The notes beneath the pieces were generated by a model. That model was given only the letters and a program-made list of their open reading frames with translations, was not told the DNA's origin and made no database searches. The position numbers and the translations under genes were made by a program. This document shows positions 1 through 64,000 of a stretch of DNA of 64,000 nt, in pieces. The first letter of the stretch is position 1. Every line of letters starts with the position of its first letter. The stretch lies in contig JADHWI010000001.1 of NCBI GenBank assembly GCA_016783565.1, positions 1 to 64,000 of the forward strand, read 5' to 3'. The DNA is from Kiritimatiellia bacterium (GTDB taxonomy: Bacteria > Verrucomicrobiota > Kiritimatiellia > UBA8416 > JADHWI01).

Positions 1-44
1 GTTGGGGACTTGACGACCGAAGTAATACGTGCGACAGTAATACC

Positions 45-269
45 ATGAAAGTCACAACAAAAGGTCAGGTGACGATACCTGCGCGGATTCGTGAGTACCT
101 GGATATCGCACCGCACAGCGATGTCGACTTCCGCATTAGCGGTAACGCCGTCGTCTTGGTCAAGCATGAAGGGGGTGACGATGCCGGCGGGAGGTTTGGT
201 GCATTGCGCGGTGTACTTAAGGGAACTCGCACCACAAAAGAGTGGATGAAAGCAACCAGGGGGAACTGA
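45..269 (+). CDS. AbrB/MazE-type (SpoVT-AbrB) antitoxin
   Basis: MKVTTKGQVTIPARIREYL motif; stop overlaps start of downstream PIN-domain toxin (ATGA). Confidence 0.85.
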   Translation: MKVTTKGQVTIPARIREYLDIAPHSDVDFRISGNAVVLVKHEGGDDAGGRFGALRGVLKGTRTTKEWMKATRGN

Positions 270-679
270 TGCCGGTACTGGTTGACACCAATGTAATCAT
301 TGATGTTCTCACTGACGACCCGCAATGGGCCGACTGGTCAATCGAGCAACTTGAGGCCAACGCCGGCACCGGGTTGACTATCAACCCGGTGGTATATGCT
401 GAGTTGTGTTTCGGCAGTCCCTCTGTTGATTTCGTCGATGATGTCATCAGGAGATTTGCGCTCATCTACCAGGAAGTCCCTCGGCAGGGGCTATTCCGGG
501 CGGCGAAGGCATTTGCCCGCTACAAAGGGAGAAAGGGGACGAAGACGTCAGTGCTTCCCGACTTCTTCATCGGTGGGCATGCTGAAGCCATCGGTATTCC
601 GCTGCTGACACGAGACACCAAGAGGCTGGGCACCTACTTCCCGAGCGTCACACTGATCTGTCCCCAACAACCGGATTGA
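269..679 (+). CDS. VapC-like PIN-domain toxin
   Basis: MPVLVDTNVIIDVL PIN motif; coupled to AbrB-type antitoxin; ATG at 269 preferred over ORF-track start 242. Confidence 0.85.
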   Translation: MPVLVDTNVIIDVLTDDPQWADWSIEQLEANAGTGLTINPVVYAELCFGSPSVDFVDDVIRRFALIYQEVPRQGLFRAAKAFARYKGRKGTKTSVLPDFFIGGHAEAIGIPLLTRDTKRLGTYFPSVTLICPQQPD

Positions 680-739
680 ACGCGACTCCGCTAAGGCCGC
701 GGACGGCCTCGCCGGAGAGGTTCATCCGAGGCGTTGAAC
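662..739 (+). other. attC site (cassette 1/2 boundary)
   Basis: R'' CCCCAAC (662-668), L'' ggattgaac vs L' gttcatcc (extra T), inner hairpins ctccg/cggag and aggcc/ggcct, R' GTTGAAC (733-739). Confidence 0.85.
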
Positions 740-757
740 ACAGATGAAAGGAAAGAA

Positions 758-1330
758 ATGAACGGAACAAACGCATTGCTTGCAGTCACGATACTGGCGG
801 GGTTGATAGTCCCTGCGTCAACTCTAGCCGAAGACAATCATGCATGTCATTCGTGCGCTGCCGGCGAAATTGAGTTCGGATTCTCGGTCGGGTATGTGCG
901 TCTCGACGAGGATCGAGAGCACCACGAAGAGACCGAGCACGATGACCATGACGAACACTATGGCGAGCATGAAACCACAGATGATGGTATTGCGCTCCAC
1001 GTCCACGTTGGAAAACGCTTGGGGGAAGATGGCATACTCGCCCATCTCTCGCTTGGCATCGCAGGCGAGGTAATTTTCGCTGACCATGAGCACTACGCGC
1101 TCATGGGATTCGCCTCCATTTACCCATGGCGAGGCCTGGTGCTCAGCGTCGGCCCGGGGATTGAGTGGGCCGAGCACGAGGGGGAATGGGAATCAGAATT
1201 CTCCACTCACCTGGAGACGGCCTACGTCTTCGACGTAGGGGCGTGGCACATTGGCCCAGTTGTTGACTACTCGAAGACGGATCATGGAGAACACTTCACC
1301 GCTGGGATCCATTTCGGGGTCCACCTATAG
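758..1330 (+). CDS. Hypothetical secreted protein with His/Asp/Glu-rich segment
   Basis: Signal-like N-terminus; HHEETEHDDHDEHYGEHE stretch; ATG at 758 likely start (ORF track starts at 734). Confidence 0.6.
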   Translation: MNGTNALLAVTILAGLIVPASTLAEDNHACHSCAAGEIEFGFSVGYVRLDEDREHHEETEHDDHDEHYGEHETTDDGIALHVHVGKRLGEDGILAHLSLGIAGEVIFADHEHYALMGFASIYPWRGLVLSVGPGIEWAEHEGEWESEFSTHLETAYVFDVGAWHIGPVVDYSKTDHGEHFTAGIHFGVHL

Positions 1331-1332
1331 GT

Positions 1333-1412
1333 GTCCAACAAGATGCCGACACATACCTTGAACAACCGCGCTACGCACGACCTTCCAAGGATGGTCAGGC
1401 ACGACGTTCGGT
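1333..1412 (+). other. attC site (cassette 2/3 boundary)
   Basis: R'' GTCCAAC, L'' tgccgac vs L' gtcaggca (extra base), inner ccttg/caagg, R' GTTCGGT at 1406. Confidence 0.75.
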
Positions 1413-1425
1413 AAGGAGAGAAAGA

Positions 1426-1860
1426 ATGACACGAAATACATGTTTGATCGTTTTACTGCTGTGCCTGTGTAGTTGTGGTGGTGCACCCCCCCCAATAGAA
1501 TTGCCAAGTATTTTGGATGTATCGCTCATGTTTGCAGGTGTTGACAATGCTGACCCTGGCATTCCTGATGTTCCCAAATTTGAGGTAACACCAAGTGATT
1601 ATGGCAAAATCCTTGTTCTCTTTGCTGATCGGCAAAGAGATGGTCGTCCAAGCGCGCGGCGAGGACTGGGTCACATTGACGTCAAAACAACAGACGGTCG
1701 CACCATCGACATTGAACTGTACTCGACAGGAGCCGGGCCAGGTGCGTATCGGATTGGAGATATATATTATCGTGGATCCACAGATGCTGAAATCATTGCT
1801 GTGCTGAAAGAGTGTAACCAGCGAAGCAATACCGCACAAAGCAATGGAGGCGATTCCTAA
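1426..1860 (+). CDS. Hypothetical lipoprotein
   Basis: MTRNTCLIVLLLCLCSCGG lipobox; single-gene cassette. Confidence 0.6.
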   Translation: MTRNTCLIVLLLCLCSCGGAPPPIELPSILDVSLMFAGVDNADPGIPDVPKFEVTPSDYGKILVLFADRQRDGRPSARRGLGHIDVKTTDGRTIDIELYSTGAGPGAYRIGDIYYRGSTDAEIIAVLKECNQRSNTAQSNGGDS

Positions 1861-1899
1861 AACCGCGGTTTCAGGAACACCTCATTGCAGCCGTTCGCC
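1831..1899 (+). other. attC site (cassette 3/4 boundary)
   Basis: R'' ACCGCAC (TACCGCAC vs expected TACCGAAC, 7/8), L'' gcaatggagg vs L' cctcattgc (extra G), inner ttcct..aaaccgcggttt..aggaa, R' GTTCGCC at 1893. Confidence 0.75.
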
Positions 1900-1925
1900 A
1901 TACTGAAGAAAAGGAAAGATTAAAA

Positions 1926-2609
1926 ATGAAACGATTATTCATTGCAGCACTATTTATGACTACTATCGCACTGCAGTCACTATTTGCAGGAGATGGGAAA
2001 AAATCTGAATTACCCAAAGTCTTAATTATTGGAGATTCCATATCCATTGGATATACCCCCCACGTTAAGAAAGCCTTGGAGGGCAAGGCGGTAGTAAAGC
2101 ATCACAGAGGCAATGCAGGACCTACCATACGGGGACTTGCCAACATAGAGAAATGGCTGGGTGATACCAAGTGGGATGTCATCCATTTCAACTGGGGACT
2201 TTGGGACATGTACGGATGGGAGTACTGGAAGCAGGATCGCTCACCCGCGAAGTATAAAGAAAGGCTCGAGAAACTTGTCAGCCGTCTGAAAGACACTGGA
2301 GCCATACTTATTTGGGCCACCACAACGCCCGCTTGTCCCATGCCTGAGATAAGCATGGTAAAGAGATTCAAAGAAGGCAGCGCTGTTGTTTCCCCTGAAA
2401 CGGAAAAGAAGTACCTTGAGGTGGCCAGGGAGGTAATGAAGAAACACAACATCACTATGAATGACTTGCATAAACTGATAAAAGACAAGCGAAAGCTATA
2501 TGCGAAGGCAGACAATGATGTCCACTACAACACGGCAGGCCAAAAGAAACTGGCAGAGCGAGTCGCGATTGCAATACAAGAGAGCTTAAAAGGCGAACAA
2601 ACAAATTGA
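1926..2609 (+). CDS. SGNH/GDSL-type hydrolase, secreted
   Basis: Signal peptide; KVLIIGDSISIGY block I; NDVHYNTAGQKKLAE catalytic DxxH-type block. Confidence 0.75.
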   Translation: MKRLFIAALFMTTIALQSLFAGDGKKSELPKVLIIGDSISIGYTPHVKKALEGKAVVKHHRGNAGPTIRGLANIEKWLGDTKWDVIHFNWGLWDMYGWEYWKQDRSPAKYKERLEKLVSRLKDTGAILIWATTTPACPMPEISMVKRFKEGSAVVSPETEKKYLEVAREVMKKHNITMNDLHKLIKDKRKLYAKADNDVHYNTAGQKKLAERVAIAIQESLKGEQTN

Positions 2610-2660
2610 CCACTACAAATCAAACGCCGTTTGATTTGAGGGTCATTCAAAGCGTTCGAT
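2592..2660 (+). other. attC site (cassette 4/5 boundary)
   Basis: R'' GGCGAAC exactly complementary to cassette start GTTCGCC at 1893; L'' aattgacc vs L' ggtcatt (extra T); inner caaatcaaac/gtttgatttg; R' GTTCGAT at 2654. Confidence 0.85.
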
Positions 2661-2669
2661 GGAGAGAGA

Positions 2670-3893
2670 ATGAAATCTACACTGATCGCTATGGCAACTG
2701 CATTCTTGCTGCCTGCGTACCACGGTCATGCAGGGGATTACTACGCGATTCCGGGCAAGGGAAATGCTGAGAATCCGGGTACAATGTCGCATCCCTGGGG
2801 AACGCTGGAACAAGCTGCACGAGAAGGGAAACTCACCAAGTTGAGGGGTGGCGACCGAGTTCTCCTTGGTTCCGGCTATCACGGCCATGTGCAGTTTCAG
2901 GGAGAGAACAAGACAATGGTCGTCATAGAGCCGATGAAGGGACAGAAGCCAGAACTTGGAAGACTGACCATCACAAAAGGCTCAAACTGGACCGTCAGGA
3001 GGTTGACAATAAGCCCTTCCTGCGGAGACAAGAAATATAAAGGAAGCATTGTGACCATTGCGGAGGGAGGCTCCTCACACACCGTTATTCTTGAAGATTG
3101 CTTTGTCCACACAACAACCAACACCTCAAAATGGGGCCCAGCAGATTGGACGGGAGCAAACTCAGGCATATTCATGGGAAGGCACGGAAAGAACCTTACG
3201 TTGAGAAACAACTACGTTCTTAACACCCGGTTTGGCATATCCTTGTGCGCTTACGATTCCCTTTGTGAGGGAAATGTTGTCTCCGATTTCTCAGGTGACG
3301 GCATCCGAATAACTCGAGACGGTATTACTGTGCAGCTGAATGTCATCAAGAATGTATACGTTGGCGAGGAAGATGGAGACAAGAACCATGATGACGCCAT
3401 TCAGTGCTTCCTATTCAACAAAGGAACAGGCACGGTTCGAAACGTTGATGTTCGACACAACCTGATCATGAACCAGGAGGAGGAAGGCCGTCCTTATGCT
3501 ACCATTTTCCAGGCCATAGGATTCTTCGATGGTCCGCTGGTGAACTTCCGTGTTGAGGGAAACGTAATCGGCGTTAAGCACTGGCACGGAGTGAGCCTGT
3601 ATGATGCCCAGAACTGCACCATAATCAACAATGTAGTCTTCAATCCTTGGGGCGGTCGGTTTACCCCATGGGTCATGCTGGGCTCAAAGCAGAATAAGGC
3701 GCGCGGCAACACGGTCACCGGAAACTACGCCCACAAGTTCAACTTCAAGGCGGATCCGTCAGTCAAGAGCTCGGACAACAAAGAGGTAACAGACAAGGTG
3801 TTCCTGGCGGCGAGGAGAAGATTGATTGATACAATCAACAAGAGATTCGAAGATCGACATCCTGTCGCCGGGCGAAGAAGACTCAAGAGGTAA
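2670..3893 (+). CDS. Right-handed parallel beta-helix protein (pectate lyase-like fold), secreted
   Basis: Repeated N-x-(I/V)-x-x-N-type beta-helix repeats (NNYVLNTRFGISL, CEGNVVSDFSGDGIRI, VEGNVIG, IINNVVFNP). Confidence 0.65.
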   Translation: MKSTLIAMATAFLLPAYHGHAGDYYAIPGKGNAENPGTMSHPWGTLEQAAREGKLTKLRGGDRVLLGSGYHGHVQFQGENKTMVVIEPMKGQKPELGRLTITKGSNWTVRRLTISPSCGDKKYKGSIVTIAEGGSSHTVILEDCFVHTTTNTSKWGPADWTGANSGIFMGRHGKNLTLRNNYVLNTRFGISLCAYDSLCEGNVVSDFSGDGIRITRDGITVQLNVIKNVYVGEEDGDKNHDDAIQCFLFNKGTGTVRNVDVRHNLIMNQEEEGRPYATIFQAIGFFDGPLVNFRVEGNVIGVKHWHGVSLYDAQNCTIINNVVFNPWGGRFTPWVMLGSKQNKARGNTVTGNYAHKFNFKADPSVKSSDNKEVTDKVFLAARRRLIDTINKRFEDRHPVAGRRRLKR

Positions 3894-4159
3894 ACCTATC
3901 AAGAATCAGACTCATCGATCGGGACAATTTACCTTATTGTCGCGTAGCCGCGCCAAAAGGTGATTGTAAACATTCGGATCAATAGATTTGATGTTCCGCA
4001 ATAGTTCTGGTATGAATATAGTTATGAATAAAAGCATAACGAGACTTGGTAAAATAGGAGACAAAAGGAACGATGACTTCGTACCTGGTTCGCCAAGTTC
4101 TCGCTTGGACCTTGTATGGCCTCTGACGGAGGAAGTCGCATCTTTAAGTCAACATCACG

Positions 4160-4618
4160 ATGTTAAACGAAGACTACAAAGAAATGTTACAGTCGTTAAT
4201 CGGCGAGAACGTTAAATTTATTCTCGTCGGTGCATACGCTCTCGCTGCTCATGGCTACCCCCGTGCAACCATGGATATTGATATATGGGTAATGCCAGCT
4301 CCTGACAATGCTGATGCTGTTTTAAAAGCATTAAATAAATTTGGGGCACCCCTTCACGGGTTGACATCCGATGATCTTCTAAAGCCGGATACCATTTTCC
4401 AGATTGGTGTGGCCCCGAGAAGAATAGATATTATCACTGGAGTTTCGGGACTGGATTTTGAGTCTGCATTTGCAAACTCAATACGAACAGAAATTGAAGG
4501 CTTAATGATTAACATCCCCTCACTAGATGACCTTATCTGCAACAAGAAAGCATCAGGAAGATCAAAAGATATAGCCGATGCTGAAGCATTAGAGAGCCTT
4601 AAATTATCCGATCTCTGA
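4160..4618 (+). CDS. Nucleotidyltransferase-fold protein
   Basis: VKFILVGAYALAAHGYPRATMDIDIWV: GG/A-Yx..DxD nucleotidyltransferase signature. Confidence 0.65.
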   Translation: MLNEDYKEMLQSLIGENVKFILVGAYALAAHGYPRATMDIDIWVMPAPDNADAVLKALNKFGAPLHGLTSDDLLKPDTIFQIGVAPRRIDIITGVSGLDFESAFANSIRTEIEGLMINIPSLDDLICNKKASGRSKDIADAEALESLKLSDL

Positions 4619-4619
4619 T

Positions 4620-4680
4620 ATGAACCTGACTGTTCATAGCCGCGCTTTCATCGCGCCTACTTCAGCAGGTTATGTTTGCC
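4620..4680 (+). other. Degenerate attC-like site
   Basis: L'' aacctgactg vs L' cagcaggtt (extra A), inner gcgcg/cgcgc, R' GTTTGCC (4674-4680) confirmed by complementary R'' CGGCAAAAC at 5019; own R'' not clear. Confidence 0.55.
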
Positions 4681-4745
4681 GCAACTATGTGTGCTATTGT
4701 GTTCACCTAGTAGACATAGGCACACACTACAACAGAAGCTTAACC

Positions 4746-4916
4746 ATGTCTCAGACCGTAACACTCAAACTTGACGATGCCGTCTATCAGAAGTTCAAAG
4801 GGTTGGCCGCTCACGTCAACCGGCCCCTCTCAAATTTTATTCAGACGGCTGCACTTCGCTTCGTAGAGGAGCACGAGGTCGTTGACGAATACGAAATGGC
4901 TGAAATCAAAGCTTAA
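4746..4916 (+). CDS. Ribbon-helix-helix (CopG-like) antitoxin-type protein, apparently orphan
   Basis: MSQTVTLKLDDAVYQKFKGLAAHVNRPLSNFIQTA; no toxin ORF adjacent. Confidence 0.6.
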   Translation: MSQTVTLKLDDAVYQKFKGLAAHVNRPLSNFIQTAALRFVEEHEVVDEYEMAEIKA

Positions 4917-5018
4917 AAAATAGGGACACACCCTTTATGCTATCAATTAAGCATAAATGACCCGTAACAGGTGGCGTATTTAATCATTCTGCACCAAGGG
5001 ACTTCTGGACCATGATTT

Positions 5019-5101
5019 CGGCAAAACAAGATTCTCGATGCGATTTCTGAACAACGAAGATTTTCAGCGTTATCCAGAAACGCATCAGAATGACGTTGGA
5101 C
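5019..5101 (+). other. attC site
   Basis: R'' CGGCAAAAC, long arms gattctcgatgcgatttctg / cagaaacgcatcagaatgac (two extra unpaired bases), R' GTTGGAC (5095-5101) matches GTTRRRY. Confidence 0.8.
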
Positions 5102-5131
5102 ATGTAGATGAATATCGGAAGGAAGTGAGAA

Positions 5132-6013
5132 ATGATTGATCAGCTCAGCAGAAGATTGTTTATTAAGAGCTCAGTATTTGCTGCAGGTGCGGCGGCGCTA
5201 GGGATAGTGGAGCTTACCTATGCCACGCAAGGAGATTCGTGTCGCTGGGCACTACTTTCAGATACGCATATTCCGGCTGATAAAACCGAAAAGTACCGCG
5301 GTTACTCAATGATTGATAACATGGATAATGTTGTCCCCGGTGTTGCCGTGTCAAAACCTGATGGTATTGGAATTACCGGCGATATTGCGCGTCTGTCAGG
5401 CAAATCGGAGGACTATCTGGTTGTAAAAGAGTATGTCGACAAACTCACTCTGGTGGCGCCCGTCTTTATGGCTCTTGGAAATCATGACCACTTTAAGAAC
5501 TTTAACGCGGCTTTTCCCTCAACATCCGGAGAAAAAGCACAAGTCAAGGGTAAGCACGTCACTGTAGTTAATTCAGGGCCTGTGCGTTTGATCTTTCTGG
5601 ATTCACTTCAAATCACAAACTATGTCGCCGGGCGACTGGGACAGGCACAGCGCAATTGGCTGCAGAAATATTTGACTAAATCGGATAAAAAACCAACGAT
5701 TCTTCTCTTGCATCATTCCTTTGGCGGAGGCGACGGTGATTTACAGGATGACTTAAGGTTCTTCAAAGTAATACAACCGCATCGCAATGTGAAAGCGGTT
5801 ATTTATGGACACTCGCATTGCTACCGCTTTTCCAAGCAAGATGATCTGGATTTGATCAACCTTCCGTCTACCGCTTACGTCTTCAACAATAAGTTTCCCG
5901 TTGGCTGGGTGGATGCTGAATTTTCAGCTACAGGAGCATCATTGAAACTCAGGGCAATCGCGGGCAATAAAGCAGACGAAGGTAAAGTCACAAAGATTAA
6001 GTGGCGAAGCTGA
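5132..6013 (+). CDS. Calcineurin-like metallophosphoesterase with Tat-like signal
   Basis: SRRLFIKSSVFAAGAAALG signal; LLSDTHIP, GDIARL, GNHDHF, HHSFGGG, YGHSHCY motifs. Confidence 0.85.
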   Translation: MIDQLSRRLFIKSSVFAAGAAALGIVELTYATQGDSCRWALLSDTHIPADKTEKYRGYSMIDNMDNVVPGVAVSKPDGIGITGDIARLSGKSEDYLVVKEYVDKLTLVAPVFMALGNHDHFKNFNAAFPSTSGEKAQVKGKHVTVVNSGPVRLIFLDSLQITNYVAGRLGQAQRNWLQKYLTKSDKKPTILLLHHSFGGGDGDLQDDLRFFKVIQPHRNVKAVIYGHSHCYRFSKQDDLDLINLPSTAYVFNNKFPVGWVDAEFSATGASLKLRAIAGNKADEGKVTKIKWRS

Positions 6014-6048
6014 TTGCATTAGAATACAAAAAAGCTACTACAAAAGGA

Positions 6049-6101
6049 GCCAAAACACTGCAGAGCTACGTCGCTAAACGCGCCGAGTCTGAGTGTGAAC
6101 A
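6049..6101 (+). other. Candidate degenerate attC-like site
   Basis: acactGcag / ctgagtgt arms with extra base; R'' (GCCAAAAC) and R' (GTGAACA) deviate from consensus. Confidence 0.35.
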
Positions 6102-6114
6102 TTCAACACAGAAA

Positions 6115-6465
6115 ATGAAGAAGAACATAGCAGCAATACTGATTACGTTCACCGTGGGGCTGATCTTCGCCTTGACCATGGCCGTATCAAACATGCGAGT
6201 CCCTCATCGCGGCTTTCCTTTTCTATTGGATCTTCTTCACTTCAGCTTGCCACGGTGGGCGAGGATGCCCGCATACTTCGCTGGGCCAACCGTTGGCATT
6301 ATCCTTCAAATCACTAGTCTGGTGTTTGTCATCCGCAAACGTTTCTCGGGACTCTCGAGGCGCCAGCGCATAATATGTTGCATTGTTTGGTCACTGCTCC
6401 TTGTGATATTCTTGCTGGTGTGTGGATACTTTACGATGGCTTCGGTCGTGTCGTGGTTTGGATAG
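6115..6465 (+). CDS. Hypothetical small membrane protein (about 3 TM segments)
   Basis: MKKNIAAILITFTVGLIFALTMA..; hydrophobic segments; ATG 6115 preferred over the long N-terminal extension from 6001. Confidence 0.5.
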   Translation: MKKNIAAILITFTVGLIFALTMAVSNMRVPHRGFPFLLDLLHFSLPRWARMPAYFAGPTVGIILQITSLVFVIRKRFSGLSRRQRIICCIVWSLLLVIFLLVCGYFTMASVVSWFG

Positions 6466-6474
6466 AAAGGACTA

Positions 6475-6660
6475 TGTGTCGAATCGGGTGCCTGTGACTG
6501 ACTGAGAAATCCTCAGCCAGCCACAGGTCCCACACCACCAATCATGCGGGTCCGCACTTGACGGTTCCGATCAGGCGATCAGGGTTGCCCCCCCCGCTCG
6601 GTTACCCTCACGAAGTTGGCTTCACGTAGTCGTTCACGTTTTCACGTGCGGTCCTCCTAC
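6475..6660 (-). other. Structured non-coding insert, possible group II intron remnant
   Basis: On the minus strand cctgtggctggctgag / ctcagtcagtcacagg forms a 16-bp stem with two G-U wobbles, plus tgcgg/ccgca hairpin; no ORF; lies within the cassette array. Confidence 0.3.
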
Positions 6661-6714
6661 AGGAAACTTGCACCCCGTTTACAACACGCCCATGCTGGGC
6701 GTACACAAAGCATT

Positions 6715-6759
6715 GCACAGCGACGTGGTAAACCGCGCGCGTGAACGCAGCCGTTGTGC
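6715..6759 (+). other. Cassette boundary / attC-like site
   Basis: R' GTTGTGC at 6753 with GCACAGC at 6715 able to pair; boundary confirmed by exact complement GGGCACAAC at 7423. Confidence 0.5.
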
Positions 6760-6843
6760 CCGAAAGAATAGGCTAGACGCATGCGCCAACCATTGCATAC
6801 TATATATGCACACACACAGGAAACTATATGCATGGAGAAACCT

Positions 6844-7038
6844 ATGAGAACAACCCTTGATCTCCCCGCTCCCCTCATTGCTGAGGCGATGAAGGCCACG
6901 CACCAGCGCACGAAGACTGCCGTCATCGTGACTGCACTCGAGGATCTCGTGCGCAAGAGTCGTATCCATGGTATCACGAAGTTCAAAGGGAAAGTTGACC
7001 TCGATATAGACCTGAATACGCTACGGAAGCGCTCATGA
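6844..7038 (+). CDS. vapB: VapB-type antitoxin
   Basis: MRTTLDLPAPLIAEAMKATHQRTKTAVIVTALEDL; upstream of PIN toxin with ATGA overlap. Confidence 0.8.
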   Translation: MRTTLDLPAPLIAEAMKATHQRTKTAVIVTALEDLVRKSRIHGITKFKGKVDLDIDLNTLRKRS

Positions 7039-7412
7039 GCGTGCTGATCGATAGCTCCATATGGGTTGAGTACTTCCGTGGTTCAGCGAACGACGGAAGA
7101 CTCGACTTCTTGATTGAAGAGAATCTTATTGTAGTGAACGACCTCATTCTTGCCGAATTGATTCCGGCGTTGCACCTGAGGCGACAACGCAAATTGATTG
7201 GCCTTATGCGAGAGATCGTCTGTCCGCCTTTGGAAGTGGACTGGGATGATCTTATCCAAATGCAGATCGCTTGTCTAAAGAATGGGATCAACAAGGTTGG
7301 CATCCCTGACCTCATGATCGCACAACATGCGATTCAGAATCATCTGGAACTGTACACACGGGCCAAGCACTTCAAACTCATAGCACGACATGTCCCGTTG
7401 GCCCTGCATTGA
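7035..7412 (+). CDS. vapC: VapC PIN-domain toxin
   Basis: MSVLIDSSIWVEYFRG PIN motif. Confidence 0.9.
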   Translation: MSVLIDSSIWVEYFRGSANDGRLDFLIEENLIVVNDLILAELIPALHLRRQRKLIGLMREIVCPPLEVDWDDLIQMQIACLKNGINKVGIPDLMIAQHAIQNHLELYTRAKHFKLIARHVPLALH

Positions 7413-7424
7413 GACCACGAGAGG

Positions 7425-7493
7425 GCACAACAAAGTTGCTAGTAAGGCCGCGCGATGCGAGCCCTCACAGGTCCGGTGAGCACTACGTTAGGT
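7425..7493 (+). other. attC site
   Basis: R'' GCACAAC (GGGCACAAC complementary to cassette start GTTGTGCCC at 6753), L'' agttgct vs L' agcact (extra T), R' GTTAGGT. Confidence 0.85.
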
Positions 7494-7500
7494 AAACAAC

Positions 7501-8439
7501 ATGGAGACAAAGATGATATGTAGGAATGTTGCGGTCTGTGTCGCATGCGCTTTACTTCTATCCGGCTTTACCGGGTGTACAGCGAACCGCGCCGGATGGG
7601 AATTGAAAAAGATCGGTGAGATCGGCGATTTCAACTGGCCTGAAGCGATTCGCGTGGACCACGAAGCCAAGCGCGTATTCGTCGCAAATATCGAAACCTC
7701 GACAAAGGGGGGCTGGGAAGCCGACGGGAAAGGCTTCATCTCTGTGCTGTATCCTGACGGTTCGGTGATCGAGCGAAAATGGCGGAGCAGCAATGCGGAC
7801 TTTACATTCAATGCACCCAAGGGCATGACGATACTTAACGAGCATCTGTATATCGCGGATATCTCGAGATTATTGGTCTGCCCGTTAGATGCAGAGAAAC
7901 CTATCCGCGTGATAGATATTCCCGGCGCGCAATGGCTAAACGATATCTCGACAGATGGGAATGACTTATATGTGTCCGATACAAAATCTGCCAAGGCTTA
8001 CAGAGTCGATCTCATCACCGGCACACATAATGAAATTAAAGCTCCTGAGTGGATCAACGGTATTACATCGCACAAGGGCCATCTTTACTGTGTCAGCATT
8101 AAGCTGCACGAGCTTTATGAACTCGACCCTTCCGGGGAGCGAGATCCCATTCCTTTTGGCCTGAAAGAGTACTTTGTTGGTCCGGACGGAATTGAAGTAC
8201 TAAAGGACGATTCGTTTATCATCTCAGACGTGAAGGGTGATAGACTGCTTCATGTCACAGCTGACAGAAAGTACGTCAGTACTCTAGCGGAGGTGCCCTG
8301 TCCTGCTGATATCGCAATTGACCCCAAGCGCAACCTACTCTATGCACCATCATTGTTCGAGAACAAGGTGACAATATTCAAACTAACGAGTCTACCTAAT
8401 ACAAAACCTAACAAGCCGGATGCAAATAGCCGCGACTGA
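7501..8439 (+). CDS. SMP-30/NHL-like beta-propeller lipoprotein
   Basis: Lipobox LLLSGFTGCTA; repeated propeller motifs (GMTILNEHLYIADI, NDISTDGNDLYVSD, DGIEVLKDDSFIISD). Confidence 0.65.
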   Translation: METKMICRNVAVCVACALLLSGFTGCTANRAGWELKKIGEIGDFNWPEAIRVDHEAKRVFVANIETSTKGGWEADGKGFISVLYPDGSVIERKWRSSNADFTFNAPKGMTILNEHLYIADISRLLVCPLDAEKPIRVIDIPGAQWLNDISTDGNDLYVSDTKSAKAYRVDLITGTHNEIKAPEWINGITSHKGHLYCVSIKLHELYELDPSGERDPIPFGLKEYFVGPDGIEVLKDDSFIISDVKGDRLLHVTADRKYVSTLAEVPCPADIAIDPKRNLLYAPSLFENKVTIFKLTSLPNTKPNKPDANSRD

Positions 8440-8454
8440 TCCGCGGCGTTCGCT
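8406..8454 (+). other. attC site (short)
   Basis: R'' ACCTAAC exactly complementary to cassette start GTTAGGT at 7487; gccggat/atccgcggc arms; R' GTTCGCT at 8448. Confidence 0.8.
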
Positions 8455-8469
8455 ATAATAGGAGATATT

Positions 8470-9924
8470 ATGATAAGAGTTTTACCTGACCGACGCAAAT
8501 TTCTCGGGACCATCACCGCTCTTGGAGTCATGGCAGTGGTGCCCCTTGGCCTCACGGCGCCTGAGCCCAAGATGCCGGCCAGACCCAATATTCTGCTTTG
8601 CCTCGCAGACGATTGGGGCTGGCCACATGCTGGAGCATATGGCGACAAGGTCGTCAAAACACCGACATTCGACCGCCTGGCAAAGGAAGGCGTTCTTTTT
8701 GAACATGCCTTTGTTTCCAGTCCTTCGTGTACTCCCTGTCGTAATGCACTCCTCACCGGGCAGCAGTTTTACCGCCTTGACGAAGGGGCAAATCTCTGGA
8801 GCACATTGGATGTGCGGCATCAGAACTTCATGTTCCTCCTGCGGAAGTCGGGGTATCAGATTGGCCACTGGCGCAAAGCATGGGGACCGGGCAATTTCAG
8901 AAAAGGAGGGTACACCGAGCATCCTTGTGGCCCCGACGGCGATTTCAGGTCTTTCATGAAGAAGCGCAACAAGGACAGACCCTTCTGCTTCTGGTTCGGA
9001 ACCAGCGATCCTCATCGTGGCTATGCCAAGGGAAGCGGCGCTAAGAGCGGAATCGATATCGACAAAGTACATGTGCCAAACTTCTACCCGAACACAAGAG
9101 AGGTACGCAGTGACATTGCGGACTACTATTTCGAAGTGCAGCGTTGGGACAGCGATGTTGGCAAGGCTATCAAGCTGCTGGAGGAAGCTGGCGAACTGGA
9201 CAGCACGATCATTGTCATGACCGGTGACCACGGCATGCCGTTCCCCCGCTGCAAAGGCAACCTGTACGACTGGGGGGCACGCGTACCGTTGGCAATCCGG
9301 TGGGGAAACGAAGTCAATGCCAACCGTACTGTAACTGATTTCATTTCATTTACGGATCTTGCCCCAACATTTTTGGATGCCGCTGGTGTTGAGGTGCCAA
9401 GTGAGATGACAGGGCATTCACTGTTTCCCATTCTTCAATCTGAGAACGCAGGACGTGTGGACCGCGAACGCGATTACATGGTCTTCGGCAGGGAACGACA
9501 TACGCTTGCGCAGAAAAAGCCTTCCATGGCCGGTTATCCAGCTCGCGCCATTCGTACGGACAAATGGTTGCTTATTCTGAACCTGGAGCCAGATCGTTGG
9601 CCTGCAGGTGTGCCAGACGGGTCCACCCACAAGATAGGAAAGCACGCCGACTGTGATGATGGGCCGACAAAGTCATTCATCATGCAGATGAAGAATGACT
9701 CCGATAAGAATACGTTCTATGATCTCTGCTTCGCCAAACGAGGAGCAGTCGAGCTGTATGATTGTGAAAAGGATCCCGACCAGACACATAACCTGGCAGA
9801 TGATCCCAAGCACAGTAAAACCATCAAGAAGCTGTGCTCACACCTGGTTGAGTATCTAAAGACAACCGAGGACCCGCGCTTTACAGACAAGCCGGTAAGA
9901 TTTGAGGAGTATCCTTACAGGTAG
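8470..9924 (+). CDS. Arylsulfatase-family enzyme, secreted (Tat-like signal)
   Basis: DRRKFLGT signal; RPNILLCLADDWGWPHAGAYG; formylglycine motif CTPCR (CxPxR); GDHGMP. Confidence 0.9.
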   Translation: MIRVLPDRRKFLGTITALGVMAVVPLGLTAPEPKMPARPNILLCLADDWGWPHAGAYGDKVVKTPTFDRLAKEGVLFEHAFVSSPSCTPCRNALLTGQQFYRLDEGANLWSTLDVRHQNFMFLLRKSGYQIGHWRKAWGPGNFRKGGYTEHPCGPDGDFRSFMKKRNKDRPFCFWFGTSDPHRGYAKGSGAKSGIDIDKVHVPNFYPNTREVRSDIADYYFEVQRWDSDVGKAIKLLEEAGELDSTIIVMTGDHGMPFPRCKGNLYDWGARVPLAIRWGNEVNANRTVTDFISFTDLAPTFLDAAGVEVPSEMTGHSLFPILQSENAGRVDRERDYMVFGRERHTLAQKKPSMAGYPARAIRTDKWLLILNLEPDRWPAGVPDGSTHKIGKHADCDDGPTKSFIMQMKNDSDKNTFYDLCFAKRGAVELYDCEKDPDQTHNLADDPKHSKTIKKLCSHLVEYLKTTEDPRFTDKPVRFEEYPYR

Positions 9925-9947
9925 ATGCTTCAGGAACAGGAAAAAGA

Positions 9948-10010
9948 AGCGAACCAAAGCATTCAAAATATCGGATCTAACGTGCCAAATCCTCAAGCTA
10001 GACGTTAGGC
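9948..10010 (+). other. attC site
   Basis: R'' AGCGAAC exactly complementary to cassette start GTTCGCT at 8448; L'' agcatt vs L' aagct (extra A); R' GTTAGGC. Confidence 0.8.
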
Positions 10011-10017
10011 CACAGAC

Positions 10018-10560
10018 ATGAAAGACCGAGCAATGAAACGGATCAGCATCTCAATTCTGTGCATCGCCTGCGTAGGCGTCGCTTGCCAGCGCGACGTGAA
10101 ACAGGAGGTGCCACGGCAAGCGCATCCGGAGCCGCACACGTCACCACCCGCGGCAACGTCAGTATCTGAGGCACAACCTGCCGAGCCGACTCCCGTAGCG
10201 CCCCATGACTGGGAGTCTCCGCTGGAGGAGAACCTTGCCCATCTGCAGTCCCTTCTCCAATCAGAAAGTAGCTGGCGAGAGACCGGCACCGACCGCAAGC
10301 TAAGTCGGAATTGTACGATCTATCGCCACGCGACAGAACCCCTTACCGTGTGGATAGACGAGCAGATCGGAGTGGCCCTCCGGGCAGAGGCTGACACAGG
10401 CTTTGTCTGCGCCCTCAAGTCCATAAAGAAACATGACGACGGGACGTGGTTCGTGAGGCGCGTGGAACTCAAGCAATACGCAACCCGGGAGAAGGTGGAA
10501 CTCGATTTCACACTCGAGAACTCACCGACCCTTACAACCGCGTGGAGAGCTACAAACTGA
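10018..10560 (+). CDS. Hypothetical lipoprotein
   Basis: ISILCIACVGVACQRD lipobox; Pro-rich linker. Confidence 0.6.
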   Translation: MKDRAMKRISISILCIACVGVACQRDVKQEVPRQAHPEPHTSPPAATSVSEAQPAEPTPVAPHDWESPLEENLAHLQSLLQSESSWRETGTDRKLSRNCTIYRHATEPLTVWIDEQIGVALRAEADTGFVCALKSIKKHDDGTWFVRRVELKQYATREKVELDFTLENSPTLTTAWRATN

Positions 10561-10564
10561 CCCG

Positions 10565-10607
10565 CGCGAACGCAGCTCAGTTTGAGCCTCACGCAGGGAC
10601 GTTCGGA
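10565..10607 (+). other. Candidate short attC-like site at array end
   Basis: CGAACG (10568) / CGTTCG (10600) pair around a short hairpin; R' GTTCGGA; R'' does not match cassette start GTTAGGC. Confidence 0.4.
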
Positions 10608-10725
10608 CACAGCCCCAATGCTCCATGGCGCGGAATGAAAGCTGACGCCTTTGGAGGAGGACATAGAGTGCCATTCGTTGTGCGCTGGCCGGACAAGATT
10701 GCCACAGGCAGTGTCAATGACCAGA
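10600..10725 (+). pseudogene. Arylsulfatase gene fragment
   Basis: GHSPNAPWRGMKADAFGGGHRVPFVVRWPDKIATGSVNDQT matches the interior sulfatase GGHRVPFxVRWP region; both ends missing. Confidence 0.65.
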
Positions 10726-10808
10726 CGATATGCCTTATAATATTTAATTATTCTATTATAGCTGGGTAGAAATGCTTCAAGTGTAAATCTCCGAATGTGA
10801 TCGCGGCC

Positions 10809-12008
10809 TCACTTATCCACGCGAATACGACGGCGAATAAAGGTGGGCACATCAAGGTCTTCACCATTCAGAATGGTGGGTGCCACATCCTTGAATCGGC
10901 CCCGGCCACCCCGATCAAGCGGAAGGCTTGCCTGCTGGCTCTTCTTGCGACCACCGGAAACTGATCGTCCCTGCGGCCGAGCACTTTCCACAGTGCTCTT
11001 TCGTTTTGGCACATTAATCTCTACAGGAGAGTCTTCCACTTGCGGCGCGGTAATGACCGATTTAGTCGCACGCTTCTTCCCCACGACCAAAGATACAGAG
11101 ACACGACCGACCCATGCATCGTCAACCGAGGTACCCACACATACCCGACATTCAGGCTTCACTGCCTTTGAAATCCCGTTGAGCACCTCTCCGACTTCTT
11201 TGAGCGTTACATCCGGCCCCACAACCAGGCTTACTAACACAAGTCTGGCCTGATTTAACTGCTTCCCCCCTTGCAGAGCGGGTCCTTCAAGCAAATCCTT
11301 CAGCACGGCAACAACGCGTTCTTCGCCAGTAGCTTCTGCATAAGCCAGAATACAACTCCCCTCTGTATCGTTACCGATCCGCTTAAGATCAGCAAAATCC
11401 ATGTTGATGCAGCCCGGCCGGGACAGTGTCTGCCACAAGGCGAGCACTGCAGCGGCGAGTTTTTTATTCGCAGCATCGAACAACGCGGGAAGATCATTGG
11501 CATCCACCTCTTCGAACAACGCATCATTGGGCACCGTAATCAGAACATCGCAAACGGCTTCCAGTTCTTCAACGGCACGATTGGCAACCGCCTTACGCGA
11601 TCCCCCTTCGAAAGAAAAAGGCAACGTCGCAAAACAAAGGGTCATAATCCCTGCATCCTGCAATGCTTGCACCGCAGCAACACTTCCCCCGCTTCCAACA
11701 CCTCCACCCAACCCGGTCACAATCAGCACTGCGGCAACATCCTGCGCCGCTTCAAGTAATTCCGTCACGCCAGTATCCATGGCCTGCCGCCCCATGCGGT
11801 CATCACCACCTGCACCAAATCCTTCCGTAAGGGCTTCACCCACCTGAAGACAAATCGGAGCCTTTGATTCAGCAAGCGAACACGTATCGGTATCCACCGC
11901 CAACAACGGCAACTCCTCATCCACAAGTGCCGCCACGGCTCCCATCAATCGTGAACCCGCGCCACCCATTCCCATCACACTGAACCGTTGATCACTCATG
12001 ATCCGCAA
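10809..12008 (-). CDS. ftsZ: Cell division protein FtsZ (divergent)
   Basis: VMGMGGAG.., VTGLGGGVGSGGSV (signature loop), NMDFADLKRI T7 loop, C-terminal DLDVPTFIRRRIR. Confidence 0.9.
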   Translation of the reverse strand: MRIMSDQRFSVMGMGGAGSRLMGAVAALVDEELPLLAVDTDTCSLAESKAPICLQVGEALTEGFGAGGDDRMGRQAMDTGVTELLEAAQDVAAVLIVTGLGGGVGSGGSVAAVQALQDAGIMTLCFATLPFSFEGGSRKAVANRAVEELEAVCDVLITVPNDALFEEVDANDLPALFDAANKKLAAAVLALWQTLSRPGCINMDFADLKRIGNDTEGSCILAYAEATGEERVVAVLKDLLEGPALQGGKQLNQARLVLVSLVVGPDVTLKEVGEVLNGISKAVKPECRVCVGTSVDDAWVGRVSVSLVVGKKRATKSVITAPQVEDSPVEINVPKRKSTVESARPQGRSVSGGRKKSQQASLPLDRGGRGRFKDVAPTILNGEDLDVPTFIRRRIRVDK

Positions 12009-12041
12009 TTACCCCAAATCCATATTGAATAAAAATCAAAT

Positions 12042-13265
12042 CTAACCGCCCACAAGGCTGCTAAGCCATTGTTTGAATAGTGGTTTGCGCCTCTTTTCGC
12101 TGTATACTTTGAATCCGTACTGAACCAACCCACTACAGGTGGCATATTCCGGTCCATCCGTAACCGTGGCCACACCGGTTACACCCCGAGGACGACCGAT
12201 CTCGCAGGGTAATTGAAAAATTTCTTCTGCCAGGCCAAGAACACCCTTGAGATGCGCGCCCCCGCCCGTCAGCACTACCCCGGCCCCGAGATGATGCAAG
12301 GCCTGCTCCTTTACCAACCGATCCCGCACGATGGTCAACAGTTCCTCCATGCGTGCATGAATCACGCTATGCAGTGAACTCAAATTCACCGAACGACCCG
12401 GGAAGCCGACTTCCGGCGCCATGGATACCCGCTGCGATCGATTGACCGTCCCCGTCATCGCACATCCGGACTCTCGCTTAAGCCGTTCCGCCTGGCTCGT
12501 AGAAATATTGAAAGCCATGGCCACATCATTCGTCACATGATCGCCACCGACGCCAACCACACCCGCCGCCGCCGGCACACTCGATGCATAGGCCATATAG
12601 TCCGTAGCTCCACCACCCAGATCGATAACCACAACCCCGCCACGTTTATGCTCGGGTGTCAACACGGACATCCCTGAACAGAGACCGCTGAACACCACAT
12701 CGTCAACACCGACAGAAAGGCTTTGAACCAGACGAATGGAGGTCTCCAACCGATTGCGCACGCAATGCAACACCAGCATATCATGGGAAAGACGGGCACC
12801 CGACATCCCTTCAGGTTTCATCACACGATCCTGATCGTCCAGGGAATAATACTGATCCAGTGAATGCAAAATATCGCGATCCGTGGGGAGATTGACCGCC
12901 TTGGCCACTTCGCGTACCTGCTCCACATCGTCGTCGCCAATGATGCCGTCCTTACTCAAAATGGGAACCGTGCCGCGATTGCTCATGCTGTGGACATGTA
13001 CACCCGAGATCGCCAGAACGACTTCACGAATAGAGACTTTGCCATTCTCTTCAGCCATATCCAATGCCCGTCGCACACAGGCGGATGCATTGTTCATGTC
13101 CACAATCTCGCCCTTACGAATGCCTTTTGAAGGACATTCTCCGGTACCCGTGATCATGATATAGTTGTCTTCACGTGTTTCGCCAACCAGCGCAACAATC
13201 TTCGAAGTACCTATTTCCAAAGCCACTATTGGTGGTGCCGCCATCCCACAAAATCTCCCTACCAT
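12042..13265 (-). CDS. ftsA: Cell division protein FtsA
   Basis: VALEIGTSKIVALVGE.., VVIDLGGGATDYM, VVLTGGGAHLKGV; start may be internal (MAAPPIV). Confidence 0.93.
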   Translation of the reverse strand: MVGRFCGMAAPPIVALEIGTSKIVALVGETREDNYIMITGTGECPSKGIRKGEIVDMNNASACVRRALDMAEENGKVSIREVVLAISGVHVHSMSNRGTVPILSKDGIIGDDDVEQVREVAKAVNLPTDRDILHSLDQYYSLDDQDRVMKPEGMSGARLSHDMLVLHCVRNRLETSIRLVQSLSVGVDDVVFSGLCSGMSVLTPEHKRGGVVVIDLGGGATDYMAYASSVPAAAGVVGVGGDHVTNDVAMAFNISTSQAERLKRESGCAMTGTVNRSQRVSMAPEVGFPGRSVNLSSLHSVIHARMEELLTIVRDRLVKEQALHHLGAGVVLTGGGAHLKGVLGLAEEIFQLPCEIGRPRGVTGVATVTDGPEYATCSGLVQYGFKVYSEKRRKPLFKQWLSSLVGG

Positions 13266-13268
13266 ACG

Positions 13269-14165
13269 CTAGCGCGTATAGATTCTATCATGATACGTTC
13301 CGTCAAAACGGGTCTCATTTGCCCCTTCAGGTTTCTGCATCGCCTGCACCCATCGTCCAAGCTTGCGCAACAACTCCATGCGAGATTCTGGAGTCCTCGC
13401 ACCCATGCCACTCCAGGTTAGATGAATCTGCCGCATCACACCTTCGTAATCGGCTCGCAACACCAGGTGTTCTCGCTTTCCAATATCTACCTCCTTGACA
13501 TCCAGACCAAGTTGCGGATTGCGACACACGTCCACCAACTGAACCGCTGCCACCGACATGCCGCTGATTCGCGATCCCGGCTGCAATGCATCTCCCTTAT
13601 ACCCCACCAATGCCGGAAGGTGTCGCACCGTGCGCGCCGAAGAGAACACCGCACCATCTTTATCCGTGACAAGCGACTGTCGCCACCCGACCACAATGCG
13701 TGCAATCGGCACACGTGGTACGGTTTCCACAATCAACACATCCGGCAAAGACCGTGTAATCTTGATTGCGCGATAGGCGTGTGCACGCGCCAGAAACTTC
13801 CGCTGCAACTCAGCAGGATCAAATGAGAACAGATTGCTGCCTTCCTTGATCCCCTGCTCCCCCCTGATAAAATCATGCGCCGCCGTGCCTTCATCACGAA
13901 TCTGAAGACGCGTGATCGTAAAACGGTCATTCCCCGAAAACAACAGGTAGCCAATGCCCTTAAACCCAAACCAAATGCCCACCACCACCGCTACCACAAG
14001 CAGCGGAACCAGTATCAGCACCGCAATTTGTTTGCCATGACGCGAATCACCACGCTTGGATTTGCGTTGCCGCACGTTCAGCGTCTTTGCATGGCCACGT
14101 CGGCGCTTCACCGTACCCAGCTTCTTTCCCGAAATTATCTCGTCATCAAACCACATTGGTCTCAA
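13269..14165 (-). CDS. ftsQ: Cell division protein FtsQ (POTRA/FtsQ type)
   Basis: Single N-terminal TM, POTRA-like FTITRLQI..; between ddl and ftsA. Confidence 0.85.
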   Translation of the reverse strand: MRPMWFDDEIISGKKLGTVKRRRGHAKTLNVRQRKSKRGDSRHGKQIAVLILVPLLVVAVVVGIWFGFKGIGYLLFSGNDRFTITRLQIRDEGTAAHDFIRGEQGIKEGSNLFSFDPAELQRKFLARAHAYRAIKITRSLPDVLIVETVPRVPIARIVVGWRQSLVTDKDGAVFSSARTVRHLPALVGYKGDALQPGSRISGMSVAAVQLVDVCRNPQLGLDVKEVDIGKREHLVLRADYEGVMRQIHLTWSGMGARTPESRMELLRKLGRWVQAMQKPEGANETRFDGTYHDRIYTR

Positions 14166-14183
14166 CCTATCACATCGTCCTGA

Positions 14184-15080
14184 TCACCCATCATATGCAG
14201 CCGTCTGCATAATACGATGACACAACTCATGAAACTCTATACCGGCCGCCCCGGCCGCTTTTGGCAATAAACTATTTGGCGTAAATCCCGGAATACTATT
14301 CAACTCCAACACAAACATCCGGCCATCAGGATGCAAACGAAAATCCACACGCCCAAAGCCCCGACAAGCCAAAGCAGCAAACACATCTCTCGCAACCGAT
14401 TGCAACGCAACTACTTGAGGCTCATCCAGAGGTGCAGGCACTAAATACTCGCTGCCTCCCGCATACTTTGCCGAATAGTCATACCACGCATCCGGTGCTC
14501 GAATCTCAACCGGGGGCAACGCTTGCCCATCAACAATACCCACCGTCAATTCACGCCCCTCGATATACTGCTCCACAAGGGCAATCCCACCATATTGCAG
14601 CGTATCAGCCAGACAGTCGTCCCACGCGGCCTCTTCAACCACACGATGAAGGCCAATACTGGATCCCTCTGTCACCGGCTTGAGAACCACAGGCAACGGG
14701 AGCGTTCGAGTATCTCCTGCCCGCAGAATCTCATAAGGTGCGGTCAGGATGCCTGACTGAACAAAGGCTTTCTTGCTGAGCACTTTGTCCATAGACCGAC
14801 AACTGGAATCAGCCCCGGATCCCGTATAAGGAATATGACGTTCATCCAGAATCGCCTGAACGCCCCCATCTTCACCAAATGCACCATGCAACGCAATAAA
14901 TACCGCCTCAGCACCGTCCAACGTGGGGACGGTCCTCTCATCCAGCACCACCGGTAACACCTCATAGCCGGCTTGTTCCAGCCCCTGCGAAACAGCCCGA
15001 CCAGACTGGAGAGAAATCTCGCGCTCCGAAGATGGCCCTCCCATCAATACCGCAACTTTCTCAAACCGCTTCACCATCAC
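14184..15080 (-). CDS. ddl: D-alanine--D-alanine ligase
   Basis: VLMGGPSSEREISLQSGRAV; ATP-grasp motifs; RVDFRLHPDGRMFVLELNSIPGFTPNSLLPKAA. Confidence 0.95.
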   Translation of the reverse strand: MMVKRFEKVAVLMGGPSSEREISLQSGRAVSQGLEQAGYEVLPVVLDERTVPTLDGAEAVFIALHGAFGEDGGVQAILDERHIPYTGSGADSSCRSMDKVLSKKAFVQSGILTAPYEILRAGDTRTLPLPVVLKPVTEGSSIGLHRVVEEAAWDDCLADTLQYGGIALVEQYIEGRELTVGIVDGQALPPVEIRAPDAWYDYSAKYAGGSEYLVPAPLDEPQVVALQSVARDVFAALACRGFGRVDFRLHPDGRMFVLELNSIPGFTPNSLLPKAAGAAGIEFHELCHRIMQTAAYDG

Positions 15081-17437
15081 CTCATCAAACCAAAAAATCG
15101 TATCTCAGTCTCCAGCTCCACCCCATACCGCATGGCCACAGCCATCTGCATCTGCTGCATCAGGGCCAACACATCCGACGCGCAAGCACTCTTATCAACG
15201 CTCAGAAAGTTCGCTTGGGAAGGCGCTGTCCCAGCCCCTCCCAATTGCACACCTTTATACCCGGCACCCTCCAGAAGCCGACCTGCAAAATCCCCCGGGG
15301 GATTCTTGAAAACAGAACCTGCCGATCGCTGCGATGCCATCCATACACGACGTTCAGACACCTCCTTGCGCCGCGCTTGAATCACCTTCCGGTCACCCGC
15401 CGGAAGCTGTAAAGCGACTTCAACACACAGCGCATCCCGCAACGCGTCGCACGTTCTGTATGCGAGTCCCATCCGCTCTCGAGAGACTATATGCTCACGA
15501 CCGTCACTTTTCAAACAACGAATCCATAAAAGGTGATCTCCAATCTCCGAACCGTGTGCACCGGCGTTCATACGACAGGCCCCACCTACGGTGCCCGGAA
15601 TCCCCTCCAGATTCTCCAAGCCTGCCAACCCGTTCTCCTCGGCCCAGTCCAGCAGACGCGACAGAGACACCCCCGCTCCAATACGTATCACCTCTCCATC
15701 TTGCACAATATGGCGAAACGCCTCACCCCGCAACCGAACAACCACCCCCGATACCCCAAGATCACTGGCCAACACATTGAATCCGCCACCCAGCAGTCTC
15801 AACGGCAAACCGTTCTCTTCTGTCCAGCGCAACAAAACGGCCAGATCATAAATGCTTCCCACGTCCACAAGGCAATCTGCCTCGCCCCCCACACCAAAAC
15901 TGGTGATACGGCGCATCGGAAAACCCTGACGCACCTCAGAGTCCCTCAATGCCTCAATCGGCAAAGCCACAACGGTCTCACCATGCCCTTCACGTTGAAA
16001 TCCAACCTGCTCCGCTTCCAGGGCTTGCTGCATATCAAACGCCAACCGTTCCACATCCCCAGCTCCCGTCACCAGCAACATATCGCCCGGCTGCAGCGTC
16101 CGACGGTAATACTCTCCGGCCTCCTCCACAGAATCGGCCAGCATCAGGCGTTTCGGGCCGTGCTGCGGCGCCCCGTAAAAACGGGCATAAAGATCCGCCG
16201 TCGTCCCGCCCGGCAACGGCGATTCAGAGGCTGCATACACAGGCACCAGAATAACTTCATCCACACCATCAAAAGCAGAAGGGAAATCCGCCCCCAAGGC
16301 TCGCGTACGGGTGTAGCGGTGCGGCTGATAAACCATGCGTAAACGCTGCGACTTTTGCAAACCAGCCATCTTCACCAGTGCGACAATCTCAGAGGGATGA
16401 TGCGCATAGTCGGACACCACGGTCACACCGTCTCGACACGCCACCCTTTCGAAACGACGGCGAGGCAAACTTAATGCATTCAACCCTTCGCGAATATGCT
16501 CCGGACTCACTCCCAATTCCAGAGCCACGCCTATTGCCGCAACCGCGTTCATCACATTGTGAACACCCGCAACCGGAATCGCAAAAACACCCAGATCACG
16601 CCCCTCACATAACAGCGTAAAGGTCGACACACGGGTCTCGCAGTTTATACCACTCACCCGCAGGCTGACCCCCTCTGATTCACCGTAAGAACGCGCACCC
16701 GGCACCGAGGCGCACAAAGCAGCGGCACGCGGATCATCCCCCCCGTATATCACTCGCCTTTGCGACTGAGAAATGAATCCAGAGAAACAGGACTCGAAAT
16801 CTGCCACGTTTTCGAAATGCTCCATGTGATCAAATTCGATATTGGTCACAATGGCAATATCCGGCGAATACAGCGCGACCGTTCCGTCGCTTTCGTCGGC
16901 TTCCACCACAAGCACCTCTGCTGCGTCCGAGCCCGCCACGCCACCCAGCGACTCAATCTCACCACCAATACACCAGGCCGTTTTCACATCGCAGGCATTC
17001 AGGAGCTGTGCCACGAACGTACTCGTAGTCGTCTTACCATGTGTGCCGCTGACCGCCACAGACGTGACACCCTCCAGCAAACGCGGTAGCACTTCGCCGC
17101 GCCGAAAAACCGGCAATGCACATTGACGAGCAGCACAAATCTCATCGTGTTGTTCATTGACCGCTGCGGTTCGAACCACCCAATCCACGTCCTGCGTGAC
17201 ATGACTTGCATCATGCCCCTCAATCACCTCTATCCCGCGACTGGACAACCAGCGTCCGATTCGCGTTTCCGCAGTGTGATCACATCCGCTGACACGGCAA
17301 CCACGCTGTTTAAGCAGAACAGCCAGACCAGCCATCCCAATACCACAGATCCCTACCAGGTGCACATGCCCCCCGGTAACCAGGCAGCTTTGGAGCTCAT
17401 CATCAACTGTCTTCATCATTGCATCGCGTTTAAGCAT
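15077..17437 (-). CDS. murC-murB: Fused UDP-N-acetylmuramate--L-alanine ligase / UDP-N-acetylenolpyruvoylglucosamine reductase (MurC-MurB)
   Basis: MurC: HLVGICGIGMAGLA, VSGTHGKTTTSTFVA; MurB: LLGGGFNVLASDLGVSGVVV, IPGTVGGACRMNAGAHG, SAGSVFKNPPGDFAGRLLE in one frame; internal ATG 17437 preferred. Confidence 0.92.
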   Translation of the reverse strand: MLKRDAMMKTVDDELQSCLVTGGHVHLVGICGIGMAGLAVLLKQRGCRVSGCDHTAETRIGRWLSSRGIEVIEGHDASHVTQDVDWVVRTAAVNEQHDEICAARQCALPVFRRGEVLPRLLEGVTSVAVSGTHGKTTTSTFVAQLLNACDVKTAWCIGGEIESLGGVAGSDAAEVLVVEADESDGTVALYSPDIAIVTNIEFDHMEHFENVADFESCFSGFISQSQRRVIYGGDDPRAAALCASVPGARSYGESEGVSLRVSGINCETRVSTFTLLCEGRDLGVFAIPVAGVHNVMNAVAAIGVALELGVSPEHIREGLNALSLPRRRFERVACRDGVTVVSDYAHHPSEIVALVKMAGLQKSQRLRMVYQPHRYTRTRALGADFPSAFDGVDEVILVPVYAASESPLPGGTTADLYARFYGAPQHGPKRLMLADSVEEAGEYYRRTLQPGDMLLVTGAGDVERLAFDMQQALEAEQVGFQREGHGETVVALPIEALRDSEVRQGFPMRRITSFGVGGEADCLVDVGSIYDLAVLLRWTEENGLPLRLLGGGFNVLASDLGVSGVVVRLRGEAFRHIVQDGEVIRIGAGVSLSRLLDWAEENGLAGLENLEGIPGTVGGACRMNAGAHGSEIGDHLLWIRCLKSDGREHIVSRERMGLAYRTCDALRDALCVEVALQLPAGDRKVIQARRKEVSERRVWMASQRSAGSVFKNPPGDFAGRLLEGAGYKGVQLGGAGTAPSQANFLSVDKSACASDVLALMQQMQMAVAMRYGVELETEIRFFGLMR

Positions 17438-17481
17438 TTTGCCTTCCGGGTATTCGGGGTGCCACACAGTCCACTCCCATT

Positions 17482-17676
17482 TCAGGATCGCCGTGCACGA
17501 AGCGCCTGCGCATGACGATCCGGGCAATACCCCAGTTCATCCATGACAGCCTCGATCTTCCGGCGCAACTCAGGGCTTACATAGCCACGTTCCGTCACGA
17601 CCCGCGATACTGTGTTCTGCCCCACCCCAGCGCGTTCTGCAATGTCTTTCTGCGTTATATTCTTTTTCTTCATCAT
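17482..17676 (-). CDS. Solo LacI-type helix-turn-helix domain protein
   Basis: ITQKDIAERAGVGQNTVSRVVTERGYVSPELRRKIEAVMDELGYCPDRHAQALRARRS then stop; no ligand-binding domain. Confidence 0.7.
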   Translation of the reverse strand: MMKKKNITQKDIAERAGVGQNTVSRVVTERGYVSPELRRKIEAVMDELGYCPDRHAQALRARRS

Positions 17677-17851
17677 TCTGGTTACGTAACCATTTATATG
17701 AATCCCACTCCGTTAAAGGAATGGGATTAGTGGAATGGACGGTCTCCATAAAAAATTGGAGGCTTGACGTAACGATATGAAACGAAGCATTGAGCTGTCT
17801 ATAGGACTATGACCTAAATTGCGCAAAAAGTTTTCAGCCATTTCAAGGGCG

Positions 17852-18160
17852 TCAATGCCGTTTCTTCCGATCGCTGGACACGTGATGCGAAAACTGCATC
17901 ACCGAGAACCAGACCAGCACCAACCCCACCGGAAACAAGGAAAAACCGACAATCACGGGCAAGAGCGGGAAAGGCACAACCCCGTCCGACACGCCCTGCA
18001 CCACCATTTCACGAACTGCTGCCGTTCGATACATCATCACAAAAACAGAAACAATCGCGCCAAACAGCGGGCCCATAGCCAGCATAATCCCAACAATAAG
18101 GCTTGTGGTCAGCCCCTTGTGAGGACGGTCTTCAACTTTCTGTATCTCCAGCATTCCCAA
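17852..18160 (-). CDS. Hypothetical 2-TM membrane protein
   Basis: Two hydrophobic segments; no antisense conflict. Confidence 0.5.
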   Translation of the reverse strand: MGMLEIQKVEDRPHKGLTTSLIVGIMLAMGPLFGAIVSVFVMMYRTAAVREMVVQGVSDGVVPFPLLPVIVGFSLFPVGLVLVWFSVMQFSHHVSSDRKKRH

Positions 18161-18340
18161 TCCACTCCACGTTTTTCGTATTAATATTTAAATATACCGC
18201 ACCTCCCCCACCCGCACAAGCCCAGCGATTCCCCATTGCTATCACAGCCGCCGTGTGCTTGACTTCCTCAATAATTTGTCACGCAGGTACCGGAACTGCA
18301 TAGACTCCATTTACACTCAGCATGAAGAAAGGACGATTAC

Positions 18341-19012
18341 GTGATGGCGCTCATACTTTCCCCTATAGAAGCTCGCGTACTGGGCTGCCTGATAGAAAAA
18401 GAAATTGCCACGCCGGATTATTATCCATTGACTCTGAATGCACTCGTCGCGGCATGCAACCAGAAATCCAATCGCGCTCCGACCATGGCGCTTACCGACA
18501 AGGATGTCGTATCGGCGCTGGATGCAATGCGTTATGATCATAAATTGGCCATGCAGGTCACATCCACCGCAAGCCGAGTACCAAAGTATCGCCACAACCT
18601 GCAGTCGCACTGGGATTTTTCAATACAGGAACGCGCGATACTGTGCGAACTGCTGCTGCGAGGGCCCCAAACCGTAGGCGAACTCCGCACACACACCTCT
18701 CGGCTCCACGCATTCGTAGACACCACGGCCGTGGACGAGACCCTGACCAGCCTGACCGAATGGGGCGAAGGCCCGCTTACCGTCAAACTACCTCGGGAGC
18801 CGGGACGCAGGGAATCCCGCTGGGCACACCTCCTCTGTGGTGATATCGAAATCGACCCCCAGCCATCAGCCTCGCCACCGGAAGCGGCACGAGTTGCGCT
18901 ACAGGCCGAAAACGACAGAATTTCATCCCTGGAAGCCGAAGTCGCAACCTTACGAGAGACACTTGATAACATTGCCAGAGAATTCTCTACATTCAAAAAA
19001 CAGTTCGACTAA
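18341..19012 (+). CDS. YceH/DUF480 (UPF0502) family protein
   Basis: LSPIEARVLGCLIEKEIATPDYYPLTLNALVAACNQKSNR. Confidence 0.92.
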   Translation: MMALILSPIEARVLGCLIEKEIATPDYYPLTLNALVAACNQKSNRAPTMALTDKDVVSALDAMRYDHKLAMQVTSTASRVPKYRHNLQSHWDFSIQERAILCELLLRGPQTVGELRTHTSRLHAFVDTTAVDETLTSLTEWGEGPLTVKLPREPGRRESRWAHLLCGDIEIDPQPSASPPEAARVALQAENDRISSLEAEVATLRETLDNIAREFSTFKKQFD

Positions 19013-19157
19013 ACAGTCAAAGCTTCCCGAGGAGTTCAGCCACAAACTGGATGCCTTGAATAATGGTTTATTTTTTTCGAACAACAGGTGTTGACAGGGG
19101 GGGGCACGGTGCGGTATTGTCCGCGGGTCTTTTTGAATCGACAGGGGAATTGTGTGC

Positions 19158-19589
19158 ATGAAGAGTTTTATTGCAAAGAATCCGGGCACTGCCCGTGAAT
19201 GGATAGTTGTAGACGCAACGGACAAACCGTTGGGACGTCTTGCATCTAAGGTCGCCGACGTCTTACGCGGCAAAGACAAACCCACATTCACGCCGCACGT
19301 TGACTCCGGCTCGTTTGTTGTGGTCATCAATGCGGAAAAGGTCAAATTGAGCGGCCGCAAAGAAGATCAGAAGATTTACCAACATTACACAGGGTACCGT
19401 AGCGGCCTGAAGGAAACCACCGCATCCGTGATGCGCGAACGGCATCCTGAACGCATGATTGAGCTCGCTGTACGTGGCATGCTGCCAAAAAACAAGCTGA
19501 GCCGCAAAATCCTGCGACACCTGAAGGTATACGCTGGTGCGGAACATCCGCATGAGGCGCAAGGCGTAAAGGCCGTGGAATTAGTCTAA
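19158..19589 (+). CDS. rplM: 50S ribosomal protein L13
   Basis: [37 protein letters not shown]. Confidence 0.97.
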
Positions 19590-19647
19590 GACAAGAACAA
19601 GAGGATTCGGGCTTACACAAATAGAGCCCCATACCGGAGAATGCATC

Positions 19648-20046
19648 GTGGTTGATACGACAGCCCAAATCGCAGCAACAGGTCGCCGCAAGACGGCAGT
19701 TGCCAGAGTAACATTGACCCCCGGGACCGGGCACTACAAAGTGAACAAGAAAGCCCTTCCTGATTATTTCTGCAGTGAAGCACTGATTGGCTATATCATG
19801 CAGCCACTCCAACTCACAAACATGCAGGACAAGTTTGATATTTCGGTGAAATGCCGCGGTGGCGGTATTGCCGGACAGGCCGGCGCACTGCGCCACGGCC
19901 TCGCCCGGGCACTGGTTCTGGCTGATGCGTCGTTGCGCGAAGTGCTCAAGAACAGTGGTTGCCTGACACGCGACCCTCGCATGAAAGAGCGCAAGAAACC
20001 GGGACAGCCCGGCGCACGGAAGCGATTCCAGTTCTCCAAACGATAA
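19648..20046 (+). CDS. rpsI: 30S ribosomal protein S9
   Basis: [13 protein letters not shown]-terminal [17 protein letters not shown]. Confidence 0.97.
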
Positions 20047-20160
20047 ACGCGACAACAATAGCTTGGGCACGTTCTGTTCGCCTGAGATTGTTCCGCACTA
20101 TCCGGTCCGCCCGGCCTCAACAGCTTTATTGAGGCCTCACGAATCGGGAGTAGTCATTTT

Positions 20161-21690
20161 ATGCCGATGCGATTTCTCAAGAAGCTTGGCCGTCGGCTAT
20201 CCAGCAGCGGCAAGCGCACGTCTCACACTGTTCAATCTGAACCGCGGACCCCGCCATCCAAGAAACAGTCGGACCATAGCGACGCAACTCCACGGCATAC
20301 CCCGCATCGCAAACAGCGAAAGCGCCCCAGAAACAAGCCGAAGACGCAACAGAAACCCTGGTCCATTGAGGATTTCGTCGTGGAACCGCAGGAAGGAATA
20401 ACCCGCTTTCACGACCTCGATATCCCAACGCCCCTGATGCATGCTATTGCCGATCTTGATTTCAAATACTGCACCCCCGTTCAGGCCAAGACCCTGCCGC
20501 ACGCCAAAGAAGGGCGCAACGTGGCAGGAAAAGCCCAAACCGGAACCGGAAAAACCGCAGCATTTCTCATTCTTGTGTTTTCGCGATTCATCAACTTCTC
20601 CCGGCCTCAAAAGGCCAAACCAGGAACGCCACGTGCATTAATTCTTGCTCCTACACGTGAACTGGTCATGCAGGTCGTCAGAGACGCCGAAGGACTCGGG
20701 AAATACTGTAAATTCAAAACACTCGGTGTATATGGCGGCATGGATTACAATCGCCAGGAACGCGCATTAACCGAGGGCATCGTTGATGTCATTGCCGCCA
20801 CCCCAGGTCGTCTTCTTGATTTCTGCCGACGCGGCGTTATCGACCTGAAGCAGGTCGAAGTTCTGGTCATTGACGAGGCGGATCGTATGTTGGACATGGG
20901 ATTTATTCCTGACGTTAAAGCGATCGTGGGACGAACCCCGAAACGTGAGCACCGTCAGACCATGTTGTTCAGCGCGACCCTTACGGATGACGTCATGCGA
21001 CTGGCTTCGCAATGGATGCCCAATCCCGTGATCGAAGAAGTCGATCCCGAGCACGTTGCCGCAGAAACCGTGGATCAGATCATTTACACCATTACGTCAT
21101 CCGAGAAATTCAAAGTACTCTACAACCTGCTGAAAAAATGGGATCGCACTCGCACCCTGATCTTCACCAACCGGCGTACAACCGCTCAACGCTTATGCGA
21201 TGAGCTGAGTCGTTATGACGTGCATTGTGCCGTACTTTCCGGAGCCGTGGATCAGAAAAAGCGCGTGCGCATACTGGAATCGTTCCGTTCTGGCGAAACC
21301 GATGTGGTCGTCGCCACGGATGTGGCTGGGCGCGGGTTGCATATCGAAGATATCTCACATGTCATTAATTTCGATCTTCCCTACGAACAAGACGACTACG
21401 TACACCGTATCGGACGCACGGGCCGCGTCGGCACCAACGGAACAGCAGTATCTTTTGCGTGCGAAGATGAATCATTCATTATACCGGATATTGAAGAATA
21501 CATCGGGCACTCTCTCCCCTGCCGACAGGCCGAGCCCGAACTGCTCGAACCCCTTCCTGCCCCCAAACGCGCTGCGCCCGTACGTGAAAACCGCGGTCGC
21601 GGAGGACATCCTCCGTCGCGAGGGCGATCCGGTTCACGTTCCGGTCCACGTTCCGGCTCGCGCCGACGATCACCACAACGCTCACGCTAG
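20161..21690 (+). CDS. DEAD-box RNA helicase (RhlE-like)
   Basis: AKTGTGKTAAF-type Walker A, VLVIDEADRMLDMGF, SAT, HRIGRTGR; basic RGG-like tail. Confidence 0.93.
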   Translation: MPMRFLKKLGRRLSSSGKRTSHTVQSEPRTPPSKKQSDHSDATPRHTPHRKQRKRPRNKPKTQQKPWSIEDFVVEPQEGITRFHDLDIPTPLMHAIADLDFKYCTPVQAKTLPHAKEGRNVAGKAQTGTGKTAAFLILVFSRFINFSRPQKAKPGTPRALILAPTRELVMQVVRDAEGLGKYCKFKTLGVYGGMDYNRQERALTEGIVDVIAATPGRLLDFCRRGVIDLKQVEVLVIDEADRMLDMGFIPDVKAIVGRTPKREHRQTMLFSATLTDDVMRLASQWMPNPVIEEVDPEHVAAETVDQIIYTITSSEKFKVLYNLLKKWDRTRTLIFTNRRTTAQRLCDELSRYDVHCAVLSGAVDQKKRVRILESFRSGETDVVVATDVAGRGLHIEDISHVINFDLPYEQDDYVHRIGRTGRVGTNGTAVSFACEDESFIIPDIEEYIGHSLPCRQAEPELLEPLPAPKRAAPVRENRGRGGHPPSRGRSGSRSGPRSGSRRRSPQRSR

Positions 21691-21995
21691 CGCGCATCAT
21701 TCATGAAGAATCGTCGTGCGATGGCGCAGGACGCAGGTCAGTGCGGATCTGGACGTGAAATGCCGATGACGCTGTATCGACATACCACGAATTGGCGTTT
21801 TGTGGATAAGTACCGCAATGGCAATGCCATAAGCCGGCGCAGCAGGCAGTTGGCGAAATGTCCGGGCCGGACCGAACTGATCGATTCCCATCAATTCCCT
21901 CTCTTTTTGTGTTCGACTTTAACCGGACAATGACCGATAGTTTTCGCTTTGCCCAGATATCACAGGCAATCTGCGGAAAGGATGTGCTCAAGCAC

Positions 21996-23213
21996 ATGAC
22001 AGACGAGATGAAAACAGTAGAAAATGGGGGTATAACGAGCCCTGAAGGCTTCACGGCTGGAGCCGTGAATGCAGGCATCCGGTCCGATCGCTCGGACATG
22101 GCCCTTCTTCTGTCCGAAACCGATGCATCCACCGCCGGAGTCTTCACCACAAACCGCGTTTTTGCAGCCCCCGTGGCCTTGTGTCGCAAAACGCTCAGCC
22201 ACGGAAAAGCCCGGGCCATCCTCATCAATAGCGGCAATGCCAATGCCTGCACGGGCACGCAAGGCATGGATGACGCACAAAAGATGGCGACCCTGACGGC
22301 TTCCGAGTTGGGCGTTTCCAAAGAAAGCGTATTCGTCTGCTCCACCGGAACCATTGGCATTCCGTTACCCATGGATAAAATTGAAGCCGGCATTCCTCTT
22401 GCGGCCGCTGCGCTCAGCGCAAAAGGTGGTCACGATGCCGCATGCGCCATCATGACAACAGATACCGTTCCCAAGGAAACGGCCGTTTCCATCCACATCG
22501 ACGGTCATACGGTTCATATCGGCGGTATGGCCAAGGGATCAGGAATGATTGAACCCAACATGGCAACCATGCTGGCATTCATTACCACGGATGCGCTTGT
22601 CCCATCCAGCGCCCTGCAATCATGCTTGTCTGATTGCGTATCACGGACTTTCAATACGATCACAGTAGATGGCGACCAAAGCACGAACGATACGGTCCTC
22701 CTACTGGCAAACGGTGCTGCAGGCAACGCACCTCTTACGCCGGATCATCCCCAATGGAAGACCTTTACAGAAGCCGTGGAACAAGTCTGCATGACGCTCG
22801 CACGAGCCATTGTGAAAGATGGAGAGGGGGCTACGAAACTGGTTTCCATCACCGTGCAGAACGCTGCTACACATGCAGAGGCTACGGCGGCAGCAAAGGC
22901 CATAGCCAACTCACTATTGTGCAAAACCGCCTGGTTCGGGGGCGATCCGAACTGGGGCCGCGTCATCGCCGCTGTAGGCTATTCCGGCGCCGAGGTGCAG
23001 CAGGACCAGATCGACATCCAATTTTCCGGGCTTCCTGCCGTTACGGGCGGACAACTCTCCCCTGAAACCTCTTTGGAAGCCCTGGCTGCCGTGTACGCCA
23101 GGGATGCATTTGAGATTACCGTCGATCTGCATATCGGCGATGGATCTGCAACCGTACTAACCTGCGATTGCAGCTATGACTATGTGCGAATCAATGCCGA
23201 TTATATGACATGA
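21996..23213 (+). CDS. argJ: Bifunctional glutamate N-acetyltransferase/amino-acid acetyltransferase ArgJ
   Basis: GGITSPEGFTAGAVNAGIR.., KGSGMIEPNMATMLAFITTDA autoproteolytic region; internal ATG preferred. Confidence 0.93.
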   Translation: MTDEMKTVENGGITSPEGFTAGAVNAGIRSDRSDMALLLSETDASTAGVFTTNRVFAAPVALCRKTLSHGKARAILINSGNANACTGTQGMDDAQKMATLTASELGVSKESVFVCSTGTIGIPLPMDKIEAGIPLAAAALSAKGGHDAACAIMTTDTVPKETAVSIHIDGHTVHIGGMAKGSGMIEPNMATMLAFITTDALVPSSALQSCLSDCVSRTFNTITVDGDQSTNDTVLLLANGAAGNAPLTPDHPQWKTFTEAVEQVCMTLARAIVKDGEGATKLVSITVQNAATHAEATAAAKAIANSLLCKTAWFGGDPNWGRVIAAVGYSGAEVQQDQIDIQFSGLPAVTGGQLSPETSLEALAAVYARDAFEITVDLHIGDGSATVLTCDCSYDYVRINADYMT

Positions 23214-23220
23214 GGACAAT

Positions 23221-24099
23221 GTGGACACCCTGATCAAAAAAGCTGCGGTACTGATTGAAGCCCTGCCTTACATTCAGAGTTTCCGTGATGAAATCGTGGT
23301 CGTCAAAATGGGCGGAAGCGCGATGGAAGATCCCACCCATGTTGAAGGGGTTCTCGCCGATGTGGTCTTCATGGAATGCGTTGGCATGAAACCTGTTATC
23401 GTGCACGGCGGTGGCAAAGCGATCTCGCGCGGCATGCGTAAAGCCGGCATTAATTCACGCTTTCTACATGGTCTACGCGTGACGTGCGAAAAATCCATTG
23501 CCGTGGTAGAGCGCGTGATCAAAGGCGAAGTCAACGCCTCTCTTGTTTCTGTGCTAAAAGACAAGGGGGCGCACGTGCAGAGCTTGCATGGCGACACTAT
23601 CTTCAGCGTGGAACGTAAAACAGGAAAAGACCCTGCTACCGGCGAACCGCTGGACTGGGGCTTCGTGGGAGAACCGGGAGAAGTCGATACCGCACCCATT
23701 CAGGACATGCTTTCCCGGGACATCATCCCCGTCATCACCCCCCTGGGAAAAGGTCCAAACGGAAAAACGCATAACATCAATGCTGATGTCGCCGCTGCAG
23801 CCGTAGCAAAATCGCTCAAAGCCAGAAAGCTCGCCTTTCTATCCGATGTGCCGGGGCTACTGTGTAATCCGGAAGATCCCACCAGTTTGTTGGCAACCCT
23901 CCACGTCAGTGACGTTGAGGATTTGATTAGTAAAGGAGTCATAGCAGGAGGAATGCTCCCTAAAGTCCAAAGCGGTATTGCAGCACTGCGGGCAGGCGTC
24001 CGCAAGGTGCATTTGATCGACGGACGGCTGATGCATTCGCTGCTGCTGGAAATATTCACCGATAAAGGTGTGGGAACGGAGATGATAAACGATGAGTAA
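23221..24099 (+). CDS. argB: Acetylglutamate kinase
   Basis: IVVVKMGGSAMED, VIVHGGGKAISR, GGMLPKVQSGIAAL; GTG start. Confidence 0.95.
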   Translation: MDTLIKKAAVLIEALPYIQSFRDEIVVVKMGGSAMEDPTHVEGVLADVVFMECVGMKPVIVHGGGKAISRGMRKAGINSRFLHGLRVTCEKSIAVVERVIKGEVNASLVSVLKDKGAHVQSLHGDTIFSVERKTGKDPATGEPLDWGFVGEPGEVDTAPIQDMLSRDIIPVITPLGKGPNGKTHNINADVAAAAVAKSLKARKLAFLSDVPGLLCNPEDPTSLLATLHVSDVEDLISKGVIAGGMLPKVQSGIAALRAGVRKVHLIDGRLMHSLLLEIFTDKGVGTEMINDE

Positions 24100-25294
24100 G
24101 AGTCAAGATGTAATCGATATGTTTTCCGAGTACGTTATGCCAACCTATGCGCCCTCGCTAGTGCTGACCAAAGGGAAAGGCACTCGCATCTGGGATGCAG
24201 ACGGAATGGTCTATCTGGATTTTATTGCAGGAATTTCTGTTCTCAACGTAGGACATTGCCATCCGCGTGTGGTAGATGCCATCAAGCTGCAGGCCGGAGA
24301 ACTGATGCACGTCTCTAACCTGTTCTACACGGAGAACCAGGCACGATTGGCCGCAAAATTGTCCACACTATCGCTCGGCGGAAAATGCTTCTTCGGCAAT
24401 TCGGGCGCTGAGGCAAACGAAGGCCTCATCAAGCTGGCGCGCCTCTGGGGGCACGAAAAGGAAAAGTTCGAAATTATCTCCATGAATAATTCTTTCCATG
24501 GCCGAACGCTGGCAACCGCCGCCGCCACGGGACAGGAAAAGATCCGCAAGGGATTCGATCCCATGCCAGAAGGATTCTACCAAATCGATTACAACGATCT
24601 TGACGGCGTGCGTGCAATGATCACGGATAACACCGCAGCCGTCCTTCTTGAAGCCATCCAGGGCGAAGGCGGCGTCATTCCTGCCGACGAAGCATTCATG
24701 ACCGGCGTTCGTGAACTGTGCGACGAACACGACCTGCTGATGCTTTGCGACGAAGTGCAGTGCGGCATGGGACGCACCGGAGACTGGTTTGGATTCCAGG
24801 GCTACGGTGTGCGGCCGGATGCCTTCTCGGTGGCCAAATCCCTCGGCAGCGGCTACCCGATCGGCGCCGTGGTCAGCGGCCCGAAACTGGCGGACGTTTT
24901 CCAGCCAGGCACCCACGCCAGCACGTTCGGCGGCACACCGTTGGCCTGTGCCGCAGCTCTGGCCACCATCGCCGTGATTGAGGAAGAAAACCTGATCACA
25001 AAAGCCACTGTCACCGGAGCCACATTCCGGGCGGGCCTGGAAGCACTGATCGCGAAGTATGAACCCGTCACGGAAGTGCGCGGTAAAGGTCTGATGCTTG
25101 GGCTGGTTCTAGATCAAGCAGCCAAGCCACTGACCGACATCATGCAGACTCAGGGCCTGTTGGCGCTTCCGACAGCCGAAAATGTAGTTCGATTCCTTCC
25201 TCCGCTGAATGTGAAAGAATCGGAGATTGAAGAAGCGCTGGAAATCCTTGATGACAGCTTGGCCGAATGGCTCGGCATTGACACTGAAGAATAG
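24092..25294 (+). CDS. argD: Acetylornithine aminotransferase
   Basis: FGNSGAEANEGLIKLAR, LLCDEVQCGMGRTG, PLP-Lys SVAKSLGSGYPIGA. Confidence 0.93.
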   Translation: MSKSQDVIDMFSEYVMPTYAPSLVLTKGKGTRIWDADGMVYLDFIAGISVLNVGHCHPRVVDAIKLQAGELMHVSNLFYTENQARLAAKLSTLSLGGKCFFGNSGAEANEGLIKLARLWGHEKEKFEIISMNNSFHGRTLATAAATGQEKIRKGFDPMPEGFYQIDYNDLDGVRAMITDNTAAVLLEAIQGEGGVIPADEAFMTGVRELCDEHDLLMLCDEVQCGMGRTGDWFGFQGYGVRPDAFSVAKSLGSGYPIGAVVSGPKLADVFQPGTHASTFGGTPLACAAALATIAVIEEENLITKATVTGATFRAGLEALIAKYEPVTEVRGKGLMLGLVLDQAAKPLTDIMQTQGLLALPTAENVVRFLPPLNVKESEIEEALEILDDSLAEWLGIDTEE

Positions 25295-25312
25295 CAGAGC
25301 GAGACACGCAAC

Positions 25313-26545
25313 ATGAATCTGACCGACCTGCAAAACGAGAAGGTGGCCGTCTGTGTATCCGGCGGTCTGGACAGCAAGACCATTGCGCGCAAGTTTGTCG
25401 ATCTAAACATCGAGGTGCTTTGCTTCACGGCAGATCTTGCGCAAGCAGATGAGGAAGACATCAAGGGCGTCGCCGATAAAATGGCGCCCTGCGGTGTCGA
25501 CACCATCGCTGTAGATCTCAAGGACGCTATGGGTATTGCTTGTTTCGAGGTGATACAGGCCCAGGCACAATATGACGGCGGCTATTGGAACTCCACCGGT
25601 ATTGCACGTGCCGTCACGGTGAAGGGACTCATCCCCGTCATGCAGGAGCATGGATGCACCGTGTTGGCACATGGTGCCACCGGCCGCGGAAACGACCAGA
25701 TGCGGTTCGAACGGTACACCAATGTGCTGGCCCCGGAGATGAAGGTGTACGCCCCTTGGCGTGACGCCGCCTTGTTGACCGAGTTTCCCGGGCGTAAGGA
25801 GATGGCTGACTACCTGACACAAGCAGGAATTGAAGCCTTTCCGGGCGGTCAGAAACGCTACTCGACAGACGCCAACCTTGCGGGCTTGTCGTACGAAGCC
25901 GAGGACCTGGAAAGCCTGACCACGCCGTGTTCAATTGTAGAACCCCAGATGGGAGTCTGGCCAGCAGACGCACCGGATGCACCAGAGCAGTTCGTAGTCC
26001 GGTTTGAGAAAGGCAACGCTGTCGAAATCAACGGTGCGGCCGTCGCGCCGCTTGATGCCATGGTGATTGCAAACCGAATCGGCGGACGCAATGGCGTGGG
26101 CATGAAGAACGCGCTGGAAAACAGAATTATCGGAACCAAAAGTCGCGGGGTCTATGAGTCCCCCGGTATGGAGCTGCTAGCCTCCTGCCTGCGTTTTGTA
26201 TACCAGGCCACGATGGATCGACGCGCCACAGCCTTGTTCGCATCGCTCTCGCGACTGATTGCCGACCAGATCTATGATGGACGCTTTTTTGATCCGAGCA
26301 CCACGGCCTCCCTTGCTGCCATCAAAACCCTGGCACAGTGGGCCACAGGAACGGTGACGGTGGATCTTTACAAGGGACATGTACTGTTCCATGCGCTCAC
26401 GGATTGCCCTCACTCCATTTACAACGAGGAAGACTCCTCCATGGAGGCCAGCCAGGGGCTCAACCCCGTAAGCTCACAGGGCTATGCCGAGATTCAGAGT
26501 GTGGAAGCCCACGCCCTGGCGCTGGCAGGACAAATTCGCGCTTAA
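25313..26545 (+). CDS. argG: Argininosuccinate synthase
   Basis: VCVSGGLDSKTIARKF, AHGATGRGNDQMRFE. Confidence 0.95.
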   Translation: MNLTDLQNEKVAVCVSGGLDSKTIARKFVDLNIEVLCFTADLAQADEEDIKGVADKMAPCGVDTIAVDLKDAMGIACFEVIQAQAQYDGGYWNSTGIARAVTVKGLIPVMQEHGCTVLAHGATGRGNDQMRFERYTNVLAPEMKVYAPWRDAALLTEFPGRKEMADYLTQAGIEAFPGGQKRYSTDANLAGLSYEAEDLESLTTPCSIVEPQMGVWPADAPDAPEQFVVRFEKGNAVEINGAAVAPLDAMVIANRIGGRNGVGMKNALENRIIGTKSRGVYESPGMELLASCLRFVYQATMDRRATALFASLSRLIADQIYDGRFFDPSTTASLAAIKTLAQWATGTVTVDLYKGHVLFHALTDCPHSIYNEEDSSMEASQGLNPVSSQGYAEIQSVEAHALALAGQIRA

Positions 26546-26576
26546 AACTTTTGTAACGCAGACTCGCAATCTCTGA

Positions 26577-26605
26577 GAAGCCCTCGCTTGTAAAGCCAGG
26601 GCTTC
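26577..26605 (+). terminator. Hairpin terminator-like structure after argG
   Basis: gaagccct / agggcttc stem; no strong T-tract. Confidence 0.45.
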
Positions 26606-26646
26606 TTCAGAATCATACACATGCTCTGCATCAGGACATATAGACG

Positions 26647-27459
26647 ATGAGTGCTGTATCCCGAACAGAACGACCGGCCGTACTCACTATCGCAGGGTCA
26701 GACAGCGGTGGCGGCGCAGGCATCCAGACCGATCTCAAGACGTTTCATGCTCTCGGTGTTTTTGGCACATCAGCCATTACCTGTATTACCGCACAGAACC
26801 CGGATGGTGTTGCAGGCGTTGCACCCATAGATCCTGAGATGGTCGCGCTGCAAATTCACACTGTGTGCGACGGATTTCCAGTGTCTGCGGCAAAGACGGG
26901 TATGTTATTCTCCGCCGGAATTATCCGCAGCGTTGCAGAAATTCTGAAGAAAACCTCGATTCCAAACCTGGTTGTCGATCCGGTCATGATTGCCACTTCA
27001 GGCGCCTCACTACTCAAGTCGGATGCGGTCGATGCGCTCCGCACCGTCCTGCTCCCCATCGCATCGGTCGTGACCCCGAACATCCCGGAGGCCGAAGTAC
27101 TGTGTGGGCACAACATCTCAACGCAGGATGCGCTACGAGAAGCTGCAGAGGAGATTTCTCAGACCTACAACATAGCCTGCGCTCTAAAAGGCGGTCACTT
27201 GGATTCCGAGCAGGTACTGGACGTTCTCTTTGCCGGAGGCAAACTTCACGAATGGGAATCCCCGCGACTGGATGTGCCGGAAACACATGGGACCGGATGC
27301 ACATTTGCCGCCGCCCTGACCGCATCGCTGGCCAAAGGCATGACATTGCCACAGGCCACGGCTACTGCAAAACATTTCGTTGCCGATGGCCTGCGCAATG
27401 CCATCCGTGTGGGCTCACACTACCCGCTGGGCATATACCGACCCGAGAAAAAACCGTAA
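26647..27459 (+). CDS. thiD: Hydroxymethylpyrimidine/phosphomethylpyrimidine kinase
   Basis: VLTIAGSDSGGGAGIQTDLKTFHALGVFGTSAITCITAQN; ETHGTGCTFAAALTASLAKG. Confidence 0.95.
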   Translation: MSAVSRTERPAVLTIAGSDSGGGAGIQTDLKTFHALGVFGTSAITCITAQNPDGVAGVAPIDPEMVALQIHTVCDGFPVSAAKTGMLFSAGIIRSVAEILKKTSIPNLVVDPVMIATSGASLLKSDAVDALRTVLLPIASVVTPNIPEAEVLCGHNISTQDALREAAEEISQTYNIACALKGGHLDSEQVLDVLFAGGKLHEWESPRLDVPETHGTGCTFAAALTASLAKGMTLPQATATAKHFVADGLRNAIRVGSHYPLGIYRPEKKP

Positions 27460-27574
27460 GCCATCGGCACGTTCCGTCAAATAGCAACAAGACCTCTTCT
27501 CTTGATTCTTGCGTCCACAAAGAAAGCCCTATATCGTCAAATAATAAACACGTATCAAATCAGGAGAAATGCTT

Positions 27575-27721
27575 ATGTTTCCGCTGGAACAAGACACACT
27601 GCTATTCATGAAGCTCTTCGTGTTCTTCACATGTGTCTGCTTCTGGATCAAACTGGGTGTCGATGCGCTTTTTCGCCGACACGGCATCGGGCGCCATTTC
27701 ACAGATCGACACCATCGTTAA
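27575..27721 (+). CDS. Small (48 aa) putative membrane protein
   Basis: MFPLEQDTLLFMKLFVFFTCVCFWIKLGVDALFRRHGIGRHFTDRHHR; Shine-Dalgarno AGGAGA upstream; absent from supplied ORF track. Confidence 0.45.
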   Translation: MFPLEQDTLLFMKLFVFFTCVCFWIKLGVDALFRRHGIGRHFTDRHHR

Positions 27722-27730
27722 AGATCCACA

Positions 27731-28576
27731 TTAAAACTGGACCATGCAATCAGGCAAAGCCTCCCGAATGCGCTGTACCTCGTTGGTGGAAAAGGAGTTG
27801 CCACTTAGACGCAGCAATTGAAGCTCGCTGAGTGCCGCCAGATCTTCCGGCAAGCGTCCAAGTTTATTTCGCTGAAGATCCAACCGTTTCAATGACTGCA
27901 TCTCGAGAATACAAGCCGGAAACTCACTGATCTGATTAGAAGCCAGTTGCAGATCGGTCAAGGAATCCAACGCTGAAAGCGATGCCGGCAGATTAGTCAA
28001 AGCATTCCCTCCAAGATAAAGTCGTTCCAGAGCACTCAGCTCACCGAGCGCCTCGGGTAACCCGGCAAGCTTATTCCGGTTCAGTCGTAACCAGCGAAGA
28101 GAAGCCAACGATCCGAGCGCTTCAGGCAAGGCTTCGATCCGGTTGCCATCCAGGTTCAAGTACGTTAACGACTGCAACGCGGCCAGTTCTCCCGGCAATT
28201 CGGTCAGTTGATTTTCGGAAAGGTACAATGTGGTCAGGCTGGAAAGCTTGCTCAGCTCGTCCGGCACGCTTGAAAGCGTGTTCTCACCAAGATCCAACTC
28301 AACAAGCCCGGAAAGGCGCCCCACTGTGGGGGACACTTCCTTCAGCCCCGTCTTACGCAACCGCAAATGGTTCAGTGCTTCCAACGTTTCCAACCCCGCA
28401 GGCCAGTTCGTCACCGAAGTTTCACTTAGATCTACAAATTCAACTGCCGCCGCATTTTCAAGCGCGTCCGACATGCTGCGATACACGGTCGGCCGGTCCG
28501 GCGCACGGGAAGGTAAACATCCCGCAATCAGGATTACCGCCGGCAACAGACAGACATAAACAAAAAACTTTCTCAT
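27731..28576 (-). CDS. Leucine-rich repeat lipoprotein
   Basis: VILIAGCLPS lipobox; repeated LxxLxxLxLxxNxLxxLPxxLxxL repeats. Confidence 0.85.
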   Translation of the reverse strand: MRKFFVYVCLLPAVILIAGCLPSRAPDRPTVYRSMSDALENAAAVEFVDLSETSVTNWPAGLETLEALNHLRLRKTGLKEVSPTVGRLSGLVELDLGENTLSSVPDELSKLSSLTTLYLSENQLTELPGELAALQSLTYLNLDGNRIEALPEALGSLASLRWLRLNRNKLAGLPEALGELSALERLYLGGNALTNLPASLSALDSLTDLQLASNQISEFPACILEMQSLKRLDLQRNKLGRLPEDLAALSELQLLRLSGNSFSTNEVQRIREALPDCMVQF

Positions 28577-28714
28577 CTTATAACTCTTTCATTTAACGAC
28601 ATTAAAAAGACGTACTGCATATAGTCCTTCATACCTGCAAAACGCACGCGATACACTTTACGAATAGAATTTAAATACTTTTTTTCACGCGAATTATATG
28701 CTTGCCACTACAAG

Positions 28715-29467
28715 ATGGCAACCCATACGATACGCAACATGAAAACAAGCTCATATTTAATTCAGTCGGTATCCCTTCTTTGTATTCTCGCAACCGCACA
28801 TGTGGCGCAAGCAGCGCCCGTGGCAGACAGCAGTTCCGATCTGGACTACCTTATTAAAGCCAAGGACCTGTCCAAGATTGCGATTGGCGCTTACGTGATG
28901 GGTGTTCAACGTAAAGTCGATACACCGGTTGCCGTGGAGGCTAAAATGGAAGCGGTCCGCAGCATGGGCTATTTAAGCTACCATATCCTGCCATGGCTAT
29001 CCATCTATGGCGCTGTAGGTGCAGGCGAATATGAACTGGATGCCGTCGGTACCTCTTCCGGAACAGATGGTCAATGGGGTTTTGGTGTGCGCGCTAATCT
29101 TTTGGATCACTTCATTAAAGATCCCACGCTTCTCGAACATCGCATCGAATTGCGCTCGGGCGCCAATTATACATCCGTAGACACCAAGCTTGGCGGCCAA
29201 AGCGAAGAATGGGGCGAATTCTCTGCTTCACTTACACTGCACCTCGTGAACGATGTTGTAGGCAACAAAGAACTCATGCCCTCATCCATCGGAATTTATG
29301 TCGGCCCCGTCTACTCCACCTATCTTGATGGTGATGTCGAAGAAGATACGAGCGTCGGACTGACCGGTGGCCTGGAAATTGTCATCAGCGAAAACGTATC
29401 CATTGGGCTCGGCGTCGAATACTTTGACAACGCCACGGCCGTTGGAAGCATCGACCTGAGATTCTGA
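28715..29467 (+). CDS. Hypothetical outer-membrane beta-barrel-like protein
   Basis: Signal peptide; alternating aromatic strands; C-terminal GSIDLRF. Confidence 0.5.
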   Translation: MATHTIRNMKTSSYLIQSVSLLCILATAHVAQAAPVADSSSDLDYLIKAKDLSKIAIGAYVMGVQRKVDTPVAVEAKMEAVRSMGYLSYHILPWLSIYGAVGAGEYELDAVGTSSGTDGQWGFGVRANLLDHFIKDPTLLEHRIELRSGANYTSVDTKLGGQSEEWGEFSASLTLHLVNDVVGNKELMPSSIGIYVGPVYSTYLDGDVEEDTSVGLTGGLEIVISENVSIGLGVEYFDNATAVGSIDLRF

Positions 29468-29473
29468 GTTCCG

Positions 29474-30439
29474 TTAAAAGAAACGGCCCACTCCCAGCCG
29501 AGCCATCACCTGCTCGCTATCGACTTCGTGTTCAATTTGGCCCAGCAGCGCCCCATCCTGATACTGGACCTGATCCCCATCAACATCGATCCCGACATAA
29601 CGAACGGACGCATTGGCATACCACCCATGCGTAAAGGGATACCGTGCACTGGCCTGCACAAGAAAGCCGGTTCCATCATCTTCTGAAAGCGACACCTTCG
29701 AACGCAACAGGTGGTGATCTTCGTCTTCGACCTGCGTATAGGGAGAAAAACCAGCACGCAGGTCGAACCGCAAGAGCGGATCCACAATCCAGCTCCACTC
29801 GACACCCACATACGGCATGTCAACCGTTGCCTCATACGTGGCCACCGTCCCACTCACACGATCAGGAGGAATCCTACCCGATGATGCAGGGTACCACTGA
29901 TCCAAGTCAGACATCACGTAGTCGAAAGACTGGTAAAGGTAACCCGCGCCAAGAGCCAGCACGCCATAGGATCCACGTGCAACCACAACACCCAGCCAGG
30001 CCTCGACTTCCCACACATCCAATTCGGCCGAACTTTCGGAAAAAATATCCAACTCGCCTGATTGCGTTAATACGCCCCAGTCCGAATTATACATTGTGCC
30101 GGCATCATCACTTAACGAAACTGCCCCGCGAACGCTTGCACGCCACAGTCCCTCGATCTCCGTACTCGCCTGCCCCGAAACCAACAGTACCTCCACAGGG
30201 AATTCAAGTTCACTAAGCGGAAAAGGCACGGATTCTGTACTGCCATCAGGAAAAACAACCGCCCCCCCAATGCGATAGGTCAGATCTCCCCCCCACCCCT
30301 CCAACCCCACATCGAAATCCATCATGGATCCCTCGTCCGTTGAACGAAGAAAGCTACCTTTCGCCTGTCCGCGAGCAACCGTGAGACAAGACATGACCAC
30401 AACAAATCCAAACATACATGCAAAAACAGACTTCTTCAT
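29474..30439 (-). CDS. Hypothetical outer-membrane beta-barrel-like protein
   Basis: Signal peptide; YxYx/beta strands; C-terminal ARLGVGRFF. Confidence 0.5.
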   Translation of the reverse strand: MKKSVFACMFGFVVVMSCLTVARGQAKGSFLRSTDEGSMMDFDVGLEGWGGDLTYRIGGAVVFPDGSTESVPFPLSELEFPVEVLLVSGQASTEIEGLWRASVRGAVSLSDDAGTMYNSDWGVLTQSGELDIFSESSAELDVWEVEAWLGVVVARGSYGVLALGAGYLYQSFDYVMSDLDQWYPASSGRIPPDRVSGTVATYEATVDMPYVGVEWSWIVDPLLRFDLRAGFSPYTQVEDEDHHLLRSKVSLSEDDGTGFLVQASARYPFTHGWYANASVRYVGIDVDGDQVQYQDGALLGQIEHEVDSEQVMARLGVGRFF

Positions 30440-30711
30440 ACCGCGTCTCCTCTCTTTGTCGCTCTACCCTCTGAATCGTAACACAAACACCTCGACAACT
30501 GCAAAGTGTACATGACATACCCTTCATCATTATCATTCTTACAACGCAGATGGCTCTGAATGCGCACGCCATCTTTGCGAAATAATGTTCTTTCACCACT
30601 TAGAAACGCAGTTCAGAGGCCCGCCTTTATGCTTGTATCCCCATTGTGGGGCGTCTACTCTTTCTGTTTCGCTTTTGTAACCAAGGACATAAAAGAGAAG
30701 AACAACACGTA

Positions 30712-32001
30712 ATGAAGAGCGCAAAAATAGGCTTGGCTGGTTTTGGAACGGTTGGGGCAGGCGTGGTCGAAGGACTCACCACACATGCGGACATCATGGC
30801 ATCACGCATCGGCATCCGCCCTACGCTAGGTGGTATCGCAGACTTGGATATTGAAACAGATCGTGGCATTGCAGTCGATGCTGACATCCTGACAACAGAT
30901 GCATTCGGCATGATCGATGATCCCGAAATTGCCATCATTGTGGAATTAATTGGAGGCACGGGCATCGCAAAAGAGATTGTGTGTCGCGCCTTGCGTGCCG
31001 GAAAAGCCGTTGTTACCGCGAACAAGGCCTTATTGGCCGAGCATGGCGACGAGCTATTCTCCCTGGTCAACGAAACAGGCTCTAACTTGTATTTCGGAGC
31101 CAGCGTGGGAGGCGGTATTCCCATTATCCGAGCGCTACAGGAAAGCTTCGTTGTCAACCAGTTTCGCGGCTTGCGCGGCATTCTAAACGGAACGTGCAAC
31201 TACATCCTTACCCGGATGGAGACCGAGCACCTTCCCTTTGATGAAGCCCTGCAGGAAGCACAGGAAGCTGGATTTGCCGAAGCGGACCCCACCCTTGACA
31301 TTAACGGGTTTGATACCGCCCACAAAGCCGCAATCCTGGCCCGCCTGGCTTACGGAATCTCTGTGCCTATGGACACCATTTGCGTAGAAGGCATTCGTGG
31401 GCTGGCCGCAGAAGATATTGCCTATGCCTCGGACCTTGGATACCGAATCAAGCTTCTGGCCATCCTCGCGAGCCACGACAAAACCGTTGAAGTTCGGATT
31501 CATCCGGCCCTCGTTCCCAAACAACATATGCTAGCCTCTGTCAACGGCGCCTTCAATGCAGTCATGGTTGAGGGCGATTTTCTGGGTTCAGGCATGCTTT
31601 ATGGTCAGGGCGCGGGACAGAAACCCACCGCCAGCACCGTACTGGGCGACATTGGTGATGCCTTGCGTGACTGTTCTTCCGGGATGCATCGCACCTTGCC
31701 AACCCCGTCAGACGACGCTCCGCCATTGTGCGACATCGAAAACATCGTGACCCGCTATTACCTGCGCGTCAATGTGCTCGACAAACCAGGCACGCTTTCA
31801 CGGGTTTCCTCAATTCTTGGTGAGCACGGAATCAGCATTGACTCCGTTATGCAAAAAACCGAAGAACACCAGGGCGAACACGTACCTGTTGTAATCGTGA
31901 CGCACGGAGCACAGGAAGGCAATATTACCCACGCCGTACGGCTGATCGACGAAGCAGACATTGTGGGTGCACCCACTGTACGGCTGCGCATCGAACAGTA
32001 A
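30712..32001 (+). CDS. hom: Homoserine dehydrogenase
   Basis: IGLAGFGTVGAGVVEGL; GGGIPIIRALQESF; NGTCNYILTRM; C-terminal ACT domain. Confidence 0.95.
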   Translation: MKSAKIGLAGFGTVGAGVVEGLTTHADIMASRIGIRPTLGGIADLDIETDRGIAVDADILTTDAFGMIDDPEIAIIVELIGGTGIAKEIVCRALRAGKAVVTANKALLAEHGDELFSLVNETGSNLYFGASVGGGIPIIRALQESFVVNQFRGLRGILNGTCNYILTRMETEHLPFDEALQEAQEAGFAEADPTLDINGFDTAHKAAILARLAYGISVPMDTICVEGIRGLAAEDIAYASDLGYRIKLLAILASHDKTVEVRIHPALVPKQHMLASVNGAFNAVMVEGDFLGSGMLYGQGAGQKPTASTVLGDIGDALRDCSSGMHRTLPTPSDDAPPLCDIENIVTRYYLRVNVLDKPGTLSRVSSILGEHGISIDSVMQKTEEHQGEHVPVVIVTHGAQEGNITHAVRLIDEADIVGAPTVRLRIEQ

Positions 32002-32111
32002 TACAACACCCCCATCACAGCCGGGGAACATTGTAATAACAAAAAGATCCATTTCTCTTCATACAAGATATAAGAGCGACTCAACCACAACAGGCATTAA
32101 AGGTTCAGAAT

Positions 32112-33476
32112 ATGATGAAGGTATGTAAATTTGGTGGCAGCTCCGTTGCCGACGCTGAAACCGTCGCACATGTTTGCGACATTGTCCTGGCAGATCCCGA
32201 TCGACGCATCGTTGTCGTTTCGGCACCTGGCAAACGCGATGCCACAGATACCAAAGTGACCGACATGCTGATCGCGTGTGCTGAACTCGCACTCGCTGGC
32301 GCTCCAACCGAAGCGCATGTGCATGGTATCACGGAGCGCTTCCGAAATATCCAGGTCGGGCTTGACGTACCGGAAGATATCGCCGCCATCATTCACGCAG
32401 ATCTGCAGGCACGCGTGGCGCAAGTCGACAAAATGCCAGCCGCCATGTTCATGGACCTGATGAAAGCAGGGGGCGAAGATAACTCTGCCAAGGTTATTGC
32501 CGCCGTTCTTCGGCATCGAGGCGCCAAGGCCCGCTACGTGAACCCCGGCGAAGCCGGGCTGCTCCTTACCGCAGATTTCGGCGATGCACAGCTCCTCCCC
32601 GCTTCATACGAAAAACTGGCATCTCTGGGAGAAGGGGATGACATCGTGGTCTTTCCAGGGTTCTTTGGCCAAACACCCGAAGGCGACATTGCCACGTTTC
32701 CACGTGGCGGGTCCGACATCACCGGTTCCATTCTCGCCGCAGCCGTTAAGGCCGATAGTTACGAGAATTTCACCGACGTGGATTCTGTATTCGCCGCCGA
32801 CCCGCGCATTGTGCCAAACGCCATCGCCATCACGGAGCTCTCGTTTCGTGAAATGCGGGAGCTGGCCTATGCGGGCTTCTCCGTCGTTCATGACGAAGCC
32901 ATCATCCCGGCCGTCCATGCCGGCATCCCCATTTATGTCAAAAATACCCATAGCCCGGAAAACCCCGGAACGCGCATTGTGCCGCAGCATGATTCAAGCA
33001 CCAGTCGCGTAGTCGGCATTGCCAGCAGTTCTGGCTTTTGCACCATCTCCGTTCGCAAGGTTCTTATGAACCGGGAAATCGGCTTCGGAAGACGCCTCCT
33101 TCACATTCTTGAAGACGAAGGTATCTCTTATGAACATACGCCGTCCGGCATCGACGATATGTCCATCGTTCTAAAAGAGAAAAATCTGGACAGCGATCGC
33201 GAAAGTCAGGTCCTGGCACGTATCCGTCAGGATCTGGATGTGGATGACGTCAGCGTGGAACGCGGGCTGGCGCTGCTCATGATCGTGGGTGAAGGCATGC
33301 GATATGCCGTCGGCATGGCAGCGACCGCTACGGCGGCCCTGGCAAAAGCCAAAGTAAACATTGAGATGATGAACCAGGGATCGTCAGAGATCAGCATGAT
33401 GTTCGGTATAAAAGCAGAAGCCCGGGAACGTGCGGTTCGTTCGCTGTACCAGGCTTTCTTCGAACCCCCGGAGTAA
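32112..33476 (+). CDS. lysC: Aspartate kinase
   Basis: VCKFGGSSVADAETV; FPRGGSDITGSILAAAV; ACT domains. Confidence 0.95.
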   Translation: MMKVCKFGGSSVADAETVAHVCDIVLADPDRRIVVVSAPGKRDATDTKVTDMLIACAELALAGAPTEAHVHGITERFRNIQVGLDVPEDIAAIIHADLQARVAQVDKMPAAMFMDLMKAGGEDNSAKVIAAVLRHRGAKARYVNPGEAGLLLTADFGDAQLLPASYEKLASLGEGDDIVVFPGFFGQTPEGDIATFPRGGSDITGSILAAAVKADSYENFTDVDSVFAADPRIVPNAIAITELSFREMRELAYAGFSVVHDEAIIPAVHAGIPIYVKNTHSPENPGTRIVPQHDSSTSRVVGIASSSGFCTISVRKVLMNREIGFGRRLLHILEDEGISYEHTPSGIDDMSIVLKEKNLDSDRESQVLARIRQDLDVDDVSVERGLALLMIVGEGMRYAVGMAATATAALAKAKVNIEMMNQGSSEISMMFGIKAEARERAVRSLYQAFFEPPE

Positions 33477-33481
33477 CAACC

Positions 33482-35071
33482 ATGAGCAAGAAACGAATCA
33501 GTCTGTATGACACCACGTTGCGCGATGGCGCACAAGCCCAGGGCGTCTCCTTCTCTGCATCAGGAAAAATTCTCCTGGCCAAGCGACTGGATTCATTTGG
33601 TATCGACTATATCGAAGGCGGGTTCCCGGGTTCCAACCCCAAGGATATGGCGTTTTTCCATGCCATCCGAAAAGAAGAACTCAAGCACGCACGCATTGTT
33701 GCATTCGGGAGCACGCGACGCGCCGGAAAACGCGCCAAGGATGATCCTTTTACCCGAAGCCTGCTGGAAGCGGATACGCCGACGGTAACGATTTTCGGGA
33801 AAACATGGAAATTACACGTCCGTGACGTACTGCGCACCAGCATCAAAGAAAACCTGGCCATGATCTCAGACACGATCGCCTATCTTAAGGACAACGGTAA
33901 GGAAGTCTTCTTTGATGCCGAGCATTTCTTCGACGGTTTTAATGACGACCCAGATTTTGCCATGAACGTCCTGGAGGCGGCACAATCTGCGGGTGCCGAT
34001 GCCATCATCCTGTGCGACACCAATGGCGGCTCGCTGTGTGAAGACGTGTATGCCGCAACCCGGACGGTGGGTTCTCGGCTGAACATTCCCGTCGGAATCC
34101 ATACGCACAACGACATCGGCCTCGCCGTGGCCAATGCCCTCTCAGCCGTACGCGCCGGTGCGGTACAAGTGCAAGGCACGATAAACGGATATGGAGAACG
34201 CTGCGGCAACGCCAACCTGTGTACGGTTATCCCCACACTCAAACTAAAGATGGGACACGGCTGCATAGATCTGCGCAAAATGAAAAGTCTGCGATCGCTG
34301 TCGATCTTTGTAGATGACTTGATCAACGTACGACACGATGTTCGCGCACCCTATGTGGGGCAAAATGCCTTCGCACACAAGGGCGGCCCCCACGTAAACG
34401 CTGTAAAAAAGAACCCCATAACCTTTGAGCATATCACTCCCGAGAAAGTCGGAAACGAACGCCATGTCCTGGTCTCGGAACTCTCAGGGGGCAGCAACAT
34501 CCTACTCAAAGCCGCCGAAGTGGGCGCCGCGGGGTTGAGCAAATCCAAGACCGCAGCCGGCGAGATCCTGAATGCCCTCAAATCGCTGGAGCACAAAGGC
34601 TATGCCTTTGAGGCCGCAGACGCCTCGTTCCGCATCCTTATTCAAAAAGTCCTCAAGCAGCACAAAGCCTTCTTTGAACTCGAAGGGTTTCGCGTTGTCG
34701 TGGAAAAACGCGGCAAAGATGAGCCCTGCATCTCTGAAGCCACCCTGAAAGTACGCGTGAACGACGAAATTGAACATACCGTTGCAGAGGGCGATGGCCC
34801 GGTAAACGCTCTTGACGGGGCACTGCGCAAAGCCCTGACGCGCTTCTACCCGGAAATCGCAAACGTGCACCTGACGGACTTCAGGGTTCGCATTCTCGAT
34901 CCAGAGGAAGCCACGGCCGCCATTACCAGGGTTTTAATCGAATCCAGTGACGGCACCGATTCCTGGGGCACCGTAGGCGTATCCGAAAACATTATTGAAG
35001 CATCTTGGGAAGCCTTGGTAGACAGTGTTGAATACAAACTATTCAAAGAAGAAAAAAACGGAAAACGATAA
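33482..35071 (+). CDS. cimA: (R)-citramalate synthase / 2-isopropylmalate synthase family
   Basis: LYDTTLRDGAQAQGVSFS; GIHTHNDIGLAVANALSAV; C-terminal LeuA dimer domain. Confidence 0.88.
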   Translation: MSKKRISLYDTTLRDGAQAQGVSFSASGKILLAKRLDSFGIDYIEGGFPGSNPKDMAFFHAIRKEELKHARIVAFGSTRRAGKRAKDDPFTRSLLEADTPTVTIFGKTWKLHVRDVLRTSIKENLAMISDTIAYLKDNGKEVFFDAEHFFDGFNDDPDFAMNVLEAAQSAGADAIILCDTNGGSLCEDVYAATRTVGSRLNIPVGIHTHNDIGLAVANALSAVRAGAVQVQGTINGYGERCGNANLCTVIPTLKLKMGHGCIDLRKMKSLRSLSIFVDDLINVRHDVRAPYVGQNAFAHKGGPHVNAVKKNPITFEHITPEKVGNERHVLVSELSGGSNILLKAAEVGAAGLSKSKTAAGEILNALKSLEHKGYAFEAADASFRILIQKVLKQHKAFFELEGFRVVVEKRGKDEPCISEATLKVRVNDEIEHTVAEGDGPVNALDGALRKALTRFYPEIANVHLTDFRVRILDPEEATAAITRVLIESSDGTDSWGTVGVSENIIEASWEALVDSVEYKLFKEEKNGKR

Positions 35072-35075
35072 CGCA

Positions 35076-37754
35076 ATGGAAAAACGATACGACCCAAAAC
35101 TAATCGAACAGAAGTGGTACGATTTCTGGACGCAAAACGGCACCTTCCACGGCGATTCCTCAGCAGGTGGCGACCCATACTGCATCATGATTCCACCGCC
35201 GAATGTAACCGGCATTCTGCACATGGGACATGCCTTGAACAACACCATCCAGGACATCCTCGTCCGCTGGCGAAAAATGCAGGGACGCAACGTTGTCTGG
35301 ATGCCCGGCACGGACCATGCCGGCATTGCCACGCAGAACGTTGTTGAACGCGCATTGCGCAACGAAGGCAAGAGCCGCGAGGATCTCGGGCGTGATGCCT
35401 TTATCGATCGCGTCTGGGAATGGAAAGAAGAATACGGCAGCACTATCACCCGTCAACTACGCAGCCTGGGGTGCGCATGCGACTGGGAACGTGAGCGTTT
35501 TACAATGGATGAAGGCCTGAGCGATGCTGTCACTGAAGTCTTTGTGCGCCTGTTTGAAAAGGGTTTGATCTATCGCGCCCACTACATCATCAACTGGTGT
35601 CCCCGCTGCCATACAGCACTCTCGGACGAGGAATCCGAACACCAGGATCTGGACGCTCATCTTTACTACATTCGCTATCCGGTTCTGGATGCGCAGGGCA
35701 ATGCGGATGGTCATATCGTGGTCGCCACAACCCGGCCGGAAACCCTCCTTGGTGATGTGGCCGTGGCCGTGAATCCCAACGATGACCGCTATGCCGATCT
35801 CGACAGCAAGCAGATCATGCTGCCGGTGCTCAACCGTCAGTTACAGGTCATTCGCGATGAATTCGTGGATCCAGAATTCGGCACAGGCATCGTCAAAGTG
35901 ACTCCCGCGCACGATCCGAACGACTTTGAAATGGGGCAACGTCATGATCTGACGCCCATCAACGTCATGAACGGCAACGGCACCATGAACGAAGAGGCCG
36001 GACCTTATAACGGAATAGATCGCTTCGAATGCCGCAAAAAGATCATGGCACAATTAGAAGACGAAGGCCTGGTCGAAAAAGTCGAACCGCACAAACATGC
36101 AGTGGGACACTGCTACCGCTGCGATACGGTTGTAGAACCGCGCCTCTCACCGCAATGGTTTGTCAAGATGCAACCCCTTGCAGAGCCGGCCATCGAGGCC
36201 GTCAACAGCGGCAAGGTTGAATTCGTTCCCGGTCGGTGGACCAAGGTATACCTCGAATGGATGGAAAACATCCGGGACTGGTGCATTTCACGACAGATCT
36301 GGTGGGGACATCGCATCCCCATCTTCTATTGCGACGCATGTGACCACGTCTGGGCATCCAAGACACAACCCGAATCATGCCCTGAATGCAACGAAACGAA
36401 AATAAGGCAGGATGAAGACGTACTGGACACGTGGTTCTCATCATGGCTATGGCCGTTCAGCACCTTCGGGTGGCCACAAAACACGGATGATCTGAAGTTT
36501 TACTACCCCACTCATGACTTGGTCACCGCCTCGGAAATCATTTTCTTCTGGGTTGCCCGCATGATCATGGCCGGATACGAATTCATCGGCGACATTCCCT
36601 TCCAGACCGTCTACATTCACGGCACCGTGCGCGACGATACGGGGCGCAAGATGAGCAAAAGCCTCGGCAATTCGATCGATCCACTATCGATCATTGAGGA
36701 ATTCAGTGCCGACGCGCTGCGCTTCAGCCTGATGATGATTACGGCCACCGGACAGGACGTATTCCTCTCCAACGATAAATTTGAAATTGGGCGCAACTTC
36801 GGAACCAAAATCTGGAATGCCGCACGCTTCATGCAAATGCATACGGAAAAGACCGACATCCCCTGTCGTTTTGACCGTGAACTGACGTGCAACCCCGAAC
36901 GGTTAGCCCCTGATGACATCTACATCCTGTCGCGACTCGATAAAGCCATTGCAGTCTGTAACGAAAACCTGCAGAAGTACCGGTTCAACGATGTCGCACA
37001 TGAACTTTATGAATTTATCTGGCACCAGTTCTGCGACTGGTACGTTGAATATGCCAAGGATGTGCTCTATGGCGATGATGCCGACAGACGGGCACAAGTC
37101 CTGGGTGTGATGCACCACGTCTTCTCGCAGGCTATGCGCCTGCTGCACCCCGTCATGCCGTTTATCACCGAAGAACTCTGGCATGCGATGCAATACGGCG
37201 ACGCGGATGACTCCATCATGCTTGCCGACTGGCCATCCACGCAAGAAAAGCTTCCCGGAGTGGACCTTGACGAGAAACTCGTGCGCTATGTAGATGACAA
37301 GCACGATCTCATCCGCATGGGTCGTGCCCTGAAATCCGACTACAACATCCAGGCTGCGACCGAAACGAATTACGTGTTAAAGCCCGCCACAGAAGAAGCA
37401 ACGCAGTTGATACAGGCAGATATAAACGCGCTGAAATCGGCACTGCGGGCCGGCAGCATCACGATCGACACCGACGCCAGCCCACGGGGCATGGCCAGCG
37501 CCGTAGGACGCCTGGGCACCATGTACATGGATCTGGCGGGTGTGATCGACCTGGATGCAGAACGCCAACGGTTGTCTGAACAGATCAACAAATTGAGCGC
37601 AGATATCCAACGCGCAGACAAAAAGCTCGGAAACGAGAACTTCGTCACACGCGCGCCTGCCGATGTGGTCGAACGACAAAAGGCCCTGCGTGCTGAAATG
37701 GCCGAGAAACACGACAAACTTCAGCAGCAGGTTGCCACGCTGTCTCAGGCTTGA
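35076..37754 (+). CDS. valS: Valyl-tRNA synthetase
   Basis: PPPNVTGILHMGHAL; KMSKSLGNSIDP; coiled-coil C-terminus; ATG 35076. Confidence 0.97.
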   Translation: MEKRYDPKLIEQKWYDFWTQNGTFHGDSSAGGDPYCIMIPPPNVTGILHMGHALNNTIQDILVRWRKMQGRNVVWMPGTDHAGIATQNVVERALRNEGKSREDLGRDAFIDRVWEWKEEYGSTITRQLRSLGCACDWERERFTMDEGLSDAVTEVFVRLFEKGLIYRAHYIINWCPRCHTALSDEESEHQDLDAHLYYIRYPVLDAQGNADGHIVVATTRPETLLGDVAVAVNPNDDRYADLDSKQIMLPVLNRQLQVIRDEFVDPEFGTGIVKVTPAHDPNDFEMGQRHDLTPINVMNGNGTMNEEAGPYNGIDRFECRKKIMAQLEDEGLVEKVEPHKHAVGHCYRCDTVVEPRLSPQWFVKMQPLAEPAIEAVNSGKVEFVPGRWTKVYLEWMENIRDWCISRQIWWGHRIPIFYCDACDHVWASKTQPESCPECNETKIRQDEDVLDTWFSSWLWPFSTFGWPQNTDDLKFYYPTHDLVTASEIIFFWVARMIMAGYEFIGDIPFQTVYIHGTVRDDTGRKMSKSLGNSIDPLSIIEEFSADALRFSLMMITATGQDVFLSNDKFEIGRNFGTKIWNAARFMQMHTEKTDIPCRFDRELTCNPERLAPDDIYILSRLDKAIAVCNENLQKYRFNDVAHELYEFIWHQFCDWYVEYAKDVLYGDDADRRAQVLGVMHHVFSQAMRLLHPVMPFITEELWHAMQYGDADDSIMLADWPSTQEKLPGVDLDEKLVRYVDDKHDLIRMGRALKSDYNIQAATETNYVLKPATEEATQLIQADINALKSALRAGSITIDTDASPRGMASAVGRLGTMYMDLAGVIDLDAERQRLSEQINKLSADIQRADKKLGNENFVTRAPADVVERQKALRAEMAEKHDKLQQQVATLSQA

Positions 37755-37760
37755 ATCTGT

Positions 37761-38843
37761 CTATTTTTCCACGGGATCAGCTGAGGAAGAATTCTTCAGG
37801 TCCTCTGCCGTCATTTTGACATTAATCGTCAGACTGGAGTCGACGACCTTGACAGAAAACTTTTCGGCGGAATCTGCGTTTGACGACTTTGCCATGGCCA
37901 TTTTCACCATTGGCATAACCATCCCGTTAACGGTTCCAAGCGCCTGGTTGGCATTGCCAGAGTCACCAAGATCCATGATCAGGGTGACATCCATAACATC
38001 CGAGCTTTCAATCGCCATGGCAAGTGTCTGCAGTTTCTTGAAGGGGGCAATCATACCGACCATCATGGCTTGTTTCTCATCTTTTTCCATCGCCTCAATA
38101 TGCGCCGTAAGATCTTTTTTCATCTTGTCGGAAAGAACAAAGCCGGCCACCATTTGCGCTTTCTGATTCCAGGCCGCACAGACTTTGGTGATCGCCTTTG
38201 GCGTCGGATGATGTTTGCCGCCATCCGCCCGCTTTGCAGCGGCCAGCAAACTGGGCGAATTAATGGATACCAGGACCAATTTTCCGTCTTGCGCGGTCGT
38301 GGCATACATCTTGGGTGCTTCATCATCCTCAGAGGTTGCAACGACCACATCTCGTCCCTCTGCCTTAATCGTTTCAAAACTCATGGTATCATTTGTCGAC
38401 ACGGACTGTAGTCCCGCTACAACCGTATCGAGGTCGACAGCCTTTTTCAGACCAATTGCCAGCACACCGTCAACCTTCTCAACCTCTGCCGCCATATCTT
38501 CAGCGTCAAAATCAATCGCGTCGAGCTCAACCGCAAACAACATCGCCTCAAAATCCTCTTCGGCCAGCCCCGTCGCTTCTACAATGGCTTCTTGTATCGC
38601 CTTATCCTCTGCCGACTTCTCCTTGCGTGAAGCGGCATACAATGCAGATTCGCGGAGCCCCTTCAAATCTGCACGAATCACCAGATCTGCACCTTCCACC
38701 ATCCCGGCTCCAACGGATACTCCCGCATCGGAAGACTCAGCGCCGCCGGTCGCCTCTTTCTTGCCACATCCTGTCAAGACCATGACCGCCAAGAGTGCTG
38801 CACCCGATTGTACTGCAAATTTTTTCATGCCATTTTTCTCCAT
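37761..38843 (-). CDS. Hypothetical lipoprotein
   Basis: ALLAVMVLTGCGKKEA lipobox. Confidence 0.55.
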   Translation of the reverse strand: MEKNGMKKFAVQSGAALLAVMVLTGCGKKEATGGAESSDAGVSVGAGMVEGADLVIRADLKGLRESALYAASRKEKSAEDKAIQEAIVEATGLAEEDFEAMLFAVELDAIDFDAEDMAAEVEKVDGVLAIGLKKAVDLDTVVAGLQSVSTNDTMSFETIKAEGRDVVVATSEDDEAPKMYATTAQDGKLVLVSINSPSLLAAAKRADGGKHHPTPKAITKVCAAWNQKAQMVAGFVLSDKMKKDLTAHIEAMEKDEKQAMMVGMIAPFKKLQTLAMAIESSDVMDVTLIMDLGDSGNANQALGTVNGMVMPMVKMAMAKSSNADSAEKFSVKVVDSSLTINVKMTAEDLKNSSSADPVEK

Positions 38844-39011
38844 ATCTATGTGAATGAGACCGACCTATTATTGGCCGGATTAAACGTGGACCATACGAGC
38901 TATCAGTGAACGAATCAAGCACTCTAACCCAGAAAGAAAGAGCGACTTCAGAAAAACTCTTGAACGGGGGTTCTTGACATCAGCGGAGCGGTTTGATAAT
39001 TGCCCGCGTTC

Positions 39012-39962
39012 ATGCTTACGCAAGAAAAGACGATAACCATTGAAGCACCGGCAAAAGTTAACCTTTCGCTGGAGGTGCTTGGTCGCCGTGATAACGGGTA
39101 TCACGACATAAGAAGCACATTGCTTCCTGTGTCGCTTGTTGACCGGATCACCCTGACGCTAACCGCGTCGGAGATCGTCCGTGAGATTGCTGATGATGGG
39201 TTGATTGATGCGGAGCTGTTAAAACTGGAGCCGCCCGATCAAGGGTTAACAGTTCGAGCCGCACACCTATTGAAGGAACGGACTGGTGTGCAGAAGGGCG
39301 TGCGGATAAGCATACAAAAAAATATCCCGATTGGAGGCGGGCTGGGTGGAGGAAGTTCCGATGCCGCAGCCGTTCTGGTAGGACTCAATGCCCTGTGGAA
39401 CTGTCAATTAGAGCGTTCGGAGCTTCAGGAACTGGGCGGACAACTCGGATGTGACGTGCCGGCATTAATACAAGGGGGAGCCGTCTCTGTTAGCGGAACC
39501 GGGACAGAAGTAGCCGAAATTCCGATGCATGGGCTCAATGAAAACGCCAGTTGGTGGATGGTTATTGCCAATCCAAACGTGGCTGTATCGACCAGAGATA
39601 TTTACGAACGGCACGGGGGAAGCTTGACGAAAGCCGATGAGGCTTATAAGAATATACTCTTTTCGCTGAAAAGGGGCGATGTATGCCTTGCGGCCAGCAG
39701 TCTGTACAATGGATTACAGACAACGGTATTGGGCAAATACCCACTTATCGGCATGATATTAGAAGAAATGACCAAGGCAGGAGCGCTGGGATCCCTGGTA
39801 TCAGGGAGTGGCGCATCTACATTTGGTCTCGCACGCGATGAATCGCATGCGTTGAAAATAGAGAAACGTTTAAAAGAACGTATGGATTGCGCAGTATGGA
39901 CTTGCGTGGCAAGGACATTGCCCGATGGTGTAATGGTAGCACACGGCCCTTTGGAGGCCTGA
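39012..39962 (+). CDS. ispE: 4-diphosphocytidyl-2-C-methyl-D-erythritol kinase
   Basis: ITIEAPAKVNLSLEVLGRRDNGYHDIRS; IPIGGGLGGGSSDAAAVL; 3' end lies inside tRNA-Gln. Confidence 0.93.
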   Translation: MLTQEKTITIEAPAKVNLSLEVLGRRDNGYHDIRSTLLPVSLVDRITLTLTASEIVREIADDGLIDAELLKLEPPDQGLTVRAAHLLKERTGVQKGVRISIQKNIPIGGGLGGGSSDAAAVLVGLNALWNCQLERSELQELGGQLGCDVPALIQGGAVSVSGTGTEVAEIPMHGLNENASWWMVIANPNVAVSTRDIYERHGGSLTKADEAYKNILFSLKRGDVCLAASSLYNGLQTTVLGKYPLIGMILEEMTKAGALGSLVSGSGASTFGLARDESHALKIEKRLKERMDCAVWTCVARTLPDGVMVAHGPLEA

Positions 39963-39992
39963 GTCTAGGTTCGAGTCCTAGTCGGGCAACCA
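39919..39992 (+). tRNA. tRNA-Gln (anticodon TTG at 39951-39953), CCA encoded
   Basis: TGCCCGA/TCGGGCA acceptor, D-arm, anticodon loop ctTTGga, T-arm ctagg-ttcgagt-cctag, encoded ACCA end. Confidence 0.93.
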
Positions 39993-40070
39993 GCTCGGCG
40001 ATGGCATGACCTTGAACAACGCAACACGTGCAATTCAGTAGTTGAAGGACGTACACGGGTGACAAATAAC

Positions 40071-40997
40071 ATGAGAATATTCACGGGCAACGCGAACCCG
40101 GAGCTGGCAAGAAAGATTGCCGCAAGCTTGGATATGCCGTTGGGCGAAGCTGATATACAGCGTTTCCCGGATGGCGAGATCATGGTCAAAATCAAAGAGA
40201 ACATCCGCGGAAAGGATGTCTTCGTGGTTCAACCAACCTCGTTTCCTCCCAATGAAACGCTGATGGAACTGCTCATCATGATCGATGCCATGCGCAGAGC
40301 TTCAGCGGAACGGATCACAGCGGTTATGCCGTTTTACGGTTACAGTCGCCAGGATCGAAAAGATCAACCCCGCGTACCCATCACGGCCAAACTCGTGGCC
40401 AACCTCCTCGTTGCAGCAGGTGCAGATCGTCTGTTGACCATCGATTTACATGCCCAGCAAATTCAAGGGTTCTTTGACATTCCCGTCGACCACCTGTATG
40501 CTTCGCCGGTTTTCTTGAAGTATTTCAGAGAAAAAGAACTCAAGGATTTGGTTGTAGTATCTCCGGATACCGGCGGCGTGAAAGCCGCATATGCCTATTC
40601 GCGAGAACTGGAATGTGGATTTGCTGTAGTGGCAAAACAACGACGAAGCAGTGAAGAGGTGGAAGCGTTGACGCTGGTCGGTGACGTTGAAGGTCAGACG
40701 GCCATCATGGTAGACGACATGACAACGACTGCGGGCACGTTATGCTCCGCAGCCAACATGATCGCCAATAATGGCGCAAAAGAAATCTTTGCCTGCGTGA
40801 GTCACGGAATGATTACAGAGGCAGGAATTGACCGGTTGAAAGACTCACCGATCAAAGAGCTTCTTGTTACGGACACTGTACCGGTAAGGAAATCCGATGG
40901 ATTTCCAATCATTGTACTATCCGTAGCAGAATTGCTCGGAGAGGCGATTCTCAGGATTCATGAGAATCGCTCGGTCACGTCGTTATTCAGATTGTAA
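40071..40997 (+). CDS. prs: Ribose-phosphate pyrophosphokinase
   Basis: MRIFTGNANPELARKIA..; PYGYSRQDRK-like PFYGYSRQDRKDQPR; PRPP loop MVDDMTTTAGT. Confidence 0.95.
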   Translation: MRIFTGNANPELARKIAASLDMPLGEADIQRFPDGEIMVKIKENIRGKDVFVVQPTSFPPNETLMELLIMIDAMRRASAERITAVMPFYGYSRQDRKDQPRVPITAKLVANLLVAAGADRLLTIDLHAQQIQGFFDIPVDHLYASPVFLKYFREKELKDLVVVSPDTGGVKAAYAYSRELECGFAVVAKQRRSSEEVEALTLVGDVEGQTAIMVDDMTTTAGTLCSAANMIANNGAKEIFACVSHGMITEAGIDRLKDSPIKELLVTDTVPVRKSDGFPIIVLSVAELLGEAILRIHENRSVTSLFRL

Positions 40998-41032
40998 ACA
41001 AGACGAGAAGAAGAACAGATTGGAAAAGGAAC

Positions 41033-41698
41033 ATGGCAGAAACAACCGTCATTAAAGCCGAATTAAGAGATGTCAAAGGATCAGCAGCCGCCCGTCGGTT
41101 GCGCCGCGCTGGAATTATCCCGGCCGTTGTCTGCGTCAAGGACGGCGACTCCATCTCCATACAGTTGAACCAACACGACTTCAACATGATGCTCACGCAC
41201 CATCAAGGCGACAGCATGATCGCAGATTTGGACATCAGCGGAAAGAAGACATTGAAAGTGTTGCTTTCTGAAGTCCAGCGCGACAGCGTGACCGGACAAA
41301 CCGAACATGCGGACTTCCTTGAAGTCGCCATGGACCAGAAGATGCATGTGAAAGTGCCGATCGAACTGGTAGGCGAACCGACAGGCATTCAGCAGGGCGG
41401 CGTACTGGAACATGGCCTGCGCGAACTGGAAATTGAAGTGCTTCCGGGCGACATGGTTGAATCCATCGAGGCGGACATCAGCGAATTGAACATTGGGGAT
41501 TCATTGCTGGTATCCGATATTCCGATCCGCGATACGCTCACGATCCTTACGGATGCCGAGCTTTCCATTGCTTCCGTTGCTCAACCCAGAGCAGAAGAAG
41601 AGGAAGAAGAGGAAGAAACGGAAGCTGCAGAAGGTGCAGAACCGGAAGTGATTGGTGAAGAGAAAGCTGAAGAAGAGGGAGGGAAAGAGAACGGGTAA
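41033..41698 (+). CDS. rplY: 50S ribosomal protein L25/general stress protein Ctc
   Basis: GSAAARRLRRAGIIPAVV; acidic C-terminus. Confidence 0.9.
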   Translation: MAETTVIKAELRDVKGSAAARRLRRAGIIPAVVCVKDGDSISIQLNQHDFNMMLTHHQGDSMIADLDISGKKTLKVLLSEVQRDSVTGQTEHADFLEVAMDQKMHVKVPIELVGEPTGIQQGGVLEHGLRELEIEVLPGDMVESIEADISELNIGDSLLVSDIPIRDTLTILTDAELSIASVAQPRAEEEEEEEETEAAEGAEPEVIGEEKAEEEGGKENG

Positions 41699-41715
41699 CC
41701 CCCGCCTCGTAAACT

Positions 41716-42291
41716 GTGAAGATTGTTGTTGGTCTCGGCAACCCCGGAAAAGCATACGATCGGACACCGCACAATATCGGGTTCGACGTAATAGACCGGT
41801 TGGCAGAGCAACACGAGTGCAAGAGTCGCAGAATGTTGCGGTTCAAAGCCCGTGTTGCAAGGGCGAAGATTGAAGGCGAGGATACACTGCTCGTCAAACC
41901 GCAAACGTTCATGAATTTGAGCGGTCAGGCGGTCGCTCCTCTGGCGCGATACTACAAGGTCGCACCAGAAGACGTCATTGTCGTGGTCGACGATGCCGAC
42001 CTTCCGGCCAGATGCTTACGCATCCGACCGAATGGTGGCAGTGGAGGGCACCGGGGATTACAGTCCATTATGGACAACATGAGCAACCGTGGGTTCCCCC
42101 GGTTACGCGTGGGAATTGGCAGAAGGGAAAAGGACAAGACTTTAACTCGGCACGTGCTGAGCAAATTCAATGCCGACGAGTACAAAGCCATGCAAGGGGT
42201 TATTGATAGAGCCGCAGATGCGGTCATGAGCATACTGACAAGCGGTATCAATACCGCCATGAATGAATTTAACGGTCAAGTAGAGGATTAA
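41716..42291 (+). CDS. pth: Peptidyl-tRNA hydrolase
   Basis: MKIVVGLGNPGKAYDRTPHNIGFDVIDRLA; KPQTFMNLSGQAV; GGSGGHRGLQSI. Confidence 0.96.
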   Translation: MKIVVGLGNPGKAYDRTPHNIGFDVIDRLAEQHECKSRRMLRFKARVARAKIEGEDTLLVKPQTFMNLSGQAVAPLARYYKVAPEDVIVVVDDADLPARCLRIRPNGGSGGHRGLQSIMDNMSNRGFPRLRVGIGRREKDKTLTRHVLSKFNADEYKAMQGVIDRAADAVMSILTSGINTAMNEFNGQVED

Positions 42292-42319
42292 GCCAAGGCT
42301 GAACCTGGCACATAAAAGA

Positions 42320-42745
42320 GTGTGCAAACAGGCACAGCAAGGCACAAAGACAGTAGTCAAAACAGGAGATGTACAGTTGAATACGTATGAAGCTATGATG
42401 ATTTTCTCTAACGTTTTAAAGGATAACGATCTGGATGCCGCAATGACCCGAGCACAAGAGGAAATTGAGCGCAACGGAGGCAAGGTCCAGCACGTCAAGG
42501 TGGTTGGCAAACGTACGTTTGCCCGGATCATGAACAAAAAGGAGTCCGGCGTGTATGTCTGGATGGCCTTTGATGCAGCCCCGGAATCCATCGTTTCCCT
42601 GAACAAGCGGTTCAAATTGAATGATGATCTATTTCGAGTACAGATTCTGAAGGCCGACGAAAACACCTTGACCAAGTACGCGCCAAAGCCCGAAGCAAAA
42701 GCAGAGGACGACGCGCCAAAAGACAAAGTAGTTGCTCAGGCCTAA
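42320..42745 (+). CDS. rpsF: 30S ribosomal protein S6
   Basis: LNTYEAMMIFSNVLKDNDLD..; position upstream of ssb-rpsR-rplI; true start probably near 42377. Confidence 0.88.
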   Translation: MCKQAQQGTKTVVKTGDVQLNTYEAMMIFSNVLKDNDLDAAMTRAQEEIERNGGKVQHVKVVGKRTFARIMNKKESGVYVWMAFDAAPESIVSLNKRFKLNDDLFRVQILKADENTLTKYAPKPEAKAEDDAPKDKVVAQA

Positions 42746-42778
42746 CGATTCTCTCGAGCTCTGAAAGGACAGAACAAC

Positions 42779-43258
42779 ATGCCATCAATGAACCGCGTTT
42801 ACCTGGCCGGGAACCTGACCAAGGACCCGGAAGTCAAGTACTTGCCGGACGGCACTGCCGTAGCGGACCTCAGCGTGGCCATTAATGAATCGTACCGGAA
42901 CCGGACCACAGGAGAGAATGTCGAGAAAACATGCTATGTGGATGTAGTCGCATGGCAAAAACAAGCTGAAACCTGCGGAAAATATCTATCAAAGGGATCT
43001 CCCGTACTGGTGGAAGGCCGCCTGCATCTGGATAAATGGGAAGCACAGGATGGCACCAAGCGCAGTCGCTTGCGTGTCCGTGCGCAACGCGTTCAGTTTC
43101 TTGGCTCGCCGCGAAAGGCTGAATTCTCCGATACAACGGTCAGCGCTCCTGCCGGAACGCCCGTCACTACGGAAACAAACAATACAAACACGGAACAACC
43201 GGCCCCACCCCCCGGACCGTCTGACAACTTGGGTGATGATGATAACCTGCCCTTTTAA
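42779..43258 (+). CDS. ssb: Single-stranded DNA-binding protein
   Basis: MNRVYLAGNLTKDPEVKYLPDGTAVADLSVA; C-terminal acidic tip DDDNLPF. Confidence 0.96.
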   Translation: MPSMNRVYLAGNLTKDPEVKYLPDGTAVADLSVAINESYRNRTTGENVEKTCYVDVVAWQKQAETCGKYLSKGSPVLVEGRLHLDKWEAQDGTKRSRLRVRAQRVQFLGSPRKAEFSDTTVSAPAGTPVTTETNNTNTEQPAPPPGPSDNLGDDDNLPF

Positions 43259-43282
43259 GGGCCTGTCCACTGGAGGACATTA

Positions 43283-43516
43283 ATGAAAAGAATGCAGAAG
43301 AAACGCAGACCACGATTAGAGATGACGCTCAAGAAACAGTCTCGACATCTCGAGGGTATAAAAAACATTGGGTCCCAGGATTACGATCTACTGAGACGCT
43401 TTGTAACAGAACACGGGAAGATTATTCCCTCACGCCTGACAGGCGCATGTGCGAAACAACAACGGCAGATCAAGCGAGGCGTTCGTCGTGCTCGTCAAAT
43501 GGGCCTCATGGCCTGA
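43283..43516 (+). CDS. rpsR: 30S ribosomal protein S18
   Basis: DYDLLRRFVTEHGKIIPSRLTGACAKQQRQIKRGVRRARQMGLM. Confidence 0.95.
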   Translation: MKRMQKKRRPRLEMTLKKQSRHLEGIKNIGSQDYDLLRRFVTEHGKIIPSRLTGACAKQQRQIKRGVRRARQMGLMA

Positions 43517-43588
43517 GTCAGCCAAACAAACACAAACCATAATACCGCCGCGTCATTTCACGCGATGGAAGATTTGAGGAAAAAAACA

Positions 43589-44038
43589 ATGGCTCAAGAA
43601 GTGCTTCTCATGGATAATGTCCCCAACCTGGGGTCCGAAGGCGATATCGTCACAGTGGCTGACGGTTATGCTCGCAACTATCTGTTGCCGAAAGATCTCG
43701 CTGCACCTGTAACGGAGGCGACACGCCGCCGTCTCGTTAAGCTGCAAGCGCAGCGCGCAGTACTGCGTGCTGAGCAAAAGAAAGAATCACAGGCCGTCGC
43801 AGATCGCCTGAAACAGGCATCCTGCACAATTGCTGTCAAAGCGGGAGAAGATCAGAAACTCTACGGATCAGTATCCACTGCAGATATTGCTGACGCACTC
43901 AATCAGCAGGGAATTGAGATTGATCGCCACGCCGTTATCCTTGAGAATCCCATCAAGGAATTGGGCTGCTACGACATCACCGTTAAGCTACCGCACGATG
44001 TCACAGCGACAATCAAGGTGTGGGTAGTCGAGGAGTAA
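43589..44038 (+). CDS. rplI: 50S ribosomal protein L9
   Basis: EVLLMDNVPNLGSEGDIVTVADGYARNYLLPKDLA. Confidence 0.95.
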   Translation: MAQEVLLMDNVPNLGSEGDIVTVADGYARNYLLPKDLAAPVTEATRRRLVKLQAQRAVLRAEQKKESQAVADRLKQASCTIAVKAGEDQKLYGSVSTADIADALNQQGIEIDRHAVILENPIKELGCYDITVKLPHDVTATIKVWVVEE

Positions 44039-44044
44039 AAACCC

Positions 44045-45487
44045 ATGGCGAACGAATCCGCGTCCCCTCCCAACCGGATCGACCGGATTCCACCGTATAG
44101 CGAAGAAGCCGAACGTGGCGTCCTGGGCTCCGTGCTTCTGGACGCCATGCGCGTTCTCGACCTATGCGTTGAAAGTCAGCTCGAAGCCGAATCGTTCTAC
44201 GTTCCCGCGCATCGGGTCATTTATACGACCCTGACCGAAATGATGCAGCAGGGCTCTGCGATCGATATCCTGACACTCACGGAGCGCTTGCGCGCCACAG
44301 ATCGTCTGGACTCCGTGGGCGGCGATGCCTCTCTCGATAGTCTCATCGACTCCACACCCACCGCTGCACATGCCGAATACTATATCGACATCGTGCGACA
44401 AAAACATCTTCTGCGGTCAATTATCACCTGTGCGCAAAAGGCTCAGCAGGAATGTTACGAATCCACTGATTCTGCCGATGTCATGCTCAGCCGTGCCGAA
44501 CAGGCCTTCCTGGACATTACCGAAAAACAACACGGTGTCATGGCGGCCTGGGACTCTGCCGTCAAAAGCACCATGTCTCAAATTGATACGATTCTGACCA
44601 GTCGCCGCGGCCTAACCGGAATCTCCAGCGGGTTTGCAAACCTGGACAAGAAGTTACTCGGACTGCGGGGCGGGGAAATGATCGTGCTTGCGGCACGACC
44701 CTCTATGGGCAAAACCTCGCTGGCCATGAACATTGTAGAAAATGTAGCGCTGGGCGTCGGGGATCCGGATGGACAGGCTCATCCCGTCGGCATTTTCAGT
44801 CTCGAAATGTCACAGGAATCCCTCGTCATGCGCATGCTGTGCTGCCACGCCGGAGTGTCATCCTTTGACCTCACGCGTGGTTTCCTCTCTAAATCAGCAC
44901 ATAAAAAATTGACTAATTCTGCATCCGTTCTGATGAAAATCCCCATCTTTCTGGACGACACCGGTGGACTCGACGTCACGGAACTGCGCGCGCGTGCGCG
45001 CCGCATGAAGAAGAAGAATGACGTTCAGCTTATTGTTATCGACTACCTCCAACTGCTCCATTCGCGCGAATACGCACGACAGGGCCGACAGATTGAGACC
45101 TCGCATATCTCTGGAAACATCAAAGCCATGGCTAAAGAACTGAAGATTCCTATTCTGGTGCTCAGTCAGCTTAGCCGTGCCCCGGAACAACGCGACAAGA
45201 GCGGAAAACCCAAACTCTCAGACCTGCGTGATTCCGGAGCAATCGAACAAGATGCCGATGTAGTCTGCATGTTGCGTAGACCCTGCAAATATCCAGACGA
45301 CGAAGAATCAGAGGATGAGACCCTGGCTATTATTGATGTCGCCAAACAACGAAACGGGCCAACCGGAGAAGTCCGGCTGAATTTTGAAGATACCCTGACA
45401 CGATTCCGTGATCGAGAGCACGGGGTGGATGGCTCCGACGAGATGGCTGACTTTGTTCCTGCAGACGAGGAGATGGACCCCGCATGA
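44045..45487 (+). CDS. dnaB: Replicative DNA helicase DnaB
   Basis: IPPYSEEAERGVLGSVLLD; AARPSMGKTSLAMNI; SQLSRAPEQR. Confidence 0.96.
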   Translation: MANESASPPNRIDRIPPYSEEAERGVLGSVLLDAMRVLDLCVESQLEAESFYVPAHRVIYTTLTEMMQQGSAIDILTLTERLRATDRLDSVGGDASLDSLIDSTPTAAHAEYYIDIVRQKHLLRSIITCAQKAQQECYESTDSADVMLSRAEQAFLDITEKQHGVMAAWDSAVKSTMSQIDTILTSRRGLTGISSGFANLDKKLLGLRGGEMIVLAARPSMGKTSLAMNIVENVALGVGDPDGQAHPVGIFSLEMSQESLVMRMLCCHAGVSSFDLTRGFLSKSAHKKLTNSASVLMKIPIFLDDTGGLDVTELRARARRMKKKNDVQLIVIDYLQLLHSREYARQGRQIETSHISGNIKAMAKELKIPILVLSQLSRAPEQRDKSGKPKLSDLRDSGAIEQDADVVCMLRRPCKYPDDEESEDETLAIIDVAKQRNGPTGEVRLNFEDTLTRFRDREHGVDGSDEMADFVPADEEMDPA

Positions 45488-47826
45488 AGCAATACACCCT
45501 CACCCTCTTTCTAGTCCTTCTAAGTGCAACGTGCATTCCCCTGCAAAGCCGTGCGGCTTCACGAACGGTACGCGAAATCCGCTTTGTCAATCATGCTCAG
45601 GGCACCCTTAACACCAGTGTCATCAATGCACACACCAAGGCTCGTACGGGAGAAGAACTCGGACGCAATACCATTGCTCATGATGTCCGCGCCTTGCTGG
45701 ATACAGGACTGTTTTCCGACGTCAAAGTCTCTATCATCCCTCACGACGATGGCGTCATACTGGTCTACGGGTTTGTCAACCGCTGGACGCTTATGGAGCC
45801 TATCGAAGTCAAAGGCCAGGACCGTTTGCGTGCCCGACGCATTCGCAACCTGGTTAACCTGTCACCGGGTGATCTTGTTGACGATCAGGTTCTCGGAGCA
45901 CATACCCGTGCTCTCGTCGATGAATATGCTCGTTACCACTACAACCACGCCAAGATCTCCTGGACCATTCATCCCGTAAACAAGGATCTGTCCCAAGCAC
46001 GCGTGAGGCTGACCATTAACGAAGGCCGCAAAGAAAAGGTGCGAAAATTCGGCATTCAGGGCAATCAGAGCATCAAACGTCGCGACCTTCTTGACACCGT
46101 ACACTACCCCAACTGGTGGAATCCATTCCGATTCTTCAAGAGCCTTGATTACGAGGCTGACGATCTAACCACATACCGGGTGGCTATGCAGGATGCCTAT
46201 CGGGATCGCGGTTATCTGGATACACACATCGCACCACTTCAGGTCACCCGCATCCCGGGCAAGAAACCCGTGATTCAGGTAAAGGTGCAGGAAGGCGAAC
46301 CCTATTATGTGGGGAAGGTCACCATCAGCGGCATCACGCTGTTTCCGCAACCAGACGTGGCACGAGCGGCTGCACGCGTCATAAAACCGGGCAACGTGGC
46401 ATCCATGCGAGCAATTGGCCATGCTGCATCCGCCATTCGCGATTATTACGAGTCAAAAGGCTACCTGCGCACTCGCGTTGCACACACCTTGACTCCGCAT
46501 GAGGACAACCATACAACGGACATTCATTTCACGGTGAAAGAGGGTGTGCTGACTCATCTTCGCAACATACTGATTCAGGGAAACGATCGTACGCGCGATA
46601 AAGTACTGCGCCGCGAGCTGCTCGCTTATCCCGGGGAAATCTATGACGGTGTCAAAGTGCGGCGAAGCGAGAATCGGCTGCGTAACCTCGGCTTCTTCTC
46701 TCGGGTGGATGCGCTGCCCCTGGACACCGCATGGGAGAACCAGAAGGATTTGCTTATTGATGTGGAAGAGAAACCAACCGGCCAGTTCATGGTCGGTGCC
46801 GGCTTTTCAAGCATCGACAAAGCCATCGGGTTCCTTGAAGTTTCGCAGGGGAATTTTGATCTCAAAAACTGGCCCCGCTTTACAGGCGGAGGCCAGAAGC
46901 TCCGACTGCGCGGTGAACTCGGAAAAAGACGGACCGAATTTGATATCTCATTTGTTGAGCCCTGGTTCCTGGACCGAAAACTGGCACTCGGGTTCGACCT
47001 GTACCGCAGTGAAGTCGACTACGATGAATATGATCTCAAGCGCACAGGCTTCTCCCCTTCCCTGGCCAAATCACTGCCGGGACGCAACCGCATCGAACTG
47101 CGCTACCGCATCGAAACCCGGGAAGTGACAGACACCTCCGACACCAATCAATATGTCGTAGTGGAAAGCGAAGAGCCCTACAGCTTTAACCGCGTTGAGG
47201 ACACCATGCAAAGTTCATTCCGGCTGACGTTTTTGCACGACACCCGGAATCGCTCCTTTGTTCCCACACGTGGAACACGCGCCTCCGTCTTCTATGAGAT
47301 GGCCGGTGGGCTTTTTGGCGGGGATGCCGAACTCTACCGAATCGGAACACGTTGGAACCAATTTTTCTCGCCCTGGTTGAGCCATGTCATCTCTCTCCGT
47401 TTCCGGTACGAAGTCGTGGAAGAGTATGGCGATTCATATGATTTGAGCATTTCGGATCGGCTTTTTCTTGGCGGCGGTCGCAGCTTGCGTGGCTTTGAAT
47501 ACCGAGACGTGGGGCCCAAGGCCGTTCCTGTAGGTTCCAGCGCCACCACCGATTATCGTCCAGTGGGAGGAAAGAGCCTCGCATTTGCCAGTGCAGAGTA
47601 TACGATACCCATCGTTAAAGGTATCCGTCTCGCAGGCTTCGTGGACGCAGGCAATGTCTGGACAGATGCCTATGAAATACAACCAGATGACATTGCATCA
47701 ACTGCGGGCATTGGGTTTCGTTTCGACCTGCCGGGATTCCCCATTCGCATTGACCGTGCCTGGGTTATTGACTCGGATGACGAACTGACCGAGGAAGATC
47801 CCTGGGTATTCTGGATCGGATATTAA
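45484..47826 (+). CDS. bamA: Outer membrane protein assembly factor BamA
   Basis: POTRA repeats; SFRLTFLHDTRNRSFVPTRGTRASV; barrel end; ATGA overlap with dnaB. Confidence 0.93.
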   Translation: MKQYTLTLFLVLLSATCIPLQSRAASRTVREIRFVNHAQGTLNTSVINAHTKARTGEELGRNTIAHDVRALLDTGLFSDVKVSIIPHDDGVILVYGFVNRWTLMEPIEVKGQDRLRARRIRNLVNLSPGDLVDDQVLGAHTRALVDEYARYHYNHAKISWTIHPVNKDLSQARVRLTINEGRKEKVRKFGIQGNQSIKRRDLLDTVHYPNWWNPFRFFKSLDYEADDLTTYRVAMQDAYRDRGYLDTHIAPLQVTRIPGKKPVIQVKVQEGEPYYVGKVTISGITLFPQPDVARAAARVIKPGNVASMRAIGHAASAIRDYYESKGYLRTRVAHTLTPHEDNHTTDIHFTVKEGVLTHLRNILIQGNDRTRDKVLRRELLAYPGEIYDGVKVRRSENRLRNLGFFSRVDALPLDTAWENQKDLLIDVEEKPTGQFMVGAGFSSIDKAIGFLEVSQGNFDLKNWPRFTGGGQKLRLRGELGKRRTEFDISFVEPWFLDRKLALGFDLYRSEVDYDEYDLKRTGFSPSLAKSLPGRNRIELRYRIETREVTDTSDTNQYVVVESEEPYSFNRVEDTMQSSFRLTFLHDTRNRSFVPTRGTRASVFYEMAGGLFGGDAELYRIGTRWNQFFSPWLSHVISLRFRYEVVEEYGDSYDLSISDRLFLGGGRSLRGFEYRDVGPKAVPVGSSATTDYRPVGGKSLAFASAEYTIPIVKGIRLAGFVDAGNVWTDAYEIQPDDIASTAGIGFRFDLPGFPIRIDRAWVIDSDDELTEEDPWVFWIGY

Positions 47827-47843
47827 CCAAAAGGAAAAAAACA

Positions 47844-48425
47844 ATGAACATGCGTAAACTGATTATCTTGAGTTTTCTGGCAGCACTGCTGACTCCACTT
47901 TCACACAGCTTGGCGGAGAATACCAAAATTGGCGTTGTCGATATGGCTAAAATCTTCAACACCCATCCTGACACACGTACCGCCGAAGAGGCGATCGAGC
48001 AGAAAGTGAAAGAATTTGAGCAAGAACGCAAAACCCTTCTCGAGAAATTTCAATCCGAGAAAGAGGCATACGATGCGGCTCGTAAAGATGCTCAGAACAA
48101 AGCCTGGAGTCAAAGTGTTCGCACCGAAAAAGAAACTCTTGTTGCAGCCAAACGAGAAGTACTGCGCGATCTGGAGCAACAAATGCGAGAGACATTTGAA
48201 TTCCGACAAAAACAGGTATCTGATCAGCGCCTTCGCTCCCGCCAACGAATTATAGAAAAGATCAAGACGCTCATTTCCGCATACGCCGCTAAAGAAGGCT
48301 ACACGATGATTCTCGACTTCAGCGAGACCGGCGCATCCGGGTTGACCTCCGTCGTATACCATGATGGGGCTAACAATATTACCGATGCCATCCTGATGCT
48401 CACGCGGACGAACGAAGAGGAGTAA
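47844..48425 (+). CDS. skp: OmpH/Skp family periplasmic chaperone
   Basis: Signal peptide; KIGVVDMAKIFNTHPDT; coiled-coil; between bamA and lpxD. Confidence 0.85.
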   Translation: MNMRKLIILSFLAALLTPLSHSLAENTKIGVVDMAKIFNTHPDTRTAEEAIEQKVKEFEQERKTLLEKFQSEKEAYDAARKDAQNKAWSQSVRTEKETLVAAKREVLRDLEQQMRETFEFRQKQVSDQRLRSRQRIIEKIKTLISAYAAKEGYTMILDFSETGASGLTSVVYHDGANNITDAILMLTRTNEEE

Positions 48426-48432
48426 GTCGATC

Positions 48433-49482
48433 ATGGATCTCAAAACCATTGCTGAAGAAATAGGCGGTCAAATTGAAGGCGGTCAGAACCTGGAAATCCT
48501 TGGATTGTCATCACTTGATGATGCCAAAGAAGGGGATCTATCATTCCTCATCAGCACAAAATATACAGATGCCGTGGCCTCCACGCACGCCTCAGCCGTC
48601 CTTGTGAATCAAGAATGGGAAGGCGAGTGCTCGGCAATCCTTGTTCGTGTGGACAATCCTAATGCGGCCTTCACAAAAGCCGCGCTACTCCTGAGCCCGC
48701 CACCCCCTCACTATACACAAGGCATACATGACACGGCCGTTGTTGCGGACGACGCAAAACTGGCGTCGGACGTCAGCGTGGGACCCCTTTGCGTCATTGA
48801 AAGTGGTGCATCCATTGCATCCGGAACAGTTCTTGTTGCCTCATGCTACATCGGTCACGGCTGTCACATCGGAGAAAATTGTCTGTTCTATCCGCACGTC
48901 ACATTGCGGGAACGCACCATTGTGGGCGACCGGGCGATCATTCACAGCGGCGCACAACTGGGTAGCGATGGCTTCGGTTATACACCCGTTGACGGGACGT
49001 GGGTCAAAGTGCCGCAAGTCGGTTACGTAGAACTGGGCGACGATGTTGAAATCGGTGCGAATACAACGATCGACCGCGCCCGTTTTGGCCGTACTATTAT
49101 CGAAGACGGCGTCAAACTCGACAACCTGGTACAAGTGGCACATAACGTGCGAATCGGTGCACACACAGCGCTTGCATCACAGGTCGGCATTGCGGGAAGT
49201 TGCAACATAGGATCAGGCGTACAAATGGCCGGACAAGTCGGCATCGCAGGACATCTGAACGTGGGCGATAATACCCTTGTCGGCGGTCAGGCGGGCATCA
49301 CAAAGAATATCCCCCCCGACAGTTTCGTTGTTGGATATCCTGCCCGCCCATTCAGAGAGGCACGACGTATAGATGCGCTGGTCCACCGACTTCCGAAACT
49401 CAAGGCACGAATTGATGCATTGGAAAAAAACATGCAAACGCTGATCACAAACGAAACAAACAAGGATGAGACGTCAGCATGA
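48433..49482 (+). CDS. lpxD: UDP-3-O-acylglucosamine N-acyltransferase
   Basis: Hexapeptide repeats; FGYTPVDGTWVKVPQVGYVELGDDVEIGANTTIDRARFG. Confidence 0.95.
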   Translation: MDLKTIAEEIGGQIEGGQNLEILGLSSLDDAKEGDLSFLISTKYTDAVASTHASAVLVNQEWEGECSAILVRVDNPNAAFTKAALLLSPPPPHYTQGIHDTAVVADDAKLASDVSVGPLCVIESGASIASGTVLVASCYIGHGCHIGENCLFYPHVTLRERTIVGDRAIIHSGAQLGSDGFGYTPVDGTWVKVPQVGYVELGDDVEIGANTTIDRARFGRTIIEDGVKLDNLVQVAHNVRIGAHTALASQVGIAGSCNIGSGVQMAGQVGIAGHLNVGDNTLVGGQAGITKNIPPDSFVVGYPARPFREARRIDALVHRLPKLKARIDALEKNMQTLITNETNKDETSA

Positions 49483-50450
49483 AGGTGTTCGTTACAGGCG
49501 GAGCAGGCTACATCGGCAGCGTCACCACAGAACTCTTACTGAACAAAGGGCACGACGTCGTGGTATTCGACAGCCTGGAACGTGGTCACCGGTCAGCCAT
49601 TGATGATCGCGCCACGTTTGAGCAGGGAAACCTCCGCGACAAAGAAGCCATCTGTACCGTCATGCAACAGACCAAACCCGATGCTGTCCTGCATTTCGCA
49701 GCCTACGCATTGGTTGGGGAATCGATGGAAGATCCCGGCATGTATTACCGCAACAATGTCATCGGAGGCATCAACCTTGCGGATGCAATGCAAAAGGCAG
49801 AAATCAACAAGATCGTCTTTTCCTCAACCTGCGCAACCTATGGCCAGCCTGATCGTGTGCCCATCACGGAAGACACGCTTCAGCGCCCGGAAAATCCCTA
49901 TGGCGAGTCGAAATTGGCTTTTGAAAAAGCGCTTCGTTGGTACCAGGATATCCATGGCATCCAATCCGTCTTTCTGCGCTATTTCAACGCCTGCGGCGCC
50001 ACGGAGAAATTCGGAGAAGACCACGCACCTGAAACACACCTGATCCCGCTCATTCTACAGGTTGCCCTTGGACAACGTGAACACATTTCGATCTTCGGCG
50101 AAGACTATGAGACCCCTGACGGAACCTGCCTGCGCGACTACATCCATATTGTCGATCTGGCACAGGCACACATCCTGGCCTTGACGGGCGATCATTCCGG
50201 TCCATTCAACCTTGGGACAGGAACAGGATACTCCGTCAAAGAGGTCATTGATATGGCCCGCGAAGTGACCGGCCATGAAATCCCGGCCGTCATTGCCCCC
50301 CGCCGCCCCGGCGATCCTCCTCGACTTGTTGCAGGCAACGAAAAAGCAAAAACTATTCTCGGATGGAAACCGAAGCTTGATGACTTGCGAAAGATCATCG
50401 AAAGTGCATGGCAATGGCACCAGGAACACCCGAATGGGTATGAAGACTAA
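49479..50450 (+). CDS. galE: UDP-glucose 4-epimerase
   Basis: MKVFVTGGAGYIGSVTTELL; SSTCATYG; NPYGESK. Confidence 0.93.
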   Translation: MKVFVTGGAGYIGSVTTELLLNKGHDVVVFDSLERGHRSAIDDRATFEQGNLRDKEAICTVMQQTKPDAVLHFAAYALVGESMEDPGMYYRNNVIGGINLADAMQKAEINKIVFSSTCATYGQPDRVPITEDTLQRPENPYGESKLAFEKALRWYQDIHGIQSVFLRYFNACGATEKFGEDHAPETHLIPLILQVALGQREHISIFGEDYETPDGTCLRDYIHIVDLAQAHILALTGDHSGPFNLGTGTGYSVKEVIDMAREVTGHEIPAVIAPRRPGDPPRLVAGNEKAKTILGWKPKLDDLRKIIESAWQWHQEHPNGYED

Positions 50451-50485
50451 ACCCACGGCAACCCACTGCCGAACAAAATTAAGAG

Positions 50486-51037
50486 ATGGCAGTGCCTACA
50501 GTACGTGAAGATAATGAACCGAAAGATTTACTCGCTGCAGAAGTGGGATCTCTGCTGCGGAAGCAAAAGCTGAAGCTGGCAACCGCAGAATCGTGTACGG
50601 CGGGGCTGATCGCTCACCGCATTGCCCGCATTAGCGGCAGCTCGGACTATCTTCTGGGTGGGATCATTGCCTATGCCAATGCGATCAAAGTTCGCCTGCT
50701 TGCGGTTCAGGCTACTGACATCGAGGTACAAGGGGCCGTCAGCGAGACCGTGGCAAGGCAAATGGCCTTGGGTGCTTGCACCGCAACTGATGCCGACGTC
50801 GCAGTTGCCATCTCAGGGATTATGGGCCCCACGGGTGGGTCAAAGGAGAAACCGGTAGGGTTAGCCTATATCAGCGTGGCAACACCGGAACAATGTAATG
50901 TCAAACAGATACAAAACAGTGGGACAAGAGAAGAGTTGCAGTGGGTAAGTAGCGACGCTGCACTTGTGTTCCTACGAGACATCTTAACTAAACGAGGAGA
51001 TGAAAATGGCGAAAGAACCAGAAAAAGAATATCCTAA
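50486..51037 (+). CDS. CinA C-terminal domain protein (nicotinamide-nucleotide amidohydrolase, PncC-like)
   Basis: [57 protein letters not shown]; no N-terminal MoaB-like domain. Confidence 0.9.
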
Positions 51038-52016
51038 AGAACTCAACGCCGTGCTGGCTCAAATCAAGAAAGAATTTGGCGAAGGCGCCATCATGCGCAT
51101 GGGTGACGCATCGGCCTTGGACAAAATCCCCTGCATTTCCACTGGCTCTTTCTCTCTGGATATGGCATTGGGCACCGGGGGGCTCCCGCGTGGCCGCGTT
51201 GTGGAAATCTTTGGACCGGAATCCTCAGGAAAAACAACCCTGACGCTTCATCTGATCGCCAACGCACAGAAATCCGGGGGACTGGCTGCATTTGTGGATG
51301 CCGAACATGCCATGGACCCGGGATATGCCAGCAAGATTGGCGTCAACCTTGATGACCTTCTGGTCTCTCAGCCCGGTTCGGGAGAAGAAGCATTAACAAT
51401 CACCGAAACACTCGTCCGTAGCGCGGCTCTGGATATCGTGGTCGTAGACTCTGTGGCAGCCCTGACACCGCGCGCAGAACTGGACGGTAACATGGGCGAT
51501 GCCCACGTTGGTTTGCAGGCACGCCTGATGTCTCAAGCAATGCGAAAATTGACAAGTGCCATTGCGCAGTCCAAAACCCTATGCATTTTCACTAACCAGA
51601 TCCGCGAGAAAATCGGCGTCATGTTCGGTAATCCCGAGACAACACCAGGCGGCAGAGCACTGAAGTTCTACTCCTCCGTCCGTCTCGATATTCGCCGCAT
51701 CGGTGCCATCAAGGACAGCGCAGGCAATGTGACCGGAAACCGCACGCGTGTTAAAGTGGTCAAAAACAAAGTAGCGCCCCCGTTCACGCAGGCTGAATTT
51801 GACATTCTCTATGCCCAGGGAATCACTTGGGAAGGTTCAGTGCTGGATTCAGCCATGAAATTCAACCTTATTGAGAAGCGCGGCTCTTGGCTGGCCTATG
51901 ACGGCGAACAACTCGGGCAGGGACAGCAGGCCGCACGAATGCATCTGGAGGAGAACCCCGAGCTTACAGAGAAGCTGATCGCTGCAGTCAAAGCAAAAAT
52001 GGCAGAACAGAAATAG
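51000..52016 (+). CDS. recA: Recombinase RecA
   Basis: [14 protein letters not shown]; continuous, no intein. Confidence 0.97.
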
Positions 52017-52072
52017 GGGTTTGCAGGCCCACTGCCCTACCCAACTTACAGAAACAACAAGGAATGTGACAC

Positions 52073-53866
52073 ATGACCGCTGACGAACTCCGCAGTATGT
52101 ACCTGGGATTCTTCAAAGAAAAGGGGCACTCCGTTATCTCGGGTGCCTCATTGATCCCGGAAAATGACCCGACGGTTCTCTTTACCACCGCCGGCATGCA
52201 CCCACTCGTGCCATACCTTCTGGGAGAAACCCATCCTGCCGGAACACGCCTGTGCGACTGCCAGAAATGCATCCGAACCGGAGACATTGATTCCGTCGGC
52301 GACAGTACACACCTCACCTTCTTTGAGATGCTCGGCAATTGGTCTCTAGGCGACTACTTCAAAGAAGAAGCGATCACATGGTCCTATGAGTTCCTGACAT
52401 CTCAGCAATACCTTGGGTTTGACGCCGGAAAACTTTTCATTTCCGTCTTCGAAGGCAATGAGACGGTCCCTATGGACGAAGAATCTATTGGCATATGGCA
52501 GAAACTGGGTATCCCGCGGGAACACATCGTAGCACTCCCCATGGAAGACAACTGGTGGGGGCCTGCCGGAGAAACAGGTCCCTGTGGCCCGGATACGGAA
52601 ATGTTCATCGACACCGGCAAGACAGCCTGCGGACCGGATTGCCGCCCGGGTTGCTCCTGCGGTAAGTTCTTCGAGATCTGGAACGATGTATTCATGCAGT
52701 ACCGCAAGACTGCCGAGGGAACATACGAGCCGTTGAGCCAGCAGAACGTGGACACCGGCATGGGCGTGGAACGCACCATCGCCATGCTACAGGGCAAACC
52801 ATCCGTGTTCGGAACTGAACTGTTCACCCCCATCACCAACGCCATCAGCGATGGCTGTGGCCGCCACATGGATCAGGATGATGCAACCGGTCATGCGTTC
52901 CGCGTTGTGGCCGACCATATTCGTAGCTCCGTGTTTGTGCTCGGTGATCCCAGGGGCGTCGTACCGTCCAATCTCGGTCAAGGATACGTACTGCGCCGCT
53001 TGATCCGCCGCGCCGTACGTTACGCACTGCAACTGGGATTGGAAACCGGATTCTCAAAAAATATTGCCGAAACAATCGTAGACACCTACAAGCATGCCTA
53101 CCCGGAGCTGGAAACAAACCGGGACCGGATTCTGGGAGAATTGATAGCCGAAGAAAAGCGATTTGAAAAGACGCTCAACCGCGGCACGCTCGAATTAGAC
53201 AAAGTGCTTGAGAATATGCTCAAGCACAACCAGACTATGGTCTCCGGCCGCGTGGCGTTCCGGCTGTTCGACACCTACGGATTCCCGCTCGAATTCACAG
53301 AGGAGATTTGCTCAGAACGCGGATTGAGCGTAGACCGCAAAGGGTTCGACAAGGCTTTTGCCAAACATCGCGAACTATCCAAAAAGGGCGCAGACAAAGC
53401 ATTCAAGGGCGGCCTGCAGGATCACTCCGAGGCCACAACACGCCTGCATTCAGCCACGCACTTGTTGCACAAGGCTCTGCGCATGGTTCTGGGAGATCAC
53501 GTGGAGCAAAAGGGATCCAACATTACCGCCGATCGGCTGCGTTTTGATTTCTCGCACCCTGCCAGGATGACAGACGAAGAGAAGCAACGCGTGGAAGATA
53601 TCGTCAACGAAACGATTCAAAAAGATCTTCCGGTCTCGATGCAGGTTATGACTGTGGGAGAGGCACGTACCAACGGTGCCATGGCCCTGTTCTCAGACAA
53701 ATATGACGAACAGGTCAAAGTCTATACCATTGGCGACTTCTCAATGGAAGTCTGCGGGGGGCCCCATGTCGAACGCACCGGCGAATTAGGACGATTCCGC
53801 ATTAAGAAAGAAGGGTCTTCGAGTGCCGGAGTGCGGCGTATCCGCGCTGTACTCGAAACTCCCTGA
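52073..53866 (+). CDS. alaS: Alanyl-tRNA synthetase, short form lacking C-Ala domain
   Basis: MTADELRSMYLGFFKEKGHSVI; catalytic core; HSATHLLHKALR; ends VCGGPHVERTGELGRFRIKKEGSSSAGVRRIRAVLETP. Confidence 0.93.
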   Translation: MTADELRSMYLGFFKEKGHSVISGASLIPENDPTVLFTTAGMHPLVPYLLGETHPAGTRLCDCQKCIRTGDIDSVGDSTHLTFFEMLGNWSLGDYFKEEAITWSYEFLTSQQYLGFDAGKLFISVFEGNETVPMDEESIGIWQKLGIPREHIVALPMEDNWWGPAGETGPCGPDTEMFIDTGKTACGPDCRPGCSCGKFFEIWNDVFMQYRKTAEGTYEPLSQQNVDTGMGVERTIAMLQGKPSVFGTELFTPITNAISDGCGRHMDQDDATGHAFRVVADHIRSSVFVLGDPRGVVPSNLGQGYVLRRLIRRAVRYALQLGLETGFSKNIAETIVDTYKHAYPELETNRDRILGELIAEEKRFEKTLNRGTLELDKVLENMLKHNQTMVSGRVAFRLFDTYGFPLEFTEEICSERGLSVDRKGFDKAFAKHRELSKKGADKAFKGGLQDHSEATTRLHSATHLLHKALRMVLGDHVEQKGSNITADRLRFDFSHPARMTDEEKQRVEDIVNETIQKDLPVSMQVMTVGEARTNGAMALFSDKYDEQVKVYTIGDFSMEVCGGPHVERTGELGRFRIKKEGSSSAGVRRIRAVLETP

Positions 53867-53895
53867 CGTAACCCTATGAGGAGGAGGGTGCGAAG

Positions 53896-54285
53896 ATGAC
53901 ACCCACATTGGAAGCACGATGTCCCGCTTGTGGAGAACAAACGTTTATTCGGCGCGAACCCATCTACGACGGATTTCAGAAAGTGGGCGATAAGCGCTTT
54001 TGTTCGGACTGTGGATACGAATTTGAAGAGGAAGAAACGCCGCAGTCACCCAAAGCAAATCCGCTGAAAGACATCTTTGGAGATGATACAGACAACGATG
54101 ACCCGGACATCTTCTCAGATACAGAACGGCAGCGATGCTGCCGCTACTGCAAACACTACATTGTCAATCCATTCACACAGAGGTGCGGTTTGCACGAGCG
54201 CGACGTTGACGCCACCGACCTCTGCAAAGACTTTGAACGCCCTCCCCCGGAAGAGGAAAAAGCAAAGGCTCCCCCTGCATCCTGA
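53896..54285 (+). CDS. Small protein with two Cys-rich (zinc-ribbon-like) segments
   Basis: CPACGEQTF..CSDCGYEFEEE and CCRYCKHYIVNPFTQRCGLHERDVDATDLCKDFE. Confidence 0.6.
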   Translation: MTPTLEARCPACGEQTFIRREPIYDGFQKVGDKRFCSDCGYEFEEEETPQSPKANPLKDIFGDDTDNDDPDIFSDTERQRCCRYCKHYIVNPFTQRCGLHERDVDATDLCKDFERPPPEEEKAKAPPAS

Positions 54286-54470
54286 GCTTTATATTCTGTC
54301 TCACAACGGTGTAACAGAATGACTCACCAGTGCGACAGCATGTGCCGTTTGAATCAACGTTCAAGCTTCTTTATATGTGCTTTCGCGAATGGAACGAGAC
54401 CTGCTAATATATTTTCAAACGATAGTTGCATAAAATATAATAAAATACGAAAAACTGCAGGAGGTATTGA

Positions 54471-55934
54471 ATGAGCCATCACCATAAGAACATTGCTGTC
54501 TGGTCAAGCATGCTGATTCTGACGGTTTCCATGGGCTTCATGAGCCAGGAAACACGTGCCGAGGAAAATCATGTACAGATTCTGAAGGAGACAGGATCCG
54601 CATTTACAACGATCGCGAAGAAAGCAATCGCCGCGGTCGTTTTTATCGAAGTAGAAAAGGACGTTGCCAGCGGCATGTCAGGGCATCACGGTACCTACAA
54701 CAACCCGTTTGAATTCTTCGGGGAGGAGTTCTTTGAGCGCTACTTTGGACAACCCCACCCGCCCCGCCAACCCCGCCACTACCGGCAGATGGGCCAAGGC
54801 TCCGGGTTCCTCATCAGTAAAGACGGTGACATACTCACCAACAACCATGTTGTCGGCGATGCCGACCGTATTACCGTCACCCTGCACGACGGTCGCAAGT
54901 TCCAGGCAGAAAAGGTCGGATCAGATGCCAAGTCCGAGGTGGCCGTCATCCGAATCAAAGGTGACGACTTCCCCTTCCTCACACTGGGTGACTCCGATGT
55001 GCTTGAGATTGGCGAATGGGTTATCGCTGTCGGCAATCCCTTCGGACTCACAGAAACCGTCACAGCCGGCATCGTCAGCGCCAAAGGCCGAAGCAATATC
55101 GGGATTGCTGACTACGAGAATTTCATACAAACCGATGCCGCCATCAACCCGGGGAACTCCGGAGGCCCGCTCCTGAACATCCGCGGCGAAGTCATCGGTG
55201 TCAACACAGCCATATACAGCCAAAGCGGCGGATACATGGGCATCGGTTTTGCCATTCCCATCAACATGGCTCGATCCATCAAAGATCAGCTTCTGACTAA
55301 CGGAAAAGTGGTTCGTGGATATTTGGGCGTTTATATCCAAACCGTGGATAAAGACATGGCGAGTTCTTTCGGACTGGACGCGGCCGAGGGCATTCTGATT
55401 TCCCAGGTCATGGAAGACAGTGCAGCCGAGAAGTCCGGTCTGAAGGAAGGCGATATCATCACACACGTGGATGGCAAAAAAGTTAAAGAAACCGGCACGT
55501 TCCGCAACAGCATTGCAGCCTTGTCACCAGGCACTGAAGTTAAGCTAACCCTCTTCCGGGACAGAAAGAAAAAAACGATCAAAGCAGTCACAGGAGAACT
55601 TCCGGGAGAAGAACCGGAAGCAACCGAAACCGCAGCAGATACAACGGAAAAGATAGGACTTTCCGTGACGGAACTCACCCCCGAGATCGCACGACAACTG
55701 CGTCTTGATCAAGAAACCAAAGGCGTACTCATCACTGAGGTCAAACTGGGAGGGGCGGCATGGAACGCGGGCCTACGACAGGGCATGTTGGTGACCAGCG
55801 TCAACCGACAGAACATCGACACCCTGGAATCCTTCAACCAGGCACTGGCCGATGCCAGCGATGCTGAGGTCATTCTACTGAAGATAACCGATGGCCGCGG
55901 CAGCCGCTACGTCACCGTGCGCGTTACGGAATAA
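54471..55934 (+). CDS. DegP/HtrA-family serine endoprotease with two PDZ domains
   Basis: NNHVVGDAD, ..NPGNSGGPLLN catalytic Ser; two PDZ regions. Confidence 0.94.
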   Translation: MSHHHKNIAVWSSMLILTVSMGFMSQETRAEENHVQILKETGSAFTTIAKKAIAAVVFIEVEKDVASGMSGHHGTYNNPFEFFGEEFFERYFGQPHPPRQPRHYRQMGQGSGFLISKDGDILTNNHVVGDADRITVTLHDGRKFQAEKVGSDAKSEVAVIRIKGDDFPFLTLGDSDVLEIGEWVIAVGNPFGLTETVTAGIVSAKGRSNIGIADYENFIQTDAAINPGNSGGPLLNIRGEVIGVNTAIYSQSGGYMGIGFAIPINMARSIKDQLLTNGKVVRGYLGVYIQTVDKDMASSFGLDAAEGILISQVMEDSAAEKSGLKEGDIITHVDGKKVKETGTFRNSIAALSPGTEVKLTLFRDRKKKTIKAVTGELPGEEPEATETAADTTEKIGLSVTELTPEIARQLRLDQETKGVLITEVKLGGAAWNAGLRQGMLVTSVNRQNIDTLESFNQALADASDAEVILLKITDGRGSRYVTVRVTE

Positions 55935-55946
55935 AGGGTTCTGACC

Positions 55947-56639
55947 ATGTTTATGTACTTTGACTACATGTTGTTCATGCTGCCGGCTATGCTGCTGGCG
56001 GGACTGGCGACGCTCTTCACAAAGACGACGTTCAACCGCTACAGTCGTGTAGCGTCGCGACGCGGCATGAGTGGAGCCCAAGCCGCTCAAGCACTGATGA
56101 ACTCGCAGGGCATTCACGACGTCACGATCGAGCCGGTACGGGGCTTTCTCTCAGATCATTATGATCCGAGAAGCCGGACGCTTCGTTTATCTCCGGATGT
56201 CTACCAATCCCGATCGTTATCGGCTATCGGCGTAGCCTGCCACGAGGCCGGTCATGCGTTACAACACGCATCACGCTATGCACCCCTCATGCTGCGATCC
56301 AGCCTTGTCCCCATGACGCAAGTCGGAACCAACCTGTCATATTTCCTGTTCATGGGCGGGCTATTCCTTCGCATTGCGCCATTGATGAAGATTGGGGCGC
56401 TCTTGTTCGGATTAGCCGTACTCTTCTCACTCGTCACCTTACCCGTCGAGTGGGATGCATCCGCGCGAGCCAAGCGACTGATGGTTTCCTGCGGAATCGT
56501 CAGTGAGCAAGAGAGCAGCTCCGCCGGCCGTGTACTCAACGCGGCATTCATGACATACGTCGCCGCCGCCGTCACATCACTGATGACACTTCTATACTAC
56601 CTGCTGCGATCCGGCCTGCTTGGCGGCAGCGACGATTAA
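55947..56639 (+). CDS. YugP-like membrane zinc metallopeptidase
   Basis: ACHEAGHALQHA (HExxH), multiple TM segments. Confidence 0.88.
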   Translation: MFMYFDYMLFMLPAMLLAGLATLFTKTTFNRYSRVASRRGMSGAQAAQALMNSQGIHDVTIEPVRGFLSDHYDPRSRTLRLSPDVYQSRSLSAIGVACHEAGHALQHASRYAPLMLRSSLVPMTQVGTNLSYFLFMGGLFLRIAPLMKIGALLFGLAVLFSLVTLPVEWDASARAKRLMVSCGIVSEQESSSAGRVLNAAFMTYVAAAVTSLMTLLYYLLRSGLLGGSDD

Positions 56640-56717
56640 CGTGTCCACTCACAATGGCCCGCAAAGAAGCTTGCGTTTTCAAGACCAATATCCTATACAT
56701 GCCCCCCTCATTTTTGT

Positions 56718-56793
56718 GGGGCGGTAGCTCAGTTGGTAGAGCACCACGTTCGCAACGTGGGGGTCGGCGGTTCGAACCCGCTCCGCTCCACCA
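56718..56793 (+). tRNA. tRNA-Ala (anticodon CGC), CCA encoded
   Basis: ggggcgg/ccgctcc acceptor with G3-U70 pair, anticodon arm ccacg-ttCGCaa-cgtgg, T-loop ttcgaac, encoded ACCA. Confidence 0.95.
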
Positions 56794-56973
56794 GCCTACG
56801 CTCGCAGCGCAGCAAGAGCGGAGGCTGCCACGCCGTAGCTGCCAAGAGCAGAAAGCGATCGACACGAAGGCGGGCTCTCATGCAACCTTCATCTTTAATT
56901 TTGACAGTCTACGTCTCCACAATTAGTCTCGCAACCAGACACAGGTAACTCAATTTCAATAAAGTGAGCCAGA

Positions 56974-57456
56974 ATGAATCGGTGGTTACTCTCTAGTCTG
57001 ACACTTTTACTCTTGGTCCCTTTGGGGATATCCGCGGAAGAGAATGTTTCTCTTGTCGAAAGATTGATATCCGCAAATTCAGGAATTCATACGCTGCATT
57101 GCGATGCCCCCTGGTCTTTCAATCGGTCGCAGCTCAGGCAAACCAAGAGAACCCAGCACTTTCAGTCCGAGGAAATCCGCACCACGGCCTCGTATGCCTG
57201 CGGCCTCTGGCTGACATTCTACCAGCAACACTTGTCCGCCATCATGCGCTCAAAGTGCGCCATGGTCCCCTCCTGCTCGACTTACAGCCGGCAAGCCGTC
57301 AGGAAGCACGGAGTCCTTATCGGTATTGTGATGTCAGCGGACCGGCTGTTGCACGAAGGTAACGAATTTCAGACGTCCGAGGCCGTCAGGAAGGGGCCTC
57401 GTATAGTCTTCCTGGATGCGCTTGAACACAACGACTTCTGGTGGACCAAGAAATGA
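56974..57456 (+). CDS. YidD-family membrane insertion factor-like protein with extended N-terminus
   Basis: LTFYQQHLSAIMRSKCAMVPSCSTYSRQAVRKHGVLIGIVMSADRLLHEGNE. Confidence 0.75.
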   Translation: MNRWLLSSLTLLLLVPLGISAEENVSLVERLISANSGIHTLHCDAPWSFNRSQLRQTKRTQHFQSEEIRTTASYACGLWLTFYQQHLSAIMRSKCAMVPSCSTYSRQAVRKHGVLIGIVMSADRLLHEGNEFQTSEAVRKGPRIVFLDALEHNDFWWTKK

Positions 57457-58349
57457 AAATCTCCCGTTTGCTAGGATTCTGCGTGCTTCTGTCTCTGGCC
57501 GTGCCAGCCTTTGCTGCACAGTCCGGGCCACCCGCATCGGCCTTTGCAGACGAGTTGTTCCTGCAAGGGGACTACTTTCGGGCGATCACGGAGTACAAAC
57601 GCGTAGTGTTTGAAGACCCGTCAAATATGGATGCCGCGCTACGCTGCGCGGAGTCCTACCTACTGGCCGGACATTTTGAGGAAGCCGAGCGGGCATACAG
57701 GGAACTCTCCATTCATGCCGTCGATACCGCAGTCATCACCACGGCGCTGCGTAAGCTCGCGGAAGCGCTCAAGAAACAGGGAAGCTATGCCGATGCCGCC
57801 CAAACGCTTTTGGAATGTCTCGAGAGGGTTGACGCCGACCAACGGGACGCAGTTCAAGCTGAACTCTTCTGGTGCCGACTGTACGCCGAAGATCTCCCGG
57901 CCGCGCAAGCATCCGTACGCGCGATAAACGATGAGCACCTCCAGTCTCGCCTGTCCCGCGCGGAATCCACTGCGTCTGAATTTCAACGCAAGAGTCCGAC
58001 GACTGCCGGTTGTCTCTCGGCCGTCATTCCCGGCTCTGGACAGCTATACGTCGGGCGCAAAAGGGACGCTTTGATCTCCTTCACGGTTAATGCCGCTTTC
58101 ATATGGGCCGCAATCGAAGCATACGACGAAGATCTGGACTTCACGGGCACCGCATTCGCCATTGTCGAACTGTCCTGGTATGCCGGCAATATTTACAGCG
58201 CCGTGAACGGCGCTCACAAACACAATCGTTTCGTGCGAGAGCGAGAGATCCGTTCGCTGGAGTCAGAATTCGGCGACATTGTCAGTCAAAAAGACACGGA
58301 GCTCCGGTCGCCTATTGTTCCGCTCGTCGCGTTGAGCTTCCGCTTCTGA
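57441..58349 (+). CDS. TPR-like protein with C-terminal TM2-like hydrophobic region
   Basis: Signal peptide, tetratricopeptide-like helices, AVIPGSGQLYVGRKRDALISFTVNAAF. Confidence 0.6.
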   Translation: MDQEMKISRLLGFCVLLSLAVPAFAAQSGPPASAFADELFLQGDYFRAITEYKRVVFEDPSNMDAALRCAESYLLAGHFEEAERAYRELSIHAVDTAVITTALRKLAEALKKQGSYADAAQTLLECLERVDADQRDAVQAELFWCRLYAEDLPAAQASVRAINDEHLQSRLSRAESTASEFQRKSPTTAGCLSAVIPGSGQLYVGRKRDALISFTVNAAFIWAAIEAYDEDLDFTGTAFAIVELSWYAGNIYSAVNGAHKHNRFVREREIRSLESEFGDIVSQKDTELRSPIVPLVALSFRF

Positions 58350-58451
58350 GGCCCATCCGCCTCATGACACAAAACGGTCATACCAAGGTGCCGCACCCAA
58401 CATTGCGCTCGGTTCATAGGGGAGACTGATCTGCGCCTTTCGCGCGGGGCC

Positions 58452-58526
58452 GCGACAAGAATCCGGGGGCAACAGGGAAGAAAACATGCGCTCCGGAAGC
58501 ATATGCTAACGCCGGATTCTTGTCGC
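58452..58526. repeat. Inverted repeat, 15-bp perfect arms
   Basis: gcgacaagaatccgg (58452-58466) and ccggattcttgtcgc (58512-58526). Confidence 0.8.
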
Positions 58527-58560
58527 ATTGCACTGGCTACCACCCAAGACTGCAAAGATC

Positions 58561-58594
58561 AAAAAAAGAGCGGCTGCCCAAGAGGCAGCCGCTC
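58561..58594 (-). terminator. Rho-independent terminator for the minus-strand gene at 58618
   Basis: gagcggctgcc-caaga-ggcagccgctc perfect 11-bp stem; T-tract (A7 on +) on minus strand. Confidence 0.85.
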
Positions 58595-58617
58595 ACTTCT
58601 AACCACTGTCGATCGGT

Positions 58618-58899
58618 TTACCGGGGCGCCGACCAGAAATCAATTCTGAGCGCATCGCGTTCGGCGTTGCCGTTAACGGCGTCCATCATGGAAGTGACCT
58701 GAACACAAGGACAGATCCAACCCGCGATACATTCCACGAATGGAAAACTACCTTTCCATCCGCCGTTGTACCACTCACCGCAACCGGGCAGCACCACGGA
58801 AAGCAAACCGGCCGCAGCCGGATCGGCGGCCGTGGCCGTTCCCTCCACAATCCCCAGAGCCATGATCGCTATCACCACAATTAACAGAACCTTTTTCAT
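58618..58899 (-). CDS. Small secreted/membrane protein, TM2-like
   Basis: Signal peptide; AAGLLSVVLPGCGEWYNGGWKGSFPFVECIAGWI. Confidence 0.55.
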   Translation of the reverse strand: MKKVLLIVVIAIMALGIVEGTATAADPAAAGLLSVVLPGCGEWYNGGWKGSFPFVECIAGWICPCVQVTSMMDAVNGNAERDALRIDFWSAPR

Positions 58900-59015
58900 C
58901 TACAACTCCTTCCTCTAGTGTTGCTATATCGCTGTGTAACCCATTGGCTCGATTCTACTATCAACCATGCACGCGCACAAGAAACATTCTGACAAAAAGA
59001 AAAAAATGGACGTTA

Positions 59016-59798
59016 TCAGTTCCCCCTTAGAATCTCGGTATTTTCCGGCAAAGAGAGGTGGAACACCTCGTCCACGCGCGGGACTTTCCGCTGAATCCCA
59101 GAGAACGCAATCCGGCTGTCAACCATGGTTCCCGCTGCCCGGTGCATAGTCTTAACGCGACGGGGAAACCACACATTCCCCTCGACCTGAACGAACTCGG
59201 TCGACCGGGTCTGGAGCATAAGTTTTCCGTCCTCATCGAAAATGGTGCTTGAGAGTATAACCTGCCGCTTCGGATCTACAACGATCTCAAAGCGGGGGGG
59301 GGCTCCCATGATCGTGACCGTACCCTCCTTGTCCCGCGTCACCGACGTCACCTGCGGAATCATGCCGGAAAAGTCGCCCGCTCGCAGCCCCATCACAGCG
59401 ACGCGAGAAAGAGCTTGCGATACCCGCACCACTCGCTCGCTTTCCGAGAGCTTGTTCAAAGCAGTGACCATGGCCTTCTTGGCCTCAGGAATATATTCCG
59501 TCATTGTGCCCTGGTTGATCACAACGATGCGACGCAGCGGGTCCGCATAGTCCACCCGGATGCGGTCGGGGTGCACATACCGGAATGTCCACTCATCGGC
59601 AATCCGTTGTCCCTCCCCCGTCGATGTCCTTCGCGCCGTGTACATCAGGGATGGCAATGCGTCAACTCCCTGTACCGACGCCAGAATGCGGTCCGCTTCT
59701 TCCTGCGGCTGCCCCGCCCATGCGGGCACCCCGAGAGCCATAAGCAAAATATAAATAACCATCCGACGCATTGTCATGTCTCGAACCATAGCAGACAC
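59016..59798 (-). CDS. LolA-like outer membrane lipoprotein carrier family protein
   Basis: Signal peptide; ADEWTFRYVHPDRIRVDYADPLRRIVVINQGTMTEYIPEAKKA; LolA-like beta fold pattern. Confidence 0.65.
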   Translation of the reverse strand: MSAMVRDMTMRRMVIYILLMALGVPAWAGQPQEEADRILASVQGVDALPSLMYTARRTSTGEGQRIADEWTFRYVHPDRIRVDYADPLRRIVVINQGTMTEYIPEAKKAMVTALNKLSESERVVRVSQALSRVAVMGLRAGDFSGMIPQVTSVTRDKEGTVTIMGAPPRFEIVVDPKRQVILSSTIFDEDGKLMLQTRSTEFVQVEGNVWFPRRVKTMHRAAGTMVDSRIAFSGIQRKVPRVDEVFHLSLPENTEILRGN

Positions 59799-59885
59799 CC
59801 TTCCCTAAGCGCCAGAATAAGAATTATCAAATGCCTGCATCTCCGGGTTGCGCGCGGTACCTCGGCCAGGTCAACCTACACAGCT

Positions 59886-60077
59886 ATGGCTTCAGATGAC
59901 ATTGCCATACCCGTGCGTACGTCGGAGTTGGCAAATGTTGCGGCTGTAAACCTGACAGCGTTGGAGTTATCCGTCAGCAAAGTGGCAACATTAACAGAGA
60001 ACCTGCGCGGTGCGCTCGTAGAAACGGAGTACATCAGAGTAGTAAGCCGCGGCGACATGAACCGTATTCAGCTTTAA
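59886..60077 (+). pseudogene. CsgG-like N-terminal fragment
   Basis: NVAAVNLTALELSVSKVATLTENLRGALVETEYIRVVSRGDMNRIQ resembles the conserved CsgG-like N-terminal motif; then stop. Confidence 0.45.
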
Positions 60078-60157
60078 GCGATGCGACATGTTTGGGAAGC
60101 ACAGTGCCACCCGGGGTGGCGAAATAGTGCGTGGGTGTAACGCTGTCGGCGTCATGA

Positions 60158-60282
60158 ATGTGGGTATGGGAGTATGTGGGTTTTCTAAACCAGTGAAAGT
60201 GGCGGAGGCAATTCTGTCCCGACCTCCATGGGGAAGTCGGGATGCCCTCTCACAACCTCACACACTCACATACCCACATACG
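60158..60282. repeat. Palindromic element with long imperfect terminal inverted repeats
   Basis: atgtgggtatgggagtatgtggg (60158-60180) vs reverse complement of ctcacacactcacatacccacat (60258-60279), about 20/23 matching; internal cccgac/gtcggg hairpin. Confidence 0.7.
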
Positions 60283-60467
60283 TTTTGAGGTAAACAGGTT
60301 TTGTCACCACAATTTTGTGCTATTCTCATTGGTTGATATCGCAGTGCAGATGGCTCGTATTCTTAAAGAAATTATTGAGGGCGACACGGAAATCAGTCAG
60401 GATATCCATGCGATGCCGGTCCTGACTCTTCGATATTGTTTTTATAAGCCAACAAGCGCAAGAAGCC

Positions 60468-60698
60468 ATGGATAACGATATAGGGAAACCAGATCCTGAT
60501 GCGCTGCTGGAGCTGGCGACGTATCGCATGCCGTTCGGCAAGCACAAGGGCATGCGACTCGTGGATCTACCAGAACCCTACGTGGTCTGGTTTTCCCGGA
60601 AGGGGTTTCCAAAAGGTAAACTCGGTCGATTAATGCAAGAAGTGTATGAGATCAAGGTGAACGGCCTGGAATACTTGTTCGACCCCTGGCGCGACTGA
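60468..60698 (+). CDS. DUF3820 family protein
   Basis: YRMPFGKHKGMRLVDLPEPYVVWFSRKGFPKGKLG. Confidence 0.85.
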   Translation: MDNDIGKPDPDALLELATYRMPFGKHKGMRLVDLPEPYVVWFSRKGFPKGKLGRLMQEVYEIKVNGLEYLFDPWRD

Positions 60699-60806
60699 CT
60701 GCCAGACACGCCATGGCCTTTACTCTCAGTTTTTAGTTAAAACCTGACTTTCCTTTGTGATAGCATCGTACCCGTGACAATACCCAATACGGATATGGAG
60801 AATAAA

Positions 60807-61103
60807 ATGACCCAGACACCAAAGATTGAGATCTTCTTCTCGCAGATGTGTGGCCTATGCCATGAAGCTATGGACTTCTTTCGCTCAAGAGGATTATCCT
60901 TCGAAACCTATGAAGTCCATTGGAAAGGCGAAGACCTTCTTGATTCGGAAAATGCTCGAGAATTAAAAAAACGTGTGCCAAACGTAGAATTTGTCCCTCA
61001 AATCTTCATTGATGGGCACCATATCGAAGGCTATCGATCGCTTGAGGAACTGATCAAGACGGGCGAAATCGAATCGATCCTATCTAATGGAGATATGGCA
61101 TGA
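60807..61103 (+). CDS. Glutaredoxin-like protein
   Basis: IEIFFSQMCGLCHEAMDFF; VPQIFIDGHHIEGYRSLEEL. Confidence 0.85.
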   Translation: MTQTPKIEIFFSQMCGLCHEAMDFFRSRGLSFETYEVHWKGEDLLDSENARELKKRVPNVEFVPQIFIDGHHIEGYRSLEELIKTGEIESILSNGDMA

Positions 61104-61981
61104 ATGACAACTCTCACGCAGGCCTTGCAAAAAACCTCGAAGAAATTCTGGCGTCTCCTTCTTATCGAACGGCATACGAAGATGTGGACCTTTTCAAACG
61201 CGATGAGCTCCGACACATCCGCCTTGAAGTGGAGTTGTTGAAACCCGAACTTGTGCAACAGGATGAAGACATCGTCTCAACCATTGTCGTTTTCGGCAGT
61301 GCCCGAACACCAGATCTCGCCGAAGCGCAAAAAGCACTCATGCACGCACAGCTCGTATTCGAGAAATCACCAGACGATGAATCAGGAGCCGAGCTTCGCC
61401 GCGCAGAAAAGCGGATGGAACACGCAGGATATTACGAACAGGCACGCGAACTCGGACGTATTGTATCTTCAACATGTCAACTTGACGGACGCTGCGAATA
61501 TGTAGTGGTTACCGGCGGAGGTCCGGGTATCATGGAAGCTGCTAATCGCGGTGCATACGAAGTTGGAGCCAAAAGTATTGGCCTCAACATTACGCTGCCA
61601 TTTGAACAAAAACCAAATCCGTATATCTCTCCGGAACTCTGTTTTCAGTTCAGATATTTCGCAGCACGCAAAATGCACTTTTTAATGCGCGCCAAAGCAC
61701 TGGTAGCATTCCCCGGTGGATTTGGAACCATGGATGAACTTTTTGAAGCACTGACTCTGATTCAGACACGCAAGATGAAACGCATTCCTGTCGTATTGGT
61801 GGGCAAAGCATTCTGGGATCGCATCATTAACTTTGACGCATTTGTAGAGGAAGGGGTCATCTCTCCCGAGGACCTGAAACTGTTCCACATCGTAGAAACC
61901 GCTCAGCACGTCTGGGATGTCATCGCCCAATACTACATGGATGAAATCGAGCCGGAACATCCGCGAACCGTAGAATTCTAA
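61100..61981 (+). CDS. LOG family (TIGR00730-type) Rossmann-fold protein
   Basis: VVTGGGPGIMEAANRGA; AFPGGFGTMDELFEALTLIQTRK. Confidence 0.92.
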   Translation: MNDNSHAGLAKNLEEILASPSYRTAYEDVDLFKRDELRHIRLEVELLKPELVQQDEDIVSTIVVFGSARTPDLAEAQKALMHAQLVFEKSPDDESGAELRRAEKRMEHAGYYEQARELGRIVSSTCQLDGRCEYVVVTGGGPGIMEAANRGAYEVGAKSIGLNITLPFEQKPNPYISPELCFQFRYFAARKMHFLMRAKALVAFPGGFGTMDELFEALTLIQTRKMKRIPVVLVGKAFWDRIINFDAFVEEGVISPEDLKLFHIVETAQHVWDVIAQYYMDEIEPEHPRTVEF

Positions 61982-62007
61982 TCGCACAACGGCCCGGAAC
62001 CCGCAGT

Positions 62008-63297
62008 CTACCCTGCGAGCACCTTGTTACTCGACATGGCCGCAAGCATACCTCGCACGGACTCTTCCAAATCCAACGTGACGCGGCTCACCTCACTCCG
62101 CTTATCGGCGTGATATGCTTCAGCATGCGTCTTCAGGTCCACAGGGTCTCCCACACGAATGCACGCCTTACGTGGCCCCCACATACGCCGCTCCCCCAGC
62201 ACCTCCATCTCAAGCAGACAGAGAACATCCATAATTCGCTCAACCGTCATGCGCTCCCGAATATAATCGGCATATATTGCAATAAACTGTAACACGCGCC
62301 ATAGATCATCATACAACCTGCCGGCTGTAGCACGTCTCTCCCGAACAAGCATATTCTCATAGGCCGTCGTGGCTCCGTCCTGCTGCACAATCCTGTCGAC
62401 CGAATTGAATGCCCGGCGCACACGGTCCAGCAATGCCTCGCTCGGCAAGGGTTCAACCCCCAGTTGAATTTCAATGCGCGACACGACAAACTCTTTCATT
62501 GCTTGGATGCGTGTATTAAAGTCAGCCCCCTCCGGCGGCACTACACTATGTTTCTTTTCGTTTGCAATCAGGACTGCTTCGCTCACGCGCCGTATACGCT
62601 CAGGAATATCACCCGGTGCACGTTCTTTTCCCGCAAGCACCCGATCCTCCAGGCGAGTGAGCGAGGCATCAATCTCGGGCGTCATGTCTTTGAGGTACTG
62701 ATATTTTATCGCGATGGGCACACAGTACAATGAGGCTGAAGCATCCTGCTTCGCCGAGTCTTCATACGCCTTGAAAGCCAATTGCGTGACCCCCTCCTGA
62801 AACGGGATCACGGTGTCGTTCTGCCAAACCGTCTGCCCTTCGGGAAAAATCACCAGCCAACGTTTACCCTCGGAAAGAATACGGCGTGTCATCTGAAAGG
62901 ATGCGCGGTCCGCAGTGCCGCGAATGATCGAGTAAGCGCCCATTCGCTGCATCACCCATCCTGTCAGCCATGATGTCTCAAAAGCTTCCATGGCAGCCAG
63001 ATAGTTAAAGTCCACGCCAAGCTGCCGGGACATCTGCATCACAAGCAAGGGTTCGTGTCCCCCCGAATGGCTTGGCATCAATAAGCAACGGTTCCCCTGC
63101 AACGCCCGTAACCGGTTAAGCCCATCTCCCTGCACCTCAATCTCTGTTACTTTTAGCTGCGAGCGTATCCGAGCCGGCAACACCGTTGACCGACAAATGG
63201 CGCGTACCAAGCGGTTCTCTTTCGGGGGACGGAACGTAAAAGGCTTCGGACGACTGCGCGGATTTGCAGAAAGTATTTTGAAAACATCCATAATCAC
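62008..63297 (-). CDS. PlsC-like acyltransferase family protein
   Basis: LLMPSHSGGHEPLL (HX4E variant of HX4D), FPEGQTVW. Confidence 0.75.
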   Translation of the reverse strand: MIMDVFKILSANPRSRPKPFTFRPPKENRLVRAICRSTVLPARIRSQLKVTEIEVQGDGLNRLRALQGNRCLLMPSHSGGHEPLLVMQMSRQLGVDFNYLAAMEAFETSWLTGWVMQRMGAYSIIRGTADRASFQMTRRILSEGKRWLVIFPEGQTVWQNDTVIPFQEGVTQLAFKAYEDSAKQDASASLYCVPIAIKYQYLKDMTPEIDASLTRLEDRVLAGKERAPGDIPERIRRVSEAVLIANEKKHSVVPPEGADFNTRIQAMKEFVVSRIEIQLGVEPLPSEALLDRVRRAFNSVDRIVQQDGATTAYENMLVRERRATAGRLYDDLWRVLQFIAIYADYIRERMTVERIMDVLCLLEMEVLGERRMWGPRKACIRVGDPVDLKTHAEAYHADKRSEVSRVTLDLEESVRGMLAAMSSNKVLAG

Positions 63298-63426
63298 TCC
63301 TTCCTCAGAAAACGAATCGTACTGGCGACGCCCGCTTAATGCAAGTCAGCCGAGCCCTCATCATTTTGACTTAATTGATGCGCAATAGACTTGATGCTCC
63401 TTTCCTGCAACCGTAATCTATCGATC

Positions 63427-64000
63427 ATGCCAACAAACAAACACTCTGCCATGCGATTCCGACAATTTGGTCGGACGTGCCAACTCCGCATAGAAAACGC
63501 ACAGGATCTTCACCATGTTCTGAACCTGGATGATGCACTGTGGGTGGCTACCAGCGTACCTTCGCCGGCATTCGCCGATACAGGCGATCTTGTCGCGGTC
63601 ATGGATCGCGACGGTTCCGGACGGATTACCAGTGATGAATTGAGAGCGGCCATTGCATGGTTCCTCAATAGTGTAAACAACCCTGAGGACGTCACAACCG
63701 GCGAGGAATGTTTAGCCCTTGAGAACATTAACCAGGACAGTCCCGATGGTTCTGCACTGCTCTCCTCTGCCGAATACATACTCAAAGCCCAGGGCAAAGC
63801 GGATGCAAAAAAGATCACCCTGCAAGAGGTCGCAGAGTTTTTGGACAAACTTACCGAACAACCATTAAATGGTGACGGAATTGTAGTGCCGGATGCAGCG
63901 AACAACGACGCATTGATCGTGTTCCTGAGAGATGCCGTTGCCTGTGTCAACGCCATGACGGATGCCAGCGGAAAACGAGGAGTCAACCGCAGCCAGTTGG
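63427..64000 (+). CDS. EF-hand-containing protein, 3'-partial (runs off the window)
   Basis: Hand translation: DRDGSGRITSDEL canonical EF-hand loop; second DxDxxxG-like loop (NQDSPDGSALLSSAEYI); open to window end. Confidence 0.7.
   Translation, partial: MPTNKHSAMRFRQFGRTCQLRIENAQDLHHVLNLDDALWVATSVPSPAFADTGDLVAVMDRDGSGRITSDELRAAIAWFLNSVNNPEDVTTGEECLALENINQDSPDGSALLSSAEYILKAQGKADAKKITLQEVAEFLDKLTEQPLNGDGIVVPDAANNDALIVFLRDAVACVNAMTDASGKRGVNRSQL

Follow-up and report, generated by a model that had tools for sequence, protein, structure and literature searches.

The window, a stretch of 64,000 nucleotides, covers the beginning of contig C56 in a draft genome (G000; 2.42 Mb, 85% complete) whose nearest relatives are Kiritimatiellia, among them Kiritimatiellia bacterium Arabian11_MAG_70 (G001; JASLPY010000002). 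An array of attC sites occupies its first 10.8 kb on the + strand, ends at ftsZ and holds genes for an SGNH hydrolase, a beta-helix protein, an NHL-type protein and a sulfatase. The contig begins inside this array, and the integrase side would lie beyond the contig end. The four open reading frames claimed in a preliminary description of this DNA (1926-2609, 2670-3893, 7501-8439 and 8470-9924) were all found at those positions. The features are listed below; scores are those of a profile trained on the array of G019, a relative that belongs to the same order and has 35 attC sites and a complete IntI.

662-739, + strand: attC site, boundary G at 733 (profile score 29.3; fold z -2.4)
1333-1412, + strand: attC site, R'' against its own cassette start 6/7 (profile score 31.5)
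1831-1899, + strand: attC site directly upstream of the SGNH cassette (score 22.2; covariance model E 5e-5; fold z -2.8)
1894-2654, + strand: SGNH-hydrolase cassette, ORF 1926-2609 (start GTTCGCC, own R'' GGCGAAC, 7/7)
2592-2660, + strand: attC site of the SGNH cassette (score 28.0; fold z -5.0)
2655-3972, + strand: beta-helix cassette, ORF 2670-3893 (start GTTCGAT, R'' ATCGATC, 6/7 by hand comparison; Pfam Beta_helix 1.7e-10)
3914-3980, + strand: attC hairpin of the beta-helix cassette, mutated cut site ATTCGGA (fold z -3.7)
4005-4618, + strand: small ORF and nucleotidyltransferase (DUF6036) module (Pfam; 74% nucleotide identity to G028:C86, the IntI-bearing contig of a relative)
4688-4916, + strand: CopG-like antitoxin gene, common to the G019 integron array (83% nucleotide identity to L064:8507-8732)
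5132-6013, + strand: secreted metallophosphoesterase ORF within the array (Pfam Metallophos 9.6e-14; no attC boundary detected)
6679-6759, + strand: attC site (profile, covariance model), last 60 nt 89-92% identical to two G019 attC sites
6754-7487, + strand: VapBC-type toxin-antitoxin cassette, 6844-7412 (start GTTGTGC, own R'' GCACAAC, 7/7; VapC)
7425-7493, + strand: weak attC site ahead of the NHL cassette (score 7.1; R'' 7/7 with its own cassette start; does not fold)
7488-8448, + strand: NHL-repeat secreted protein cassette, ORF 7501-8439 (start GTTAGGT, own R'' ACCTAAC, 7/7)
8406-8454, + strand: short attC site separating NHL and sulfatase (core of 29 bp with 93% identity to a G019 attC site also preceding a sulfatase)
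8449-10004, + strand: sulfatase cassette of 1,556 bp, ORF 8470-9924 (start GTTCGCT, own R'' AGCGAAC, 7/7; PF00884)
9948-10010, + strand: attC site of the sulfatase cassette with intact R boxes and an eroded hairpin (score 24.2; fold z -0.2)
10590-10764, + strand: second sulfatase remnant, a C-terminal piece at the array end (49% amino acid identity to a piece of sulfatase from the G019 array)
10809-17527, - strand: dcw cell-division and cell-wall genes bordering the array (synteny with G001:C222; FtsA at 12042-13265)

The SGNH ORF matched Pfam Lipase_GDSL_2 (SGNH/GDSL; 6.5e-9) and has a homologue with 55% identity inside another cassette of the same genome (C1:83902-84585). For the protein labelled SMP-30/NHL in the preliminary description, the NHL repeats were recovered (Pfam NHL 1.4e-6) and the SMP-30 assignment was not reproduced. 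No clear attC site was found between 3.98 and 6.68 kb, and several cassettes at 2.66-6.75 kb have lost clear attC boundaries. Within this region, the minus strand of 6479-6570 is 74-82% identical to stretches near intI/attC in G002 (L069:4308-4394 and L050:5702-5756); on inspection by eye it looks like the 3' terminus of an attC-targeting group IIC intron, although Rfam gave no match for it.

attC sites and cassette ends

A strict textbook scan of the window (GTTRRRY/RYYYAAC) returned one convincing site only, at 675-739, and used as a test for an array it would have wrongly dismissed this one; an Rfam search gave no match. The attC profile was trained on the G019 array alone, using 15 seed sites, several of them with R' boxes such as GTTCGCT, a variant of this clade that deviates from GTTRRRY yet is common in G019. 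With this profile seven window sites scored at least 22, all on the + strand, whereas no site scored at least 20 in the 106 kb control (both strands of the remaining window) and three did so in 216 kb of base-shuffled array. Profile, control and covariance model together place attC sites with R''/R' boxes at the 3' ends of cassettes. Two stretches of the window also match the G019 array itself, namely the core of the pre-sulfatase site (93%) and the site at 6705-6768 (89-92%).

In an integron the six terminal bases of an attC site (TTRRRY) are part of the next cassette, and the start of a cassette should complement its own R''. Such end-matching was perfect (7/7) in 22 of 34 adjacent pairs in G019, compared with 2.8% of non-adjacent pairs. 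The six testable cassettes of the window matched their own R'' at 6, 6, 7, 7, 7 and 7 of 7 positions, the perfect matches being those of the sulfatase, NHL, SGNH and VapBC cassettes, and the true pairing was the best of 720 permutations. Across the attC/IntI loci of the order, end-matching identified 186 cassettes (134 at 7/7) compared with two in 743 kb of control sequence; MutL and ribosomal S2 'cassettes' (L227, L046) were false calls of the scan. The profile control and the permutation rank put the cassette structure claimed earlier beyond chance, and the sulfatase unit, then placed at 8448-10004, was right to one base. The sequence data thus strongly support the view that the window genes are, or were, integron cassettes.

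The sulfatase and its relatives

The sulfatase matched PF00884 (3e-36) plus SGSH_C. Its CTPCR signature, noted as a formylglycine motif in the preliminary description, is conserved in close relatives, as are the catalytic blocks DDWGW, HWRKAWG and TGDHG. Tat export, also proposed in that description, is predicted from a visible RRKFLG twin-arginine motif. With PF00884, the C-x-P-x-R formylglycine motif and the metal-site residues, the protein belongs by sequence to the S1 sulfatases, and FGE-domain proteins are encoded in the same genome. The nearest solved members of the family are S1_8A (PDB 9bb9/9bes) and N-sulphoglucosamine sulphohydrolase (4mhx), which the window enzyme resembles in PF00884, the CxPxR formylglycine site and SGSH_C. 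Unlike them it is cassette-borne, and the match is distant and of partial length (E 1.6e-39), with no substrate assignable from it.

The closest relative of this sulfatase (82% amino acid identity) lies directly 3' of an attC site (6978-7034) in an Opitutales MAG (L084), at the end of an array that also has sialidase-like and esterase-like cassettes. A tree placed the two proteins as sisters (94/73, moderate support), ahead of a homologue from G001, a relative of the same family as G000, and their divergence (dN 0.12, dS 0.86) gave a dN/dS of approximately 0.14. For AtpD, the Opitutales contig and G000 share only 59% identity, and for dcw proteins G000 and G001 share 45-64%. Set against these values, the 82% identity of the sulfatases argues that the gene has moved between lineages.

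The G001 homologue (78%) lies in a gene cluster 7 kb from the dcw operon, on the other side of it and with different neighbours, and the same ordinary cluster contains an SGNH gene with 42% identity to that of the window. We found no convincing attC site beside the sulfatase and SGNH genes of this cluster, which indicates that the sulfatase gene also exists outside integrons. We considered whether the cluster refutes the cassette reading and dismissed it on the grounds that its side and neighbours differ and that the closest relative of the sulfatase is itself in a cassette. The same sulfatase locus fixed in integron-less relatives, which the preliminary description had named as a refutation, was therefore not what G001 presented.

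Glycan-enzyme cassettes in related genomes

Besides that of the window, matched-end sulfatase cassettes occur in four other genomes of the order, with ends at 7/7 in G019, G001:C20 and G028:C86 and at 6/7 in G015:C53. Two are beside intI: the G028:C86 cassette is near the gene, and the G015:C53 sulfatase is the first unit next to it. G019, which has an intact IntI, carries sulfatase, beta-helix and GH39 cassettes and has CopG and attC pieces in common with the window, while the G001:C20 array (L229 1209-12541) brings together beta-helix, FGE-domain (possible sulfatase-maturation), alpha-L-fucosidase and sulfatase cassettes. Validated cassettes of the order also encode GH10, GH39, GH63/MGH1-like, GHL15, BNR, fucosidase and sialidase-like proteins. 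Covariance-model searches located further arrays in G000 itself, on C31, C18 and the end of C1, with BNR, SGNH and GH32-C-terminal cargo; the end of C1 holds a second SGNH cassette of this genome (ends 7/7), behind an attC-bounded ORF without a family assignment and a GH32 C-terminal domain. By annotation, glycan-degradation enzymes are a recurrent integron cargo in this Kiritimatiellia order.

Several other features of these arrays were observed. On the minus strand of G000:C1, L199 8639-9655 is an attC-bounded gene for a secreted 338-residue protein that looks GH43/GH32-like by eye and had no Pfam or NCBIfam match. In G028:C86 (L048), intI and the cassettes share one strand and the sulfatase cassette lies 3' of intI, a layout that differs from the divergent intI usual in integrons. 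A validated cassette of G014:C220 (L231:4086-5504) encodes a fusion of a caspase-like and a C-type lectin domain. C-terminal sulfatase pieces without the active-site half are present in the arrays of three genomes (window 10590-10764, L064:17906-18670, L078:5216-6277 and L214:2924-3694) and may be either decayed cassettes or genes captured as pieces. The G000 sulfatases at C1:42030-44740 have only a decayed attC-like stretch between them and were left out of the count of cassettes.

Decay of the array and origin of the cassettes

The bottom-strand attC fold is strong at the two sites flanking the SGNH cassette, at 662-739 and at the beta-helix site, although the last has the mutated cut site. 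In contrast, the site at 7425 and the sulfatase's own site at 9948 folded no better than shuffled sequences, so the array end beside ftsZ looks like relict cassettes. A search of the G000 draft for IntI gave no TIGR02249 match over the family cut-off, and no intI with attI was found beside the array, whereas relatives have an intact IntI. An integrase-like gene on C31 was rejected as IntI, being far below the cut-off and beside an IS91-like transposase. On the same contig (L201, 5962-7519) an IS91-like transposase adjoins a tyrosine-recombinase fragment, at the end opposite to the attC array with which C31 opens. On C56, C31, C18 and C1 alike the array extends to a contig end, which leaves room for an unassembled integrase.

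With at least two attC sites and no intI nearby, contig C56 resembles a CALIN (the IntegronFinder term for a cluster of attC sites lacking an integrase), as do its eroded sites and the lack of a detected IntI in the genome, but the contig is cut inside the array, which blocks a firm call here. Draft genomes are known to inflate CALIN counts (PMC9024848). The relatives' IntI, the single-gene attC-delimited cassettes, mostly in one orientation, and the many toxin-antitoxin units recall sedentary chromosomal integrons (the Vibrio superintegron, Xanthomonas, Planctomycetes), from which the present arrays differ in their repeated sulfatase, GH, sialidase-like and SGNH cargo and in their many ORFs of more than 250 residues. 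The enzyme types overlap with those of polysaccharide utilisation loci; unlike these, the window genes are separate recombination units and presumably not one co-transcribed locus.

The best explanation, to which we assign a probability of about 90%, is that these are relict glycan-gene cassettes captured by IntI, in an order where glycan enzymes are recurrent cargo. An IntI-type recombinase would once have captured single-gene circles by recombination at attC, among them those of the secreted S1-family sulfatase, the SGNH hydrolase, the NHL-type protein and the beta-helix protein, and each cassette still bears the matching R boxes of the circle it came from. Erosion of the distal attC sites has since left the units largely fixed, while the sulfatase remained under protein-level constraint. 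The cassette structure, the pieces common to IntI-bearing arrays and the cassette-located nearest relative in another lineage can be read from the sequences directly; the capturing integrase would since have been lost or have escaped assembly, and an advantage in using polysaccharides may have followed.

That the window genes are instead ordinary chromosomal genes beside the dcw operon, their attC-like motifs being chance palindromes, is highly improbable. The 78% sulfatase and 42% SGNH homologues near the G001 dcw operon, with no convincing attC beside them, would suit that account, but their neighbours and operon side differ, and it is contradicted by the permutation, control and cassette-internal R-box tests and by the attC homologues in the G019 array, which bears an IntI. 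We also consider it rather unlikely that the living organism has a complete, active integron whose intI and proximal array are missing from the draft alone. The incompleteness of the genome, the arrays at contig ends, the intact IntI of relatives and the fresh-looking attC sites on C31 and at SGNH all speak for this, whereas no IntI fragment exceeded the cut-off, no intI was recognised on the examined part of C18 left of its array, and the distal attC sites are eroded.

The main rival to ongoing reshuffling is passive sampling from sulfatase-rich genomes, in which capture is unselective, sulfatase and glycosidase cassettes only reflect genomes rich in such genes and integrons have no polysaccharide-specific role. 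We regard it as a serious contender at somewhat below even odds. A single genome of the order can encode more than 50 sulfatases, many cassettes are toxin-antitoxin units or have no known function, and the enrichment of sulfatases in arrays is modest (5 observed compared with 1.65 expected, P=0.026), with four of the five from G019. Against it, eight of the 33 largest validated cassette ORFs were glycosidase-, sulfatase- or sialidase-like compared with none of 32 large ORFs elsewhere in the window (P=0.003), a control that is small and housekeeping-rich, and carbohydrate genes are depleted about six-fold in cassettes generally (PMC7370490). The claim that the integron reshuffles polysaccharide functions is upheld as regards recurrent glycan cargo (G001, G015, G019, G028 and the Opitutales MAG); active reshuffling is plausible but unproven, with no intI found and eroded attC sites.

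The known cargo of integrons consists mainly of toxin-antitoxin, defence, resistance and no-known-function genes. In a survey of 13,397 integron-associated genes (median 402 nt), no COG category was more depleted than carbohydrate metabolism (odds ratio 0.158; PMC7370490), and cassettes from the ocean were enriched in defence (PMC10949469). We found no description of sulfatase cassettes in the openly accessible literature searched, and passages of papers naming both 'sulfatase' and 'integron' placed no sulfatase in a cassette. What sets the present integrons apart is repeated glycan-type cargo where surveys rank carbohydrate genes among the rarest.

The patchy spread of sulfated-glycan degradation is usually put down to unspecified horizontal transfer. 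We tentatively suggest that the integrons of Kiritimatiellia and, through exchange, those of other sulfatase-rich lineages might form a common library of genes for polysaccharide degradation, with desulfation and glycosidase functions gained and reshuffled gene by gene across classes. If integrons of polysaccharide degraders repeatedly carry full-length sulfatases and glycosidases, they would provide a concrete gene-by-gene route for spreading sulfated-glycan degradation.
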